From Chloroherpetonaceae bacterium (GTDB taxonomy: Bacteria; Bacteroidota; Chlorobiia; Chlorobiales; Thermochlorobacteraceae), in contig JANRJQ010000010.1 in NCBI GenBank assembly GCA_033763895.1, positions 376,146 through 440,145 of the forward strand: DNA of 64,000 nucleotides. Direction: 5' to 3'. Position 1 is the stretch's first letter, and every line of letters starts with the position of its first letter. The translations under genes and the position numbers were made by a program. Under the pieces are notes generated by a model. That model worked only from the letters and a program-made list of their open reading frames with translations, did not search any database and was not told the origin of the DNA. Positions 1-64,000 of this stretch are shown one piece after another.

Positions 1-1
1 A

Positions 2-370
2 TCTGAAATTGCGATGTTGCCCGAAGAGGAAAAACCTGAGTTTTTAGCAAGCCTTGGTCTTGAAATGTCTGGACTTGACCGCGTCATTCGAGCCGCTTAT
101 GATTTGCTGGGATTACAAACCTACTTTACCGCTGGCGAAAAAGAAGTGCATGCTTGGACAATACGTAAAGGGGCGAAAGCACCTGAAGCTGCAGGGGTAA
201 TCCACACCGATTTTGAAAAGGGGTTTATCAGAGCCGAGGTGATGAAGTATCAAGATTTGGTTCAGTTTGGGAATGAACAAAAAGTAAAAGAAGCCGGAAA
301 GTTATCGATTGAAGGAAAGGAATATGTTGTTAATGATGGCGATGTCATGCTTTTTCGATTTAATGTTTAA
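2..370 (+). CDS. ychF: YchF ribosome-binding ATPase, C-terminal part (5' end outside window)
   Basis: The reading frame is open to the left edge, so only the last 122 residues are present. They match the end of the Obg-like ATPase YchF/OLA1: the tail of the helical domain followed by a TGS domain with the features [32 protein letters not shown] and the family's terminal DVMLFRFNV. The GTPase-fold (G) domain lies outside the window. YchF proteins bind ATP and associate with ribosomes, and are linked to translation and stress responses. The gene ends about 50 bp from the converging dedA gene, and I saw no strong terminator hairpin between them. Family assignment is secure; role is from family knowledge. 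Confidence 0.93.
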
Positions 371-418
371 TTCAGTTCAATGAGGGGTGATTGATCAAAT
401 GCGAAACAGAGCTAATAA

Positions 419-1093
419 TTAATCCAGTTTAGCGCTTTTCGCATTTTTAATCTTAAGAGTTTTCAAGTATCGATAACCAAAAAATCCAATAACACCAAGG
501 ACAAGGACTGTGAAAATCAAACCATAAGTAGAAATATACTTTCCTAATGCTTCCCAGTTATCACCCAAAACATATCCGCCATACAATAATAAAATATTCC
601 AAGTCAGGGCGGAAAGGCTTGCACATAATAAGACAGGAATCCGATGAAGATGAGATATTCCGGCTGCAATCGAGATAATTGCTCGTGAACCCGTCATAAA
701 ACGATTGGCAATGATAAGCCAATAGCCATACCGAGTAAATTTTAACTTCACTGCATCCAAAGATTCAGGAGGAAAAAAATCACGAACGGCTTTTGCAAAA
801 CCGTGCTGAATTTTTCCGGATTCTTCACCGCTTCCATACGCATAAAACCGCATGCCAATAAAAAAACCAACGAAATACATAGTTGCAAATCCAAGCACGG
901 AACCAAGAGTAGCAGATAATAAACACCAAAGAGGCGAAAGATCATCAATAGCAATTAAAGACCCTACAAATGCTACCGGTAAATCGCCCGGAATGGGAGG
1001 AATAACATTTTCAAAATAGGCGATAAGAAAAAGAAAAATATAAATCGTATTGTTATCAAGCTTGCCAACAAGTTCAATCAAATCATTTAGCAT
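419..1093 (-). CDS. DedA family membrane protein
   Basis: A polytopic inner-membrane protein of about 224 residues. It shows the DedA/SNARE-associated (VTT) family marks: an acidic-proline motif (ENVIPPIPGD) near the N terminus, and later a conserved Arg segment (NRFMTGSRAIISIAAG) before the last membrane helices. DedA proteins are implicated in flipping undecaprenyl phosphate or phospholipids and in envelope homeostasis; which one applies here is not visible. I chose the ATG at 1093, which lies 8 bp past the purC stop. A longer frame starting at 1165 would add 24 non-membrane residues inside purC. It is the last gene of an apparent run mltG-purC-dedA. Confidence 0.85.
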   Translation of the reverse strand: MLNDLIELVGKLDNNTIYIFLFLIAYFENVIPPIPGDLPVAFVGSLIAIDDLSPLWCLLSATLGSVLGFATMYFVGFFIGMRFYAYGSGEESGKIQHGFAKAVRDFFPPESLDAVKLKFTRYGYWLIIANRFMTGSRAIISIAAGISHLHRIPVLLCASLSALTWNILLLYGGYVLGDNWEALGKYISTYGLIFTVLVLGVIGFFGYRYLKTLKIKNAKSAKLD

Positions 1094-1100
1094 GATAAAA

Positions 1101-1826
1101 TTATTGGCTATTTGAAAGCGATTGACCAAAAATGCGCCGATAGACTTCTTGATAGGCATCTTCAACTTTACCCAAGTCGAATCGGAAGCGATCTTTATCT
1201 AATTTTTGAAGGGTTTCAATATCCCATAGCCGGCATGTATCCGGGCTGATTTCATCGCCCAATAAAATTTCGCCCTTGTGTTTGCCGAATTCCAATTTGA
1301 AATCCACAAGCAAAAGCCCAACAGATTTCAGCTCCGTTTGAAGAATTGAATTTATTGAAAGTGAAAATTGACGAAGTATTTGAAGCTCTTCATGCGTCGC
1401 AAGCCCAAAAGCTTTGGCATGATCTTCGCTCATCATTGGGTCTCCGAGTTCATCGTTCTTTAAATAAAGTTCAACAATTGGAAATTGAAGTGCGTCCCCT
1501 TCAATAAGCCCAAATTTTCGAACCAATGAACCAGCTGCGATATTGCGGGTCACGACTTCGATTTTGATGATATCAAGTTTTTTGCAAAGCATTTCTCTTG
1601 GCGAAAGCTTTTCAACAAAATGGGTCGGTATTCCTGCTAAAGAGATTTTATTAAAGAAGTATTCTGAGAGTGCGTTATTGATAATGCCTTTATCGGCAAT
1701 CGTGCCTTTCTTTTGAGCATTAAAGGCTGTCGCGTCGTCCTTGAATTCTTGAATAATTAATAAGGGATTGCTGGAAGCGAATACTTTTTTCGCTTTCCCT
1801 TCATAAAGTTGGTGAAGTTTAATCAT
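1101..1826 (-). CDS. purC: Phosphoribosylaminoimidazole-succinocarboxamide synthase
   Basis: SAICAR synthetase of purine biosynthesis, which joins CAIR and aspartate using ATP. At 241 residues it has the usual bacterial length. The N-terminal YEGKAKKVF motif is the ATP-binding signature, and the central EVVTRNIAAGSL and LVDFKLEFG motifs are typical of the family. It is cytosolic. It sits 13 bp after mltG and 8 bp before dedA on the same strand, so cotranscription is likely, though no functional link between these genes is evident. Confidence 0.96.
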   Translation of the reverse strand: MIKLHQLYEGKAKKVFASSNPLLIIQEFKDDATAFNAQKKGTIADKGIINNALSEYFFNKISLAGIPTHFVEKLSPREMLCKKLDIIKIEVVTRNIAAGSLVRKFGLIEGDALQFPIVELYLKNDELGDPMMSEDHAKAFGLATHEELQILRQFSLSINSILQTELKSVGLLLVDFKLEFGKHKGEILLGDEISPDTCRLWDIETLQKLDKDRFRFDLGKVEDAYQEVYRRIFGQSLSNSQ

Positions 1827-1839
1827 GTTTTATAGGTGT

Positions 1840-2946
1840 TTATCGTTTGCTTTGTCTTTCAAGTGAAAGCAACCGTTGTTCTTCACGCTTGATTGCTTTA
1901 AGACTGTCCTGTTTTGCTCGCATCGCCGTTCGGTAAAGTTTTACGTTTTGTTCATGCTCTTCGGGAGTTATTGCAAATCGGTGTCCGCCTTTTCCTGTAG
2001 CAACAAAAAATAGAAATTTTGTCTTCGCCGGTTTTAATACGGCTAAGATGGCTTCGCGTGATGGGTTCCCGATTGGCCCCGGAGGTAAACCGTCATAAAG
2101 ATAAGTATTATAAGGCGAGTCGAACTTTAAGTCTTCATAGAGAACTCTTCTGAACACACCTCCTTTGGCAAATAACACTGTTGGATCGGCTTGGAGTCTC
2201 ATGCCTTTGGCTAATCGATTTAAATAGACACTCGCTACGACAGGCATTTCCGAAATGATATCGGTTTCGGCTTCGACAATGCTTGCAAGCGTGATTACCT
2301 CAAGTTCATTTAAACCGGCTCGTTCTGCAAGCGCTTTCAATTCTGCTGAATAAAACTCTCGAAATTTTTTGAGAAAGAAATCTATGACATCTTCAGCCGT
2401 TGAAGCCCAAGGAAGGCTGTAGGTTTCAGCCAAAAAATAACCTTCAAAATTTGGTGCATCGACAGCATATCGTTTTAAGAGCTCTTTATCTTGGAAAGCA
2501 TTCATAAATGATAGGGAATCTAAATCAAGTGAAGTGCCAATAATGGCGGCGATTTCGCGGCCATAAGAGCCTTCCGGAATTCTAACTTTGGCTTCGTCTT
2601 GCTTTCGTGTTGCAAGAAACGTTATAAGTTCTGAGCAAGTTAAACCCCCCGGAATGTAGTAACGTCCGGGTTTGATTCGTTGAGCTTCGGGCATCAAACG
2701 TGCTAAAAAAAGCATCGGATCAATGTGTTTGATAACCCCTTCGCTTTTGAGCTCTTTTAATATTTGAGGATAAGACATCCCTCTGTGAATGGCAACCACT
2801 TTGACTTGCTTATCTATGAAAGTGTTGTAGGAAGATTTGAAGAGAAATAGATAAATGGCCGAAATCCCGATTCCTCCAATCAGAAAAAACAAAATCAAGA
2901 GATTGATGGATACCCTGATAATTCGGGGGCGAAGTGAATTAGGCAT
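1840..2946 (-). CDS. mltG: Endolytic murein transglycosylase MltG (YceG-like)
   Basis: Membrane-anchored lytic transglycosylase that cleaves nascent peptidoglycan strands, thought to set glycan chain length. One N-terminal membrane helix (about residues 13-36) is followed by a LysM-like region (about 48-115) and the YceG catalytic domain. The catalytic glutamate is in the motif ASIVEAET (Glu225 by my count), and EGYFLAETY and ADPTVLFA are further family motifs. Length (368 aa) is normal. The C-terminal charged tail after residue 345 is unremarkable. It lies 46 bp downstream of the chorismate mutase gene and 13 bp before purC. Confidence 0.94.
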   Translation of the reverse strand: MPNSLRPRIIRVSINLLILFFLIGGIGISAIYLFLFKSSYNTFIDKQVKVVAIHRGMSYPQILKELKSEGVIKHIDPMLFLARLMPEAQRIKPGRYYIPGGLTCSELITFLATRKQDEAKVRIPEGSYGREIAAIIGTSLDLDSLSFMNAFQDKELLKRYAVDAPNFEGYFLAETYSLPWASTAEDVIDFFLKKFREFYSAELKALAERAGLNELEVITLASIVEAETDIISEMPVVASVYLNRLAKGMRLQADPTVLFAKGGVFRRVLYEDLKFDSPYNTYLYDGLPPGPIGNPSREAILAVLKPAKTKFLFFVATGKGGHRFAITPEEHEQNVKLYRTAMRAKQDSLKAIKREEQRLLSLERQSKR

Positions 2947-2992
2947 TATCGCGAGCGAATCGGTTCAAAAAAAAACGGTGTCATCCGGCGCG

Positions 2993-3394
2993 TTACTTCT
3001 TTTTTTGTGAACTGCGAGTTCCCCTTTTTGAAACTTCTGTCGTAAGAGGAATAAGCCAATTTCGTTTGAGTGTTAACTCTTGAAGTCGCCTAGAGGACTT
3101 AAGAATTTCGCCAAAGACATTTTTAATATCCTTTCTCACTTCTTCAATGGGGCAAAGCGAAACAGCGCGAGTGATAATTTCGACTTCACGTTTCTTTTGT
3201 CGAATCGGGATACCTTCACTTTGCTTAATCTCGCTAATTTTAGCAGCCCTTTTAAACCGCTCGGTTAATAGATGCACAAGTTGCGCATCAAGTTCATTTA
3301 TTGCAATTCGGTGGGTTTGCAACGCCTCAGGTTCAGAAAGCTCTTTAAGGTTGGAGGGTTTGGTTGAAATCTTTTTTTTCTTGGTTTTCGTCAT
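2993..3394 (-). CDS. Chorismate mutase, AroQ type (monofunctional)
   Basis: A 133-residue protein whose central part (about 22-110) is an all-helical AroQ-class chorismate mutase domain. It has the first-helix pattern RIAINELDAQLVHLLTERF, then KISEIKQSEG and the Arg-rich REVEII segment that carries active-site residues in this family. It converts chorismate to prephenate for phenylalanine and tyrosine synthesis. Lysine- and serine-rich tails flank the domain, and no dehydratase, dehydrogenase or DAHP synthase domain is fused. It starts one base after the stop of the HAD-like gene upstream, so the two are probably translated from one message. It could also be a regulatory subunit. Confidence 0.82.
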   Translation of the reverse strand: MTKTKKKKISTKPSNLKELSEPEALQTHRIAINELDAQLVHLLTERFKRAAKISEIKQSEGIPIRQKKREVEIITRAVSLCPIEEVRKDIKNVFGEILKSSRRLQELTLKRNWLIPLTTEVSKRGTRSSQKKK

Positions 3395-3395
3395 C

Positions 3396-4118
3396 TTAGA
3401 CTATTTCACGAAGATCTTCTAAAGAATGAATAAATGAGACGCCCTCAGGTAAACTCGCTGATTTTTTTCTCGAATTCAAATAAATTTTTTTTGAAGGTGA
3501 GGAAACAAGGGGAAGAATATCACGCTCAATGTCAGAGCCGACAACAAAAACTTCTGCTTCTGTACAACTCATCGATTCAATTGCCATTTGATAAATTTCA
3601 GGATTTGGTTTGAATATCCCTGAATCCGTAGAGGTAATTATGGTTTCAAATTGCTTATGCAACCCAGCATTTCCGAGCACAGTGGTTAATACTCCTGAAG
3701 AAAAGGGAAGATTAGCAACAATACCTAAAAGATAACCACTTTGTTGAAGCAGGTTCAAGTAAAGTTGCATCTTTTTAGTGACATGAATTCCAAGAGAAGA
3801 AATAATAGCATCAAGAACTTCTTCGGTTTCAGCAGCACTGACTTTGCGTTTCAGGGTAAGCTCTAAAGCACGCTCAGTAATGACGGGTAGGCTTGGAGAG
3901 GCAAAATTTTGATGAATCGTTTGCTCTACACAGGCGTTAAAAACAATAACAATCGTTCGCAAAACTTGTTGAATCTCGCGAAGCGAAAGTTCATCGCCTA
4001 AGAGCTGAAAATGATCGACTTCAATACTTGAGAAAAGTTGATGAATGCCTTCGCATTCGACCTTTCTTTTTGTTAATGAATCAAGGCTAAAAATGATCGC
4101 CTTTTTACCGTTGAGCAT
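3396..4118 (-). CDS. HAD-superfamily hydrolase-like protein with altered motif I
   Basis: The 240-residue protein follows the haloacid dehalogenase layout. It has a helical cap after motif I, a motif II-like strand (GIVANLPFSS), a motif III lysine in FKPNPEIY and a motif IV-like VGSDIERDI near residue 195. Motif I should read D-x-D with the first Asp as nucleophile, but here the segment is AIIFSLDSLTK, so Ser11 occupies the nucleophile position and Asp13 is kept. I checked the codon (AGC) in the DNA. The protein may therefore be non-catalytic or bind ligands only. It lies between the YacP-type nuclease and the chorismate mutase genes. Confidence 0.72.
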   Translation of the reverse strand: MLNGKKAIIFSLDSLTKRKVECEGIHQLFSSIEVDHFQLLGDELSLREIQQVLRTIVIVFNACVEQTIHQNFASPSLPVITERALELTLKRKVSAAETEEVLDAIISSLGIHVTKKMQLYLNLLQQSGYLLGIVANLPFSSGVLTTVLGNAGLHKQFETIITSTDSGIFKPNPEIYQMAIESMSCTEAEVFVVGSDIERDILPLVSSPSKKIYLNSRKKSASLPEGVSFIHSLEDLREIV

Positions 4119-4147
4119 AAATTAAGTCAATTGGTTTATTTCTTCGG

Positions 4148-4669
4148 CTATTCTTTGCCAATACCGAAAATGGCTTTCCACTCTTGCAATTCTTTCATAG
4201 TTAACTCGCTTGCCAAGTTGCTCGAGTGGTCTTTATGTTTTTCAGCAGGTGTTTTACTTTGTGCGATCGAAACGAAACGATTCTGAAACTTGGCTGCAAC
4301 CACTTGAGAACGAATTGTATTGATGCCATAAAGTTTGGCATAATTCATCACTTCTCGATCAGAACTAATTACAGTTAATTTCTTTTTTGACGGAAATTCA
4401 TCAATCATTTTTTTGATTCGTGCATCCGCCGTTTCGCCACTAACCGTAAAAATCCTTTTTACACCAATTGAAATTTCTTCTGTTCCAATAAGACCTTTCC
4501 CATCATAAATAGATATAACTCGAAAGGAATTTTTGAACTCATTGTGACTCCGAAGAAAATCAACTGCAGCTAAGTCTGTCTTATCTCTCGCTTCATTAAG
4601 TGAAGAACTGCTGATTTTGATACCCAATTGATGGGCAAGATTATATCCGTCTATATAAACGACTTTCAT
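4148..4669 (-). CDS. NYN-domain (YacP-like) ribonuclease
   Basis: The N terminus MKVVYIDGYNLAHQLG contains the first conserved Asp and the Asn of NYN/PIN-like nucleases. Further acidic positions follow in SIYDGKGLIG, DARIKKMIDE and VISSDREVMNYA, matching the metal-binding layout of the YacP/DUF901 family, which includes Rae1-type mRNA endonucleases acting at the ribosome. I chose the ATG at 4669, which is preceded by an AGG-containing stretch. The frame extends 32 codons further upstream, but that segment lacks family character. The protein is about 173 residues and soluble. Nuclease activity is inferred from family only. Confidence 0.75.
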   Translation of the reverse strand: MKVVYIDGYNLAHQLGIKISSSSLNEARDKTDLAAVDFLRSHNEFKNSFRVISIYDGKGLIGTEEISIGVKRIFTVSGETADARIKKMIDEFPSKKKLTVISSDREVMNYAKLYGINTIRSQVVAAKFQNRFVSIAQSKTPAEKHKDHSSNLASELTMKELQEWKAIFGIGKE

Positions 4670-4804
4670 AACCTGTTTTCTCAGCGTTCTTAAATTTGCA
4701 TTTGCGAGAGCAAGACCGGCCGTAAACTTTAGGAATATACAAAAAGGGGGATGAAAACGGCACAATTCTGAAGATTTAATTCCTAAGGAAGATTCTAAAA
4801 TAAT

Positions 4805-6328
4805 TTAGGGTAAAAACCATTTTTCGGCTGCTCTACCCGTGGACCATAAATAAAGACTTAATGCACGAAAGTAATCAGCTTTTGCAGAAACAAGTCCGCT
4901 TTGAGCCGTTGCTGTTGCGCGCTCGCGTAAGTTCAAAATCAGAAGGGAACTTTCACCTGCTGTAAATCGCCGAAGTTCGCCTTGTTGAACCAACTGGGCG
5001 TATTTGACTTCTCGCTCGGCCGCATCGATCCTTTCAAGTGCGCGGTTTAGCTCTGAAATTGCATCATCAACCTCGGCGAGTATTTTTCTTTCAAGCTCAA
5101 GTCGCTTCAGAACTGTTCGTTGAACTTTGATTTGCGCTAATTCCTCTTGAGCAGAGGCTTCACGAAAAAAAAGCGGCTGTGAAATATTGAGACCGACTTT
5201 ATAATCCGTTAGTCCAATGGAATTAAATTTATACTGCATTGCTTGAATTTCAGCGGAAATATTTGGTCTTAGAAATTCACGACTGAAATCAAGATCGACA
5301 TTTGCCGCTTGAATATCTAATTCTAATTGGAAAGCTTCGGGTCTGCGTTTTAACACTTGATTTCGATCGCGCTCAATTTCTGCTGAGGTCAGTTGAAACA
5401 CAGCCGGTAAAGCATAAGGAGCTGCGTTTAGAGGGCGTTGAGAGCCATCTTCATTCCACAAGAAAATCGAAAGTTTGATGCTGCTTGATTCTGCTTTTCT
5501 TCTCGCTTTGAGCATGTCACCACGCCTCTTTTCAACTTCTTGAAGCGCTTCAATTGTATCGATGGCTGCGGACTCGCCGCGTCTGGCTCTTTCTGTGATC
5601 GCTCTGGCGCGTTCTGTAGCAATATTGAAAAGCTTTTCAATGACATCATATTGAGCATACGCTTCACTCCAATCCCAATAAACCGAGGAGGCAGCAAGCA
5701 ATAAGTCGAATTGTAATTCTTGCTTTAGGTACTCTGCACGCTCTTTTGAAATTTCACCTTTCGCAAGTGACGCGCGTCGTTTATCAGTAAATATACCTTG
5801 AAATAGCGGCAGCTTTAACCCGAAAGAAGCTTCTCCGTCCTCTTCTGTTCGAAACTGATTATCAATACGCGATCCAATCCCGCGAGTGTATTTTGCAAAG
5901 AGCTTTGGACCGAAAAGTGTGGCGATCGGCAATTCAACACCCGCATTGATAAAATCTACCGTTGCTGTCCCCGCTTTTGTTTTCCTCTCGTAATCGGCAT
6001 TAAAGAATGGGTCGAAACCACCTTGTGCGCCAAGGAGTTGCGCATCACCAAAACGTGTTTCTAGCGAAGCGGCAAGGCTTTGAGGATTTGCGAGAAGCAC
6101 CGCATCAAGAAATGCATTTAAGGACAAGGAATCAGAAGCACTTTTATTCAAGAAAAAAGACCGTTGTCCAAGTTGACGCATTTCTTGACCCTCTAGATGA
6201 CAAACCGAAACCGTTAATAGGAGAAAAAATGAAAAGATGGTTTGTCGAAAAAAATTTGGCCGTAGAAATGTTCGAGAAATGTTGAAAATGATAATGAATT
6301 TAAAATCAAACAAAGGAAAAGAAATCAT
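4805..6328 (-). CDS. TolC-family outer-membrane efflux/secretion channel
   Basis: Outer-membrane component of a tripartite exporter. After a hydrophobic signal segment (about residues 30-48) come two repeats of long amphipathic helices rich in Ala, Glu and Arg (for example the stretches near residues 210-290 and 400-470), typical of the OEP fold that forms the periplasmic tunnel. Its ATG overlaps the TGA of the HlyD-like gene (ATGA), indicating translational coupling. The first about 28 residues before the signal sequence are unusually long, and translation may start further in. Substrate unknown. Confidence 0.88.
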   Translation of the reverse strand: MISFPLFDFKFIIIFNISRTFLRPNFFRQTIFSFFLLLTVSVCHLEGQEMRQLGQRSFFLNKSASDSLSLNAFLDAVLLANPQSLAASLETRFGDAQLLGAQGGFDPFFNADYERKTKAGTATVDFINAGVELPIATLFGPKLFAKYTRGIGSRIDNQFRTEEDGEASFGLKLPLFQGIFTDKRRASLAKGEISKERAEYLKQELQFDLLLAASSVYWDWSEAYAQYDVIEKLFNIATERARAITERARRGESAAIDTIEALQEVEKRRGDMLKARRKAESSSIKLSIFLWNEDGSQRPLNAAPYALPAVFQLTSAEIERDRNQVLKRRPEAFQLELDIQAANVDLDFSREFLRPNISAEIQAMQYKFNSIGLTDYKVGLNISQPLFFREASAQEELAQIKVQRTVLKRLELERKILAEVDDAISELNRALERIDAAEREVKYAQLVQQGELRRFTAGESSLLILNLRERATATAQSGLVSAKADYFRALSLYLWSTGRAAEKWFLP

Positions 6329-7677
6329 TTTTTTGTTTCCTCCAAACCAGATTCCGTCTTCTTCTTATCCTTATTCTGCTTAACGGGCAAAAAGGGCGGA
6401 AAGCCGCAGGCAATTCGCCATAATTCATAGCCAACGGGAACTTCGTTTAAGAGAATCCAACCGGAGACATCAGTTCCTTGCCTGAGAAAACTTCGCTCCG
6501 GCCAAGGTTGATCTTTGGGGTCAGGAATGACCAATACACGAAAACGGCCGGTTCCATCATCGACCGCATCAACGACTTTTACAATTCCGCCAAAAGTTCC
6601 AATCGCAACGCGTGGAAGGCCGGCGCCGAAAGCTTGAACTGCAGGGAAGCCTGCAAATTGGAGTCGAACAGGTTTGCCTGTATCGATAATCGCTGCGTCT
6701 AACCCGCCGACATATATTTCAGCGGCGATATCATCCGTAACAGGAACGACAAGTGCAAGTCGCTCATTTTTTTTGACCGTTTGTCCTAAGCCAGCTCGAT
6801 TGATTCGAGCAATGTAGCCTTCAATCGGAGAGATAACAACAGAGAAACTCTTTCTTGCGTCTACATTTCCAAGATCAAGATCTGCTTTTGCAACCTTAGC
6901 AGATGCTTTTCGCCGTTTTGCTTGCAATTCCGTTTCTGCATTAAGAACAGATTGGAAAGCAACATTAAGTGAGGTTTGAGCCTTAACGGAGTCGTTGATT
7001 TCTTTTTGAAGTTTTATCAAAGCACTTTCATAATCTTTTTGAGCAATAAGCCCTTCTTTTACCAAACTCTTTGCCCGTTCAAATTGAATGCGGGCGGTAA
7101 AGACATCAACATTGACATTGTTAACATCAGCTTGAGCGGCAGAAAATTTTTCTTTCTCTTGAATAACTTTTTGTTGACCGCTAATAATGTCTAATTCTGC
7201 CTCACCGACTTCATTATCCCTAATAACTTCTTGCCTTCTGGCAAATTGTGGGTCAAGAAATTTAGTATCGATATCACGAAGCAAAGCAATGGTGTCACCT
7301 TTTTTTACAAAGTCACCTTCGCTGACATTCCACTTCAAAACTTGCCCGTCTATGACAGCCTCTATTGTTTGAGGTCGTTTTTCGGGAATGAAAGAAGTTA
7401 CTATGCCTGACCCTCCCACATTTTGTTGCCAAGGAACAAAAACCATAATTAAAATTGTGATGATCAAAAGCACCATTAACATTTGAGCCAGTGGGCGTGC
7501 CCCATTCGGGGCGTTGACCATCTTTAATGCGGTTACATAATAACGGGGCACATATTCTTCAAGTTTCCCTTTGTAATCATCTTCATCAGAATGGGAATGC
7601 CCATTAAAGTCTTGAGTGACATGATGAGGTTTCACGCGATGACTTTCGATTTCTGCGATATTCTTCGTTTCAATCAT
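6325..7677 (-). CDS. HlyD-family membrane fusion protein (periplasmic adaptor)
   Basis: A 450-residue adaptor linking the ABC protein to the TolC-like channel. A cytoplasmic N-terminal stretch of about 65 residues precedes one membrane helix (about 66-85). A biotinyl-lipoyl-like half (EAVIDGQVLKWNVSEGDFVKKG), a long coiled-coil hairpin (about 150-270) and the second lipoyl half with IEGYIARI follow, then a beta-barrel domain. It sits between the ABC gene (20 bp gap) and the tolC-like gene (4-base overlap). Such ABC/HlyD/TolC sets form type I secretion or macromolecule/peptide export systems; the cargo is not apparent here. Confidence 0.9.
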   Translation of the reverse strand: MIETKNIAEIESHRVKPHHVTQDFNGHSHSDEDDYKGKLEEYVPRYYVTALKMVNAPNGARPLAQMLMVLLIITILIMVFVPWQQNVGGSGIVTSFIPEKRPQTIEAVIDGQVLKWNVSEGDFVKKGDTIALLRDIDTKFLDPQFARRQEVIRDNEVGEAELDIISGQQKVIQEKEKFSAAQADVNNVNVDVFTARIQFERAKSLVKEGLIAQKDYESALIKLQKEINDSVKAQTSLNVAFQSVLNAETELQAKRRKASAKVAKADLDLGNVDARKSFSVVISPIEGYIARINRAGLGQTVKKNERLALVVPVTDDIAAEIYVGGLDAAIIDTGKPVRLQFAGFPAVQAFGAGLPRVAIGTFGGIVKVVDAVDDGTGRFRVLVIPDPKDQPWPERSFLRQGTDVSGWILLNEVPVGYELWRIACGFPPFLPVKQNKDKKKTESGLEETKK

Positions 7678-7697
7678 AAATAGATGCTCCTATAAAG

Positions 7698-9980
7698 TTA
7701 ATGTGCTTGTGGATTCGATCCGGATTTCTCACCGATAATACGCGTCAGCTCTGGAAAGAGTAAAGTGATTTTTGAATTCGCAAGGTTACAAAGATTATGA
7801 GGCTCACACTCTTCAACGATTTCGCCTTTTTCAAGAAAGTAAATCGTGTCGCTTCGTTGAAGCAACTCAGCATCGTGAGAAATGTTAATGACCGTCCACC
7901 CCATTTCAGAGAAGATGCCATCAATTATCGCCAATTTGATTCTTTCTTCAACGCCGGCAAAGGATTCGTCTAAAACAAGCAAGCGGGGACGAGCAACAAT
8001 TGCCCGGGCAAACATTAAGCGTCTGCCAAACGACACGGAAACATTGAGGCCATTGGGAAGCAATCGGCTTTTTAGCCCCTTTGGCAGTAGTTTAACTTCG
8101 TCTTTTAATTGAGACATTTCAATCGCCCATTCCAAATCGCTGTATTTGATATTTCTTCCAAGAAGAATGTTTTCTTCGACAGTGCCATCAAAAATTTGGT
8201 TGTCTTCCATAACAATTCCGGTAACCGAACGAACCCTGCGCCTATCCATTCGGCTGATATCATAATCGTTGAATTCTATTGAGCCGCTGGAAGAATCTTG
8301 CATCCCAACCAAAAGTGAGACTAAGGCACTTTTACCGGAGCCGCTTTCCCCTACCAAAGAAATATTTTTTGCACTAGGAATGTGAAGATTGATGTTTCTC
8401 AAAATCGGTTTTCCATTGGAAGCTACAAGCGTAACCGATTCCATTTTAACATCGATTGGTTTGTCGAATAAAGGCCCAAATTCGCCGCCAACTGGTTCAA
8501 TGGGTTTATCCGTGATATGTGAAACTTTATCAATCGCTGTAAAAAGGTCGTAATGCGATTCAAATTGTTCAATCAATTTTTCGATTGCAGAAAGCATTGA
8601 AACCAAAACCAATTCAGCAGCGACCAATTCACCAATGGTGAGTTGACGCTCAATAACCAAAGAACCTCCGATTCCTAAAATTCCAACCGTCGCAAAAGCT
8701 CGAAACACAACACTTCCTGCAATTTGGCGCATCAAAACTTTGAAGTGATCGTGTCTGGCTCGAATGTAATCAATGGCGAAAGCATCAATTCGCTCATATA
8801 CAAATTCAGGCGTTGAATAAAGCTTAAAGCTTTTTTGACATCGTGCAATTTCTTCTAACCAAGAAGCAATCGCGTATTTTTTTTTGGATTCTGCGATGCT
8901 GGTAGTTAATCCTCCGCGACCTAAAAGAAAAACCAAGAGAGGGATAAAAATGAACAAAGAAACGTTAAACAGAAGGAAAAAAGGATGATAAACCGCAAGA
9001 AGAATTAAACCGATGACCGTGACTAAAATGGAACTTAACCCGTCCAGAAAAAACTTACCTACCGATTTTTGAATCGTAAGAATATCAAAAAAACGGTTCA
9101 TAACTTCAGGAGTATATTCCCCAAGAAGTGCTGTATGCTTAATGTTTGGAAGACGATGGGCAATTTCAAAAGTGGTTCTTACAAAGATTCGACGTTGCAA
9201 AATATCGACAACATAGCGTTGCATCACTTCAAAGACGCCGACAAGCAAAAGTCCTATCGCAATAACAAAACACATAACAAAGAGCTGTGTTGTAAAAACG
9301 CCGAGCGTTATCGAGTTAACAATCGCTGAAGCTGAAAGCGGTACAACAAGTGACATCAGTCCAATAACAACTGCATAGGCAATTACCACCAATATGTCAC
9401 GGCGTTCTTCATTCCACATCCTTGTTAATCGATTTAAAATAAGTGCGGTAACATTGTGATGGTGATCGTCGTGTCCCTCGTGCCCGTGTGTGTGATGCTC
9501 TTTCATTTTGCTGTGATCCTTTTTAACTTCAGCGCCTTGCTCATCGCTTGTCATGAACGACCTTGTGAGTCCTTCGCAAAGAATTATTGTTACTGCTTGC
9601 TTACCTAAGAAAATTTCTTCCGGCTTAATTTTGGATTGTACTGTTGGATTGAAGGTGGTACAAAGGGCCTCATCCCTCGATAAAGATTCAATCCAAATGA
9701 TTTTCTTTCCAACTTTGACCAAAAATTTATCGATAGGCTGATTTGTAATATCATCTTTTTGAAGTGAGAGTTTTCGCATCAAGAATCCGCAACTGATGCC
9801 GGTTTTAAGAATCGTGTCAAATATTGTGTCGTCGTTAATGTTAAGTTCCCTTAAGTAGGCGTGAGATGTGGCCGCAGTCATCGAAGAGTGAAACCGCAGC
9901 GAAAGGAACTCAAACACATCAATTGCTTGGAGTTCAAACGAAGTTCCATTCTGACTATAAGATGTCGATTGATTCATCAT
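7698..9980 (-). CDS. Export ABC transporter (membrane + ATPase fusion) with His-rich segment and atypical ATPase motifs
   Basis: About 760 residues in the HlyB/LapB-type order: an N-terminal domain of about 150 residues, weakly like the C39-like domain of type I secretion ABC proteins, a His-rich stretch (about 153-172, EHHTHGHEGHDDHHHN), a six-helix membrane domain, and a C-terminal ATPase domain. Walker A (GESGSGKS, near residue 540), Walker B (LLVLDES) and the H-loop His are intact. The Q-loop Gln is replaced by Glu (VMEDNQIF), the signature LSGGQ reads VSVSF, and the D-loop reads AGVE. I chose the ATG pair at 9980/9977; a GTG at 10055 would add 25 residues. First gene of the export operon, divergent from obgE. 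Confidence 0.85.
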   Translation of the reverse strand: MMNQSTSYSQNGTSFELQAIDVFEFLSLRFHSSMTAATSHAYLRELNINDDTIFDTILKTGISCGFLMRKLSLQKDDITNQPIDKFLVKVGKKIIWIESLSRDEALCTTFNPTVQSKIKPEEIFLGKQAVTIILCEGLTRSFMTSDEQGAEVKKDHSKMKEHHTHGHEGHDDHHHNVTALILNRLTRMWNEERRDILVVIAYAVVIGLMSLVVPLSASAIVNSITLGVFTTQLFVMCFVIAIGLLLVGVFEVMQRYVVDILQRRIFVRTTFEIAHRLPNIKHTALLGEYTPEVMNRFFDILTIQKSVGKFFLDGLSSILVTVIGLILLAVYHPFFLLFNVSLFIFIPLLVFLLGRGGLTTSIAESKKKYAIASWLEEIARCQKSFKLYSTPEFVYERIDAFAIDYIRARHDHFKVLMRQIAGSVVFRAFATVGILGIGGSLVIERQLTIGELVAAELVLVSMLSAIEKLIEQFESHYDLFTAIDKVSHITDKPIEPVGGEFGPLFDKPIDVKMESVTLVASNGKPILRNINLHIPSAKNISLVGESGSGKSALVSLLVGMQDSSSGSIEFNDYDISRMDRRRVRSVTGIVMEDNQIFDGTVEENILLGRNIKYSDLEWAIEMSQLKDEVKLLPKGLKSRLLPNGLNVSVSFGRRLMFARAIVARPRLLVLDESFAGVEERIKLAIIDGIFSEMGWTVINISHDAELLQRSDTIYFLEKGEIVEECEPHNLCNLANSKITLLFPELTRIIGEKSGSNPQAH

Positions 9981-10257
9981 ATTCAAATCGATAATGAATG
10001 TTCTTGAAAATTTTTTAATGTAGTAATTAAGCGGATTTTCGAAAACCACATGCACTTACTTAAACAAAAAGTGGAATCAAACATCCAAATTTATTGAATC
10101 GAATGAGTCTTGTTATATACAATTTTTCATTATTAAAAATTTCTTAATTAATCGAAAGTGTAAATATTTTCTCTTTGAAACCTTCCCCGTAAAGTATCGG
10201 GTAATTCTTATAATAAATCGATTATCTTTAGGGCTTAATAAATTAATCGAAGAATAG

Positions 10258-11328
10258 ATGCTTATTGATAGCGCGAAAATAACCATTAAAGCCGGAGATG
10301 GTGGTGATGGGGTAATTGGATTTCGCAGAGAAAAATATGTTCCAAAAGGAGGGCCGGACGGTGGGGACGGCGGAAAAGGTGGCGATATTTATGTGCAAGC
10401 AGACCGGAATTTGACAACCTTAATGGACTTCAGGTATAAACAATATTATAAAGCAGAGAGTGGAAGAAAAGGTCAGGGGTCAAGAAAAACAGGGCTTAGT
10501 GGAGATGACTTTATTCTCAAAGTGCCTGTTGGTACATTAATAAAAGATTTTGAGACTGATGAGGTTCTTTGTGATTTGATTCATGACGGAGAAAAAGTTT
10601 GTCTTGCAAAGGGCGGAAAAGGAGGTTTAGGGAATCAACATTTTGCAACCCCTTCGAATCGAGCGCCTCGTCATGCGACAAAAGGCGAAGTCGGTGAAGA
10701 AAAAACCATTCAACTTGAGCTTAAAATGCTTGCAGATGTTGGCCTCGTTGGTTTCCCCAATGCCGGAAAATCCACCTTGATTTCAAAGTTAAGTGCAGCC
10801 CGTCCAAAAATTGCAGATTATCCATTTACAACACTTGAACCAAATCTTGGTATTGTTCATCATAAAGATTATCAAACTTTTGTAATAGCCGATATCCCCG
10901 GAATCATTGAAGGTGCTTCGGAAGGAAAAGGCTTAGGGATTAAATTTCTTAAGCATATTGAACGCACAAAAATTCTTGCGTTACTCATTCCTGCAACAAC
11001 CGAAAAAATCAAAAATGAATATGAAACTCTTTTGAATGAATTGGAGCATTACAATCCACAAATGCTGGAAAAACCAAGAGTACTTGTTATTACCAAAATT
11101 GATTCAAAGCCACAAAAATTTAAAGTCCCAAAAATCAAAGGGGTTAAAATACACTCGATTAGCAGTATTACTGGAGAAGGCCTTGATGACCTGATCGACA
11201 TTTTTTGGCAACAAATCCAAATAAAAAAGTCGAAAGAAGAACAAGAGAGTTTGAGTTATGTTTCTGAAACGCGAGAGGATGCTTTTGAACTTTCGCTTAA
11301 TCAGTCTAACTTCAAAAAGAAAATTTAA
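10258..11328 (+). CDS. obgE: Obg-family GTPase ObgE/CgtA
   Basis: Essential ribosome-associated GTPase involved in 50S assembly and stress control. The glycine-rich Obg fold fills residues 1-158 (AGDGGDGVIGFRREKYVP and GGDGGKGGD). The G domain follows with the P-loop GFPNAGKS (165-172), switch II DIPG (212-215) and TKID for guanine recognition. The protein is 356 residues and lacks the longer C-terminal OCT domain seen in some species; its last 30 residues are acidic and unstructured-looking. It heads a plus-strand pair with HPr, 16 bp upstream of it. Confidence 0.96.
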   Translation: MLIDSAKITIKAGDGGDGVIGFRREKYVPKGGPDGGDGGKGGDIYVQADRNLTTLMDFRYKQYYKAESGRKGQGSRKTGLSGDDFILKVPVGTLIKDFETDEVLCDLIHDGEKVCLAKGGKGGLGNQHFATPSNRAPRHATKGEVGEEKTIQLELKMLADVGLVGFPNAGKSTLISKLSAARPKIADYPFTTLEPNLGIVHHKDYQTFVIADIPGIIEGASEGKGLGIKFLKHIERTKILALLIPATTEKIKNEYETLLNELEHYNPQMLEKPRVLVITKIDSKPQKFKVPKIKGVKIHSISSITGEGLDDLIDIFWQQIQIKKSKEEQESLSYVSETREDAFELSLNQSNFKKKI

Positions 11329-11344
11329 TTCTGAAATCCGATTC

Positions 11345-11611
11345 ATGATTGTTCGAGAAGTTGTTGTTAAAAATAAAGCTGGTTTACATACTCGCCCGTC
11401 CGCAGCACTGGCGAAACTTGCTGAAAAGTATAAATCTGATTTTTTTATCGAAAAGGATGGGATAGAAGTCAATGCAAAATCGGTTATCGGAATTATGACT
11501 TTGGCTGTTCCAAAAGGGACAAAGTTAACGCTGAAATTTAATGGTTCTGATGAAAGCGAAGCTTCAGATGCGGTTGTAAAACTCTTTGAAAGCGGTTTTG
11601 GCGAGATATAA
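11345..11611 (+). CDS. HPr-family phosphocarrier protein
   Basis: An 88-residue HPr. The active-site histidine is His15 in AGLHTRPSA, and the regulatory serine is Ser46 in AKSVIGIM, both at the exact canonical positions. HPr carries phosphate between PEP, Enzyme I and sugar EII proteins; phosphorylation of Ser46 by HPr kinase serves regulation. No Enzyme I, EII or HPr kinase gene is visible in this window. Its location just behind obgE suggests a regulatory rather than sugar-uptake role, which is inference. I took the ATG at 11345; the frame continues 29 codons upstream, but that part overlaps obgE and has no HPr character. Confidence 0.92.
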   Translation: MIVREVVVKNKAGLHTRPSAALAKLAEKYKSDFFIEKDGIEVNAKSVIGIMTLAVPKGTKLTLKFNGSDESEASDAVVKLFESGFGEI

Positions 11612-11678
11612 CAACTTAATTTAAGTTGCGCCGTTAGAATAGATTTTAAAGAAACTATGAACAATTCTATCGGCTAAA

Positions 11679-13871
11679 ATGGCGCTTTCATATACCCCTT
11701 CTAAGGGAATTCGCAAATATTGCATCATTTCCTTTTTTATTGCCTTTCTTTTATTCCTCCCAAATCTAGTGTATGCACAAATAAGTAAACCAGATACAAT
11801 GGTGGCTTATCCATTCAGCATTCATAGTCAAGAAAAAATTTCACTGGATGGAAAGTTGGATGAAGTGTTATGGCAAAAAGCAATAAGGATAACGAATTTT
11901 ACCCAAAGAAATTTGGTCGAGGGTGAACCGGCAACCGAAAGAACGGAGGTTGCCGTGCTTTACGATGAGGAAAATTTATACTTTGGAATTTGGTCTTATG
12001 ATTCCTACCCCGAAAAAATTGTGGCCTTTGAGCAGAGACGCGATTTCTCTTGGTGGCGTGAAGACAATTTTAATATTATTCTCGACACTTATCACGATAA
12101 AAGAAACGGATATTTGTTTGTGACAAACCCAAATGGTGCAAGAGCAGATGCATTAATTATAGATAACGGCGTCGGGTTTAATGTTGATTGGAATGGGGTT
12201 TGGGATGCTGCTTCAACACGAACTGAATTCGGCTGGTTTGCTGAAATAAAGATTCCATTTACAACCTTAAAGTTCAGTGAACAAGAAGAGCAGATTTGGG
12301 GAATCAATTTTGAAAGAAACATTCGTCATAAAAGAGAACAAGTTCAATGGCAAGGATGGGCTCGAGATGCATCCATTGAGCAACTCAATCGCGCAGGAAC
12401 TTTGGTGAATCTTAGAGGATTGAAAAGCACAAACTTATTGGAGTTAAAACCTTACCTACTTTCTGGTGTCCAACAAGAAAGTAACAAAAGCATCGATTGG
12501 CAAAGGAATATTGGAGCTGACTTAAACTACCTTTTTACGCCCACCTTAAAATTGAATCTTACGGCTAATACGGATTTTGCGCAAGTCGAAGCTGATCAAG
12601 CACAGATTAATTTCACCAGATTTCCACTATTCTTTCCTGAAAAGAGAGAGTTCTTTTTGGAAGGAAGAGATTATTTCGATTTTGGCACCGATGCCTTAGG
12701 ATTTTACAGTCGCCGAATTGGACTTTCTGATAACGGATTGCCCATCCCAATTCTTGCCGGCGCAAGACTTTTGGGAAAAGCGGGGAGCACAACATTGGGA
12801 GTGATCTCAATGCAAACTGCCGCTCAAGACACACAAAGGAGTGTCAATTATGGTGCTTATAGCTTTCGTCAAGATATTTTCGATCAATCTCGGGTAGGAG
12901 TTATCGCGACAAGTAAAATAGAAAGCAATCGGCAAAACTATGTTTATGGATTGAACACAAGGCTTGCAACCGATCAATTTTTGGGAAATAAGAATTTAGT
13001 TTTTGAATCAGCTTTTGCACAGTCCTATACCTCCGATTCTACCAATAAAATCGGAAACACGTTCAATTTTGGAATCCGTTACCCCAACGATTTAATTAGT
13101 ATGCGTGCCGATTTTTCAAAACTCGATTCCCGATTTAATCCTGAGGTTGGATTTGTGGGAAGAAATAACTACAAAAGCGCGTTGTTTGCATGCGATATCA
13201 ACCCGAGGCCTAATATTGATGGAATTCAGCAAATTTTTTTCACACCCCTTTTTGCCAATTTTTTTTGGAATGATTTAACCGGAGCAAGGGAATCTGCTGT
13301 ACTTGCTGGGTCGCCTTTTGGGATTCAGTTGAATTCGGGCGATTCTTTTTGGGTTTGGATTGAGCATCAAACGGATATCCCACCTGAAGATTTTCCTTTA
13401 GGAAGAAATATTTTGATTCAGGCTGGTGAATACAATTTCACTCGATATGAACTTAACGCGGAAACCTTTGACGGTCGTTGGGTATCGGGTTATGGTGGGG
13501 TGAGTTGGGGAGATTATTATGGCGGGACTCGTTTGAATTTCAATGTCGGGACTTCGTTTCGATTAAGCCGCTTTATCACTTTTGACTTTGAATATCAACA
13601 TAATGAGTTACGCTTCGAAAGTGGGAAAATATTTACTAACCAAATCATTAGCCGTACTGAATTTTCGATGTCTCCAAAGTTTTTCGGTGGACTATTTGCA
13701 CAGTGGAACGATAATGATAACCAAGCCTTGCTTAACTTCCGCTTGACTTGGATTCCTACCATCGGAACCGACTTCTTTTTTGTTTTTACTCAATCATTCA
13801 ATACCGACCAAACGATCCGCTCTAATGGCGTAAGCGTACTGGCCAAATTGGTTTGGCGGTTTATCATTTGA
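11679..13871 (+). CDS. DUF5916 outer-membrane beta-barrel protein with CBM9-like N-terminal domain
   Basis: A 730-residue exported protein. A signal peptide covers about residues 12-33 (cleavage near VYAQ). Next is a carbohydrate-binding family 9-like domain (about 45-240: ISLDGKLDEVLWQKA, the aromatic motif WWREDNFNIILD). The rest is a Tyr/Phe-rich alternating pattern typical of an outer-membrane barrel, ending in WRFII. This is the domain order of DUF5916 proteins common in Bacteroidota, whose function is unproven; ligand binding or uptake at the cell surface is an inference. It lies 7 bp before the GlmU-like gene. Confidence 0.83.
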   Translation: MALSYTPSKGIRKYCIISFFIAFLLFLPNLVYAQISKPDTMVAYPFSIHSQEKISLDGKLDEVLWQKAIRITNFTQRNLVEGEPATERTEVAVLYDEENLYFGIWSYDSYPEKIVAFEQRRDFSWWREDNFNIILDTYHDKRNGYLFVTNPNGARADALIIDNGVGFNVDWNGVWDAASTRTEFGWFAEIKIPFTTLKFSEQEEQIWGINFERNIRHKREQVQWQGWARDASIEQLNRAGTLVNLRGLKSTNLLELKPYLLSGVQQESNKSIDWQRNIGADLNYLFTPTLKLNLTANTDFAQVEADQAQINFTRFPLFFPEKREFFLEGRDYFDFGTDALGFYSRRIGLSDNGLPIPILAGARLLGKAGSTTLGVISMQTAAQDTQRSVNYGAYSFRQDIFDQSRVGVIATSKIESNRQNYVYGLNTRLATDQFLGNKNLVFESAFAQSYTSDSTNKIGNTFNFGIRYPNDLISMRADFSKLDSRFNPEVGFVGRNNYKSALFACDINPRPNIDGIQQIFFTPLFANFFWNDLTGARESAVLAGSPFGIQLNSGDSFWVWIEHQTDIPPEDFPLGRNILIQAGEYNFTRYELNAETFDGRWVSGYGGVSWGDYYGGTRLNFNVGTSFRLSRFITFDFEYQHNELRFESGKIFTNQIISRTEFSMSPKFFGGLFAQWNDNDNQALLNFRLTWIPTIGTDFFFVFTQSFNTDQTIRSNGVSVLAKLVWRFII

Positions 13872-13877
13872 TTTTAT

Positions 13878-15113
13878 ATGAAAATTGTTCTCTTCGAAGA
13901 CGATGCTGTATTGAATTTTTTTCCTTTAGCCGTCTTAAAACCGATTACCGAATTGGTGCTTGGGATTTCCACTTTAAGAGAAAAAGCCGAAAAGCATTTT
14001 GCTTCTCCTGCGCTTCTTATCCGTAAACAGTTGCGGCCGTATTGGAGGGAAGTTCTTGGAGATCGAATATTAACCTCACCTCTTGATACAGACGAATTAA
14101 TATTTGTGAATGCGCGTTGCATTGTCGATCATAAATTTGCGTTTGGTCTTTTCGCTTTATTTGATTCTGGTGAAATGGCAATGAATACAGCCCTTTTCAA
14201 TGGAGCGCAGCCTGTATGTTTTCGTGTCAATCCTAAAACTTTTTTTGGAAATGAGTTCCCCGACACAGTTTCGGCTTCCTCTCTCTCATTTGGGATGAAG
14301 ATTCGGCAAACCGATGCGCAATTAATCTCATTCCCTTGGGAATTGATCCGATTGCATCCACAAACTTTTATTCGTGAAGCTGCGATTTATCCTGCAATGG
14401 GAAATGTATTGGGAAGAGTTCATCCAAGTGCGGTGCTTGTCAATCCTTCATGCATTTTTATTGGTGAGGGTGCTGACATTAAAGCTGGAGTGGTGCTAGA
14501 TGCCGAAGATGGATTTATCATTGTGGAAAAGGATGCCGTGGTAATGCCAAATTCGGTTTTGATGAATAATGTATTTATCGGAAAGAAATCTACCGTAAAA
14601 ATAGCTGCAAAAATTTATGATCATGTTTATATCGGAGAGCGATGCAAAGCGGGCGGGGAGATTGAGGACAGCATTATGGAATCTTACTCCAATAAACAGC
14701 ATGAAGGATTTTTGGGACATTCTTATATCTCCCATTGGTGCAATTTAGGAGCAGACACTAATACCTCAGATCTAAAGAACAACTACAGCACGGTTCGGAT
14801 GACATTCGGGAAAAAAGAAATTGATACCAAAATGCAATTTTTAGGACTCTTAATGGGCGAGCATTCAAAATCGTCGATTAACACAATGTTCAACACCGGA
14901 ACTATCGTTGGAATTTCATCAAACATTTTTGGAAATGGATTTCCACCAAAAAAAGTAGGCTCTTTTCAATGGGGCGGGGCAGAAGGATTTACATTATACC
15001 AAATTGAAAAAGCCCTCGAAACTGCACGCGCCGTGATGAAACGAAGAGGAATTGAAATGACTGAATCTTACGAAAAATTAATCCGAGTTACTTACGCCAC
15101 ATTAAGTGAATAG
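13878..15113 (+). CDS. GlmU-like protein (left-handed beta-helix, putative sugar nucleotidyltransferase)
   Basis: 411 residues. The N-terminal half resembles the nucleotidyltransferase-like region of the Bacteroidota GlmU-family (FEDDAVLNFFPLAVLKPITEL) but has no visible GxGTR-type nucleotide-binding loop. From about residue 165 a hexapeptide-repeat left-handed beta-helix follows (AVLVNPSCIFIGEGADIKAG and later turns), with a histidine/asparagine-rich section (HSYISHWCNLGADTNTSDLKN) like the acetyl-CoA site region of GlmU. A role in UDP-sugar or cell-wall precursor synthesis is likely, but substrate and even activity are unproven. Converges on tsaB with an 18 bp gap. Confidence 0.75.
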   Translation: MKIVLFEDDAVLNFFPLAVLKPITELVLGISTLREKAEKHFASPALLIRKQLRPYWREVLGDRILTSPLDTDELIFVNARCIVDHKFAFGLFALFDSGEMAMNTALFNGAQPVCFRVNPKTFFGNEFPDTVSASSLSFGMKIRQTDAQLISFPWELIRLHPQTFIREAAIYPAMGNVLGRVHPSAVLVNPSCIFIGEGADIKAGVVLDAEDGFIIVEKDAVVMPNSVLMNNVFIGKKSTVKIAAKIYDHVYIGERCKAGGEIEDSIMESYSNKQHEGFLGHSYISHWCNLGADTNTSDLKNNYSTVRMTFGKKEIDTKMQFLGLLMGEHSKSSINTMFNTGTIVGISSNIFGNGFPPKKVGSFQWGGAEGFTLYQIEKALETARAVMKRRGIEMTESYEKLIRVTYATLSE

Positions 15114-15131
15114 AAATTCACGAAAAGGTCT

Positions 15132-15872
15132 TTACATCTTTTTTGAAAAGACAGATTTATTACTTTTTCGAGCTTCGAATTCTTTGATGTAAAGAGGGAT
15201 GAGCGTTTCTGTATCAGCAAATTCTTTAGCCAAATATTTCTCACTTGCCCATTCGAGCATCGACTCCGCCGTAAGCCCTGTGAGAAGAAGAGGATCTAAA
15301 TCTGAAAAAAAACGCTGAGCTAAATTAGATTCTTTAACTACTAAATCGCATTTGGTTTGCTTTTCATTTTGTACTGCTTTTACGAGAGCAATAATTTCTG
15401 AAGCAGTTGCATATCCGGTATCAATCGCATCTTTGAACGCCCCTTCTTGAAATAAAGCATAGTAGAATTCCTCTGATTTTAAATGTTGAATAGCAAGTCT
15501 GTAGGCGATTGTTTTTTCTTGAAGTGGGCTTAAACTTAAACTATACCGATAGAACAGAGTTAAAGTAGGTAAAGCGATAATAGGCACTTCAAGGGCAAGC
15601 GAAAGCCCTTTTGCAACCGACATTCCAACACGTAGCGAAGTAAACGACCCCGGCCCTTGTGAAATCGCGATGGCATGTAAGTCTTTAGGCTCAAGGAGCG
15701 CTTCTTGCAATACCTCTGAAATCATTGGCACAATTACTTCAGAACTTCGAGTTGTTTCATTTGAGCTTTTCAAAAAAAACTGTTGCGGTTGTGTGGAATC
15801 GGATTTTAACACTGCAATAGAAAGTGGGCTTCCAGAAGATTCTATGGCAAGAATATTGAGGCGATGACTCAT
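15132..15872 (-). CDS. tsaB: tRNA threonylcarbamoyladenosine biosynthesis protein TsaB
   Basis: A 246-residue member of the ASKHA fold, partner of TsaD/TsaE/TsaC in making t6A37 of tRNAs that read ANN codons. Family marks are ILAIESSGSPLSIAVL at the N terminus and IAISQGPGSFTSLRVG near residue 70. TsaB itself is a pseudo-enzyme scaffold for TsaD. Its start codon overlaps the stop of the GNAT gene by one base (TAATG). None of the other t6A genes is in the window. Confidence 0.93.
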   Translation of the reverse strand: MSHRLNILAIESSGSPLSIAVLKSDSTQPQQFFLKSSNETTRSSEVIVPMISEVLQEALLEPKDLHAIAISQGPGSFTSLRVGMSVAKGLSLALEVPIIALPTLTLFYRYSLSLSPLQEKTIAYRLAIQHLKSEEFYYALFQEGAFKDAIDTGYATASEIIALVKAVQNEKQTKCDLVVKESNLAQRFFSDLDPLLLTGLTAESMLEWASEKYLAKEFADTETLIPLYIKEFEARKSNKSVFSKKM

Positions 15873-16375
15873 TATAAAATCGATTTCAATTCTTTCTCTA
15901 AGCGTATCAAATCATTCTCTTCGAGCCGATAAGAATACCATTCTTTCATTCTTTTGGCTCCAAGCTTTTCGTAAAAATCTATAGCAATTTGATTCCAATC
16001 TAAAACCTGCCACTCAATTCTTCCGCATCCTCTTCTTTCTGCTTCTTTGACTAAAAACTGAAATGCAGTAAGACCCAACTTCAATTTTCGATATTCCGGC
16101 AGTACAAATAAATCCTCTAAATAAAGCGTCGGTTTCGCTAAAAAACTGGAATAGGTTTCAAAATAAATGATGTAACCCGAAGGCTTTTGTTCAAAAAGTA
16201 TAAGAGAAGAAAAGTATCGGGGGCTTTCAGAAAAGGCATCAGCTTTTAATCTTTTTTTTGCTGAATCATCAGGAGGCGTGAGCTTTTCATAATTTGCTAA
16301 TGAAACAATGAGCGAAAAAAAAACTTCGAAGTTTGAAGGTGTAACAGGAGCAATGTCTATGTGTTTAGTCGTCAT
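15872..16375 (-). CDS. GNAT-family N-acetyltransferase
   Basis: 167 residues with the GNAT fold. The beta-4 strand YLEDLFVLPEYRKLKLG leads into the acetyl-CoA pyrophosphate loop, then RIEWQVLDWNQIAIDFYEKLGA and the C-terminal W-YRL strand. This combination resembles spermidine/diamine acetyltransferases (SSAT-like) more than RimI, but the substrate cannot be read from sequence. The gene overlaps its upstream neighbour by four bases (ATGA) and tsaB by one base, so the three genes form a translationally coupled string. Confidence 0.83.
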   Translation of the reverse strand: MTTKHIDIAPVTPSNFEVFFSLIVSLANYEKLTPPDDSAKKRLKADAFSESPRYFSSLILFEQKPSGYIIYFETYSSFLAKPTLYLEDLFVLPEYRKLKLGLTAFQFLVKEAERRGCGRIEWQVLDWNQIAIDFYEKLGAKRMKEWYSYRLEENDLIRLEKELKSIL

Positions 16376-18408
16376 TCATTTAAGAGAATTGATTTAAATA
16401 GAATTTCAAGGTCAAGAAACCGAGTGGAATTTTTGGCATAATACACATCGGTGTTCTCTGCTTGATCACCGGTTTTACCGCTCAACTTTGAAAGTGTCCA
16501 TACGCCTTCTTTTCCTACATATAATCCATTTTTGGAACTCATTTGAACAGAGTGACTTGCGCCAACAAAAGTCATCCTTCCCGTAAAAACAAACCAAAGT
16601 TTAATAAATATATCTTTCCTACCTCGAAGCCAAATGAGTGGTGAAAGAATCAAAACGAGAGGAAAAATCATTAAATCAAATAACCGTTTTGTAAAACGAG
16701 ATTCAGGGCGAAGTAAATTATACTCTATCGATTGCATCCCGATTTCTTGACCTAAACTTGATAAAGGTTCAGGGCTTAAAGGATCAATACTTCCTTTACT
16801 GATAATGACATCCAAATCTTCAGAAACGAACCTGAAATCAAGGGAGGAATCTTTTAATTGTGAGATTAAAGTTAATATTTCTGTATTACTTACGCTTGAG
16901 GGTGTAATCAATATTTCTGAAATCTTATTGACTCTAACCACTTCCTTAAGTTGATTTTTTGAGCCAAGAAGTGGGGGTGCTTCTTTTCCTAACCGCTGAA
17001 TTTTAGTTTCAAAATCAGCCAATGCATCAAATGAGATTAAAGGTTCACTGGAAATAAAACCAACCACTCGGGAGCGAGGGGTTGGAAGTTGGTTCATTCT
17101 ATCAAAAAGAGTTAATGCCTTTTCAGAAGTGCCAAATATTGCGGCTCTTTTTAATAAACCCCCTGAACCGCTTTTCTGAGCAGAGCCAAGTTTGGCGATT
17201 AGTCTCCAAGATGAGAGAAAGAATAGCGCAAGGATAAAACTGGTTGCGAGACCAATTCGAGAGAAAGCAAACTGATTGAAGAAAAATGTTATTGAAGAAG
17301 AAAGTATAAACCCTGCAAAAAGTGCTAACCAAAGTGTTTTAAGTGCCCATATCTTTGAGGCTCGGTAAACACCAAAACTTAAAAAACACATCATCCACAC
17401 AGCCAAATATGATGGAAGTACGATTAACAAAAATTCTTCCGGATAGCCACTATGCTTTAAAACATAAAACTTAATGAAAAAACCTATGACGATTGAAAGC
17501 GTAAGGAAAAACGCATCAAGGATAGGGAAAAAGAGCGAATCCAAAATTCTCTTGACAACAGATAAAGATGCTCTCAAATAAATTCCAAGCGTGAGAATGA
17601 AAACAAACCAACTCGAGGAATTGTAATATTTTTTCACAAAAATGAGCATCGCCTCATAAAACTGAAGAACATAGTTGAAGCTTTGCTTTTTTGTACTCTC
17701 CCCTTTATAGTGGATAATTTGAGTTTCGTGGAAATAAACAATCTTCCATCCACCTTTTTTTATTCGGTAACACCAATCAAGGTCTTCTCCGTACATAAAA
17801 AAAGTTTCATCGAAAAGCCCCACAGTCTCTAAAACTTCTCGTCTTAAAAACATAAAAGCGCCCATTAAGGCGTCAATTTCGTATGTCTCATTTTCAGAAA
17901 GAAAGGTAAGATTGTACTGCGCGAAGCGAGGACTTTTAGGAAAAAGAGAGGATAGTCCAAGAAGTTTGTAAAGTGAAACCTCAGGGCTTGGAAATGACCT
18001 TCGGCACGAAAGTTGAAAAGTACCATCGGCATTGAGCAATTTGCATCCCGAAGCGCCAATCTGTTTTGACTCAGGTTTCTCCATAAATTCAATCATCTTA
18101 CGGAGCGTATCCTCAGAAAGCAATGTATCAGGATTTAATACCAAAATGTATCTTCCTTTACATCTTTTAAGAGCCTGATTATTGGCACGAGCAAAGCCTA
18201 AATTTTCTTGATTCAGTATTAGGTGGATATCGATTTCCGGGTGGGAAGAGAATTTGGTTCGTAACATAGGAATCGTACCATCCGCAGAATTATTATCGAC
18301 AACAAATATCTCTGCCTTAATTCCGAGAGATGACTTAATAACGCTCTTCAAGCATTGTTCTAAAAAATCTCGAACATTGTAACTTACGATGACGATAGAA
18401 AGCGTCAT
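16372..18408 (-). CDS. Fusion: family 2 glycosyltransferase + membrane helices + Rossmann region + shortened phosphoglycosyl transferase domain
   Basis: 678 residues. Residues 1-260 are a GT2 glycosyltransferase of the rhamnosyl/WbbL type: VDNNSADGT, NPD at 92-94 in place of a DxD, and MYGEDLDWCYRI. About five membrane helices follow (265-400), then a Rossmann-like region (about 410-555: RAAIFGTSEKAL, VVGFISSE) as in WbaP/WcaJ-type polyprenyl-phosphate glycosylphosphotransferases. The last part (about 563-678) aligns with their catalytic domain at both ends (TKRLFD, MTFVGASH, GVWTLSKLSG). The core with the FRSM segment, catalytic acidic pair and DE-PQ motif is missing, so it is probably inactive. 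Likely a bifunctional-looking inner-membrane glycan assembly protein. Confidence 0.83.
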   Translation of the reverse strand: MTLSIVIVSYNVRDFLEQCLKSVIKSSLGIKAEIFVVDNNSADGTIPMLRTKFSSHPEIDIHLILNQENLGFARANNQALKRCKGRYILVLNPDTLLSEDTLRKMIEFMEKPESKQIGASGCKLLNADGTFQLSCRRSFPSPEVSLYKLLGLSSLFPKSPRFAQYNLTFLSENETYEIDALMGAFMFLRREVLETVGLFDETFFMYGEDLDWCYRIKKGGWKIVYFHETQIIHYKGESTKKQSFNYVLQFYEAMLIFVKKYYNSSSWFVFILTLGIYLRASLSVVKRILDSLFFPILDAFFLTLSIVIGFFIKFYVLKHSGYPEEFLLIVLPSYLAVWMMCFLSFGVYRASKIWALKTLWLALFAGFILSSSITFFFNQFAFSRIGLATSFILALFFLSSWRLIAKLGSAQKSGSGGLLKRAAIFGTSEKALTLFDRMNQLPTPRSRVVGFISSEPLISFDALADFETKIQRLGKEAPPLLGSKNQLKEVVRVNKISEILITPSSVSNTEILTLISQLKDSSLDFRFVSEDLDVIISKGSIDPLSPEPLSSLGQEIGMQSIEYNLLRPESRFTKRLFDLMIFPLVLILSPLIWLRGRKDIFIKLWFVFTGRMTFVGASHSVQMSSKNGLYVGKEGVWTLSKLSGKTGDQAENTDVYYAKNSTRFLDLEILFKSILLNE

Positions 18409-18436
18409 TGAACTCCCGTGTACAAAAGTTGCAAGG

Positions 18437-19240
18437 TCACAGCCTTCCTAAGAGTTGCTTAAATTTTAATGCCCAAACCATCCACATCGCTTCAAGAATT
18501 ATCTTTCGAGACATTTTTGATTTGCCAACCGTCCGATCAAAAAAAACAATAGGGATTTCGCGAACCTGAAAACCCTTTGACCAAGTCTTGAAGTTCATTT
18601 CAATTTGAAACGAATAACCGCCGGAGCGAACTTCATCTAAGTTTATTGATTCCAACACTTTACGGCGAAAACATTTGAATCCTCCGGTCGGATCTTGAAT
18701 CGGCATGCCAGTTATCATTCTCGTATAAAGGCTAGCACCCTTTGATAGAATGAGCCGCGAGATCGGCCAATTCACGACATTTGCAACCCGATCTAAATAG
18801 CGAGAGCCAATAACAAGGTCTGCTTCTTTTATCGCTGATAAGAAATTAGGAATCATCTTAGGGTCATGTGAAAGATCGGCATCCATCTCCATAACATAAT
18901 CATACTCATGCTGAATGGCATATCGAAAGCCGGCCACGTAAGCCGTTCCTAAGCCCATTTTTCCCGGCCTGCGCAAAAGAAAAAGATGCTTATTCTTTTT
19001 CATCATTTCTTCGACAATTGATCCTGTACCGTCTGGAGAGTTATCATCGATGATTAGGATATCAAGCCCGGGAATTTCAAGGCTCATGACTAACCCAACA
19101 ACCATTGGAATATTCTCAGCCTCGTTGTAAGTCGGTATAATAATAAGGGTTTTTCCAATCGCTATATCCACACTAGGAGGGAAAGATGTAGGTAACTCAA
19201 AATTTTCAACGGGTTTATCCATTCTGAATCTCAATGCCAT
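18437..19240 (-). CDS. Polyprenol monophosphomannose synthase type GT2 glycosyltransferase
   Basis: 267 residues of the dolichyl-phosphate mannosyltransferase (DPM1-like) family. Motifs are IIIPTYNEAENI, IIDDNSPDGT, the DxD in MEMDADLSHDP that binds the nucleotide-sugar and metal, VIGSRYL, and QIEMNFKTWSKGF towards the C terminus. It lacks the C-terminal membrane helices of some homologues. Expected reaction: transfer of a sugar from GDP-mannose or UDP-sugar to a polyprenyl phosphate on the cytoplasmic face. It lies 28 bp upstream of the GT2 fusion gene, so the two probably act in one envelope glycan pathway. Confidence 0.88.
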   Translation of the reverse strand: MALRFRMDKPVENFELPTSFPPSVDIAIGKTLIIIPTYNEAENIPMVVGLVMSLEIPGLDILIIDDNSPDGTGSIVEEMMKKNKHLFLLRRPGKMGLGTAYVAGFRYAIQHEYDYVMEMDADLSHDPKMIPNFLSAIKEADLVIGSRYLDRVANVVNWPISRLILSKGASLYTRMITGMPIQDPTGGFKCFRRKVLESINLDEVRSGGYSFQIEMNFKTWSKGFQVREIPIVFFDRTVGKSKMSRKIILEAMWMVWALKFKQLLGRL

Positions 19241-19280
19241 CGTTTGAAAAAGGTGTCTAACGGATGCAAATAAATTAATT

Positions 19281-19311
19281 TCTTAATTCAAAGAATCAAT
19301 TTGAATTAAGA
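19281..19311. repeat. 12-bp inverted repeat in a divergent intergenic region
   Basis: TCTTAATTCAAA and TTTGAATTAAGA are perfectly complementary around a 7-base loop. The repeat lies about 40 bp upstream of the minus-strand mannose synthase-type gene and 190 bp upstream of the YmdB-type gene. It is AT-rich and has no T-run, so a regulator binding site or mRNA leader hairpin is more likely than a terminator. The rest of the 260-bp gap (19241-19500) shows nothing else I can support. Confidence 0.4.
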
Positions 19312-19500
19312 GTTTGATAAAAAACAACTTGTCTTCAAATTATAATATTTTCAGACCAATGCAAGAAAAGTCCATCCTAAAAGTCTGGAAGATAATTTAT
19401 CGTAAAATCACCCGTTGAAAAAAACAGGCATTAAGAAGTATTCCAGTGATTTTGAAAATGGGTGTTGTAAATTGGGAAGATTGAACATAAACTACTTAAA

Positions 19501-20361
19501 ATGAAAACCATCAATATTTTTATGATGGCCGATGTTGTCGGTCAGCCGGGCGTTGAACTTGTTTGCAAATTACTAAAAGGATATATCCAAAAATTTGATA
19601 TTCATTTTGCCCTTTGCAATGGAGAAAATGCCTATAACGGAAAAGGAATGAGCCTCGAAATTCTCCACCAATTACGTACTGCAGGTGTTGATGTCATTAC
19701 AGGCGGAAATCATATTTGGGATAACTTTAAATTTCATGAAACCTTAAAAGTTGAACCACATGTCCTCCGTCCGCAAAACTATCCGAAAGGAACTTATGGT
19801 ACCGGTATGGGGACTTTCAACTTACCAAATGGTCTTGGGAAAATTGCGGTCCTCAACCTTCAGGGAAGAACTTTTATGTACACGATTGATTGCCCTTTTC
19901 GCACTGCCGACTGGGCCTTGGATCGGCTGCGAAAGGAAACCAAGTATATCATTGTCGATATGCACGCTGAAGCCTCTGCTGAAAAAGCAGCTCTTGGTTT
20001 GTATTTGGATGGACGCGTTTCCGTTGTTATGGGTTCACATTCTCACGTTCAAACAGCCGATGAACGGATTCTTCCCAAAGGAACAGGTTTTTGTACAGAT
20101 ATTGGTATGACAGGCCCATATGAATCTGTGGTTGGAATGGTGTCTAAAACTGCGATTGATCGATTTATTTATCAAACCCCGCACAAATATGAATGTGCCA
20201 CCAGCGATGTTCATCTTACTGCAATGGTAATTAAGTTAGATCCTGAAACGGGAAAATGTGTTCACCTTGAACGGGTTACTTTTCCTGAATTTACCAAATC
20301 GCTCATTGGAAAAAATGCACCAAAGCCTGAAACGACAAGGGCTGCTCAAACTGCGATTTAG
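19501..20361 (+). CDS. YmdB-family (TIGR00282) metallophosphoesterase
   Basis: 286 residues. The dinuclear-metal phosphoesterase ligands are visible: MMADVVGQPG, LCNGENAYNGKG, TGGNHIWDN, VDMHAEASAEK and GSHSHVQTADE. The architecture matches Bacillus subtilis YmdB, a cyclic-nucleotide and 2',3'-cAMP phosphodiesterase affecting biofilm and motility decisions. Substrate here is unproven. It is soluble and cytosolic. It runs in the same direction as ftsE with a 27-bp gap. Confidence 0.9.
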   Translation: MKTINIFMMADVVGQPGVELVCKLLKGYIQKFDIHFALCNGENAYNGKGMSLEILHQLRTAGVDVITGGNHIWDNFKFHETLKVEPHVLRPQNYPKGTYGTGMGTFNLPNGLGKIAVLNLQGRTFMYTIDCPFRTADWALDRLRKETKYIIVDMHAEASAEKAALGLYLDGRVSVVMGSHSHVQTADERILPKGTGFCTDIGMTGPYESVVGMVSKTAIDRFIYQTPHKYECATSDVHLTAMVIKLDPETGKCVHLERVTFPEFTKSLIGKNAPKPETTRAAQTAI

Positions 20362-20388
20362 TTTCGCATAATCGTAACAAGTTGAAGA

Positions 20389-21066
20389 GTGGCAGCATTA
20401 ATACGATTGCACAATGTTTCTTTGAAGCGCGGTAATAAGGTGATTTTTGATCACCTTGATTTTGAACTTGGCCGTGGTGAATTTGTTTACATCATCGGTG
20501 CCTCCGGGGCGGGAAAAAGTTCTTTTTTGAAACTTCTCTATGCAGAAACAAAACCCGATGAAGGAGAAATTCATGTTGGTAAATTTGAAATTTCAAAACT
20601 GAGAAAATCCGAAATCCCCTTTCTGCGTAGGAATTTGGGAATTGTGTTTCAAGAGTTTCGATTGCTTTTCGATCGAAACGTCTATGAAAATGTCGCTTTT
20701 GTTTTAGAGGTCACTGGAGTGGGGTCGAAAGATATTTCAAGAAAAGTGAATGAAGCGCTATCAGAAGTTGGTTTATTATCAAAAAAATATGATATGCCGG
20801 AAACACTTTCGGGCGGAGAGCAACAGCGTGTCGCAATTGCAAGGGCTATCGTTCGAGAACCCTATTTTCTTTTGGCTGATGAACCTACAGGAAATCTTGA
20901 TCCGGAAGTCTCAACAGAGATTATGCAACTTCTTAAGCGTATTAGTGGAAAGGGTGTAACAACACTTGTTGTTACCCACGATTATGATATCGTGAGCCGT
21001 GTGCCTTCACGAACATTAATGATCAAATCAGGAAAAATTTTTGATGTGGTTTTAAAGGGTAATTGA
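20389..21066 (+). CDS. ftsE: FtsE-like cell-division ABC ATPase
   Basis: 225-residue ABC ATPase with Walker A GASGAGKSS, Q-loop VFQEFRLLFDRNVYENVAF (typical of FtsE), signature LSGGEQQRVAIARA, Walker B LLADEPTGNLD and H-loop VVTHD. FtsE pairs with the membrane protein FtsX to control peptidoglycan hydrolases during division. No ftsX is adjacent, and the next gene is an unrelated small protein. The start is a GTG at 20389. The related MacB/LolD ATPases have similar motifs; the EFRLL and NVYENV pattern favours FtsE. The 200-bp gap after it (21067-21266) shows nothing recognisable. Confidence 0.85.
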   Translation: MAALIRLHNVSLKRGNKVIFDHLDFELGRGEFVYIIGASGAGKSSFLKLLYAETKPDEGEIHVGKFEISKLRKSEIPFLRRNLGIVFQEFRLLFDRNVYENVAFVLEVTGVGSKDISRKVNEALSEVGLLSKKYDMPETLSGGEQQRVAIARAIVREPYFLLADEPTGNLDPEVSTEIMQLLKRISGKGVTTLVVTHDYDIVSRVPSRTLMIKSGKIFDVVLKGN

Positions 21067-21266
21067 TGACGTTTGCGGGTTTTATCAAATGTTTAATTCT
21101 CAGCTTTCCAAATAAGTTTTATTAAATTATTTTCGAAATAAATGCAATTGCCATAATGTGCGTATTGAGTCATTAAAGAACCAATTGATTTGAAGCTAAA
21201 GTGAATTTGAGTCGTAATTTTCTTTCTTGAAAAACCTTGATTTTATAAGTTATAACTACAACGGAT

Positions 21267-21623
21267 ATGAATAATAAAGCAGGCTTAACCTCAGAAGAAT
21301 GGGATGATTTACGCGTCCAAATTCAAGAACTCTTTGATGTCACGCTTCGGTACGCTGAAGTTGTCGCTAAAGAAAGCGATCGGGTTTGGGATTCAGATCG
21401 GCCAAAGTTTACCAAGCTAAAAGATACCGATATTGATGATGCGCTACTTAAGTATCAAAATCAACTGAATAGCTTTGAAGAAGAGCGAAAAGTAGCTTAC
21501 AATCAAATGTATGAACGGCTTAAGTCAGACGGGTTTTCGCGTGTGGTTAAAATTGAACGATATGTCGAAAAGCTTGCTGCTGCAATCGGTGCAGATTTTC
21601 ATGTGACACCTGAAAAATCTTAA
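21267..21623 (+). CDS. Conserved-looking small hypothetical protein
   Basis: 118 residues, strongly charged, with predicted long helices (SEEWDDLRVQIQELFDV and the region 50-90). No signal peptide, membrane helix, cysteine or known motif is seen. Codon use and a clear downstream terminator support it as a real gene. I do not recognise the family. It stands alone between ftsE and an SDR gene. Confidence 0.6.
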   Translation: MNNKAGLTSEEWDDLRVQIQELFDVTLRYAEVVAKESDRVWDSDRPKFTKLKDTDIDDALLKYQNQLNSFEEERKVAYNQMYERLKSDGFSRVVKIERYVEKLAAAIGADFHVTPEKS

Positions 21624-21656
21624 TACCACAATAATTTAGAGTTGATTGATCTATTC

Positions 21657-21694
21657 AGCCTGCTTTGACTTTTTGCTCAAAGTGGGCTTTTTTA
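21657..21694 (+). terminator. Rho-independent terminator after the 118-aa protein gene
   Basis: Twelve-base arms (AGCCTGCTTTGA / TCAAAGTGGGCT) with one T-T mismatch and an 8-base loop, followed by a T-run. It ends just before the SDR gene start at 21707, so the SDR gene must have its own promoter within or upstream of this structure, or be read through. Confidence 0.8.
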
Positions 21695-21706
21695 TTATGA
21701 CCAAAT

Positions 21707-22483
21707 ATGCTTTATACCATAATAACAGGGGCTTCTTCGGGGATTGGAAAGTGTTTTGCTGAGCAGTATGCCCAAAAAAGAAAAAATCTGCTGTTAATCT
21801 CTCGTTCTGCAGAAAAGCTTCTTGAACTAGCTGACCGTATTAAACGAGAAAATCAAATTGATGTGAAAATTCTTGCGTTAGATCTTTCAAAGCCTGAATC
21901 AGCTGAAGTTGTAAAGGACTTTTGCCAGACTTCAAAAATTGAGGTTGAAATTCTGATCAATAATGCCGGTTTTGGGCTTTTGGGCTCTTTTGCCTATCAA
22001 AAACTCAAGACTTATGAAGAAATGATTGAATTGAACATTTCGACTTTAGTTAAACTAACACACTTATTTCTTCCTGAGATGATTTCAAGAAAATCAGGCG
22101 GGGTAATCAATGTAGCTTCAACAGGTGCCTTTCAGGCAGTTCCATATCTAACCGTTTATGCAGCAACAAAGGCATTTGTGCTCAGTTTTTCTGAGGGATT
22201 AAACGAAGAACTTGACGGAACCGGAGTAACCGTTACGGCACTTTGCCCCGGAACGACCGAGACGAATTTCTTTGAAGTAGCCAAGCATGACCCATCAAAA
22301 ATGCTTTTACCAATGGAAAAGCCTGAACAAGTGGTACGAGTTGGAATTCAAGCATTCGAAGCAGGGAGTTCAAAAGTGATTTCTGGGATTTTCAACAAAG
22401 TGATGATTCATACAGAACGCCTTTTCCCAAGGCACATCGTCTCGAAAATTGCAGCGTTTGTTTTCAATCCTACGAGGAAGTAA
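21707..22483 (+). CDS. Short-chain dehydrogenase/reductase
   Basis: 258 residues with a classical SDR fold: the NADP-binding loop TGASSGIGK, the Arg after beta-2 (SRSAEK), NNAGFG, the catalytic Ser (ASTGAF) and Tyr-x-x-x-Lys (YAATK), and PGTTET after beta-6. It resembles the DltE/YqjQ-type subgroup used on diverse substrates. The substrate is unknown. The gene starts 13 bp after a terminator. Another SDR in this window (34670-35443) is a separate subfamily and not a duplicate. Confidence 0.9.
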   Translation: MLYTIITGASSGIGKCFAEQYAQKRKNLLLISRSAEKLLELADRIKRENQIDVKILALDLSKPESAEVVKDFCQTSKIEVEILINNAGFGLLGSFAYQKLKTYEEMIELNISTLVKLTHLFLPEMISRKSGGVINVASTGAFQAVPYLTVYAATKAFVLSFSEGLNEELDGTGVTVTALCPGTTETNFFEVAKHDPSKMLLPMEKPEQVVRVGIQAFEAGSSKVISGIFNKVMIHTERLFPRHIVSKIAAFVFNPTRK

Positions 22484-22640
22484 ATTAAAATTAGGTAATG
22501 CCCTTTCATCACACCAAACATGAATCATATTAAAAAGCGTCGTACTTTAGTCATAAGGCTTTTCGGTGAAAAACCCTATCTTTGAAATTCATTTATTTCA
22601 ACCAAACTGAAATTTAATTTTGGACAGCAATCAACAAACA

Positions 22641-23666
22641 ATGGTCGCACCATCAGAAATACCTGATATTACCATTATTGGTGCGGGGCCAACAGGTCTT
22701 TTCGGTGCTTTTTATGCCGGGCTTCGTGCTATGAAGGTTCGGATTGTCGATAGTCTTTCAGATATCGGTGGGCAGCTAACGGCATTGTATCCCAAAAAAT
22801 TGATTTATGACGTTGCGGGTTATCCCAAAGTTTTGGCTGAAGACTTGGTAAAAAGTCTTTATGAGCAAGCCGCTCAATACAACCCTGAAGTGATAACCAA
22901 CACCAAGATTGAAAAACTTGAAAAGGTTGGTGAGGTTTTTCATCTTACCACCGAAACTGGAGAAGTATTATTTTCTAAAACGGTGTTAATCGCAGCCGGT
23001 GTGGGTGCGTTTACGCCCCGTAAATTGGAATCCGAAAATCTCTCGCAATGGGAAAACAAAGGGCTTTACTACTTTGTTAAGGATCCAACAGTTTTTTATG
23101 GAAGAAAGCTTCTCGTCGTCGGAGGCGGAGATTCGGCAATGGATTGGGCTATGGCACTCGCTCCACATTCGAATATGTTGCTGATTCACAGAAGAGATAA
23201 GTTTGTTGCACATGAAGACAGCGTAAAAAAAGTAAAAGAACTTGGCGTGCCGATTCGAACCTATTGGGAGCTAAAGACAATTAATGGTGAAAACGGTCTC
23301 TTAAAATCTGCAGTTATTTTCAATAACAAAACCAATGAGGAAGAGGTCATTGAAGCCGATGCCGTACTGTGCAACCTTGGGTTTTTAACCAATCTCGGCC
23401 CGATTAAGCATTGGGGGCTTGAGATACAAGGCAATGGAATTAAGGTTGATCATAATATGGGAGTTGGTATAAACGGCGTTTATGCTGCCGGCGATGTTGC
23501 GGCACATTCAGCCAAGTTAAAGCTTATTGCGACCGGCTTCGGCGAGGCCGCTATTGCCGTTAATCATGCCAAAACCGTAATTGACCCGCATGCTTCGTTC
23601 TTTCCGGGTCACAGCAGCAATAAAGACGATAAAAAAGAAGAAAAGCATGCTGAAAAAGTGGCATAA
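22641..23666 (+). CDS. Ferredoxin--NADP(+) reductase, YumC/thioredoxin-reductase type
   Basis: Flavoprotein moving electrons between ferredoxin and NADP(H). FAD motif IIGAGPTGLFGAF, GGQLTALYPKKLIYDVAGYP (diagnostic of this FNR type), NADPH motif VVGGGDSAMDWA, and the FAD-ribityl motif GVYAAGDVA. It lacks the CxxC redox pair of thioredoxin reductase. The C-terminal tail is Lys/Glu/Asp-rich. Green sulfur bacteria use this class in place of the plant type. I took the ATG at 22641; a TTG at 22620 would add seven residues. A TATCTTTG box (22577-22584), matching the Bacteroidota -7 consensus TAnnTTTG, may be its promoter. Confidence 0.92.
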   Translation: MVAPSEIPDITIIGAGPTGLFGAFYAGLRAMKVRIVDSLSDIGGQLTALYPKKLIYDVAGYPKVLAEDLVKSLYEQAAQYNPEVITNTKIEKLEKVGEVFHLTTETGEVLFSKTVLIAAGVGAFTPRKLESENLSQWENKGLYYFVKDPTVFYGRKLLVVGGGDSAMDWAMALAPHSNMLLIHRRDKFVAHEDSVKKVKELGVPIRTYWELKTINGENGLLKSAVIFNNKTNEEEVIEADAVLCNLGFLTNLGPIKHWGLEIQGNGIKVDHNMGVGINGVYAAGDVAAHSAKLKLIATGFGEAAIAVNHAKTVIDPHASFFPGHSSNKDDKKEEKHAEKVA

Positions 23667-23798
23667 AAAAGTATGAAATTTGAATCAGTTAGGAAATTAT
23701 TTTAGCATCGAAGGGCAGACCAAAATGTTTATTCCCCTGATTCTGTAAAAAGAATTAAAATAACAATCTTTCCAACGAAAGTAAGTAAGTGAGTATTT

Positions 23799-24815
23799 AT
23801 GGCGAATGATAAAAAAGCGGCAGCCGATATTTTGATTGTTGATGATCAGGAAATCATTCTCAAACTTCTTGAAGAGACGCTTAAGACTGAAGGCTATAGC
23901 GTGAGAATGGCGATGAATGGTATTGAAGCACTTGCGGCTGTCGAATCAAATCGTCCTGATTTGATAATTACAGACATGTTGATGCCCAAAATGAATGGGT
24001 GTGATATGGTTTCAAAGTTAAAGGAATCGTCAGAGACTCGGCTGATTCCTACGATTATGTTGACAGGTCTATTTGATTTTGAAAATAAAGTTCGCGCACT
24101 TGATATCGGTGTTGATGATTTTTTGGGAAAGCCTTTTAATCGTATTGAATTAATTACTAAAGTACGTGCGCTGCTTAAAACCAAGGCTTATATCGATCAA
24201 TTGGAAAATGCTGAATCAGTAATTGTCACGCTTGCACTTTCTATTGAAGGCCGAGATCCATACACCAACGGGCATTGCCATCGATTGGCAGATTACGGGA
24301 TTAAACTAGGAAAGAAAATCGGCTTAGAAGAATGGCAAGTGGAAGCGGTGCGAAAAGGCGGTTTCTTACATGATATAGGAAAAATTGCAGTTTCAGATTC
24401 GATTCTCTTAAAGCCCGGAAAGCTGACTGCTGAAGAGTATGAGATAATGAAAATTCATCCCGAAGAAGGAGAGAAAATTTGCAAACCACTAAAATCACTT
24501 GCGCCTGTATTGCCAATTATTCGGGGGCACCAAGAGCGGTGGGATGGTAAAGGTTATCCTGACAATCTTCAGGGATCGAATATTCCGATTACCGCACGCG
24601 TAATTGCTACTGTGGATTTTTATGATGCCTTGAACACCGTTCGCCCATATAAGCGAGCCCTTTCTCATCATGAATCCATTGATTTAATGCGCAAAGAAAC
24701 TCAAGAGAATAAGTGGGATCCAAACCTCATGAGTGTTTTTTTAGAAATGCTATCATCAGGTGAGTTCGATAAAGCATACCACGAAATTGTACCGGTCAAA
24801 TATGAATTTGCTTAA
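23799..24815 (+). CDS. Response regulator with HD-GYP domain (putative c-di-GMP phosphodiesterase)
   Basis: 338 residues. Residues 7-125 form a CheY-like receiver with phospho-acceptor Asp in LIITDMLMPKMNG and the Thr/Lys switch residues (MLTG, GKPF). Residues about 140-320 form an HD-GYP domain: HDIGKIAVSD, MKIHPEEGEKI and GHQERWDGKGYP, where HHE is changed to HQE, a variation I believe is common in this family. It would hydrolyse c-di-GMP when phosphorylated. No histidine kinase is next to it. The preceding 130-bp gap has no evident element. Confidence 0.9.
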   Translation: MANDKKAAADILIVDDQEIILKLLEETLKTEGYSVRMAMNGIEALAAVESNRPDLIITDMLMPKMNGCDMVSKLKESSETRLIPTIMLTGLFDFENKVRALDIGVDDFLGKPFNRIELITKVRALLKTKAYIDQLENAESVIVTLALSIEGRDPYTNGHCHRLADYGIKLGKKIGLEEWQVEAVRKGGFLHDIGKIAVSDSILLKPGKLTAEEYEIMKIHPEEGEKICKPLKSLAPVLPIIRGHQERWDGKGYPDNLQGSNIPITARVIATVDFYDALNTVRPYKRALSHHESIDLMRKETQENKWDPNLMSVFLEMLSSGEFDKAYHEIVPVKYEFA

Positions 24816-24852
24816 GACATAGGTCAAAAGCTGTTCTTTAATTCTTAATAAA

Positions 24853-25740
24853 ATGAGCAATCAAATAAAGGTTTTAACTCGCGCAGATTTAGATGGTCTT
24901 GTTTGTGCAGTTTTCTTAAAAAATACAGAGAACATTCAAGAAGTTCGCTTTTCAGAACCAAAGTTTGTTCAAGATGGAGAGATTGAAATTGATTCAAACG
25001 ATATTTTAGCGAACCTTCCATACGATAAGCGATGCGGAATGTGGTTTGATCATCATATCGCAAATGTAAAACCTAAGGAATTCAAAGGTGCATTTAAGAA
25101 TGCCCCAAGTGCAGCTCGCGTGATTTATGATTATTACCTTCCCGATTTCCCTGTACTGGCGAGGTATGAAGAACTTTTGCATCACACCGATAAAATTGAT
25201 TCCGCGAATCTGACCTATGCGGAAGTTATCGAACCGTCAGGATATTTAATTTTATCAATGACCATTGATGGAAAATATCATGAAGACAAACCCTATTGGC
25301 TCCATCTAATTGACTTGATGATGGAAAAAACAATTGATGAGATTATGGCCGATGCCGAGGTCAAAAAGCGTGTCGATTCTTTTAAGGAGAGCAATCTTCA
25401 GTTTATGGAAGCAGTTAGAGATAATTCAAAGGTTGAAAAAAATGTCCTGATTACAGACCTTCGAAAATTTGATGAACTTCCAAACGGAAATCGCTACTAC
25501 CTTTATGCATTTCAAGCTGCAACAAATATCTCGTTGAAGTTGACGAACGATCGTGAAAGACCGGGGTTTGTATCGATTGGCGTGGGCTACAACATTTTTA
25601 ACAAAACGGCAAATATCAATGTCGGTGAACTGATGAAAAAGTATGGCGGCGGCGGACACAAAGCCGTTGGGAGCACGAGGGTCAAGAAAGATGATGCCGA
25701 CAGAGTTGTTCAAGAAATGTTAAAATATCTGGTGCAGTAA
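24853..25740 (+). CDS. DHH-family phosphoesterase
   Basis: 295 residues. The metal-binding acidic motif TRADLDGLVCA, the name-giving FDHH, the third motif HHTDKIDSA, and the C-terminal DHHA1 glycine motif KYGGGGHKAVGS are all visible. Related proteins include exopolyphosphatase-like enzymes and NrnA/c-di-AMP (GdpP) nucleotidases; this one has neither a membrane nor a PAS/GGDEF domain, so the substrate is open. The gene ends immediately at a strong terminator. Confidence 0.87.
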   Translation: MSNQIKVLTRADLDGLVCAVFLKNTENIQEVRFSEPKFVQDGEIEIDSNDILANLPYDKRCGMWFDHHIANVKPKEFKGAFKNAPSAARVIYDYYLPDFPVLARYEELLHHTDKIDSANLTYAEVIEPSGYLILSMTIDGKYHEDKPYWLHLIDLMMEKTIDEIMADAEVKKRVDSFKESNLQFMEAVRDNSKVEKNVLITDLRKFDELPNGNRYYLYAFQAATNISLKLTNDRERPGFVSIGVGYNIFNKTANINVGELMKKYGGGGHKAVGSTRVKKDDADRVVQEMLKYLVQ

Positions 25741-25769
25741 AAAAAAACCTGACGAAAGTCAGGTTTTTT
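25741..25769. terminator. Bidirectional rho-independent terminator
   Basis: A-run, then CCTGAC, GAAA loop, GTCAGG and a T-run: stem extends to AAAAAACCTGAC/GTCAGGTTTTTT. The flanking genes converge (DHH phosphoesterase from the left, TonB-dependent receptor from the right), so it can stop transcription both ways. Confidence 0.92.
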
Positions 25770-25852
25770 CTTGAATCTACCTCTTCACATTTTGTCTTTC
25801 ACCCTAAACGATGTTGAAAATAAATTTCTATCAAATCCTATTGCTACCCCTT

Positions 25853-28186
25853 TTAGAATTCTGCATTGATGCCAATGGTTGGTAGAAGTCCGAGTGGACT
25901 GTCGTCAAGAATCTGATTATTGCGAACATCCCATCGAGGCTGATCGGCATTTTTTTGGTTGGTAATATTTTGAATGTCGATGTAAGTAATGAGTGTCCAA
26001 TCTGTAAATTGCCACCGTTTATCAACCCGAATATCAAGGGCATAGCTTGAGGGAAGCCGGCCGGCATTAAAGAACATTGGGTCAATGTTGGTTCGGCGAA
26101 AACCGTAAGTGGCATCTCCGTCTGCACCAACTTCGGTAAAGGGCCGCCCTGTTGCAAAACGAAACCTTGTGCCTACTTCCCAGTCTTCATCAATTTTGTA
26201 ACCTCCCGAGAGATTAAAAAGCAAGCGTTGATCAAAATTTCCTGCGCGTTCAACCCCGTCGAGTGCTGTAAATCTCGCCCAGTTTACAGAGAAAGAGGCA
26301 ATACCATAAAACCGTGTTTCAGAAAGTTTTTTCTGTGCGAATACTTCAAATCCATAAGCGCGGCCATTTCCTTCGCTTGTTAAACGATCTAAACCAAATG
26401 ATGTAAATCCTTCTTCAGAGCCGCCAAAACCGGCTCCGGTATTGGCTAATGTTAAAAATCGAAGTCGTGTATTTGTGGGGTAATTACTATAATTTTTGAA
26501 ATACCCTTCAACACTAAATTTCCAATCTGCGCCAACAATTTGTTCAAAACCAACAATCCCTACATCGGTTTGAATGCTTTTTAGGTTGAGGTTCTCGGAA
26601 TTTGCGACCAACCAAATGTAAGAGGGTGATTGAAAATATCGCCCGCCACTTACACTTAGGGTTGATTTTTCAAAAAGCCTGTAAGAAACAGATGAACGCA
26701 ATGAGGGATATAGCTTGGTTTGAATAGGACTGAAATAATCAGCACGTGCGCCAAGTGTAAACCGAAAATCTCCGAGCGATTCACCGATTTGTGCATAGAG
26801 CGCTCCTTTAAAGAACCGATCTGATTTTGTCAAAGCAAGCGGTGCAAATGGCGCTGAGTTTGCCGTTGGGTTTAGTTGAATATCCGCATCAAAACCGATC
26901 GTTTTTGCTTGGAAACCAAATGAGAGCTCGGTCTTTTCGCCAAGGGTGATAAACGCATCTGAACGAAGATTGAACTCATCTTCAATTGAATTATTCTGAA
27001 AGAATGTCACTAAGAGAGAATCGCGCTGACGGAAACGGTAATCAATTCTTGTGCGTCCGAGTGTTGTGGAAACATAACCTCCCTTGAAAAGTTTTTTCCA
27101 AGTAACACCCGCAACGATTTGATATTGTGTATTGTCAAGCAGCGTGGCATTATCGAAGCGCTGCTCTTCGGTATCGGTAAACTGACGGACATTATTGATC
27201 ACCCCGATTCCAACCCCGGAAATCTCATTGCCATCGCCTAAATTGAAGTTGAATTTTCCTAAAAAATCATAATACTCTGGGACAAATGCGAATCCTGCTG
27301 CTTTGAAAATGAGGTCTAAATAACTTCGTCGAGCAGAGAAAAGGAACTGTCCGTTTTGTGAAAGAGGTCCTTCAATATTCGCTCCAAATTGTGAAGCAGA
27401 GAGATTGAGCTTCCCGCCAAGCCGGTCATCGCGGCCATTCCGAAGATCTAAGGTAAGTACACTTGAGACTTTATCACCATACTTGGTGCCAAAACCGCCC
27501 GTAGAAAAACTGACATCTCGAACAAAATCAAGATTGACAAAGGAAAGCGGCCCTCCCCCTGCGCCCTGAGTTCCAAAGTGATTGATGTTTGGCGATTCAA
27601 CACCATCAATCAAAAAGAGGTTTTCCGAGGGTGCGCCACCGCGTACCAATAGATCATTTCGCCCATTCTGAACTTGAGCGACGCCGGGCAAGGTTGAAAT
27701 TGCTCGAACAACATCTTCAAAGCCGCCCGGAAATCGACGTATTTCTTCATACGATAAGGTTTGTTCACTTGTGGGCGAATCTGTTTTTTTGCGTGAAAAG
27801 TAATCGGCAACCACTTCAACTTCAGCTGTTTCAGAATCCTTTTCTACAAGTTCAATGACCACCGAAAAAGGGCGACCCGTAGATACCACAACATCTGAAC
27901 GGTACAAGCTTTCGTATCCCACCGCAGTTATCAAAAGTTGATAAGTTCCAACGGGAATTTTTGTAAGAGTGAATCGACCGTTGACATTGGTTTTTGTTCC
28001 AATTGCCGTACCGACAACCCGAACCGAAGCGCCTATGACTTCCTCTTTTGTTGATTTATCGAAAATTCTCCCGACTACAGATCCTACCGTAAGACTTGAA
28101 TCAGATTGTGCGTAAAGATTGGATGAAAGACAGAAAAAATTAAACGAGTGAATAAATATTATTGAGAAGAATAAGTTTTTTTTCAT
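25853..28186 (-). CDS. TonB-dependent outer-membrane receptor with N-terminal carboxypeptidase-regulatory-like domain
   Basis: 777 residues. Signal peptide about 1-26 (LYAQ), then a CarboxypepD_reg-like beta-sandwich (about 33-115: VVGRIFDKSTKEEVIGASVRV, GTYQLLITAVGY), a plug domain (about 140-250: SVPGG-type stretch, NDLLVRGGAPSENLFLIDGVE) and a long beta-barrel ending in IGINAEF with a terminal Phe. The ligand cannot be told from sequence. There is no SusD-like partner, so this is not a SusCD pair. It lies directly downstream of a TetR gene, with an operator-like palindrome before its start. Confidence 0.9.
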   Translation of the reverse strand: MKKNLFFSIIFIHSFNFFCLSSNLYAQSDSSLTVGSVVGRIFDKSTKEEVIGASVRVVGTAIGTKTNVNGRFTLTKIPVGTYQLLITAVGYESLYRSDVVVSTGRPFSVVIELVEKDSETAEVEVVADYFSRKKTDSPTSEQTLSYEEIRRFPGGFEDVVRAISTLPGVAQVQNGRNDLLVRGGAPSENLFLIDGVESPNINHFGTQGAGGGPLSFVNLDFVRDVSFSTGGFGTKYGDKVSSVLTLDLRNGRDDRLGGKLNLSASQFGANIEGPLSQNGQFLFSARRSYLDLIFKAAGFAFVPEYYDFLGKFNFNLGDGNEISGVGIGVINNVRQFTDTEEQRFDNATLLDNTQYQIVAGVTWKKLFKGGYVSTTLGRTRIDYRFRQRDSLLVTFFQNNSIEDEFNLRSDAFITLGEKTELSFGFQAKTIGFDADIQLNPTANSAPFAPLALTKSDRFFKGALYAQIGESLGDFRFTLGARADYFSPIQTKLYPSLRSSVSYRLFEKSTLSVSGGRYFQSPSYIWLVANSENLNLKSIQTDVGIVGFEQIVGADWKFSVEGYFKNYSNYPTNTRLRFLTLANTGAGFGGSEEGFTSFGLDRLTSEGNGRAYGFEVFAQKKLSETRFYGIASFSVNWARFTALDGVERAGNFDQRLLFNLSGGYKIDEDWEVGTRFRFATGRPFTEVGADGDATYGFRRTNIDPMFFNAGRLPSSYALDIRVDKRWQFTDWTLITYIDIQNITNQKNADQPRWDVRNNQILDDSPLGLLPTIGINAEF

Positions 28187-28235
28187 TGCTGAATGAATTT
28201 TATATGGAAAATTTAATGTATTTAATTAGATAAAA

Positions 28236-28253
28236 CTACCGAATGTTCAGTAG
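28236..28253. promoter_or_regulatory. Candidate TetR-family operator upstream of the TonB-dependent receptor
   Basis: CTACCGAATGTTCAGTAG: two 8-base half-sites around TG, matching in 7 of 8 positions as an inverted repeat. It sits 50 bp upstream of the receptor start and just past the stop of the TetR gene, on the promoter side of the receptor. Core GAATGTTC resembles sites bound by AcrR/TetR-type repressors. Binding is inferred. Confidence 0.5.
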
Positions 28254-28287
28254 GTAACTTTGCTGAAATTGAAATCGTTCCTCAGGA

Positions 28288-28857
28288 TTATTTTCGTAAA
28301 CCAACAAGAAGGGTGTTCAAAAAATCTTGAAATAAAGATTGAGGCGTGGAATTTGTAAATCGGTAGGATTCCCTTAACGCCTGAATTGTTGAAAGCAAGA
28401 TCCCAGCAAGATTATCAAAATTGCAAACATTGAGTTCTCCTTTTTCAAAATGCATGCGGATGCAATTGGCTACTGGGGAGTGAATTAGGTAAATCTGTTT
28501 GTTGATAGCCCGTTGATTTTCCGTTGAAAGATGGTGAAAATCGTTTCGAAACATTGCAAGTATATCGAATGGGGGTTCTCTGAAAAACCATTCAGCAACG
28601 GCCATTAATTGGGATTCTAATGTTTCGGAGGATTCGAGTGCAGTAATCATTCCTAAGTGATGCCTGTGAATGGCAGATTGAACAACTGCAACAAACAATT
28701 CTTCTTTCCCTTTAGGAAAATGGTAATAAAGCGAGGCTTGCTTCATGCCTGATAGCGAAGCGAGTTCGCTCATTCCGAGACCTTTATAGCCTCTTAACAT
28801 AAAAAGGGGTTCAGCCGCCTTTATGATTTTTTGTTTAGAATCGGTTAGTTCTGTCAT
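28288..28857 (-). CDS. TetR/AcrR-family transcriptional regulator
   Basis: 189 residues. The N-terminal helix-turn-helix is clear: KIIKAAEPLFMLRGYKG, then MSELASLSGMKQASLYYHFPKGKEELF. The C-terminal domain (about 70-189) resembles the QacR/YfiR-type ligand-binding fold and contains GILLSTIQALRESYR. It probably represses the downstream TonB-dependent receptor and perhaps itself; the inducer is unknown. Confidence 0.9.
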   Translation of the reverse strand: MTELTDSKQKIIKAAEPLFMLRGYKGLGMSELASLSGMKQASLYYHFPKGKEELFVAVVQSAIHRHHLGMITALESSETLESQLMAVAEWFFREPPFDILAMFRNDFHHLSTENQRAINKQIYLIHSPVANCIRMHFEKGELNVCNFDNLAGILLSTIQALRESYRFTNSTPQSLFQDFLNTLLVGLRK

Positions 28858-28909
28858 TAATCACTAAATTGTGAATAATTGATTTAAGCAAAAAAACAGC
28901 GCCTTTATT

Positions 28910-29866
28910 ATGATTTCTGAGGCAGCAAAAGAAAAGATTTGGAACAGAATACGAAAAACAAATGCCTTATTAGGTGCGCTTGTTTTTGCTTTCTTGACTT
29001 GGATGTTTGTCGCACTTAATCATAAGTATGTGGCTGCGTGGAAAGTTCCTGTACTCGTAAAAATGGAAAAGAGCGAAAGAGCGGTATCAAATGATTTTGA
29101 TCGGTCAGTTGAAGTCAAATTTGAAGGTGAAGGGTGGAAACTCATTTCATTTTATATTCGAAGGCCGGAGTGGGTTTTAAATTTGAGCGAAGAATTACCC
29201 AAAGATTCACTTATAATTTCAACCCTGAAGTATTATCAGCAATATATTAAGCCGATTCCTGAAGGGGTGGTCGCGTTAGAGGTGCTACCTACCGTTCTTC
29301 AATTTAAATTCACACAAAAATTATCAAAGAGTATTCCTATTACCCTTGGAGCATCCTTAAGGCCTAAAGCTGGTTTTGCAATTCCAGCTACACTACGCTT
29401 CGAACCTGAAAGCTTAACCGTTACCGGACCAAAAGATCTAATTCAATCCCTTCAATTTTGGGAGACAGAAAATAAAGAATTTGATAACCTTGAGGGAAGA
29501 TTTCAAATCCCGATTGGGTTAAAAAATGATTTTGAAGGAAAAGTAATAAAATCGGTTTCAGAAGTTGTTGTCAAAGGGGAAGCTCAGTTTTTGACACAGG
29601 TCGAATTTCCTAACCTTGAAATAAAGGTGAACAATATTCCAGTCGGTGTTAATGTTACCATAATTCCTAATAAGTTGGATATTACCGTAAGTGGAGCGGT
29701 GAGCGATTTGTATCTGATTCGCCCTGAAAGTCTTCAAGTTTCAGTCGATTATGAATCGATTCTAAAGGACACAACCGGTGTTCTAACTCCCGAATTAAAG
29801 CTACCCAATACAATTTCACTTTTAAAAATCTCTCAATCAGAAGTGCGGTATATCCTTCGCCGTTAA
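28910..29866 (+). CDS. YbbR-domain (CdaR-like) membrane-anchored protein
   Basis: 318 residues with a short cytoplasmic start, one membrane helix (about 20-37), and an extracytoplasmic part with repeating YbbR-like modules (for example PITLGASLRPKAGFAIPATLRFEPESLTVTGPK split over residues about 140-175, and a second module near 225-260). In Firmicutes CdaR regulates the c-di-AMP cyclase CdaA; no cdaA is next to it here, so the partner is open. The gene starts divergently from the TetR gene, 52 bp apart. Confidence 0.8.
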   Translation: MISEAAKEKIWNRIRKTNALLGALVFAFLTWMFVALNHKYVAAWKVPVLVKMEKSERAVSNDFDRSVEVKFEGEGWKLISFYIRRPEWVLNLSEELPKDSLIISTLKYYQQYIKPIPEGVVALEVLPTVLQFKFTQKLSKSIPITLGASLRPKAGFAIPATLRFEPESLTVTGPKDLIQSLQFWETENKEFDNLEGRFQIPIGLKNDFEGKVIKSVSEVVVKGEAQFLTQVEFPNLEIKVNNIPVGVNVTIIPNKLDITVSGAVSDLYLIRPESLQVSVDYESILKDTTGVLTPELKLPNTISLLKISQSEVRYILRR

Positions 29867-29929
29867 TTATCTTTAATAACATTTCTGCTGCAAGTCATCC
29901 TAAAGCGTGGTTTTATTTACGAAAGAAAA

Positions 29930-31777
29930 ATGCACGTACAAATCAATCGAAACACAGTGGTTGAAATGAAAGACCGCATCTCGGAACTTGAGCATCGCCT
30001 GAAAGATGCAGAAGGCACTTTTAGCGATATTGAGAAAATTGATATTCTAAACGAACTTGCTTGGGAATATAGGAATGTAAAACCTCAATATGCCCTCGAA
30101 CTTAGCAAAGAAACACTCCGACTTTCAAATTTTTTTAATTATCAAAGAGGGCTCGCCTATGCGATGAGAAGCCTCGCGACAAGCATGCACTCGTTAGGTC
30201 AGTACGACGAAGCCCTCGAAAAATCCTCCGAAGCAGCCAATCTTCTTGAAATGATTGAAGACTATGAAGGCCAAGGAGAGGCGCTGAATGTGATGGGGAA
30301 TGCTTTTCTCAATCTTGGTCAATATGCAGATGCTTTGGAAATTTACTCCCGTGTCATTTTACTTTTCCAACAACTGGGCAAAATTGATGGAGAAGCAAGA
30401 GCACTCAATAACATTGGCGTTGTGTATGGAGATTTAGGTGATTATTCGAATGCTATCGATTATCACTTTAAATCGCTCGAACTTTCGCGTAAATGTGAAG
30501 ATTCCTATCTAGAATCCGTTTCATTTCTAAACCTTGGTTACACCAATAAACTGCTTGGAGACTATAATACGGCTCTCACGCACTATCTGAAAAGTCTTGA
30601 ACTAAAGGAAAAAGTTGGCGATAAAATTGGAATCGCAAGTGTCTTAAACGGGCTCGCAGATATTTACAGTGCTTTAGGGAACTATCAACCCGCAATCGAA
30701 ACCTATTTGAAGGCTCTGAAGATTTCAGAAGAGTATGAAAATAAAACCGGCATTGCTTCAGCGATTTCAGGATTAGGGGAAACTCACCTCAAATCCGGAG
30801 AAATGGAGAAAGCGGTTTATTACTTCACCCACGCTGTTGAAATTACAACCAAGCTTGGCGATCTCATCTTAAGAACAAATGCCCTTTTAGGACTTGGAAG
30901 GCTCTTACTCAGTCAAGAGCGATTTGACGAAGCACTGGCGCAATTCAATGCAGCTGAAGCCTTATCTGAAAAAACCCAATCGCTTGATAGTATCATGCGC
31001 ATCAGTCAAAACCTTGCAGAATGCTATGAAAAGAAACGAGATTATGAAAAAGCTTTGCGATACTTCAGAAAATTTCACAATGCTGAAAAGGAAACATTCA
31101 CTCAGGAAAGTCGCCAAAAAGTGAAAATGCAAAGCATTAGTTTTCAATTGGAGCAAAGCCAGAGAAACTCAGAATTTGAACGTAGCCGAAATGAAGAACT
31201 CCAAAACGCGTATCGAGAGTTACATACCCTTCATGAAACGCTAGAGGCGGCAGATAAATTAAAAGCGCAATTGGTACAACAGCTCGAAAAGCAGGCTCGT
31301 GAAGATGGGCTCACCAATCTCTACAATCGCCGTCATCTTGATTTGTTGCTCACCCAAGAATTTTCTCGCACGAATCGGCATAATCGAAATTTGACTTTAG
31401 CCATTTGTGATATTGACCACTTTAAGAAAATCAATGATCGGTTCTCACATCAAATTGGCGATGAAGTAATTCGAACGGTCGCTTCAATCTTTAAGGAAAC
31501 TTGCCGTGCCGGCGATCTAGTTGGGCGATATGGAGGGGAAGAATTTGTCATTATTTTCCCTGAAACCCCACCAGATAAGGCGGCGGTCGCCTGTGAAAAA
31601 ATTCGTGTTGCAATCGAAAGCTATGAATGGCGTAAAATCCATCCCGAACTTAAGGTAACAATCAGTGTTGGACTTTGCGGAGATACAACGGTTCCTAATC
31701 ATGAGAAAATGCTATCGATTGCTGATGCAAAACTATATCAAGCAAAAAACTCAGGTCGAAACCAAGTCATTCCCTGA
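29930..31777 (+). CDS. TPR-repeat diguanylate cyclase (GGDEF)
   Basis: 615 residues, no signal or membrane segment. About nine tetratricopeptide repeats (residues about 45-385, for example ALNNIGVVYGDLGDYSNAIDYHFKSL in part) precede a coiled coil (about 385-455) and a GGDEF domain (about 460-615). The active site reads GGEEF with the inhibitory-site RxxD (RAGD) five residues upstream, and DIDHFKKIND binds substrate and metal. It should make c-di-GMP from GTP with product feedback. The TPR part is probably the sensory or docking input. Pairs functionally with the HD-GYP protein at 23799. Confidence 0.92.
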   Translation: MHVQINRNTVVEMKDRISELEHRLKDAEGTFSDIEKIDILNELAWEYRNVKPQYALELSKETLRLSNFFNYQRGLAYAMRSLATSMHSLGQYDEALEKSSEAANLLEMIEDYEGQGEALNVMGNAFLNLGQYADALEIYSRVILLFQQLGKIDGEARALNNIGVVYGDLGDYSNAIDYHFKSLELSRKCEDSYLESVSFLNLGYTNKLLGDYNTALTHYLKSLELKEKVGDKIGIASVLNGLADIYSALGNYQPAIETYLKALKISEEYENKTGIASAISGLGETHLKSGEMEKAVYYFTHAVEITTKLGDLILRTNALLGLGRLLLSQERFDEALAQFNAAEALSEKTQSLDSIMRISQNLAECYEKKRDYEKALRYFRKFHNAEKETFTQESRQKVKMQSISFQLEQSQRNSEFERSRNEELQNAYRELHTLHETLEAADKLKAQLVQQLEKQAREDGLTNLYNRRHLDLLLTQEFSRTNRHNRNLTLAICDIDHFKKINDRFSHQIGDEVIRTVASIFKETCRAGDLVGRYGGEEFVIIFPETPPDKAAVACEKIRVAIESYEWRKIHPELKVTISVGLCGDTTVPNHEKMLSIADAKLYQAKNSGRNQVIP

Positions 31778-31788
31778 GTCTCTGCTTC

Positions 31789-31798
31789 AAAGGAGAGG
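31789..31798 (+). promoter_or_regulatory. Strong Shine-Dalgarno sequence before the ferrochelatase-like gene
   Basis: AAAGGAGAGG lies three bases before the ATG at 31802. Most genes in this window have no such motif, so this gene may be translated unusually strongly, or despite the upstream gene ending only 24 bp earlier. Confidence 0.6.
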
Positions 31799-31801
31799 TT
31801 T

Positions 31802-32848
31802 ATGTCTAAAACCAATGTAATTCTTGTCGCTCACGGAGAAGGTGAAACTATACACCCACGCGAGCATTTTAGACTAACAAAACGCATTTTTCATCATGCT
31901 GAAAAGTTGGTTGCAATACCAAAAGCTCTTCAAACGCTGATTGCGGGAGTCGGCTCTATTGCTTTAAGTGCCAAATGGGCTTTATCAGGATATCGCTCGC
32001 CCCACAATAAAGAAAGTCGCCATCTTTGTGAATCCTTAATATTGGCGTGGAATAAAAACGCTTCAATTGAACAAGTTGATTTCAAATTGGCTTATTCCTC
32101 AACTCCCCCTTATTTCGAAGATGTACTTTCAAAAATTTCAGAAGACGAGAATATCATTGTTGTTTCTTTAACCCCAGTAAACTCCGATTTTTCGTGCGGT
32201 ATTCTTTGTGAAGAACTTTTCAAGAAGTTTTCAAAAAGCGAGTTGTTAAAATTCCCTTCAAGAGCTCACACAATTGGAAATTTGTGGAATCGAGATGAAC
32301 TTCTTGAGGTTTATTTGCAACATATCCTTGACCACCGAGCCGGAGTTTCAACACAATTCAAAAGCGGATTAATTATAGCACTTCACGGAACCGTAGTTCG
32401 AGATTCAAAGGGAAAAATTCCTTCATTTAATACAGGTCTTAATGAAACACTTGAATTTGCAGACCGAATGAAAAAGCGATTTGCAAAAGAATCCGCACTT
32501 GGTTTCAATCGAATTGAAGAGGCCTACTTAAATCATAATGTTGGCGGTGAATGGACAGTTCCAACCCTGAAGGATACTATTCGCACTATGAAGCTTCAAG
32601 GCATTGAGGAAGTGGTATTTTTTGCGGGAGGTTACTTTTCAGATAACAGTGAAACAGATCATGCGAGCTTGGCTCAATTGAAAAAAGCAGGCTTTAAAAA
32701 AATTCATTCCTTGCCTTGCATCAATTCAAATGAACGCTTTGTAATATTCTTAAAAAATGAAATTGAAAAGGCTTTGAGCTGTATGAATCGATGGAAAAAT
32801 CTTTCGCTCCCGCTGATTCACGAAGCTTCAATGATTAGACCATCGTAA
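31802..32848 (+). CDS. Ferrochelatase-family protein (divergent HemH)
   Basis: 348 residues. The catalytic histidine motif is present as IIALHGTVVRD and the distal glutamate in YFSDNSETDHASL, at the spacing seen in ferrochelatases, which insert iron into proto- or coproporphyrin. TVPTLKDTIRTMKLQGIEEVVFF also fits. The N terminus (ILVAHGEGETIHPREHF) differs from the usual LxNLGxP and carries its own His. Either a divergent ferrochelatase or a CbiK/SirB-like chelatase relative. The last 31 bases overlap the convergent MBL gene. Confidence 0.72.
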   Translation: MSKTNVILVAHGEGETIHPREHFRLTKRIFHHAEKLVAIPKALQTLIAGVGSIALSAKWALSGYRSPHNKESRHLCESLILAWNKNASIEQVDFKLAYSSTPPYFEDVLSKISEDENIIVVSLTPVNSDFSCGILCEELFKKFSKSELLKFPSRAHTIGNLWNRDELLEVYLQHILDHRAGVSTQFKSGLIIALHGTVVRDSKGKIPSFNTGLNETLEFADRMKKRFAKESALGFNRIEEAYLNHNVGGEWTVPTLKDTIRTMKLQGIEEVVFFAGGYFSDNSETDHASLAQLKKAGFKKIHSLPCINSNERFVIFLKNEIEKALSCMNRWKNLSLPLIHEASMIRPS

Positions 32849-33600
32849 GCGGGTTCAACTGAAAAGTCAAAATCCTTCAACTCCGAAGAAAGTTTCTCGT
32901 GAGCAATATCATGATTGAAATGGGTTAGGTAAGTTTTCTTAGGCTTGATTATCCGAATGTAATTCAATGATTCATTGAGAGAAAGATGAGTGGGGTGTGG
33001 TTCATATCGAAGGCAATCCAGAACCAAAATTTCTAAGTTTTCCAATTTCTTGAACGAGGTTTCCGGGATCGATTTACAGTCGGTCATGTAAGCAAAATCA
33101 TTGATCCTAAATCCGTAAATATCAATTTTACCGTGACCAATCTCGATTGGAACTACCTTTACAGAACTCGAATTCTTTTTGATTTCAAACGGCTCTTTAA
33201 CAATACGCATTGTTAATTGAGGTAATCCGAACTTTAGATTTCCCTCTTCAAACGCATATCCAAAACGGCTTCTAACTTCCGGCTCGCATTGGGGCGATGT
33301 ATAAAAATCGATTGCTGTTTTTTGCTTTTGCGTAAACGCTCGAATATCATCAAGTCCAAAGAGATGGTCGAAGTGATGATGTGTTTGAAGCACCGCATCA
33401 ATTTTAGGAATTTTATAACGAAGCATCTGGGCGCGGAAATCGATGGAAGTATCAATTAAAATTGATAAGTCTTGAGATTCAAGATAGACGGATGCTCGAA
33501 GGCGGTTATCTTTCGGGTTGGTTGAATTGCAAACTGAACAGGAGCAAAGCGGTACTGGTATCCCTTGGGAAGTACCTGTTCCCAAGAAAGTAATTTTCAT
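32818..33600 (-). CDS. MBL-fold metal-dependent hydrolase (PhnP-like)
   Basis: 260 residues of the metallo-beta-lactamase fold: GTGTSQGIPVPLCSCSVC at the N terminus (the Cys pair resembles the zinc knuckle of PhnP-type enzymes), QTHHHFDHLFGLDD as the metal-binding HxHxDH-like motif, MTDCKSIP and LTHFNHDIAH. Members are phosphodiesterases, for example acting on cyclic ribose phosphates. Substrate unknown. Its 3' end overlaps the ferrochelatase-like gene, which runs the opposite way. Confidence 0.88.
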   Translation of the reverse strand: MKITFLGTGTSQGIPVPLCSCSVCNSTNPKDNRLRASVYLESQDLSILIDTSIDFRAQMLRYKIPKIDAVLQTHHHFDHLFGLDDIRAFTQKQKTAIDFYTSPQCEPEVRSRFGYAFEEGNLKFGLPQLTMRIVKEPFEIKKNSSSVKVVPIEIGHGKIDIYGFRINDFAYMTDCKSIPETSFKKLENLEILVLDCLRYEPHPTHLSLNESLNYIRIIKPKKTYLTHFNHDIAHEKLSSELKDFDFSVEPAYDGLIIEAS

Positions 33601-33611
33601 TTGGTGTCCAA

Positions 33612-33899
33612 TTAGTACTCAAAACTCTCGGGAGTTTCGGGGCGGGTTTTAGAAATTTCCTCATCAACTGCTTTTCGGGCTTGAGGGCTTAAAAAAATTC
33701 CCTCAACACCAATTCGTACAAGCGCACGAGCAATCGTTGCAATTTTGCCCTCTATGGGAATGAATTTGTTGACAACAAGAATATTATCTTCATGTACACG
33801 GCAATCGCCACCAACAAAACTCCCTTTCTCATATCGGACTTTATACCCCAGTTTTCGAGAGGCATCTTCTAATTCTTGTAAAATATCTTGCTTTCTCAT
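33612..33899 (-). CDS. Small conserved-looking hypothetical protein (95 aa)
   Basis: Contains a helical start (QDILQELEDASRKLGYKV), a beta-rich middle with GSFVGGDCRVHEDNILVVNKF, and an ARALVRIGVEGIFLSPQARKA helix. No signal peptide. It lies 11 bp upstream of the MBL gene on the same strand and 8 bp downstream of an outer-membrane protein gene, suggesting one message. I do not recognise the family. Confidence 0.6.
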   Translation of the reverse strand: MRKQDILQELEDASRKLGYKVRYEKGSFVGGDCRVHEDNILVVNKFIPIEGKIATIARALVRIGVEGIFLSPQARKAVDEEISKTRPETPESFEY

Positions 33900-33907
33900 A
33901 AAGATGA

Positions 33908-34666
33908 TTAAAAAGTAATACCGGCAGTAAATGAATGTTGCCGCATAAAATAATCAAATTGATTGGCAGAAAAATTTGAAAACAAATACCGAAACCGATA
34001 ACTAAATGCGAAACCAAAACTATTGACAAGGTTTGGAAAATGTGCTGTAACATCAGCTAAAAAACCAGCAGTTACTCCGGTTAATGTCCCGCTGCTTTGA
34101 GGAGAAAAATCACCAAACCCCTGCGTCGCGAAAGCTGCGAATGCAATTGCGCGACCAAGCGTAATCCACGATCTTGTATTATAAATCAGGGTTGACCCAG
34201 TACCGATTCCTAACGAGAAAAGCCTTAAATCTTCAGTTGATGCACCTTGTTGGCGACTGGCAAAGATGATATCAGTTATTAATGAAATGGGTAAAGCAAA
34301 TTTTAAGCCTGTTGCTTCAGGGCTAGAAAAATAATTATCGACATCAAATCGTGCTCCCCCGGCAAGCAGTGTTTGAGTTTCACCATTGGTGTTGCTTTTA
34401 CCGTAATCGAAGTAAATCAGCGCGTTGTCTAAGCGAATGGCTAAAGACAAAATTCCTTCATCAAAATTAAATTGACTTCCGGTGAATTGATTGGTTGAGC
34501 GTGGTGATAAAGAAACCAGTGTGTACCCAAATTCGAGACTCCGAATAAAAATACGGGCTTGTTCTTTTGCCGGCTTATCACTTGGCGCGAACTCGCCCAA
34601 AACTTGAGCGATGCTCGTTGATGTTGAACTTATAAGAAATAAAAAAAGAAAAAAATATCGTTTCAT
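33908..34666 (-). CDS. Exported beta-rich protein, probable outer-membrane barrel (unknown function)
   Basis: 252 residues with a signal peptide (residues 1-20, SIAQ). The mature part shows alternating hydrophobic/polar strands with glycine-rich turns (GVTAGFLADVTAHFPNL, FGFAFSYRFRYLFSNF) and ends in a terminal Phe (AGITF), the usual sign of an outer-membrane barrel. No family recognised. It lies 3 bp downstream of an SDR gene. Confidence 0.65.
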   Translation of the reverse strand: MKRYFFLFLFLISSTSTSIAQVLGEFAPSDKPAKEQARIFIRSLEFGYTLVSLSPRSTNQFTGSQFNFDEGILSLAIRLDNALIYFDYGKSNTNGETQTLLAGGARFDVDNYFSSPEATGLKFALPISLITDIIFASRQQGASTEDLRLFSLGIGTGSTLIYNTRSWITLGRAIAFAAFATQGFGDFSPQSSGTLTGVTAGFLADVTAHFPNLVNSFGFAFSYRFRYLFSNFSANQFDYFMRQHSFTAGITF

Positions 34667-34669
34667 ATC

Positions 34670-35443
34670 TCAAACATTTCTGTGAACCGTTAATCCTGCT
34701 TGTTCGGTAGGGCGAATAATTAAATCATCAATGTCAACATGAGCCGGCCGTGAAGCAACAAATGTTAAACATTCAGCAATGTCTTCGGCAGTAAGCGGGG
34801 TCATGTTTTTGTAAACTTCTTTCGCTTTTGATTCGTCTCCCTTAAAGCGAACAACACTGAATTCAGTTTCAACCAATCCCGGTGAAACACAACTAACACG
34901 GATATTCTTTCCTAAAAGCTCATAACGCAGTGATTCAGAAAAAGCGCGCACACCGAATTTCGTTGCGCAATAAACACTCCCGCCAGCATAAGACATATAA
35001 CCCGCGACACTTCCTAAGTTAATGATATGTCCACTGCCTCGATGAAGCATTGGTTTTAATGCCATTTTCGTAAGTCGGATAAGTCCATAGACATTGGTTT
35101 CAAACATTTCGCGCATATCCTCTTCCTTTAAATCGGCAGCAAAATCTCGGCCACGCGCGAGCCCCGCATTATTAATGAGGATATCGCAATGACCAAATTC
35201 CGCAAGTCCCTTATCGATGAATTCTTGGCAACCAGTTTCACTCTGAACATCCAAATAGGAATAACTGGCTGAAATGTGATAAGAATCAAGGAGTTCTTTG
35301 CACAAAGTTTCCAATCGATCCGTTCGTCTTGAACCTAAGAACACAGAAGCACCGGCGGCGGCAAATTGTCTCGCGGCGGCTTCTCCGATTCCTGCACTGG
35401 CACCGGAAATGAAAATTGTTTTTCCTTTTAAGCGATGAAACAT
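34670..35443 (-). CDS. Short-chain dehydrogenase/reductase
   Basis: 257 residues: cofactor loop ISGASAGIGEAAA, SRRTDR selecting NADPH, NNAGLARG, catalytic Ser in GSVAG and YCATK. It resembles YdfG/serine 3-dehydrogenase-type SDRs (NADP-dependent 3-hydroxy acid dehydrogenases). The motif YCATK keeps Tyr and Lys. Substrate is unproven. It is part of a minus-strand run of envelope-related unknowns, with 11 bp to the lipoprotein gene upstream. Confidence 0.9.
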   Translation of the reverse strand: MFHRLKGKTIFISGASAGIGEAAARQFAAAGASVFLGSRRTDRLETLCKELLDSYHISASYSYLDVQSETGCQEFIDKGLAEFGHCDILINNAGLARGRDFAADLKEEDMREMFETNVYGLIRLTKMALKPMLHRGSGHIINLGSVAGYMSYAGGSVYCATKFGVRAFSESLRYELLGKNIRVSCVSPGLVETEFSVVRFKGDESKAKEVYKNMTPLTAEDIAECLTFVASRPAHVDIDDLIIRPTEQAGLTVHRNV

Positions 35444-35454
35444 AATCTCAGTTT

Positions 35455-36381
35455 TTATTTGCGAGGAGCAAGATACTCTTTTGATATTATTTTCAAGGTG
35501 AGACCGTTATCCCACTCAGCCTGTAATAGTGAATGAGGGAATTGGCTGTCAAACCAATACCGATCAGTTTTATTGGTACCCCCCCGGCCGGTGAAATTTG
35601 CCGTAATCGGTATCGCCAATTGAATTTTTCCATTCAAATCAAGTGAATCAATCGTACCGACGTGGTATTCAACCTCTCTAAGGGCAGGCGCCTCATATTC
35701 AAGATGACTTAAAGACGAATAAGTTGAACGATAAAAAGTAATCCCGCCTTCAACCTGCAAATTAAAATTGATTGCTCGAAGCGAAAGCGGTAGCTGCTCC
35801 TCCAAAAAAATTTCTTTTCCAAGTTCGATTTCTCCATCTCCGAATTCTCCTTGATAACAGTGGGTATAGATCACAGTTCGCCCCATCAAACGCTTAAGAA
35901 TTTTTGAAGTCATTTTTCCATTTTCATGCCCGTGAAATTGTAATCTGACAGGTTCGAAGTAATCTCGAGTAAGAATTGAAACCTGAAGGGAAAAGGACGT
36001 CAGATCGTCATTCGTAGCGAATCGTTGGCGCGAGAGTGTCATTGTTGAAAAAAGATCCTTTCGTGTTGAATCCGTGCTTTCATTATAAAATTGTTTAGAA
36101 AACAGAGTTGACCGCGTTTCCCAAATTTCTTCATAACTTTTTCCCGATTCTTCATCGAAAACTCGGTAACGAATTTTTTCAATTGTGCCGTTTTGCCAGA
36201 GTGTATCAGAAGCCCACCGTTTGTTAAAAAGTCCAAGTTCAGTTTCTTCCTCTTTCTTTACGAGAAGGTTTGTTGTTTTTTCTTCAACCATTTTAGGTGG
36301 TTTTCCATCACAACTGATGAATAAAAAGATTGGAAGAAAACAAATAACTAAAAATTGTTTTATTGAACGAATGATGTTCAT
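35455..36381 (-). CDS. Putative lipoprotein of unknown function (DUF3108-like pattern)
   Basis: 308 residues. A hydrophobic start (about 8-22) ends in a lipobox-like FISC, so Cys24 is a likely lipidation site. The mature part is beta-rich with aromatic/charged repeats (IRYRVFDEESGKSYEEIW). The C-terminal segment FDSQFPHSLLQAEW resembles the DUF3108-type pattern of periplasmic proteins, which is only a guess. Divergent from the J-domain gene, about 125 bp apart with the start chosen there. Confidence 0.55.
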   Translation of the reverse strand: MNIIRSIKQFLVICFLPIFLFISCDGKPPKMVEEKTTNLLVKKEEETELGLFNKRWASDTLWQNGTIEKIRYRVFDEESGKSYEEIWETRSTLFSKQFYNESTDSTRKDLFSTMTLSRQRFATNDDLTSFSLQVSILTRDYFEPVRLQFHGHENGKMTSKILKRLMGRTVIYTHCYQGEFGDGEIELGKEIFLEEQLPLSLRAINFNLQVEGGITFYRSTYSSLSHLEYEAPALREVEYHVGTIDSLDLNGKIQLAIPITANFTGRGGTNKTDRYWFDSQFPHSLLQAEWDNGLTLKIISKEYLAPRK

Positions 36382-36506
36382 AAATGGCGTGTTCCAAAGT
36401 TTGGATTCGTGATGATAAAATTTTAGTAACGACTGAAGGATATTTATTAATTTATTTTAAATCTAAAGTCATTCTATTCGAAGACCATCTTAGAAGTTGT
36501 TTAGTA

Positions 36507-37328
36507 ATGCATTCCTCTTACAATAATCTGAACGAAGAACGTTTCAAAAATTATTATGAAGTGCTGCGAATTCGGCCGGCGGATTCTCCGGAACTTATTC
36601 GTGCAGCGTACATTGCACAAATCAAGGAGTGGCACCCAGATAAATTTCAAAACAGTGACCCAGAAACGCGATGCGTCGCTATTGAGCGTTCAAAGTTAAT
36701 TAATGAAGCCAAGCGAAATCTTCTTGACCCAGAGTCAAAACGACTTTACGATGCCACTTTTGAAGCGAGATTTCCAAGAAGGTGGGAGAAGTTAGTTTCT
36801 AAATCAAGACCGAAACAGCGTCAAGTCACCGTTGAAGAGTTGATTGAAAGAGGAATTCCAATCAACCCAACTGTAGCATCTTCTGCTCAAAATGCCGACC
36901 CTACCAAATTTCAATGGTTGAATTTTTCCACACGGGTCAATCCTCGAACCAAACGCGTGGTTTTCAATCTAAATCATTTTTTAGAGCGAAATCCGGAGTG
37001 TGAAGTCCGTTTGCGATATCATGTTGATGAAGAATGGACAAGCTTCACAAAGCTAAGGGTTCATACATATCAATACAAAGGCTCGGTTGGTCTCGCAGAA
37101 ATGCAAGCGAGGTATGTCAGTCCAAAAGGTAAAATCTTTTACTCAAAGATTATTCCAAAAACAATCATTTTGGGAGAATATCACGAGTCAATGAGAGAGA
37201 AGGAGAAAATTCAATTGCATTATCGAAAAATAAGGCAAAGGCTAGCGATGAAATTGATTTTAGCCATTTTAGGTTCATCTCTCATTAGTGAACTCTCTGA
37301 TTCCATCGGTATTTTTATTTCCTTGTAA
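36507..37328 (+). CDS. J-domain (DnaJ-like) protein
   Basis: 273 residues. A J domain occupies about residues 12-78, with YYEVLRIRPADSPELIRAAY and the HPD tripeptide in WHPDKF, required to stimulate Hsp70 ATPase. There is no Gly/Phe region and no zinc-finger domain, so it is a class C co-chaperone. The C-terminal part is beta-like (about 120-220) and ends in a short hydrophobic stretch (about 245-262). I chose the ATG at 36507; an upstream ATG would add 41 residues that overlap the divergent promoter region. Client unknown. Confidence 0.8.
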   Translation: MHSSYNNLNEERFKNYYEVLRIRPADSPELIRAAYIAQIKEWHPDKFQNSDPETRCVAIERSKLINEAKRNLLDPESKRLYDATFEARFPRRWEKLVSKSRPKQRQVTVEELIERGIPINPTVASSAQNADPTKFQWLNFSTRVNPRTKRVVFNLNHFLERNPECEVRLRYHVDEEWTSFTKLRVHTYQYKGSVGLAEMQARYVSPKGKIFYSKIIPKTIILGEYHESMREKEKIQLHYRKIRQRLAMKLILAILGSSLISELSDSIGIFISL

Positions 37329-37346
37329 CACTTTTTCTTTTTCAAC

Positions 37347-37673
37347 ATGAATGCATCTTGGGTTTACTTAGTGGTTGCGGGTATTTTTGAAGTCGCGTGG
37401 GCAATTGGAATGAAGTATTCCGAGGGATTTACAAAATTTTGGATTTCAGGAGTGACCGTTGTGCTAATGATTTTGAGTTTTTATTTCCTTGCCAAAGCAC
37501 TTGAAACAATTCCTTTGGGAACCGCCTATGGGGTATGGACGGGAATTGGAGCGGTCGGAACAGCGATTGCAGGAATGATTCTCTTTGGAGAATCACGTGA
37601 AGTGCTACGGCTTCTCTGCATTCTCCTCGTCATATCAGGAATTGTTGGATTGAAGCTTTTAAGTACTGATTAA
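37347..37673 (+). CDS. SMR-family exporter of the Gdx/SugE (guanidinium) type
   Basis: 108 residues and four membrane helices. The first helix has GIFEVAWAIGMKYSEGFTKF: the transport Glu and the W-AIGMKYS-GFT pattern that marks the Gdx subgroup, which exports guanidinium, as opposed to EmrE-type drug exporters. No guanidine riboswitch is visible in the 18-bp upstream gap. Two bases before recX, so cotranslated. Confidence 0.88.
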   Translation: MNASWVYLVVAGIFEVAWAIGMKYSEGFTKFWISGVTVVLMILSFYFLAKALETIPLGTAYGVWTGIGAVGTAIAGMILFGESREVLRLLCILLVISGIVGLKLLSTD

Positions 37674-37674
37674 A

Positions 37675-38355
37675 ATGCCATTTCAACCTCATCGAATCAA
37701 TCACTTTGAAAACATCCCTGAAAAGGAAGGCTACCTTATCTCTTCTGTAGAAGCTCAAAAGAAAATCCCAAATCGGATTTCTATTTTTCTTGACGGACAG
37801 TTTGCTTTTTCTCTAAGTATTGACTTGACTTTTGAGTTAGGGTTACGAAAGGGGAGAAGAATTTCTCATAATGAATTGAAATTATTCCAATCGCGATGCG
37901 AAGCTGATGAAACCAAGGCAAAGGCTTACGCCTTGCTATCGCGAAGGCCACACAGCCGCCGCGAACTCATGCAAAAGCTAAGATTGAAAGGCTTTCCCGC
38001 TGATGTGATTGATGAAGTCATTTCTGAATTTTCAAAAAAGCAATTATTGCTTGATGAGGAAGTTGCTGAACAATGGGTTGAGTCAAAACTTAGGAGTAAG
38101 AATATCGGACCATCAAAAATAAAAGCATTTTTGTATAAAAAAGGGATTACGAAAGAAATTATCGAGAAAACCCTAAATGATAAAGATTTGCAAGAGGATG
38201 AAAAATGCTTCAAAGCAGCAAAGGCAAAGTGGAAATCAATGAAAGAAACTGACCGGAAAAAAAAGGAAATCAAACTTGGTCGGTTTCTTCAAGGTCAAGG
38301 ATTCTCTTGGGATTCCGTTCGGAAAGCGATTAAAGCGGTAAATGAACCATCATAA
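37675..38355 (+). CDS. recX: RecX family regulatory protein
   Basis: 226 residues. RecX-type helical repeats with KAYALLSRRPHSRRELMQKLRLKG, then VAEQWVESKLRSKNIGPSKIKAFLYKKGI. The N-terminal 60 residues are beta-like. RecX modulates RecA filaments. recA is not in this window, so the gene is in a non-standard neighbourhood between an exporter and a small secreted protein. Confidence 0.9.
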   Translation: MPFQPHRINHFENIPEKEGYLISSVEAQKKIPNRISIFLDGQFAFSLSIDLTFELGLRKGRRISHNELKLFQSRCEADETKAKAYALLSRRPHSRRELMQKLRLKGFPADVIDEVISEFSKKQLLLDEEVAEQWVESKLRSKNIGPSKIKAFLYKKGITKEIIEKTLNDKDLQEDEKCFKAAKAKWKSMKETDRKKKEIKLGRFLQGQGFSWDSVRKAIKAVNEPS

Positions 38356-38375
38356 TCAATCAACCACGATCAAAC

Positions 38376-38750
38376 ATGAAAAAAATTATTCTATTCGGGG
38401 TTTTGCTTTTTGTATTAAGCATTAATCTTTCAACGAAACCCGCCGAAAATCTTAATCTTGAATGGCGTTCTTTTGTGCAAGCGGATTCACTGATAAAAGA
38501 TAAACTCGAATACTTTCACTTTCAAACCAGCGGAACGCCAAAAAGACTTTTAAGTACTGAGGCTTACCAAACCATTGTCCAAGCAGCGAAACTTTCTGGC
38601 TATGAGGAAGGAGAGCTGGAAGTGATTGTTTATGTTGTTGATAAAAAATCAAAAGAAGAGCGTCGTGCCCCATTACCTAATTTTAACACGACGCCATACC
38701 GAGGTTCGAATCAACAAAAACCTAAATCATACCCCAAGAAGTTTGAGTAA
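38376..38750 (+). CDS. Small exported hypothetical protein
   Basis: 124 residues with a signal peptide (about 1-20; ILFGVLLFVLSINLS). The mature part is charged, with a Pro/Asn/Lys-rich C-terminal tail (NTTPYRGSNQQKPKSYPKKF). No recognised domain. It ends at a strong terminator and lies 20 bp after recX. Confidence 0.6.
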   Translation: MKKIILFGVLLFVLSINLSTKPAENLNLEWRSFVQADSLIKDKLEYFHFQTSGTPKRLLSTEAYQTIVQAAKLSGYEEGELEVIVYVVDKKSKEERRAPLPNFNTTPYRGSNQQKPKSYPKKFE

Positions 38751-38778
38751 AAAAAGCCAACTTACGTTAGGCTTTTGA
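38749..38778. terminator. Rho-independent terminator between convergent genes
   Basis: AAAAGCCAAC, loop TTAC, GTTAGGCTTTT, with one bulged A in the right arm. A-run on the left and T-run on the right allow stops in both directions, serving the small secreted protein gene and bcp. Confidence 0.8.
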
Positions 38779-38788
38779 AAAAAAAGTG

Positions 38789-39250
38789 TTATTGAATTGC
38801 AGCAAGTATCTGCTCAGCATGACCTTCAGGTTTAACCTTATCAAACACATGAGAAATTTTCCCTGTTTCGTCGATGATATAGGTAACACGGTTTATGCCC
38901 ATATATTCTTTTCCCATAAATTTCTTCTTTCCCCAAACCTTATAACTTTCGACGATTTTCTTATCGGTATCCGCAAGAAGCGTAAAAGGAAGTTGATACT
39001 TTTCGATAAATTTTTTGTGTTTTTTTTCATCATCAACACTTACTCCGAAAACCGTAACCCCAAGCTTTTGAAACTGAGGAAAGTTATCTCGAAATGAACA
39101 AGCTTCTTTCGTACAACCCGGTGTATCATCTTTAGGGTAAAAATAAAGAACAACTTTTTTCCCTTTTTGGGAAGCGAGGCTTACAGTGTTTCCTTCTTGG
39201 TCTTTAACGGTAAAATCAGGTGCAACTGAGCCGAGAGTGAGTAATGACAT
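38789..39250 (-). CDS. bcp: Thioredoxin-dependent peroxiredoxin, BCP type
   Basis: 153 residues from the ATG at 39250, which lies 20 bp after the NDH-2 stop; an earlier in-frame start would overlap that gene. Peroxidatic Cys46 (TPGCT) and resolving Cys51 (KEAC) have the five-residue spacing of atypical 2-Cys BCP proteins. Reduces hydrogen peroxide and organic hydroperoxides with thioredoxin. The next gene upstream encodes NADH dehydrogenase, a plausible source of peroxide, but the link is only positional. Confidence 0.93.
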   Translation of the reverse strand: MSLLTLGSVAPDFTVKDQEGNTVSLASQKGKKVVLYFYPKDDTPGCTKEACSFRDNFPQFQKLGVTVFGVSVDDEKKHKKFIEKYQLPFTLLADTDKKIVESYKVWGKKKFMGKEYMGINRVTYIIDETGKISHVFDKVKPEGHAEQILAAIQ

Positions 39251-39269
39251 AGTTTGTTTTATTAATTGA

Positions 39270-40502
39270 TTAAAATCGACTGACATCTCTTCCAAAAATA
39301 CTCGCTTTTAACCAATCATAAAGAACCTGCACTTTATTTTTTAAGCTTACAAGTTTGGTTAAATACGCCGAACGCCAGAAAATCCAAGTTCCAAAGCCGC
39401 TTGACTTGGTTTGTGGTAAATCGGCTAATGCTTTATTGTCACCGATATATGCAAGCATTCCGAAGTTTTGCCATAAAAAAGGTTTTGGTTTGAAGCTTGA
39501 ATGCGTTGCTTTTTTCTTGAATACAGTTGCTAAATATTTTCCCTCTTGCATTGCAACTTGCGCCGTTGCTGGTTGCGAAAAGTCAGAAGGAGTTGCACAA
39601 TCTCCAATAGCATAAATATCCTCTAAACCTTTGATAAGCAAATTAGAATCCGTTAAAATTCTCCCGTTTCGGTCTTTTTCAAAAGGCAATTTTTGTATGA
39701 ATGGGTTTGAGGTGTTACCTGTTGACCAAACCAGTAATCCGAAATCAAGTTCTGAATTGTTATTTAGAAAAAGTTTGTTCCGAGATACTTTTTTGACGAC
39801 AGTATTCGTCATCACCCGAATTTTTCTTCGTGAAAAAAGTTGCCCCGCATAAAGAGAGAGTTTTTCATCAAAAAGATTAAGTAACTGCTTGCCTGCCTCT
39901 ACAATGGTTAAACTTGAAGAAGAGATAAGTTGAGGGTAAGTGTAAGTAAGTTCATCTTCGAGGAAATCAGAGAGTTCAGCCGCAAATTCAACGCCTGTAG
40001 GCCCTCCACCTACAACTACAGTATGCAAAAGACGATGACGCTCTTCAACAGGAATCGTTGGTAGCGCAGCCAGTTCAAAATTGTCAAGGATTTTTCTTCT
40101 AAGGATTCTGGCATCATCAAGTTCTTTTAGAAATACGGCATGTTCTTTCACTCCCTCAATTCCAAAAGTATTGTTCGAAGCGCCAACAGCAATTACAAGC
40201 ACATCGTACTTTACTTCAAATTCTTCATCTAAGATTGCTGAGCGACACCCGATGGTTTTATTGGTCGTATCAATTCTTTCGGCAAACGCTTGAAGATAGG
40301 TAAGGTATTTTGCTGAATGCCGTATTGGTTCAATAATGCTTCGAAATTCGATTGTTCCGACGGTTGTGCTTGGGAGCAAAGGGGTGAAAAGAAAATAATT
40401 TCGTGGAGATATAACGGTTACTTGATACAAATCTGAGGGAAGTGATTTAATCAGACTGTAAGCTCCGAAACCTGTACCAAGAATAATTAAATTTTTTTTC
40501 AT
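39270..40502 (-). CDS. ndh: Type II NADH dehydrogenase (NDH-2)
   Basis: 410 residues. FAD motif IILGTGFGAYSL, second dinucleotide motif VVVGGGPTGVEFAAEL binding NADH, LVWSTG and IYAIGDCA, and the AQVAMQEGKYLA motif near the quinone site. Single-subunit, non-proton-pumping NADH:quinone oxidoreductase with a membrane-bound C-terminal amphipathic region. Divergent from the outer-membrane protein gene at 40606, about 100 bp apart. Confidence 0.9.
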   Translation of the reverse strand: MKKNLIILGTGFGAYSLIKSLPSDLYQVTVISPRNYFLFTPLLPSTTVGTIEFRSIIEPIRHSAKYLTYLQAFAERIDTTNKTIGCRSAILDEEFEVKYDVLVIAVGASNNTFGIEGVKEHAVFLKELDDARILRRKILDNFELAALPTIPVEERHRLLHTVVVGGGPTGVEFAAELSDFLEDELTYTYPQLISSSSLTIVEAGKQLLNLFDEKLSLYAGQLFSRRKIRVMTNTVVKKVSRNKLFLNNNSELDFGLLVWSTGNTSNPFIQKLPFEKDRNGRILTDSNLLIKGLEDIYAIGDCATPSDFSQPATAQVAMQEGKYLATVFKKKATHSSFKPKPFLWQNFGMLAYIGDNKALADLPQTKSSGFGTWIFWRSAYLTKLVSLKNKVQVLYDWLKASIFGRDVSRF

Positions 40503-40605
40503 TGGTTTTTTTTGGTTTAAGAATACGAAGGAACAGGCGATAAGTTATTCTATTTTTCACCATTAGATTTTTAATTAAGTTGCAATTCAATTTCACCATT
40601 TAATA

Positions 40606-41232
40606 ATGAAAAAATTTTGTTTCTTTTCGTTGGTGCTTATAGGAGCAATCGCTTCTTTCATGCCCCTTCAAGTCAAGGCAAATACACCTACTCAGCTTCG
40701 ATTAACCCCTAAAAAAAACGGCTTCGTTTTTTCAGTCCAGCCGGCGATTCGTTGGATAACAAGGAGAGAAACCGGTAATTCGTATTGGTTAGGGTCTGTT
40801 ACTGGGGCTTACGGAATTTTAGAAAATTTTAATCTGAATGTGGCTTACGGTCAAGGAGAAACCATCTCACCGTTTAGAGATTTTATCGGGGGTTCACTGC
40901 GATACACCTTTCACATCTCTTATTCCTTATCGATAAAATCACGCTTTGATATCTATCTTGGAGCACATAAAGGCGGATTCGGCGATGCCATCGATGCTGG
41001 ATTTATCTTGGCCAATAGAATCGGAAAATTTGGAATCATGATTGGTGTTCATTCACAATCACCAATTGGAGATTCCCAACTTACAGGCGTGACTTTTAAT
41101 GGACTTATTGGCGTTGATGTTCCTTTCCCTGTTATTGGAGGAGATTGGCTACATCTTTTTATTACAGCTTCGCCAAGCATCAATAACGATGCGATAAATA
41201 CCATTTCAGGGGGGATCAAATTTGAAATCTAA
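40606..41232 (+). CDS. Exported outer-membrane-type protein of unknown function
   Basis: 208 residues with a signal peptide (1-25, VKAN). The mature part shows about eight to ten alternating strands with Gly turns and aromatic girdle residues (FSVQPAIRWITRRETGNSYW, YTFHISYSLSIKSRFDIYL) and ends in KFEI. Probably a small barrel. Its stop is 19 bp before the chosen start of the GH13 gene, so the two probably share a message. No family recognised. Confidence 0.62.
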   Translation: MKKFCFFSLVLIGAIASFMPLQVKANTPTQLRLTPKKNGFVFSVQPAIRWITRRETGNSYWLGSVTGAYGILENFNLNVAYGQGETISPFRDFIGGSLRYTFHISYSLSIKSRFDIYLGAHKGGFGDAIDAGFILANRIGKFGIMIGVHSQSPIGDSQLTGVTFNGLIGVDVPFPVIGGDWLHLFITASPSINNDAINTISGGIKFEI

Positions 41233-41251
41233 TTTTTTTAAGAAAATCTTT

Positions 41252-43363
41252 ATGAAGAAGTTATATGTAGGCGTTTTTCTCCTATTTATTTTTTGTTTTT
41301 TCATTGATGCAACAAACTTTTCAGCAATCGCCTTAGGTCAGAATCTACCGATGAAACCCTCTGTAAAAAGTATTAACCAGCTTGATACGTTGTATTCCTC
41401 AAAAGCAATGGGATTAACTACCCTAAAAGATGAAAATGTTTTTCGCGTTTTTTCCCCAAGAGCGAAAAAAGTTTTTTTGATTTTGTACGAAAAGCATACC
41501 GATATAAATGGCCGTGAAATTCAAATGATTCGTGACAATCAAGGGGTTTGGGAACACCTTGAAAAGGGAAACTTAATCGGAAAATACTATGGCTATCGAA
41601 TTATTGGACCTACCGGGAAAAACGAAATGTTTGATAGCACCGTCGTAATCGCAGACCCCTATTCAAAAGCAGTGACTACCCAAAACCATTATAGACAATC
41701 TTCTAAATCATTAATTATAGATACCAATTTTGATTGGGAAGAAGATACTTGGGTAATCGGTCAAAATCATAACGACCTAATAATATACGAAGCTCATCTT
41801 CGCGATCTCACAGCGCATGCTTCATCCGGAGTGAATCAAAAAGGAACTTATCTCGGCCTTACTGAAAAAGGCAAGACTGGTGGACTTTCTTATCTTAAAT
41901 CTTTAGGGGTGAATGCGGTTGAATTCCTTCCTATTCACAAATTCGGAACCATTGAAATCCCTTACAAAGATTCAAGTGTGATAGCGGCAGGCTACCCAGT
42001 GAATACTTGGAATCCGTATGCTCGTAATCATTGGGGGTATATGACAAGCTACTTTTTTACTCCCGAAACCTATTACGCAACCGATGGAACGATAAATCAC
42101 GGAGAATATAATGGGATTGATGGTAGAGCGGTGAAAGAGATGAAGCAAATGGTGAAAGCCCTTCATAAAGAAAAAATCGCCGTGATACTTGATGTCGTCT
42201 ATAATCATGTGGCTCAATACGATTTCAATTGCTTCAAGTACATTGATAAATTCTATTACTTTCGATGCGATTCATCCGGAAATTTTATGGGATCCTCTGG
42301 CTGCGGAAATGATTTCAAAACAGAACGCCCGATGTCGCGTAAGATGATTGTTGAAAGCGTTAAATATTGGATGACCGAGTATCATATCGATGGATTTCGT
42401 TTCGATCTCGCCGCAATGATTGATTGGGAAACATGTCGTGAGATCATACAAGAAGCTAAAAAAATTAACCCGAATGTTATCATTATTGCTGAACCTTGGG
42501 GCGGTGGCGGTTATGCTCCAGAAAAATTTAGTGAAATCGGCTGGGCTTCTTGGAATGATCAAATACGTAATGGGGTGAAAGGGCAAAACCCTCATCACGG
42601 CAAAGGTTTTATTTTTGGAAAATTTCAAGGAGAGAACACAACAAAATCAATTCAGAATTACTCCCTTGGTACCCTCAAAAAAAATGGAGGACTGTTTATC
42701 CAAAAAGAGCATTCAATCAATTACCTCGAATCTCACGACGATGAAACTATGGGAGATTTTATTCGCGTCGCTTTAGGAGAAGTAAAAGAGGGGGTTGTCA
42801 TAAAAAATCTAAACAAGCATCATCGCTTAAGCCCTAAATCTCTCGCTCTAAATAAACTTGCTGCGCTTTTTCTTTTTACTTCTCAAGGTGCGGTGATGAT
42901 TCATGAAGGTCAAGAGTTCGGAAGAAGTAAAGTCATCGCAAAAACCGCAATCCCCGATCCGAAAGTTGGAATGATTGACAGAAATAGTTATGAAAAAGAC
43001 AACGAAACCAATTATTTGAATTATACCCACGCAAAGTTAAATCGTGAACTCGTCTCTTATTATCAAGATTTGATTCAATTCAGAAAAAAGTATAACCAAA
43101 ACTTTGGTAGCGCAAACGAAGAGAATATTGATTTCATAGAAACTAAAGATTCTCTTGTTCATGCATTTAAATCAGATTCTGATAATCATGAATTTTTGGT
43201 CATCCTAAATTCGAATCAAAAGAAGTCAATCAATTTTAAGTTGCCTGAAGGAAACTGGCAGTTGTTTTTTGATGGAAAGGGACTTTTAACGCGGCCTAAA
43301 AAATTACATAATCGCGTTTCCCTAACGCCCATTTCAGGAGTAATCTTAAAAAAAGCGGACTGA
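41252..43363 (+). CDS. Secreted GH13 family glycoside hydrolase, pullulanase-like
   Basis: About 703 residues. A membrane/signal segment (about 5-30) is followed by a CBM48-like N-terminal domain (about 55-150) and a (beta/alpha)8 GH13 domain. Catalytic motifs: DVVYNHV (region I), GFRFDLAAM with the nucleophile Asp, IIAEPWGGGG with the acid/base Glu, and ESHDD. HWGYMTSYFFTPE corresponds to the YNWGYDP region of type I pullulanases. It likely cleaves alpha-1,6 branches of pullulan or glycogen, in the periplasm or at the surface. I chose ATG 41252 over a TTG at 41222. Confidence 0.87.
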   Translation: MKKLYVGVFLLFIFCFFIDATNFSAIALGQNLPMKPSVKSINQLDTLYSSKAMGLTTLKDENVFRVFSPRAKKVFLILYEKHTDINGREIQMIRDNQGVWEHLEKGNLIGKYYGYRIIGPTGKNEMFDSTVVIADPYSKAVTTQNHYRQSSKSLIIDTNFDWEEDTWVIGQNHNDLIIYEAHLRDLTAHASSGVNQKGTYLGLTEKGKTGGLSYLKSLGVNAVEFLPIHKFGTIEIPYKDSSVIAAGYPVNTWNPYARNHWGYMTSYFFTPETYYATDGTINHGEYNGIDGRAVKEMKQMVKALHKEKIAVILDVVYNHVAQYDFNCFKYIDKFYYFRCDSSGNFMGSSGCGNDFKTERPMSRKMIVESVKYWMTEYHIDGFRFDLAAMIDWETCREIIQEAKKINPNVIIIAEPWGGGGYAPEKFSEIGWASWNDQIRNGVKGQNPHHGKGFIFGKFQGENTTKSIQNYSLGTLKKNGGLFIQKEHSINYLESHDDETMGDFIRVALGEVKEGVVIKNLNKHHRLSPKSLALNKLAALFLFTSQGAVMIHEGQEFGRSKVIAKTAIPDPKVGMIDRNSYEKDNETNYLNYTHAKLNRELVSYYQDLIQFRKKYNQNFGSANEENIDFIETKDSLVHAFKSDSDNHEFLVILNSNQKKSINFKLPEGNWQLFFDGKGLLTRPKKLHNRVSLTPISGVILKKAD

Positions 43364-43449
43364 TTATTTTAGACTTATTCGCTTACTATATTTTTGCAAA
43401 AATTTGTCAATCCAATTCAATCGAATTTTCATCGTTCTCCTCTTAAAAT

Positions 43450-43821
43450 ATGTCTGAAAAAAAAACACTGCTCATCGTAGAAGACGAACCTGAAGTATTG
43501 GAACTGCTTCAAGATGCATTTGCTGAATCTTATCGAATCATCACTGCACGAAATGGCAACGAAGGTTTAGACACCTTTCTGAAAAATCAAGGTGAAATTG
43601 ATGGAATTGTAACCGATTTGATGATGCCCGAAATGTGTGGAGACGAATTGATTCAAGAAGTGAGGAAAGTAAACTCAGAACTTCCTATAATTATGATAAC
43701 AGCCTTTGAAGAGAAAAGAAAAGATGTGCGGAAACTCGTCAAAGATTTGAATGCAATGTTTATAAAAAAACCGTTCAGTATCGTTGAGTTTAAGAGAATC
43801 GTAATGGAATCGATTCACTGA
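43450..43821 (+). CDS. Single-domain response regulator (CheY-like receiver)
   Basis: 123 residues with only a receiver domain: acidic pair VEDE, phospho-acceptor Asp in IVTDLMMPEMCG, MITAFEE, and the Lys in IKKPF. No output domain, so it acts in a phosphorelay or by protein contact. No kinase is adjacent. A TATTTTTG box about 54 bp upstream (43389-43396) matches the Bacteroidota -7 consensus, weakly supporting its own promoter. Confidence 0.9.
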   Translation: MSEKKTLLIVEDEPEVLELLQDAFAESYRIITARNGNEGLDTFLKNQGEIDGIVTDLMMPEMCGDELIQEVRKVNSELPIIMITAFEEKRKDVRKLVKDLNAMFIKKPFSIVEFKRIVMESIH

Positions 43822-43839
43822 AAAGTAGAGTCGTTATTG

Positions 43840-44694
43840 CTATAAATAGCTTTCATTCGTTGAAGGAAATACTCCACTTTTGACATCCTCCAAATAACTT
43901 TGCACGGCGTTTGAAATCACTTCTTCCAAATTGGCATAACGCCTCACAAATCGAGGGTTAAACTCATTATTTAAGCCCAAAAGATCATTCGTGACAAGTA
44001 CCTGTCCATCACAACCACTTCCCGCGCCTATCCCGATAGTTGGAATTTGCAATTGTTTGGTTACACTTTCAGCTAAAGAAGCTGGTATCTTTTCAAGAAC
44101 AATAGAAAATGCGCCTGCGTGTTCAAGCAATTTAGAACTTTCAAGAATCTCCTGAGCTTCTTTCTCTTCCTTTGCACGTACTTTATAGCTACCAAATTTG
44201 TAAATCGATTGAGGTGTCAAGCCCAAATGACCCATTACCGGAATTCCTGCATCAGTAATTCGTTGAACAGTTTCAACAACCGATTTCCCACCTTCAAGTT
44301 TAACGGCATGACAGCCCGTTTCTTTCATGATTCTGCCTGCATTTTTCAAGGCATCTTCTGAAGAAAGTTGGTAAGACATAAATGGCATATCTACCACGAC
44401 CATCGCTCGATTTTGAGCAGATTGAATGCCCTTCAAAACCGCTTTTGCGTGATAGATCATTTCATCGATGGTAATCGGGAGTGTGGTTTCATTTCCACAA
44501 AAAACATTGCTAGCGGAATCGCCGACAAGAATAATATCTATCCCGGCGGTATCTAAAATCCTTGCAAGGGTAAAATCGTATGCAGTCAACATCGAAATTC
44601 GCTCACCTCGCTGTTTCATTTCTACAACTTGACGGGTAGTGACTTGCCTTGTCGAAGCGTGAATGTCGATATGCTTTCCTAGCCTTGTTGACAT
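43840..44694 (-). CDS. panB: 3-methyl-2-oxobutanoate hydroxymethyltransferase
   Basis: 284 residues from the ATG at 44694; a TTG at 44718 would add eight. First committed step of pantothenate (CoA) synthesis: ketoisovalerate plus methylene-THF to ketopantoate. [37 protein letters not shown] and [15 protein letters not shown] carry the metal and catalytic residues. It lies 27 bp after ccmE on the same strand, with no functional link evident; panC is not in the window. Confidence 0.95.
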
Positions 44695-44721
44695 AATCGA
44701 TTTACTTGATGGATTCAATAC

Positions 44722-45117
44722 TTATGAATTTTTTTGAGTAGCCTGTTCCGATTGATACTTAGAGGGGCATTTCACCAAAATATCCTTTGCGTAAATGACG
44801 CCGTTTTCATAAGTCCCTTTTACCACAATACTTGTCGCTTCTTCAAAATTATTGGGTTTTCCATTTCTATAGAGAACTTTAACGGTTTCGCCTGCTTCAT
44901 CTTGCATGTAAAATGTGAAGGTGTTGAGTTTCATCTCAGTCTCTTTATCCTTCACCCAATATCCTTTAATGGCGCTCATTTTTCCGCTTCGGTTAGCTTC
45001 TTGAACTGTCGCATAGCCTATTGTATTGGAACTCCATTCCTCCGCCGTAAAACCAAGATAGCTGAAAGTTGCAACAGCTATTCCAAATCCCACAAGAAAT
45101 TTTGGTTGAATCTTCAT
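44722..45117 (-). CDS. ccmE: Cytochrome c maturation heme chaperone CcmE (CxxxY type)
   Basis: 131 residues with one N-terminal membrane helix (about 7-24) and an OB-fold periplasmic domain (VKVLYRNGKPNNFEEATSIVVKG in part). CcmE holds heme covalently on the way from CcmC to CcmF. The usual HxxxY heme-attachment motif is replaced by Cys117-P-S-K-Tyr121 (codon TGC checked). Such CxxxY proteins are known from some archaea and Desulfovibrio. Downstream of ccmC and ccmD. Confidence 0.92.
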   Translation of the reverse strand: MKIQPKFLVGFGIAVATFSYLGFTAEEWSSNTIGYATVQEANRSGKMSAIKGYWVKDKETEMKLNTFTFYMQDEAGETVKVLYRNGKPNNFEEATSIVVKGTYENGVIYAKDILVKCPSKYQSEQATQKNS

Positions 45118-45143
45118 CTTTCAATAATAGATATTAGAGTGAA

Positions 45144-45281
45144 TTAAACTTTATTTTTAATTGCGTTTTCTAAAAGTGACAATTTTTTGTCTAATCGATA
45201 AACATAAATCATCAGCCCCGAAAAAATAATGAGTGTAATCATCATTACATTGTAAATCGGGTTAAGGACTAGAGATTCCAT
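45144..45281 (-). CDS. ccmD: CcmD-like small membrane protein (45 aa)
   Basis: A short frame not obvious from length: one membrane helix (about 11-28, VMMITLIIFSGLMIYVY) followed by RLDKKLSLLENAI, the basic/leucine tail typical of CcmD. It starts one base after the ccmC stop and ends 26 bp before ccmE, exactly where ccmD is expected. CcmD helps release heme-loaded CcmE from CcmC. ccmA/ccmB are absent from the window. Confidence 0.85.
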   Translation of the reverse strand: MESLVLNPIYNVMMITLIIFSGLMIYVYRLDKKLSLLENAIKNKV

Positions 45282-45282
45282 T

Positions 45283-45969
45283 TTAATTATTGTGATTAAG
45301 TGAATGGTGAAGTTTAAGATACCTCAACCTTAAATGGTACAAGACAAAAAATAATGCAATAAAACCGGCCCAAGCAGAGTACAAAATGACACGAATCTCC
45401 GGGTCGGTCGTGTTCGATACCGCTGGGTTAATCCCCGCTTCCCCTCTCTCAGGAGAGCCCGGGTGCAAACCCGGTACTAATCTTGGCAAAACATAATAAA
45501 GAAAAATTAAGGAAGGGAATGAAAAAATACTATACACCGCCGATAATCGACCCCGCTTTTCTGGATCTTCTACTGAACCTCTTAGAACAAAGTAAACCGA
45601 ATAAATGATAAGAAGAATAAAGATAGATGTCTGCCTCGGATCCCAATGCCAATATGCTCCCCAAGCATACCGCGCCCAAATCGCACCCGTAATAAGTGCT
45701 AAAAGATTAAACAGATAGCCTAACCCCGCAGAAGCCTCAGCTCCATAGTCAAAATGGAGGTCTCGCGTTATTAAATACCTTACACTTTGCCATAGTGAGG
45801 TCAGAAACGCAACTGTCGCTGTAATTGCCATTGACACATGAAAATACATATTTGTGGTTGTCTCTCGAAGCATGCCCACTTGATTTGGTAACATGAAAGC
45901 TGCAATGATCACGCCAAATAACCAAAGGTAAATGAAGAGATATAAGATATTACGATTAGACAAAGTCAT
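45283..45969 (-). CDS. ccmC: Heme exporter/handling protein CcmC
   Basis: 228 residues, about six membrane helices. The tryptophan-rich heme-handling motif is AWGAYWHWDPRQTS, and external histidines lie before it (MYFHVSMA) and after it (LVPGLHPGSP). CcmC loads heme onto CcmE for c-type cytochrome assembly. Region after the WWD motif contains a loop SPERGEAGINPAVSNTTDPE. First of ccmCDE; divergent from the TPR lipoprotein gene 180 bp away. Confidence 0.92.
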   Translation of the reverse strand: MTLSNRNILYLFIYLWLFGVIIAAFMLPNQVGMLRETTTNMYFHVSMAITATVAFLTSLWQSVRYLITRDLHFDYGAEASAGLGYLFNLLALITGAIWARYAWGAYWHWDPRQTSIFILLIIYSVYFVLRGSVEDPEKRGRLSAVYSIFSFPSLIFLYYVLPRLVPGLHPGSPERGEAGINPAVSNTTDPEIRVILYSAWAGFIALFFVLYHLRLRYLKLHHSLNHNN

Positions 45970-46148
45970 ACAATAATTTTTTGGTTAATCCTTACGAAGT
46001 AATGTCAGGGAGGATTGAGTCCTAAATGAAAATTAATTTTAAGTTTCAATTTATGCTTGAAAAAGGGTCGTTTGATTCGTATTTTTACAATTCATACAAA
46101 AAGTAAAAAGTTTTAGTCTATCAATTAATACAAACAAACAAACGAATA

Positions 46149-47378
46149 ATGAATAAGGTTTTTAGTTTAACCCTCTCAATCGCGATCGCGCTATTTTTAA
46201 TGTCTGCTGATAGCGGGTGTGAAGGCTCACAGGATATTTCTACCGCTAAACTTGCGATGTCTAAAAAGGACACTGCTAAAGCGAAAGCCGCATTAACTAG
46301 AGCAATGCAAGCGGATACCTCTAATGGAGAGCCCTATTATCTTATGGGGAATATTCATTTTTACGATGAGAAAAACTATGACAAAGCCGCCGAAATGTAT
46401 CAAAAAGCCTCAGTCAAAAAACTGGGTAAAGAAGAACGGAAAAAACTCGAAACCATCACAAGCTTAATTGCGAATGAACTCCGTAATGAAGGTGTAAGAA
46501 ATTACAATGATGGGCTTTCTGCATTCAAGAATAATGATACTACGGGGGCTCGCGAGTATTTCACCAAAGCAAGAGATAATTTTCGTAAAGCAATGACAAT
46601 GGTCTCAGATACATCTGCGGCCTATGTAGATCTTTCAAAAATTTTGGTTGCTTCTCTTTCAGTACTTCGTGAAAATGATGAAGCAACAATGATACTTACA
46701 AAACTTATTGATAAAAATCCTGCTGACACAATCTCGATTCAACAATTGGCAGATATTTATCTCAGGAGTAAAAAAGCTGATCAAGCCATTGCGTTGCTAA
46801 CTTCTTCTCGTCAGAAAGGCGTGACTTCACTAACAATGACTCAAATACTTTTTGAAGCCTATGCTGTTACAGAAAAGTATTTAGAACTTGAAAAGCTCCT
46901 TGAGGAGGCGATTGCAAACTCAACCGGCGCAAGAAGAACACAATTCATTGAAATTGGAAAAGGGATTCTTCTGCAAGCTGGGGTAAATCTCATTTTTGAG
47001 GAAAAGAAATACGATTTAGCAATTGAAAAGCTCCAAAAGGCATATTCATTCGACACATCATATTCTGAAATTAACGCGCAAATCATTTACAATTTATCTG
47101 CCGCTTACACAAGAGTTGGTGATGATGATCAAAAAGCCTTTAGAGAAAAAAATCCGGGTAAAAAAGTTAAAAAAGGACGCCAGACAATTGTCGAGGAAGT
47201 TCCTTATGATGGTTACAAAGTTCACTACGAAAAGGCTTTAGCGGTACTTAAACCCGTTGCAGCCCAAATCAATAAAAAGCCGTATTGGAGATTACTTGCA
47301 AAGATTTATGGTTCACTGGGAAATAACCAAGAAGCTCAAAACGCCTTAAATGCAGAAAAAACCGCATCAGAGGAATAA
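46149..47378 (+). CDS. TPR-repeat lipoprotein
   Basis: 409 residues. Signal/lipobox at the start (hydrophobic 5-19, then SADSGC, Cys24). The mature part carries tetratricopeptide-like repeats (about 35-110, 160-260, 285-400), for example GEPYYLMGNIHFYDEKNYDKA in part and INAQIIYNLSAAYTRV. A Lys-rich insert (NPGKKVKKGRQ) interrupts the last repeat pair. Probably a periplasmic scaffold; partner unknown. Ends at a strong terminator. Confidence 0.8.
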   Translation: MNKVFSLTLSIAIALFLMSADSGCEGSQDISTAKLAMSKKDTAKAKAALTRAMQADTSNGEPYYLMGNIHFYDEKNYDKAAEMYQKASVKKLGKEERKKLETITSLIANELRNEGVRNYNDGLSAFKNNDTTGAREYFTKARDNFRKAMTMVSDTSAAYVDLSKILVASLSVLRENDEATMILTKLIDKNPADTISIQQLADIYLRSKKADQAIALLTSSRQKGVTSLTMTQILFEAYAVTEKYLELEKLLEEAIANSTGARRTQFIEIGKGILLQAGVNLIFEEKKYDLAIEKLQKAYSFDTSYSEINAQIIYNLSAAYTRVGDDDQKAFREKNPGKKVKKGRQTIVEEVPYDGYKVHYEKALAVLKPVAAQINKKPYWRLLAKIYGSLGNNQEAQNALNAEKTASEE

Positions 47379-47392
47379 AAAAAGATATAAAC

Positions 47393-47421
47393 AAAAAACC
47401 CGCTTCAAAAGCGGGTTTTTT
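47393..47421. terminator. Rho-independent terminator between convergent genes
   Basis: A-run, ACCCGCTT, short loop, AAGCGGGT and T-run. It serves the TPR lipoprotein gene from the left and probably hisA from the right. Confidence 0.92.
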
Positions 47422-47434
47422 GTTTTAAAGCAAA

Positions 47435-48265
47435 TCAGCTTAGACTGGAAGTGCTTGTTTGAAGTACGGTTTCAAGAAAGTTATCGCACGTACACCCATT
47501 TTTGAGGGGTGCAGTCGAAAAATTTTTATCAATACAAAGATCTTTTTCACATTGATGCCATAATTTCTGACAAGGGAAAGTTTCTTCATACAAAGCTTTT
47601 CCGATGATTACGGAATCAACAAAGGGCTTTAGTTCGGAAAGTTGGAGCAAATCAAGATGAGATGTAACGCCTCCTGAAGCGGTCACTTTAAGACCTGTTC
47701 CTTCAACAAATTTTTTAATTGCATCAATGCCGACGCCGGAAAGCATACCATCTTTCGTAATATCGGTGTAAATAACACGCTCAACGCCTATTGCCTTCAT
47801 TGAATTACCGAGTTCAATATCGGATTGCTTCGTCGAGTTTAACCAACCATTGATTTTAGGATATCCGTTTAGGGCATCAATGCCAACAACAATTTTTTTG
47901 GGGCCGTAAGATGAAATGAGGTTTTTAACTAATTCGGGGTTATGGACTGCCGCAGATCCAATGACTATTCGGCAAACCCCAATCGATAGATACTTTTTAG
48001 CTGTTTCTAAATTCCTTATGCCTCCCCCAACCTCGATTGGAATGTCAACTGAATTGACAATTTTTTCAATAATCGCAAGATTTTCCGGTTTTCCGCTTAA
48101 AGCAGCATCAAGATCAACAATATGGAGCATTTTCGCATTTTGCTTTCTCCAAATAATGGCCATATCGACGGGGTTTTCGAAATAGGTTTTCTCTTGCGAG
48201 AAGTCACCTTGCGAAAGACGAACGCAGCGCCCCCCTTTTATATCAATAGCTGGAATGATTAACAT
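47435..48265 (-). CDS. hisA: Phosphoribosylformimino-5-aminoimidazole carboxamide ribotide isomerase with Cys-rich tail
   Basis: HisA of histidine synthesis, a (beta/alpha)8 isomerase. Catalytic Asp in IIPAIDIKGGRCVRL and second Asp in IYTDITKDGML; phosphate-binding EVGGGIRN and VTASGGV. The barrel ends near residue 230 (VIIGKALYEE). About 45 more residues follow, carrying five cysteines (PCQKLWHQCEKDLC, then GCTC), which is longer than typical HisA. Downstream of hisH with an 88-bp gap. See finding on the tail. Confidence 0.93.
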   Translation of the reverse strand: MLIIPAIDIKGGRCVRLSQGDFSQEKTYFENPVDMAIIWRKQNAKMLHIVDLDAALSGKPENLAIIEKIVNSVDIPIEVGGGIRNLETAKKYLSIGVCRIVIGSAAVHNPELVKNLISSYGPKKIVVGIDALNGYPKINGWLNSTKQSDIELGNSMKAIGVERVIYTDITKDGMLSGVGIDAIKKFVEGTGLKVTASGGVTSHLDLLQLSELKPFVDSVIIGKALYEETFPCQKLWHQCEKDLCIDKNFSTAPLKNGCTCDNFLETVLQTSTSSLS

Positions 48266-48353
48266 GAAATCCCGCTCTTTTTAATGAGGGCAAAAGCCCA
48301 AAGACATAATCTAAAAATGTACTTTAAACGAAAGCACTACGAGGTCAGTTAAT

Positions 48354-48962
48354 CTACAGCGAAGCAAAGTTTTTTAGAACTTGAAGTCCACCTAATCCAC
48401 TTTTTTCAGGATGAAACTGTACGGCAAAAATACCATTTTTTTCTAACGCAGCCGCATAAAAAAAATTCCCAAAACTGCTTTTTGCAGTTACAACTTTCTC
48501 TTCCAAAGGAAGGCAATAGTAGGAATGAACAAAATAAAAAAAAGTACCGGGATCAATATTTTTGAAAAGTTGAGAATTCGAAGCGACTTCTTCAAGCGAA
48601 TTCCACCCAATAAGAGGGACTTTACCCAAAGCTCGATCAAATTTTACGACATTGCCTTCAACTATATTAAGACCATTCCAATTCCCAAGTTCTTCGCTTC
48701 TGCTTAACAAGAGTTGCATCCCTAAGCAAATCCCAAGAACCGGCTTTTGAAGCTGAATGGCGTGAAAAATGGTGTCTTCAAAACTAGACTTCCGGAGCGC
48801 CTCAATCGCTTTCCCAAATGCACCAACTCCCGGAATAAGAATTTTATCGGCTATTAACGCTTCTTTTGGATGTTCACAAATTTTTGAATCGATTTTTAAG
48901 TACTCAAAAGCCTTTTGAACTGATTTAAGGTTACCTGCACCATAATCTAAAATGCCGATCAT
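48354..48962 (-). CDS. hisH: Imidazole glycerol phosphate synthase, glutaminase subunit
   Basis: 202 residues, class I glutamine amidotransferase. Nucleophile Cys in GICLGMQ and the His/Glu pair in QFHPEKSG; ILDYGAGNLKSV at the start. Supplies ammonia to HisF, which is not in the window. Its ATG overlaps the TGA of the sigma-54 activator gene (ATGA), which is unusual company for a his gene. Confidence 0.95.
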   Translation of the reverse strand: MIGILDYGAGNLKSVQKAFEYLKIDSKICEHPKEALIADKILIPGVGAFGKAIEALRKSSFEDTIFHAIQLQKPVLGICLGMQLLLSRSEELGNWNGLNIVEGNVVKFDRALGKVPLIGWNSLEEVASNSQLFKNIDPGTFFYFVHSYYCLPLEEKVVTAKSSFGNFFYAAALEKNGIFAVQFHPEKSGLGGLQVLKNFASL

Positions 48963-50353
48963 GTATCTGTTTGTATTTTATAACTGTTTAATTTTCTATA
49001 AAGCGTGCGCTCTGTAATGCCTAGTGCCTCCGCGGTTTTACGTTTATTCCCTAAGTTTTTCTTTAAGGTTTCGAGAATAGCATAACGCTCAAGCTCTTCA
49101 AGCGTTGGAGTTTTTCCTTCTACTCGGGCTTTTGTCGCAAATTCCTGCAATACGGTATGAAGCAAACTCTTCTTTAAAGAATCTTTTTCATTGACGATTT
49201 TTCCAATTTCGTTGGGCTCTGATAGTTCCAAGTTCGGTGGTTGAATTTGTAAGGGCGGGGAAATCATTTTTGTGATTGCATCGTTTTGCGAGTCACTGTT
49301 ATACTTTGAAGAGAAAGTGTGCTTTTCACTCAATAATGCGGTCAAAGCAGATTTCACCTCCGACATATCCGTTTGAAGTTGCAATAAAGCGCGTAGAATC
49401 AACTCTTGTTGGTTTCCAGCATCTTGTGAATGAAAGTTTTGAAGCGACTCCCAATAAAGAGATTGAGGAACGAGTTCTTCTCTCTTGGAAAGAGAAGTTG
49501 TACTATGAGCAGCTAATAACTTTGAACCATTCGAAATCGATTCACTCTTAGATTCAAGTGCTCGAAGCGAATTTTGAAAGTACTTCGATAAAACCTCGGA
49601 GGTGATTTTCCCCTTGTTTTCTACAATCAAAAGTGATTCCAAAATGTTTCTAAGTTCTCGAACGTTACCCGGATATGTATAGCTTAATAAAGATTCAGTT
49701 CCTTCATTTGTAAAACCCGGGAATTTCAAACCGTGTTTTAGCTCAAAGTCTATAATGAATTTTTCCGCTAATGGCAAAATATCTTCTCTTCTTTCTCGAA
49801 GAGGAGGTAGTCGAAGTTCAACGGTTTTTAACCTGTAATACAAATCGCTCCGAAATTTTTTTTGTAAGATTTCAGCTTCTAATGAACGGTTTGTAGCAGC
49901 AATAATCCGAACATCACCCTTTAAGGTTTGAGATGATCCAACCCGTTGATATTCACCACTTTCCAAGACTCTCAGCAATTTCACTTGTGTTTCGAGAGGC
50001 ATTTCACCAACTTCATCCAAAAACAATGTTCCGCCGTCAGCACTTTCAAAATGACCTTTTCTTAGCCCTGTCGCTCCGGTGAATGAGCCTTTTTCATGAC
50101 CGAAGAGTTCTGATTCTAAGATGCTTTCTGCAATTGCGCCACAATTAATGGCGATATAAGGTTTTCGAACGCGGTTACTTTGTTGATGAATCCAGCGCGC
50201 GAGTATTTCCTTACCAGTCCCGCTTTCGCCGGTAATCAAAATTGTTGCATCTGTTTTGGCAACCTTAAAGGCAAGAAGAAAAATACGACGCACTTCACTT
50301 GAGGCAGTAATTATCCCTGAGTGTTCAAGTAAATGTAGAATATCTTGATCCAT
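48959..50353 (-). CDS. Sigma-54-dependent transcriptional activator without an N-terminal receiver
   Basis: About 464 residues. The AAA+ domain (about 18-255) has Walker A GESGTGKE, the sigma-54 contact loop in the GSFTGA variant, Walker B GGTLFLDEVGEMP and the RSDLYYRL sensor region. A low-complexity linker (about 265-400) leads to a Fis-type helix-turn-helix (about 420-460: ILETLKKNLGNKRKTAEALGITERTLYRKL). It lacks a receiver, PAS or GAF input domain, so control must come from partners or its level. I chose ATG 50353; a TTG at 50380 would add nine residues. Overlaps hisH by four bases. Confidence 0.9.
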   Translation of the reverse strand: MDQDILHLLEHSGIITASSEVRRIFLLAFKVAKTDATILITGESGTGKEILARWIHQQSNRVRKPYIAINCGAIAESILESELFGHEKGSFTGATGLRKGHFESADGGTLFLDEVGEMPLETQVKLLRVLESGEYQRVGSSQTLKGDVRIIAATNRSLEAEILQKKFRSDLYYRLKTVELRLPPLRERREDILPLAEKFIIDFELKHGLKFPGFTNEGTESLLSYTYPGNVRELRNILESLLIVENKGKITSEVLSKYFQNSLRALESKSESISNGSKLLAAHSTTSLSKREELVPQSLYWESLQNFHSQDAGNQQELILRALLQLQTDMSEVKSALTALLSEKHTFSSKYNSDSQNDAITKMISPPLQIQPPNLELSEPNEIGKIVNEKDSLKKSLLHTVLQEFATKARVEGKTPTLEELERYAILETLKKNLGNKRKTAEALGITERTLYRKLNSYKIQTDT

Positions 50354-50537
50354 ATAAATGATAATTAACCCTTGGTGCAATTTTTACTTTTATGAAAAAT
50401 CAAAGTGCCAAAAAAGATGATTTCTTCCATAAATTTACATCAGAACCAAAAAGACCCCGTCTTAAGTTCTAATATACTATTCACCTTATGAAAGAGTTGC
50501 CAATGAGTTTACTAAATAAAGACAGAATCAATAACCT

Positions 50538-52220
50538 ATGAAAATACCAGTTTCACTTAAGTTAATCTTGCTCCTTGCGCTTCTCTATTCTCCCATAAGC
50601 CTTAAGGCCAGCGGGGAAACTTTTCCGGCAGGACATTGGGCTTACGATGTCATTGAACAGTTGATTGTAAGAGGATACTTGCCCAAATTAGCCGATGCAG
50701 CAAAACCCTTTGAGCGCGTTGATGTAGCAAAGGCTCTAATTGCTACCGATAAATCTTTGATTGAAGATCGGGTCACGCTTTGGCTATTCAACAAATTGGA
50801 ACAAGAATTAGAAAATGAAATTGAATGGCTCCGCGATGGCGTTTTTCCAGTTTCGGGGATTCGTTTAGGATTAAGACCTGAACTTATTACAGAGCAAAGA
50901 GAAGATGATTATGCTTGGAGAGAATCAACACCCAATGTCGCTGAAAATTTAGCTTTTGGAGCACGGGTCCGAAATCGCTTGCGAGCAGCATTTCATTTTG
51001 AAAAAGATTGGGTTGCGTATAGTTCAATGATTATTCAACAAGAAGGCGCGTTTGATTTGGTTCGTGCGAGAACATACGGAGGTAAACAAGCCTATTTTGA
51101 ACAGGGTTTTATTGCATATCACGGAGATTTGTTTCGAGTCAAGTTTGGAAGGGATTATTTGAATTGGGGTTATGGAAGGCGAAGTTTGGTGATAAGCAAT
51201 ACAGCCGGGCCGATTGATCATCTCTTGCTGCAATTAAACACTCAAACCATTCGGGTGACTTACTTCGCCGCTCAATTAGATAAGTTTCAAATTATGAGTG
51301 ATCAATTATTGCCGCTTGGTTCAGATACTGCTTTAGTGCAAAGTTTTGTAGAAAGGTATATGGTTGGTACCCGAGTCGATTTGAATTTAATTGCAAATTC
51401 AGTTCGCTTAGGGATTTGGCAAACAGTCATTTTTGATGGAAAGAATCGCTCGGCAGATTTTAGGAATTTCAACCCGATGATGATTTTTTATGGAACGCAG
51501 TCTAATGATAACCAAGAAACGAACCCCTCAATTGGAGCGGACTTTAGTATCTACCTTGCAAAAGAAGTGAATCTCTATGGAAGTTTAATGATTGATGACT
51601 GGCAAGTTGACAATGCAAGCCTTGTTGATTTAGAACCTAATGCTTGGGCAGGACAGTTAGGTTTACGAGTCGCAAATGTCTTAAAATCATTCGATGTCAA
51701 TGGCACCGATGCTTTCTTGGAATTGACAACAGCAATGAACCGAACTTATCACCAGCGTTCAGCTTTTCAATTTCAAAGATTTGTATTTGGAGATAACCCC
51801 ATTGCACACCCTCTTGGAACAGACTTTCAATCTTTAGAAATCGGTTTTTCACATTGGCTGTTTAAGTTTTTAAGATTTTCAGGAAACTGGTTACAAGTCA
51901 ATAAAGGGGAAGGGAATTTATTTGGTCCTTACACAACCCCTTGGCTTGATAGAAACCCGGATGGTACGCCTAAATATTCTTTAGCGAGTGGTTATTCTGA
52001 ACCAACCCCCTATTTTAGAGAGGGAATCTCCGCGGTTGAAAAAAGAACTGCACTTTCATTTGGGGTGTTTTATCAACCTTCAAGTACGTTTAATGTCGAA
52101 TTGAATTTGACCCATATTTGGAGAACAAATGCTGATAACGTGATTGGTAAAGAAAAGACCGATTTGCAAATTTTTGGGCGAATTCAATTGGAATTACAGC
52201 CTTTCTTGAACCTTTTTTAA
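50538..52220 (+). CDS. Wzi-family capsule-assembly-like outer-membrane protein
   Basis: 560 residues with a signal peptide (1-25). The mature N terminus has an SLH-like stretch (GHWAYDVIEQLIVRGYLP, then PFERVDVAKALI). The rest is a beta-barrel with the Wzi pattern GRDYLNWGYGRRSLVIS and PIDHLLLQLNTQTIRVTYF, ending in ELQPFLNLF. In E. coli, Wzi anchors group 1 capsule at the surface; in Bacteroidota, members are of uncertain role. Preceded by a 184-bp divergent region shared with the sigma-54 activator gene. Confidence 0.75.
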   Translation: MKIPVSLKLILLLALLYSPISLKASGETFPAGHWAYDVIEQLIVRGYLPKLADAAKPFERVDVAKALIATDKSLIEDRVTLWLFNKLEQELENEIEWLRDGVFPVSGIRLGLRPELITEQREDDYAWRESTPNVAENLAFGARVRNRLRAAFHFEKDWVAYSSMIIQQEGAFDLVRARTYGGKQAYFEQGFIAYHGDLFRVKFGRDYLNWGYGRRSLVISNTAGPIDHLLLQLNTQTIRVTYFAAQLDKFQIMSDQLLPLGSDTALVQSFVERYMVGTRVDLNLIANSVRLGIWQTVIFDGKNRSADFRNFNPMMIFYGTQSNDNQETNPSIGADFSIYLAKEVNLYGSLMIDDWQVDNASLVDLEPNAWAGQLGLRVANVLKSFDVNGTDAFLELTTAMNRTYHQRSAFQFQRFVFGDNPIAHPLGTDFQSLEIGFSHWLFKFLRFSGNWLQVNKGEGNLFGPYTTPWLDRNPDGTPKYSLASGYSEPTPYFREGISAVEKRTALSFGVFYQPSSTFNVELNLTHIWRTNADNVIGKEKTDLQIFGRIQLELQPFLNLF

Positions 52221-52306
52221 CATCACGAATTCATCGAAATGGGGGCAAAGATTGACCCTTATCACAAATTTAATATGCAATCGAAACAAAGCACAAAGAA
52301 AGGGCG

Positions 52307-52446
52307 TATATTTGCATCAGTTCAGGTACAATATGTTCTTTGCACTTCAAAGACTTTGCTTCCTACTTAGCAAAGCATCCTTTGTTGTTTTGTTTTGTTG
52401 TTTTGTTGATAGAGAGTCCCGTTGAGAACCAACGGGGCTTTTTTTT
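52307..52446 (+). ncRNA. Candidate small RNA or structured leader ending in a terminator
   Basis: In the 306-bp gap (52221-52526), a TATATTTG box (52307-52314; Bacteroidota -7 consensus TAnnTTTG) is followed by two hairpins: CTTTG/CAAAG around 52339-52352 and CTTTGCT/AGCAAAG at 52354-52375. A G/T-rich run of TTTTGTTG repeats and a terminator (52415-52446) follow. No open frame of useful size is seen. Alternatives: a 3' UTR of the Wzi-like gene, or an attenuated leader of the ABC permease gene. No -33 TTTG box found. Confidence 0.3.
52415..52446 (+). terminator. Rho-independent terminator upstream of the ABC permease gene
   Basis: AGTCCCGTTG, loop AGAAC, CAACGGGGCT (one T-G wobble pair) and an eight-T run. 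It lies 195 bp past the Wzi-like gene stop and 80 bp before the permease ATG. Confidence 0.88.
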
Positions 52447-52526
52447 GCACTGAATCTTTTTGTTTCCTTCAAACTTTATTCTCCCAAATAAGGGTTATTG
52501 ACCTATCAAACATTCACTAAACTTCG

Positions 52527-55115
52527 ATGGTCAATTTTAAGATATTCTACTCTGTTATTCTTAGGCATTCATTTCAAGACCCTATTCGATTTCTGATTTC
52601 AATTTTAGGTGTAGCAATCGGCGTAGGCGTTTTATTATCCATAAGGATTTCAAATTACTCCGCCCTAACTGCTTTTGAATCCACAATTGACTATCTCAGT
52701 GGGAAAGCAAACCTTCAAGTTATTTCTAAATCAAATACTTCATTTGATGAGGAAGAATTTGGAAAACTCTCAATCGTCAATTCAACGACACCGATTGTTT
52801 CGGCACTAACTCCAGTCATTGAATCTGTAACTACGGTGACCGATACATACGGAAAAAAATACCCCTCACCTTTTACAATTCTTGGAATCGATGTTTTCAC
52901 TGATGAACAGTTTCGAATTTATAGTCAAGACTCCTCAATTAAGAAAACAGATTTCTTAAGATTTTTAGCCGAACCTAATACCATTATTCTGCCAACTTCA
53001 CTCATTAATCATTTGGGACTTGAAATAAATGAAAAGATAATTGTATTGGCATCTGGAAAAAAGGTTCAGTTACAAGTTGTTGGAGTTTACAACGATGCTT
53101 TGCAGTCGCAGAGCGGTTCAAGCGGTTTTGGTGTAATGGATATTGAACAAGCACAGCGTCTTTTCGATAAACAAAATAAAATTGATCGTATTGATTTAAT
53201 CATTAATGAGGATAAGCGGGGGGAGACTGAAGAGCGTCTTTTAGAAATTATTCCGTCTTCGTTGCAATTGATCTCACCTAAAAATCGAGGCTCGCAAATC
53301 GCTACGATGATTAAAGCCTTTGAATTGAACTTGACCGCCCTTGCTTTTATCAGTTTACTTGTTGCTATGTTCTTAATCTATAATACCATCCTCACTAACG
53401 CTATTAGAAGAAGAAGAGAGGTGGGAATATTAAGAGCCCTTGGTTTAAGTGGCGAGGGAATTTTCAGCCTGTTTCTGTTTGAAGCCTTTTTAATCGGATG
53501 TATTGGAAGTGCATTTGGTGTAATCATAGGGAAAGGTTTGGCTCATTTTTTATTGGATGGAGTTACTCAAACAATATCAACGCTCTATATCGCCCTTTCA
53601 GCAAAAAAAGTTGTTTGGACTTGGCAAATGGCATTTGGGGTATTCAGTTTGGGAGTTGTAATGTCAGTTTTAGCTTCGATATACCCGGCTATGGAAGTTT
53701 TTAAGATTCACCCACGAGAATGTTTTCATCTTCAAATATTTGAGGACGCCGCTTCTCTCAATTTGAGAAAATTGCTCCCGATTGGTTTGGTTATAGGGTT
53801 AGTGAGTTTGCTATCAGGATTTTTGCCAAGCATTAATGGATTGCCGGTCTTTGGTTATGTTTCCGCAATTTGCATCATCTTTTCTTTTGCTGTGATTTCC
53901 CCAGCCTTTATCTACTTTTTGATCAATAGTTTATCGAATTTGTTCAAGAAACTCTTCGGTATCGAAGCGTTCATCGCAGGGAAATACTTGATTGAATCTT
54001 TGAATAGATCTTCAACAGCAGTTAATGCATTAATGGTATCGGTCGCAATGCTTGTTGGGGTGAGCATTATGGTTGGGAGTTTTAGAACTACAGTTAATTA
54101 TTGGGTTGAGCAGACATTGACCTCAGATATTTTTTTTGCACCTGCTGAGAGATATGCTTTAGGCTCTCAACTTCCAATTGATCGATCAGTCATTGACTTT
54201 TTGCAGCGTCAGGATGAGGTAAAAAGTGTTGAGGCCTTTAGTTCAAAGCTCACATCTTATCAAAATGAAAATGTTGTAATTGTCAGCACAGACTTTCGGG
54301 TTGATGGTAAAGAACTTTCGGTATTGCTTAAAGAAGGAAATAAAACGGATGTTTTTAGCAGAATGACATCCGGAAGAAAAAATATTATCATATCCGAGGC
54401 ATTTTCAACACGATTTCAAAAACACCTTGGAGATTCAATTGTTCTCCAAACGCCTAAAGGAGAATTGCCCTTTTCAATCGTGGGCGTCCAATTTGATTAC
54501 TCGTCTGACAGAGGAATTATATTTTTTCAAAGGGAAGATTTTACTGATGTTTGGAAAGATTCTTCAATACACAATATTGCCGTGAAACTTAAAGCCTCAT
54601 CAAAACTCGAAGAAGTTTTGAATGAATGGAAGATAGTTTTTTATAACACGGCTGTAAAAATATATTCGAATAAAGGTTTGCGCGACAATGTGCTTGAAAT
54701 TTTCGATCAAACTTTTGCGGTAACGAACATCCTCAAGATTATTGCGTTGGTGATCTCAGCGCTTGCCATAATTACTTCCTTAGGTGCAATAGTTTTTGAA
54801 AGGAGGTTTGAACTTGGTGTTCAACAAGCCATAGGAACTGCAAATCATCAGGTTTTTTTGATTATCATTTTAGAAGCGTTGTTTTTAGGATCAATTGCTG
54901 CAATACTGGGAATACTTTGTGGAATTGGATTATCGCTGATATTAGTTTATGTCATCAATATTCAGTCTTTTGGGTGGACGATACAATATGAACTCCCAAT
55001 TGAGACACTTATCGTAACCTTTATTTCAGTAGTAGCGACTGCAGGAGTTTCGGGTTTTGCTCCAGCAAAGTATGCAACAAGTTTTCCCCTAAGTATTCAG
55101 TTAAGACGAGAATAA
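52527..55115 (+). CDS. Large ABC-transporter permease (FtsX/MacB fold, duplicated)
   Basis: 862 residues, about ten membrane helices. The layout is helix (about 18-38), a large extracytoplasmic domain (about 40-260, MacB-like core), three helices (265-385), three to four helices (415-515), a second extracytoplasmic domain (about 515-735) and three C-terminal helices (735-845). AIRRRREVGILRALGLSG and FERRFELGVQQAIGTANHQ are the coupling-helix motifs of FtsX-type permeases, and each is followed by an Ala/Pro-rich end (YPAMEVFKIHP, FAPAKYATSFP). It may move lipids, lipoproteins or peptides. No ATPase gene is adjacent. Confidence 0.87.
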   Translation: MVNFKIFYSVILRHSFQDPIRFLISILGVAIGVGVLLSIRISNYSALTAFESTIDYLSGKANLQVISKSNTSFDEEEFGKLSIVNSTTPIVSALTPVIESVTTVTDTYGKKYPSPFTILGIDVFTDEQFRIYSQDSSIKKTDFLRFLAEPNTIILPTSLINHLGLEINEKIIVLASGKKVQLQVVGVYNDALQSQSGSSGFGVMDIEQAQRLFDKQNKIDRIDLIINEDKRGETEERLLEIIPSSLQLISPKNRGSQIATMIKAFELNLTALAFISLLVAMFLIYNTILTNAIRRRREVGILRALGLSGEGIFSLFLFEAFLIGCIGSAFGVIIGKGLAHFLLDGVTQTISTLYIALSAKKVVWTWQMAFGVFSLGVVMSVLASIYPAMEVFKIHPRECFHLQIFEDAASLNLRKLLPIGLVIGLVSLLSGFLPSINGLPVFGYVSAICIIFSFAVISPAFIYFLINSLSNLFKKLFGIEAFIAGKYLIESLNRSSTAVNALMVSVAMLVGVSIMVGSFRTTVNYWVEQTLTSDIFFAPAERYALGSQLPIDRSVIDFLQRQDEVKSVEAFSSKLTSYQNENVVIVSTDFRVDGKELSVLLKEGNKTDVFSRMTSGRKNIIISEAFSTRFQKHLGDSIVLQTPKGELPFSIVGVQFDYSSDRGIIFFQREDFTDVWKDSSIHNIAVKLKASSKLEEVLNEWKIVFYNTAVKIYSNKGLRDNVLEIFDQTFAVTNILKIIALVISALAIITSLGAIVFERRFELGVQQAIGTANHQVFLIIILEALFLGSIAAILGILCGIGLSLILVYVINIQSFGWTIQYELPIETLIVTFISVVATAGVSGFAPAKYATSFPLSIQLRRE

Positions 55116-55143
55116 AAGGATAAGATTAGAAAAGGTGAGTGAG

Positions 55144-55225
55144 CGGAGGATGAGGGACTCGAACCCCCACAGGCTTGCGCCCGGCAGTTTTCAAGACTGC
55201 TGCCATACCATTAGGCGAATCCTCC
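55144..55225 (-). tRNA. tRNA-Ser (anticodon TGA)
   Basis: Reading the minus strand, the acceptor arms GGAGGAT and ATCCTCC pair, and the anticodon loop CTTGAAA gives TGA. A long variable arm (GGGCGCAAGCCT region) and GGTTCGAGTCC as T-arm are present. The length of 82 bases with a class II variable arm fits serine. Confidence 0.95.
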
Positions 55226-55233
55226 AGTTTTGG

Positions 55234-55321
55234 CGGAGAGAGCGGGATTCGAACCCGCGAGAGCTTTTATACCCTACCCGCTTTCCAGGCGAGCGCACTA
55301 GACCAACTATGCGACCTCTCC
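55234..55321 (-). tRNA. tRNA-Ser (anticodon GGA)
   Basis: Minus strand: acceptor arms GGAGAGG and TCTCTCC (one G-T pair), anticodon loop CTGGAAA giving GGA, a long variable arm (TAGGGTATAAAAGCTCTC) and T-arm GGGTTCGAATCCC. 88 bases, class II. It lies eight bases from the TGA-reading tRNA-Ser, upstream of it, so both are likely one transcript. Confidence 0.95.
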
Positions 55322-55424
55322 AAGGAAGCCACTTTCATAAAACAGGCTTTCAATAGACCCCGCCAAAAACGGGATGCAAATATAAATGTGAAATAGGGTT
55401 TTGCAAAGAAATTGTGTAAAAATA

Positions 55425-55449
55425 CATAAGGCGCTGAAAGCGCCTTATG
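55425..55449 (-). terminator. Terminator hairpin after the lysine aminomutase-type gene
   Basis: Perfect 11-bp arms CATAAGGCGCT/AGCGCCTTATG with a three-base loop. On the minus strand it is followed by TATTTTTA, so it should end transcription of the gene at 55472-56758. Confidence 0.8.
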
Positions 55450-55471
55450 TTATAGTCTCTGGAAAACACGA

Positions 55472-56758
55472 TCAAAAATAGTCTTGAATTTCTGCACCAA
55501 CCGTAAATCCGTTGTCAATTGCAATTTGTTCAAGTGACTCTTCTTGAACTTGAGGATAGGTGTAAGTTTCGCCTTTAAAGTTTTTCATAACAACTTCTTT
55601 ATCACTTAATTTTTCAATGTAGTGAGGAAGTAAAGGAATTTTGCCACCACCACCGGGAGAATCAATGACATAATGCGGAATCGCTAAACCTGAAATATGC
55701 CCTCTAAGCCCTTGAATGATTTCAAGACCTTTTTCAACTTTTGTTCGGAAATGTTCTGTTCCTTTTACGATATCTGCTTGATAGATATAATATGGTCTGA
55801 CTCGCATTTTCAAGAGTCCTTTCATGAGAGTACGCATCGTTTCCACATTATCATTAACTCCTTTAAGAAGGACACACTGATTTCCAACAGGAACCCCTGC
55901 ATCTGCAAGACGTTCACAAGCTTGTTTCGCTTCAGCTGTCAGTTCTCTCGGATGATTAAAGTGAGTATTCACATATACTGGATGATATTTTTTAATAATA
56001 CTGCAAAGTTTTTTTGTAATGCGTTGTGGGAGCACACAAGGGATTTTGGTTCCAATGCGGATGATTTCTACATGTGGAATTTCTCTTAAAGAAGAAAGGA
56101 TGTATTCAATTCTCCGGTCTGAAAGAGTTAAAGGATCACCACCTGAAAGTACGATATCTCGTATTTCTTTATGTTCCCGAATGTAATTAATGCCAGATTC
56201 AAGATACTTTAGGCTGATTTTAGAGGAGTCACTTACTTTTCGTTTGCGTGTACAAAAACGGCAATAGATTGCACATTCATGAGCAACTAAAAAAAGTACG
56301 CGATCTGGGTAACGATGAGTAATACTTTGAACAGGTGAATCTCTTTCTTCATTAAGCGGGTCATCAACACAGCAACCCTTAATCAATTCATTTTTGCTTG
56401 GAATAACTTGCAAGTAAATCGGATCATTCTTTTCTTGAATTAAAGAAGCGTAGTAAGGGTTAATGCGGATGTTGAATTCATTTTGTAATTCTTTCATCAC
56501 CTCTATGTCTTCACCCCACTTTTCGTGAACTTCCTCGGGTGTTTCAATACTATTATGAAGAAGATGCTTCCAACGAATGTCCTCATCGTCATCAAGAGCC
56601 GGAGGTGACGGAAGTTTTTGTTCAAACTTATTAGAAATAGATTCATTCGCATCTTTTTTTCGTTTTCTAACTTTCTCTTTGGATTCCTGATTTATTGAAA
56701 GTTGAGAACTCTTTGTTAAAGATGGTTGCAAGTCTAATAGTGACTGATGTGCCGGCAT
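55472..56758 (-). CDS. Radical SAM lysine 2,3-aminomutase family protein (KamA-like)
   Basis: 428 residues. The SAM-cluster motif is Cys162-x3-Cys166-x2-Cys169 (CAIYCRFC). The PLP lysine is Lys373 in PGGGGKIPLLP. Asp329 (YQAD) and Asp366 (VIDSPGG) match the two aspartates that hold the lysine side-chain amino group in clostridial lysine 2,3-aminomutase; GTEHFRT also fits. It should turn L-lysine into beta-lysine, either for the osmolyte N-epsilon-acetyl-beta-lysine or another use. No partner acetyltransferase or EF-P genes adjoin. The charged first 60 residues are poorly conserved. The 294-bp gap beyond (56759-57052) shows no gene or clear element. Confidence 0.85.
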   Translation of the reverse strand: MPAHQSLLDLQPSLTKSSQLSINQESKEKVRKRKKDANESISNKFEQKLPSPPALDDDEDIRWKHLLHNSIETPEEVHEKWGEDIEVMKELQNEFNIRINPYYASLIQEKNDPIYLQVIPSKNELIKGCCVDDPLNEERDSPVQSITHRYPDRVLFLVAHECAIYCRFCTRKRKVSDSSKISLKYLESGINYIREHKEIRDIVLSGGDPLTLSDRRIEYILSSLREIPHVEIIRIGTKIPCVLPQRITKKLCSIIKKYHPVYVNTHFNHPRELTAEAKQACERLADAGVPVGNQCVLLKGVNDNVETMRTLMKGLLKMRVRPYYIYQADIVKGTEHFRTKVEKGLEIIQGLRGHISGLAIPHYVIDSPGGGGKIPLLPHYIEKLSDKEVVMKNFKGETYTYPQVQEESLEQIAIDNGFTVGAEIQDYF

Positions 56759-57052
56759 AACTGACTCTAATATTTTATGATGAAAAATTCTGTCTTATGA
56801 ATGATTATCAACTGCTGTTGTTTGAATAGTCATAAAACACTTCTAAAAGGTATTAGTCAATTTCTATGCCAATTCAATTTTGAATATTTATTTGAAACCT
56901 AAATAACGATGAACCAATTGTGGTATTGAGTTTCATAGAAAGAGTTGAGGATCGGAGAGAATAAGGTTATGAATCTGAGAATGAAGAAACTTATCACATT
57001 GATAACCCGGTGAACTTATTTTTCTCAGAATTCTTTCAGTTAGATAGTCAAT

Positions 57053-57469
57053 TCATAATAGGGTAATGACTTTTGAAATGTACTTGTTTTCTTTTTTAAA
57101 CATCAATGCCTTTTCATCTTTTGTGTTGTCTTTATAACCAACGAGATGAAGACAGGAATGAATCGTGACACGAATCAATTCTTGTTTATAGGACGAGTAA
57201 AACCGGATTGCGTTTTGCCGAACAGTATCAAGTGAAATATAGAACTCGCCTTCTACTAATGTTCCTTTATTGAGACGAAAGGAGATTGTATCCGTGGCGT
57301 AATGATGAGATAAATACTTTTCGTTTATCTTTTTGATAAACTTATCTCCACAATACACAGCTGAAATATCACTAATTGAATGTTTCTCTCCTTCAATAGT
57401 TTCTTCAATGGCTAACGATATTAGTCTTTTCGGGATTTTTTGTTTTGTTGTATTTGAGATCGTAATCAT
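57053..57469 (-). CDS. ybeY: rRNA maturation endoribonuclease YbeY (variant metal site)
   Basis: 138 residues. The YbeY metal motif is recognisable as IHSCLHLVGYKDN: His104 and His108 are kept, but the third ligand, normally His in HxxxHxxxxxH, is Asp114. VAVxVGDxxI-like ISAVYCGDKFIKKINEKY and ATDTISF are family features. It acts on 16S rRNA 3' end and 70S quality control. Divergent from the polysaccharide operon with 117 bp between starts. Confidence 0.87.
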   Translation of the reverse strand: MITISNTTKQKIPKRLISLAIEETIEGEKHSISDISAVYCGDKFIKKINEKYLSHHYATDTISFRLNKGTLVEGEFYISLDTVRQNAIRFYSSYKQELIRVTIHSCLHLVGYKDNTKDEKALMFKKENKYISKVITLL

Positions 57470-57586
57470 TTAAGCTGTATGTTTTATCTCACAATGAAAA
57501 GATACTGTTTCTATAGGGCGTTAAATTTATCTAAATTTAAGATATGATAACCCAATCATCTTTTTGAAATAAAAGTATAAAACTGA

Positions 57587-59011
57587 ATGTCGTCTTTGAG
57601 AGTACCGTTACACAAAATCATTTTGGCAATTGGGGACTACAGTGTTATTCTACTTTCTATTTGGATAGCAATACAACTTAGGTTGCCCGAAAGAAATCTT
57701 TCCCCTGAAAGCATTAATTTTTTTGCCCTTCAATCGATTCTTTTGATATGCCTCTCATTTTCTTGGATTATCATCTTTCAATCTCAAAATCTTTATAAAA
57801 TCAACTGGTTCCTTTCCACAGCTCAACAGTTTGTGGCAATCTTTAAGAGTGTAGGTTATGGGATTTTAGGAATTGTGATGCTTTCCTTTATTGTGAAGGG
57901 AAACTATGTTTTGGATAGTCGTTTAATAACGGCGTATCTCGCATTAGTTTTATTTGTATTGCTCGTTGTTTGGAGGATATTTGTTTTCAGATCACTTTAC
58001 ATTTATCTCTCAAGGCATTCTATTGGAGGCAGAAATATCTTAATTGTAGGCGCGGGGAGAAGAGGTACAAAACTGGCTCGTGAGATTATCTCTTTAAACC
58101 GATACGGATTAAATGTGGTTGGCTTTTTGGATGATAAAATTCCAACAGATAAAATTATTCTCGACAACAGAAAAGTTCTTGGCAGCATTAAGGATTTGAG
58201 AAAAGTGATTGAAGAAATCAAGATTGACGAGATTATCATTGCAATGAGCAATGTAACTCACTCAAGATTACATGACATAATGGATTTTTGTAAATCAACA
58301 GGAATAGCAACTAAACTTTCTTCTGCACTTTACGAAATCGTTCCAACGAAAGTGGATGTTGAGTTTTATGGCAATAATGTTGTAATTGACCTCTCATCAG
58401 GATTTGACCGAGTTCAAGGGTTTTATAAACGATCTGTGGATATTTTTCTCTCGTTGATTTCAATTCTAATCATAACCCCATTTCTGATTATTATTTCAAT
58501 TGCTATAAAACTTGACTCAAGAGGTCCGATTTTTTATCGTCAAAAAAGAGTTGGTAAAGACGGTAAACTCTTTTGGTGTTACAAGTTTAGATCGATGCAT
58601 ATTGACGCTGATGAAAGAAAAAAAGAGTTAGAAGCATTTAATGAGGTATCCGGGCCAATTTTTAAGATGAAAAATGATCCAAGAGTAACGAGAGTTGGCA
58701 AATTTATTCGAAGGCTTTCTGTAGATGAAGTCCCTCAAATTTTGAATGTTCTAATGGGAGATATGTCATTTGTTGGACCTCGGCCCTGTACGCCCGATGA
58801 ATTGCAAAAGTATGAAGACTGGCATAAACGAAGACTTTCCGTGCCGCAAGGAATTACAGGTTTATGGCAAGTCAGTGGAAGGAGTAATTTAAGTTTTGTC
58901 GATATGGTGATTTTAGACCTCTACTATGTTGAGAATGCTTCCGTAATAATGGATTTCAACATCATTTTGAGAACTCTCCCAGCAGTAATTTTTGGTAAAG
59001 GTGCATACTGA
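57587..59011 (+). CDS. Polyprenyl-phosphate glycosylphosphotransferase (WcaJ/WbaP family)
   Basis: 474 residues, first step of an exopolysaccharide or capsule pathway: transfer of a sugar-1-phosphate from a nucleotide sugar to undecaprenyl phosphate. Five membrane helices (about 10-30, 45-65, 80-105, 110-130 and 280-305), a Rossmann-like region (about 150-250: NILIVGAGRRGTKLAREI), and a complete catalytic domain with YKFRSM, DADERKKE, SVDEVPQ, MSFVGPRP and GLWQVSGRS. It starts a three-gene run with the WecG-like transferase and an amylase. Confidence 0.93.
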   Translation: MSSLRVPLHKIILAIGDYSVILLSIWIAIQLRLPERNLSPESINFFALQSILLICLSFSWIIIFQSQNLYKINWFLSTAQQFVAIFKSVGYGILGIVMLSFIVKGNYVLDSRLITAYLALVLFVLLVVWRIFVFRSLYIYLSRHSIGGRNILIVGAGRRGTKLAREIISLNRYGLNVVGFLDDKIPTDKIILDNRKVLGSIKDLRKVIEEIKIDEIIIAMSNVTHSRLHDIMDFCKSTGIATKLSSALYEIVPTKVDVEFYGNNVVIDLSSGFDRVQGFYKRSVDIFLSLISILIITPFLIIISIAIKLDSRGPIFYRQKRVGKDGKLFWCYKFRSMHIDADERKKELEAFNEVSGPIFKMKNDPRVTRVGKFIRRLSVDEVPQILNVLMGDMSFVGPRPCTPDELQKYEDWHKRRLSVPQGITGLWQVSGRSNLSFVDMVILDLYYVENASVIMDFNIILRTLPAVIFGKGAY

Positions 59012-59014
59012 GTG

Positions 59015-59842
59015 ATGGAGAATCAAATTAAAACTGTTGAAAAAGCACCCCTCACATCCTCTCCAACCGATAAGTTTTCCCTCTTAAAAGAGAAAAGAAC
59101 TTATGCGATGTCAACCCCGATGGATAATCTCACGATGAGCGAAACAATTGAATTAATTGATGAAGCCATCAAGATCAACAAATCAATTCAGCATGTTGTT
59201 GTGAATGCAGCCAAGGTCGTTGAAATCAATAAGAACCCCTCTTTGAAGAAGATCGTTGATGAGTGTGATATTGTTAATATCGATGGTCAAGCGGTCGTAT
59301 GGGCATCTCGTTTTTTAGGATTTCCAGTGAAGGAAAGAGTTGCGGGGATTGATTTAATGGAAAAACTGATTGAAATGGCCTCTGAAAAAAATTATGGGGT
59401 TTATTTTTTAGGTGCAAAGCAAGAAATTCTGGAAAAAGTAGTCGATGTCTATAAAGCAAAATACAAAAATATTAAGATTTCTGGGTTGAGAAATGGTTAT
59501 TTCAAAGAAGATGAGGAGTTAGATATTGCAAAAGAAATTGCAAAATCCCAAACAAAAATCTTACTTGTTGCAATTAGTTCTCCTAAAAAGGAATTTTTTC
59601 TTAATAAGTATAAGTCTGTAATGGGTGTTCCGTTTGTAATGGGTGTTGGAGGCAGTTTTGATGTGGTAGCTGGGTACGTTAAAAGAGCTCCCCTTTGGAT
59701 GCAAAATTTCGGTTTAGAATGGCTATTTCGCTTTTTGCAAGAGCCAAAAAGAATGTGGAAGAGATATATTATAGGTAACTCTGAATTTATTTGGATTGTA
59801 ATTAAGGAGAAAGTATTTCAAAAAATATTAAGAAAGAAATAA
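59015..59842 (+). CDS. WecG/TagA/CpsF-family glycosyltransferase
   Basis: 275 residues from the ATG at 59015 (a GTG lies just before it). Family motifs: VVNAAKVVEIN, VNIDGQAVVWASRFLG, RVAGIDLME, VAISSPKKEFF and GVGGSFDVVAGYVKRAP, then EWLFRFLQEPKRMWKRY. It adds ManNAc-like or other sugars to a lipid-linked intermediate. The start is 3 bp beyond the phosphotransferase stop, so the two act in the same pathway. Confidence 0.92.
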   Translation: MENQIKTVEKAPLTSSPTDKFSLLKEKRTYAMSTPMDNLTMSETIELIDEAIKINKSIQHVVVNAAKVVEINKNPSLKKIVDECDIVNIDGQAVVWASRFLGFPVKERVAGIDLMEKLIEMASEKNYGVYFLGAKQEILEKVVDVYKAKYKNIKISGLRNGYFKEDEELDIAKEIAKSQTKILLVAISSPKKEFFLNKYKSVMGVPFVMGVGGSFDVVAGYVKRAPLWMQNFGLEWLFRFLQEPKRMWKRYIIGNSEFIWIVIKEKVFQKILRKK

Positions 59843-59844
59843 CT

Positions 59845-62568
59845 ATGAAAAACTTTTTAAGAATATTTTTTCTATTTTTTCTTTTTTTCTTAAGTTCTAC
59901 TATTCAAGCCCAAAATGATTTTCGAGAAGAGACGATTTATTTTTTAATGACTTCACGATTTTATGATGGAGATACACTAAACAGCAAACCGACAGAATGG
60001 AGTTCTTTTCCAAGACCACAAATCACGAATCCAAAAGATGTTACTTGGAGAGGCGACTTTAAAGGTCTGATTCAAAAGTTAGATTATATAAAAGATTTAG
60101 GATTTACAGCGATTTGGATTACTCCGATTGTTCAAAACCGAAGCCCACTCGATTATCACGGATATCATGCTTGGGATTTCACGCGGGTTGACCCGCGATT
60201 GGAATCGCCCGGTTATACTTTCAAAACACTGATAGACTCTGCCCACTCAAAAGGTTTGAAAATTATTTTGGATGTCGTGCTCAACCACGCGGGAAGATTT
60301 GGTGTTAAGGGAAAAGCAGAAATCAAGTATAATACTGATACCACCCAAGCTTGGGGAAAGGATTCACAAGGAAAAGCCTTAAAAGATAATCCTAATTGGC
60401 AATATGACGGAGTTACTCCAAACCCGGATGACGGAAAAATTTGGTCAAGAGCAAATGTGGCCAAAATGCCTCCGCCCTTTAATCAAAACTTGTCTTTATA
60501 TAATTGGCCATCAAAAGAAAGCTACATTGATACCTCTGACCCTGATTGGTATCATCACTCTGGAAATGGTTTTGCACAAGGTTATGATGATACCACAAAT
60601 CTTTATCAACGTGCTTTAGCAGGCGATACTCCCGATTTTCACACGAGAAGCGATTCCGTAAGGAAGTATTTGGTTGAAGCATACAAACAATACATTGAGA
60701 TGGGAATTGATGGGATGCGATTAGATGCCATTAAACACATCAACATTCATGATTTATTATATTTTGTAGATGCATTCAGAGCGATTAACCCACAGCTTTT
60801 TTTTGTTGGCGAGGTCGCACAAAAGCGTCATGAATTGCATCAGGTGGAGCAAATTAATCCACATTGGTACACTTGGAGAAATGGGGTGGGTTCAGAACCC
60901 TCAGGAATTTCGGTTTTCGATTTCTATGCTATGGCAACTTTTCACCTTTTTGAAAAAGGGGAATCATTCTCTGGTGTTACTTCAGCATCTCGCTATGACC
61001 ACCTTTATGCAGATCCATCGAGTTTAGTGACCTTTCTAGATAATCATGATTTTGGTCCTAATAATGATTGGAACAGACGTTTTGGAAATACCGCACAAAA
61101 TTTAGCGGCTTGCTTAAACTTTATGTTTACTTGGCGAGGAATCCCATCAGTTTACTATGGTACTGAAATGCAATTCAAGCAAGGAGCATATACTGATATA
61201 AAAGATGCCAGTGATATCGAAAGATCGATTGATTTAACAGGAAGAGCCTATTATGGCGATGTTTTGAATCAAGCGCCAAACCATCCCATATACAAACACA
61301 TCAAAAAGTTGAATGCCATTCGTAAGGCACTGCCTGCGTTACAAAAGGGAACTTGGCAATGGGCCGGCGGCGGTGGTGGAAATGGGGTTGGATACATCCG
61401 TAAATTTGGATCGAATGAAGTTGTTGTAGGTTTGGCAAAAGATGGTGCAGTTACCTTCAACTTTATTGGTCTCACCAATGGCATTTATCGTGATGCAGTG
61501 ACTGGAAATGAAATTAATGTGTCTAATGGTAATCTTTCATTCACAGTTCAACCTAGCTCCGCGGGAATATATGTGCTTAATGGCCCCGGCCTAATCGGTG
61601 AACTTGGATCTGGTTATTTTCAATCTTCCTCTTCTGGAGCAGGTTCGGGAGGTGGAAACTCAAGACCAACTGTAGTCTCATTTAACCCAACTTCACCCAC
61701 TCCCGGGTCAAACCTAACTGTGCGATATGTTGGCCAATTAAGTACTGCTTCACAAGTTAATTTGTATTGGGGAATCGATGCTTGGCAGTCTATAACGACT
61801 ACACAAATGCAAAAACAAAATGATTCCACTTGGCAAACAACGGTAACTATTCCTCAAAACGCAACTCAGCGATTTGTCTGTGCATTTAATAATGGTTCAG
61901 GTACTTGGGATAATAATAACGGCGCTGATTTTCAAGTTTCATTATTGGGTTCAGGAGGCGGCGGTAATGGAAATGGGATTACTATTTACTTTCGTCCGCC
62001 ACAAAATTGGAATGCCCAGAGAATTTATTTCTATGAAGCATCTCCTTCAGTGACAACTCCAAGTTGGGATGGATCACCTTCAATGTCTTCAATGGGCAAT
62101 GGGTGGTTTTCTTACACAATTCCTTCTGTTACGAGTATTAGAGTAATTTTTCGGGATAATGCAAATAATCAGATTCCTGCATCTCTTCAACCCGGTTTTA
62201 TAAGAACTGCTTCCGGATGGTACGATGGGACAACAAATTCTTGGACTGACTCGAGCCCACTTAGCACACCAAGACAAAGAGAAATCGAAATGAAAGTTGA
62301 GTTGCTTCAGAATTATCCTAATCCTTTTAATCCATCCACATTTATCACTTACCAACTTACAGAACCTTCAGTTGTAAATTTGGAGATATTCGACGTTTTT
62401 GGTAGAAAAGTTGTAACATTAGTTAACCGTCTTCAAGGTTTAGGAAGATACAGCGTAAGATTTGATGCGTCGGAGCAAAAACTAAGTAGCGGGACATATT
62501 TTTATCGGATAAATACAAAAGGAACCAAGTCATTTTCAAAAACGCTTAAAATGACTTTGGTGAAATAA
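59845..62568 (+). CDS. T9SS-exported alpha-amylase-family enzyme with starch-binding modules
   Basis: 907 residues. Signal peptide (1-22, IQAQ). GH13 barrel (about 25-440): DVVLNHAG, GIDGMRLDAIKHIN with the nucleophile Asp, FVGEVAQ with the acid/base Glu, and LDNHDFG. Next are a beta-sandwich C-domain (about 490-580), two CBM25/26-type starch-binding modules (about 595-700 and 705-805) separated by Gly/Ser-rich linkers, and a C-terminal type IX secretion sorting domain (NYPNPFNPSTFITYQ to KTLKMTLVK). It is sent across the outer membrane and likely degrades starch or glycogen-type glucans. It starts 2 bp after the WecG-like gene. Confidence 0.92.
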   Translation: MKNFLRIFFLFFLFFLSSTIQAQNDFREETIYFLMTSRFYDGDTLNSKPTEWSSFPRPQITNPKDVTWRGDFKGLIQKLDYIKDLGFTAIWITPIVQNRSPLDYHGYHAWDFTRVDPRLESPGYTFKTLIDSAHSKGLKIILDVVLNHAGRFGVKGKAEIKYNTDTTQAWGKDSQGKALKDNPNWQYDGVTPNPDDGKIWSRANVAKMPPPFNQNLSLYNWPSKESYIDTSDPDWYHHSGNGFAQGYDDTTNLYQRALAGDTPDFHTRSDSVRKYLVEAYKQYIEMGIDGMRLDAIKHINIHDLLYFVDAFRAINPQLFFVGEVAQKRHELHQVEQINPHWYTWRNGVGSEPSGISVFDFYAMATFHLFEKGESFSGVTSASRYDHLYADPSSLVTFLDNHDFGPNNDWNRRFGNTAQNLAACLNFMFTWRGIPSVYYGTEMQFKQGAYTDIKDASDIERSIDLTGRAYYGDVLNQAPNHPIYKHIKKLNAIRKALPALQKGTWQWAGGGGGNGVGYIRKFGSNEVVVGLAKDGAVTFNFIGLTNGIYRDAVTGNEINVSNGNLSFTVQPSSAGIYVLNGPGLIGELGSGYFQSSSSGAGSGGGNSRPTVVSFNPTSPTPGSNLTVRYVGQLSTASQVNLYWGIDAWQSITTTQMQKQNDSTWQTTVTIPQNATQRFVCAFNNGSGTWDNNNGADFQVSLLGSGGGGNGNGITIYFRPPQNWNAQRIYFYEASPSVTTPSWDGSPSMSSMGNGWFSYTIPSVTSIRVIFRDNANNQIPASLQPGFIRTASGWYDGTTNSWTDSSPLSTPRQREIEMKVELLQNYPNPFNPSTFITYQLTEPSVVNLEIFDVFGRKVVTLVNRLQGLGRYSVRFDASEQKLSSGTYFYRINTKGTKSFSKTLKMTLVK

Positions 62569-62628
62569 GCAACAGAATGAATTTTTTTGTTACTTTGTAT
62601 TTTCAAAGAAACACAAAACCAAGATTCA

Positions 62629-63630
62629 ATGAAAGCGAGTGTATTAGAAGGCGCAGGTCACAAATTACGATTGCTTGAAGTTCCTGAACCATTGCCATCG
62701 CCTAATGATGTTATCATTGAGTTGAAGGCTGCAGCTTTAAATCACCGTGATGTTTGGATTCAAAAAGGTCTCTATCCCGGTTTAAATTTGGCCGTAACCT
62801 TGGGTTCAGATGGGTGTGGGGTCGTAAAAGCTTGTGGAAGTCAAGTAAGTGAAGAATGGTTAAACAAGGCGGTAATTATTAACCCAAGCATTGAATGGGG
62901 AATCGATGAAAATGTTCATGATGCAAACTTTAAAATCTTAGGTTTACCTGAAGATGGTACTTTTGCTGAATGCGTTCGCGTTCCTTCCTCGAATATATAC
63001 CCTAAGCCAAAACATCTAACCTTTGAACAGGCTGCTGCACTTCCTTTAGCAGGTTTAACAGCATACAGAGCACTTTTTTCAAGAGCAAAATTGAAACCCG
63101 GAGAAAAAATACTTATTACTGGAATAGGTGGAGGTGCAGCCTTGATGGCGATGCAATTTGCTTTGGCTGCGAAAGCAAATGTTTATGTCACTTCAAGTTC
63201 AAATGAAAAGTTACAAAAAGCTGCACAATTTGGAGTTAAAGCTGGTTTCCTTTATACAGACTCTAAATGGCAAGAGAAAGTCATGAAAGAAGTGGAAGGT
63301 TTTGATGTTATAGTAGATAGTGCAGGTGGAGAAAATTTTGATAAACTGATTTCGCTTGCGAATCCAAGTGGTAGAATTGTAACATTTGGCGCCACTGCCG
63401 GAACCGTAAAAGAGATCAACATAAGAAAACTGTTTTGGAAACAACTTTCAATTTTAGGGACTACAATGGGCTCGGCGAATGATTTTGAGAATATGCTGAA
63501 ATTTGTAAAAAAACATAAAATCGTACCGATTATTGACAGCAATTTTCTTCTTCAAGAAGCTGAATTTGCAATGAGAAAGATGGAAAGAGGAGAGCAATTT
63601 GGAAAAATAGTTCTTAAAATAACTAACTAA
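62629..63630 (+). CDS. Medium-chain dehydrogenase/reductase (zinc-type alcohol dehydrogenase/quinone reductase family)
   Basis: 333 residues. GroES-like half with AALNHRDVWIQKGLYPG and GSDGCGVV; Rossmann half with the cofactor motif ITGIGGGAALMAMQFA. SSSNEK after beta-2 suggests NADP. The usual catalytic zinc Cys-His-Cys set is not clearly present, so it may be a zinc-free quinone-reductase-like enzyme. I took the ATG at 62629; the frame runs 14 codons further up, without family character. Substrate unknown. Precedes dps by 18 bp. Confidence 0.83.
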   Translation: MKASVLEGAGHKLRLLEVPEPLPSPNDVIIELKAAALNHRDVWIQKGLYPGLNLAVTLGSDGCGVVKACGSQVSEEWLNKAVIINPSIEWGIDENVHDANFKILGLPEDGTFAECVRVPSSNIYPKPKHLTFEQAAALPLAGLTAYRALFSRAKLKPGEKILITGIGGGAALMAMQFALAAKANVYVTSSSNEKLQKAAQFGVKAGFLYTDSKWQEKVMKEVEGFDVIVDSAGGENFDKLISLANPSGRIVTFGATAGTVKEINIRKLFWKQLSILGTTMGSANDFENMLKFVKKHKIVPIIDSNFLLQEAEFAMRKMERGEQFGKIVLKITN

Positions 63631-63648
63631 AACAGAAGTGAGGGAAAT

Positions 63649-64000
63649 ATGTCAGTAGAAGTAAAGGTAAAACACACCACTGAAGTTGTTATACAAGCAA
63701 TTAACAGGCAAATTGCGAATACTTATTTGCTTTCAATTAAGTACAAGAAATTTCATTGGCATGTTTCGGGGCCATTCTTTAAGCAGTTGCATGATCTTTT
63801 TGATATGCACCACGGTCAATTATTGACGATAATCGATGATTTAGCCGAGAGATCAAGATCTATCGGAGGTCATCCAATTGCAACTGCAAGTGAATTCATA
63901 AACAATTCAGAACTCGAAGAAGCAATGGGTTATAACTTTTCACCCTTACAGATGGTTGAAATGCTCTATTCCGATTCTGATCTTATCATCGATTCTCTTC
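63649..64000 (+). CDS. dps: Dps family ferritin-like protein (3' end outside window)
   Basis: The first 117 residues are present and the frame is open at the right edge. FHWHVSGPFFKQLHDLFDMHH and DDLAERSRSIGGHP are the Dps ferroxidase-site helices (His from one subunit, Asp/Glu from the next). Dps stores iron and protects DNA from peroxide as a dodecamer. A GAGGG Shine-Dalgarno lies before the ATG. Confidence 0.92.
   Translation, partial: MSVEVKVKHTTEVVIQAINRQIANTYLLSIKYKKFHWHVSGPFFKQLHDLFDMHHGQLLTIIDDLAERSRSIGGHPIATASEFINNSELEEAMGYNFSPLQMVEMLYSDSDLIIDSL

Follow-up and report, generated by a model that had tools for sequence, protein, structure and literature searches.

Monotopic phosphoglycosyl transferases (PGTs) are defined by a basic motif and a re-entrant membrane helix, as well as by the DE dyad and PRP motifs, and their chemistry depends on the DE dyad, which is required for the covalent intermediate (PMC10653937). 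Among the large monotopic PGTs, WbaP dimerizes mainly via the CoA_binding_3 domain, with a swapped hairpin, and in the Bi-PGTs, functional domains are fused to the N- or C-terminus of an active PGT core (PMC10942596). Here we analyze a 678-residue protein encoded in a 64,000-nucleotide stretch of DNA (hereinafter, the window, that is, the whole stretch analyzed) from a Chloroherpetonaceae bacterium. The assignment of the tail of this protein as a predicted pseudo-PGT, fused to a GT2 glycosyltransferase, is strongly supported by the comparisons described below. The protein belongs to a widespread family, the genomic context of which points to the assembly of lipid-linked glycans.

Domain organization and the missing PGT core

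The coordinates of the gene, its parts and the adjacent genes are given in the table. The open reading frame starts with ATG and contains no internal stop codons, which agrees with the initial annotation of the gene as intact. The N-terminal GT2 domain, also part of that annotation, is clearly recognizable, with a GT-A fold that matches the WrtF fucosyltransferase (Foldseek E 3.5e-12); its catalytic residues D38, N92-P93-D94, E208 and D209 are intact and invariant in 137/137 aligned relatives. In the full-length AlphaFold model (pLDDT 87, pTM 0.81), this domain is followed by four membrane helices (266-316, which is long, 324-344, 356-376 and 384-413) rather than the roughly five originally proposed; the bundle aligns by HMM to residues 66-236 of WbaP (8t53) and contains an FSR motif (S383, R384) that is invariant in the family. 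The WcaJ/WbaP-like Rossmann region noted previously corresponds to the CoA_binding_3 domain (DUF), in which we include the strand pair that precedes the PGT rump; strands 524-543, in the hairpin region of this domain, are seen in the monomer model.

Table. The GT2/pseudo-PGT gene, its parts and other genes of the window
Feature	Coordinates	Strand	Details
GT2 + pseudo large monotopic PGT fusion, whole gene	16372..18408	-	678 aa
GT2 catalytic domain, residues 1-240	17689..18408	-	PF00535 88 bits over residues 4-115 (Pfam); Foldseek WrtF 9omn
WbaP-like four-helix membrane bundle, residues 266-413	17170..17613	-	AlphaFold secondary structure, invariant columns, HMM alignment 8t53
CoA_binding_3 (DUF, Rossmann), residues ~416-548	16765..17163	-	PF13727 44 bits over residues 356-528, cut-off 25 (Pfam); model strands 420-543; Foldseek 3nkl
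Predicted pseudo-PGT rump, residues 563-678	16375..16722	-	without DE dyad, without PRP
Shortened KRLFD-MTFVG stretch (deletion position)	16576..16674	-	33 residues; 107 in intact homologue
Intact WcaJ/WbaP-type PGT	57587..59011	+	474 aa; TIGR03025 409 bits, PF02397 219 bits; DE at 380-381
DPM1-like GT2 (polyprenyl-phosphate sugar synthase type)	18437..19240	-	28 bp upstream of the fusion gene
GNAT acetyltransferase	15872..16375	-	overlaps 3' end of the fusion gene by 4 bases
tsaB	15132..15872	-	TIGR03725 117 bits; overlaps GNAT by 1 base

A PF02397 (Bac_transf) search of the source genome yielded 3 intact PGTs and a weak match in the 678-residue protein that scores 20 bits against a cut-off of 27 and covers only positions 91-174 of the 179-position profile; the TIGR03025 score, 90 bits, is likewise below the cut-off (295.6). 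In profile-profile comparison, the family alignment of residues 565-678 matches the intact PGTs with an hhalign probability of 99.3% (E 1.8e-20), with the two ends aligned and the middle represented by a gap, so that KRLFD (573) and MTFVG (612), noticed at the outset as the beginning and the end of a PGT domain, are indeed the PGT ends. When the profile of residues 290-678 was compared with solved structures, WbaP (8t53) was matched in two stretches, the bundle/DUF and the PGT core (E 7.3e-28), and PglC was matched as well (8e37, E 4e-16; 8g1n, E 1e-15). When the tail was modeled separately with AlphaFold (pLDDT 82, pTM 0.57), its best fold match in the PDB was WbaP (Foldseek E 1.2e-10); the global TM-score to WbaP is low (0.27, rmsd 14 A) because the placement of the domains differs. 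The structure prediction and the comparison with WcaJ/PglC that had been proposed as a check thus favor the PGT assignment, and the possibility that residues 563-678 comprise an unrelated domain is ruled out by the hhalign result, the matches of the profile to solved structures and the fold match. The rump retains K574-R575, D578, P590, G616, Y657 and D666.

The loss was assessed against the PGT encoded at 57587, used as the intact comparison sequence, and motifs were counted over 137 aligned relatives out of 145 full-length loci, with 54 nearby intact PGTs for comparison. The initial annotation was right that the catalytic core is absent but estimated the loss at about 85 residues; the spacing between KRLFD and MTFVG indicates that 74 residues are missing. 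The acidic pair, placed in the initial annotation in a DADER motif, is actually the DE of VDEVPQ in the intact homologue. Both the catalytic DE dyad and the uridine-binding PRP are present in 54/54 intact PGTs and in 0/137 relatives, and the distance from the D of KRxxD to the G of GPRP, 98-101 residues in the intact enzymes, is 20-74 residues (median 40) in the pseudo forms. The dyad position itself is still alignable; it reads D-I in the window protein, whereas, among the relatives, random residues are found in place of the D, and the E is replaced mostly by F. Given the loss of the dyad, the tail should be incapable of the covalent-intermediate chemistry of PGTs, and we infer from sequence that it no longer transfers sugar phosphate. 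It appears very improbable that the rump is still catalytic, by means of other residues or of residues supplied by the GT2 domain: D599 does occupy the first position of the dyad in the window protein, but an aspartate is found there in only 1/137 relatives, the second position is mostly F, and PRP is lost everywhere. A regular expression picked up DExPQ-like strings in two relatives (L134, L064), in both cases outside the PGT region. A comparison of the glycine loop of CoA_binding_3 was set aside as the pattern failed on intact PGTs as well (17/54).

Distribution, conservation and reduced forms of the family

The same fused layout, for which a search of related genomes had been suggested, was identified by a public-genome scan together with a phylum survey at the 145 full-length loci, from Bacteroidota, Ignavibacteria, Calditrichota and Marinimicrobia; in the public-genome scan, full-length relatives were found in Ignavibacteria, Calditrichota, Marinimicrobia, Chitinophagales and other Bacteroidota. 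The only observation in favor of an error in sequencing or assembly, or of recent pseudogenization confined to the source genome, is the in-frame shortening itself. Full-length versions that are 51-53% identical and show the same loss are present in 7 genomes of the source's own family, so that the likelihood of an artifact is negligible, and a loss limited to a single genome is ruled out by the 145 loci overall.

The pseudo-PGT tails form one clade apart from the intact PGTs (SH-aLRT 100). The best explanation of these observations is a single fusion, in which a large WbaP-type PGT gave rise to the C-terminal 400 residues, followed by loss of the catalytic core; an intact GT2-PGT fusion that could represent the ancestor was not seen among the collected relatives. 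Both parts of the protein evolve under purifying selection, with a median dN/dS of 0.078 for the GT2 domain and 0.124 for the pseudo-PGT (21 pairs). Within the rump, K574, D578, P590, G616, Y657 and D666 are each conserved in 90-99% of the 137 relatives, across several phyla; with K574 in 131/137, R575 in 112/137 and P590 in 123/137, the basic motif and the helix-break-helix of the re-entrant membrane helix are present. The GT2 profile detects one copy of the gene in 178 of the 296 sampled genomes of the phylum. Pfam recognizes the PGT domain in only 9/58 members and CoA_binding_3 in 16/58, and therefore most members can be expected to be annotated as plain GT2 proteins.

The proteins detected with the GT2 profile are mostly 610-750 aa long and otherwise 383-430 aa. 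In the short forms, part of CoA_binding_3 is kept whereas the bundle and the rump are gone: a CoA_binding_3 remnant was detected in 6 short forms (hmmsearch E 4e-7 to 3e-3; the database contained only 24 sequences, and other GT2 controls reached 1.6 at best), and the Bacteroidales short forms match this domain with an hhalign probability of 88.5% (E 2.7e-6). Short forms that lack the bundle and the rump occur in families f9, f12 and f21 and in Bacteroidales. Given that f9 and f21 hold both forms and that two of the short-form loci (L203, L204) keep the accA or recR neighborhood of the long form, the bundle and the rump have been lost several times, and these independent losses show that they are dispensable in some lineages. 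Short orthologues of 371-417 aa, which consist of GT2 and a CoA_binding_3 remnant only, are encoded at L201, L202, L203 and L204 and, in Bacteroidales, at L090, L094, L095, L102 and L113. Two loci (L100:6001-6777 and L101) carry a GT2-only orthologue of 258 aa right after recR, where a third (L068) has a 644-aa form. At L200:6111-9206, a family frame of 1031 aa has its CoA_binding_3 region interrupted by a long Gly/Ala-rich insert.

These reduced forms bear on the possibility that the tail is an eroding relic of a bifunctional PGT-GT that now serves as a mere membrane anchor, without a specific partner or ligand. Apart from the short forms, this possibility gains from the graded motif spacing, which decreases from 98-101 in intact PGTs to 60-74, then to ~46-50 and ~37-41 in the pseudo forms, and from two proteins of 609-613 aa (L195:9436-11277, L196:8310-10139) in which the pseudo-PGT is nearly eroded and the re-entrant helix largely gone, even as their genes still belong to a PGT - DegT - DPM1-like - gene - accA cluster. 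The low dN/dS of the rump (0.12) and the near-universal retention of the six rump residues listed above argue against mere erosion, and we regard it as unlikely.

Genomic context and predicted function

In the window, the tight overlaps at the 3' end of the gene, involving the GNAT and tsaB genes, suggest possible co-transcription. In two Bacteroidales loci (L095:7113-7652, L109:5442-6011), the short orthologue likewise overlaps a downstream GNAT gene by 4 bases; judging by eye, this GNAT appears to belong to a subfamily other than that in the window. Elsewhere in the window, at 13878-15113, a GlmU of the alternative bacterial type is encoded (TIGR03991, 419 bits), and positions 57587-62568 encompass, head to tail, the intact PGT, a glycosyltransferase that by eye looks like WecG/TagA (59012-59842) and, at 59845-62568, a secreted protein that resembles alpha-amylases and has a sorting-type end at its C-terminus.

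Across the family, the predominant gene order is PGT, (DegT aminotransferase), DPM1-like, family gene, accA, YbgC thioesterase, nadC and wzx flippase. The DPM1-like GT2 gene is located directly upstream in 49/145 family loci and within 7 kb in 53/77 survey loci; an intact PGT is found within 7 kb in 52/77 survey loci, from 18/30 families, against 1-2% expected by chance (a rough estimate, with ~3 PGTs per 3.5 Mb genome), and each of the 55 PGTs detected among all family loci lies on the same strand as the family gene. The neighborhood alone can reflect inherited gene order since the order of accA and nadC is conserved as well. Many relatives have no adjacent PGT, including nearly all Chitinophagales loci seen; in the window, the DPM1-like gene is adjacent but no PGT is present within 7 kb, and an intact PGT lies ~39 kb away. 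In 4 loci (L143, L144, L150, L169), a WecA-type PGT occupies the place of the PGT, and in Calditrichota, the family gene is immediately preceded by wecA; a polytopic PGT of this type is also found upstream in L036, L039, L041 and L043, a non-homologous replacement of the initiating enzyme.

Such clustering on one strand, in the majority of survey loci and families, is what would be expected if the tail worked specifically with the active large PGT encoded in the operon, forming a mixed dimer via CoA_binding_3 that couples initiation to the GT2 reaction or regulates the PGT. Several observations are at odds with this scheme: the WecA-type enzymes at the four loci and in Calditrichota have a different fold, many loci lack a nearby PGT, and the short forms have lost the membrane bundle. 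In particular, because of the WecA-type replacement and the lineages that have only a GT2 with a partial CoA_binding_3, obligate pairing with a WbaP-type partner is disfavored, and a dedicated partnership seems rather unlikely.

The function we consider probable is that the GT2 domain contributes to lipid-linked glycan assembly while the pseudo-PGT tail serves as a membrane and oligomerization scaffold. The gene is widespread and present in a single copy, and is often clustered with genes for a flippase, a PGT and a DPM1-like enzyme, which is indicative of a conserved pathway for lipid-linked glycans. Furthermore, a dead form that selection maintains across Bacteroidota and related phyla, in many cases next to an active PGT, is probably a scaffold or an anchor, and retention of the membrane-binding parts (the bundle and the re-entrant helix) and of the part that pairs WbaP subunits suggests a membrane-held, paired GT2. 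Under this scenario, the inverting GT2 would act at the cytoplasmic face of the inner membrane, building a polyprenol-linked glycan; the four-helix bundle and the re-entrant helix would hold it at the membrane; and CoA_binding_3 would pair the subunits as in the WbaP dimer. So placed, the GT2 would meet the lipid-linked product of the neighboring PGT and act after the initiating enzyme. According to the initial annotation, the tail could tether the glycosyltransferase to a genuine enzyme or to lipid-linked sugar; this suggestion is compatible, at the level of predicted operons, with the presence of an active PGT gene.

A more specific and quite tentative possibility is that the pseudo-PGT family recruits a glycosyltransferase into a membrane center of lipid-linked glycan synthesis, as a dimer with itself or with the initiating PGT, throughout Bacteroidota and sister phyla. 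Bacteroidota possess a protein O-glycan with a conserved core, the enzymes of which are not yet identified (PMC12871550). That such a center builds this core is speculation, drawn from the conservation of the gene and its DPM1-like neighbor.

Comparison with known systems

If the tail is a scaffold, the family would represent a pseudoenzyme within the PGT superfamily, for which we found no report in the literature searched; the search covered inactive or pseudo-PGTs and GT2 proteins with a pseudo-PGT tail, and a mention in a network survey (PMC7848588) is possible. The natural series of intact, shortened, nearly gone and lost tails would then be a probe of the non-catalytic parts of large PGTs.

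The closest known relatives of the tail are the large monotopic PGTs WbaP and WcaJ (TIGR03025, PF02397 + PF13727; 8t53), with which it shares the four-helix bundle, CoA_binding_3, the basic motif, the proline of the re-entrant helix and the C-terminal Y...D end; in contrast to these enzymes, it lacks the DE dyad, PRP and ~74 core residues, and has a GT2 domain fused at the N-terminus. The Bi-PGTs likewise carry a second enzyme domain on a monotopic PGT but, in the present family, the PGT part is, judging by its sequence, inactive, and both the bundle and the DUF of a large PGT are part of the fusion. The N-terminal domain shares its fold and catalytic motifs with the WrtF fucosyltransferase (9omn) and the rhamnosyltransferase-like GT2s (TIGR01556), from which the family differs in that its GT2 bears a pseudo-PGT tail.
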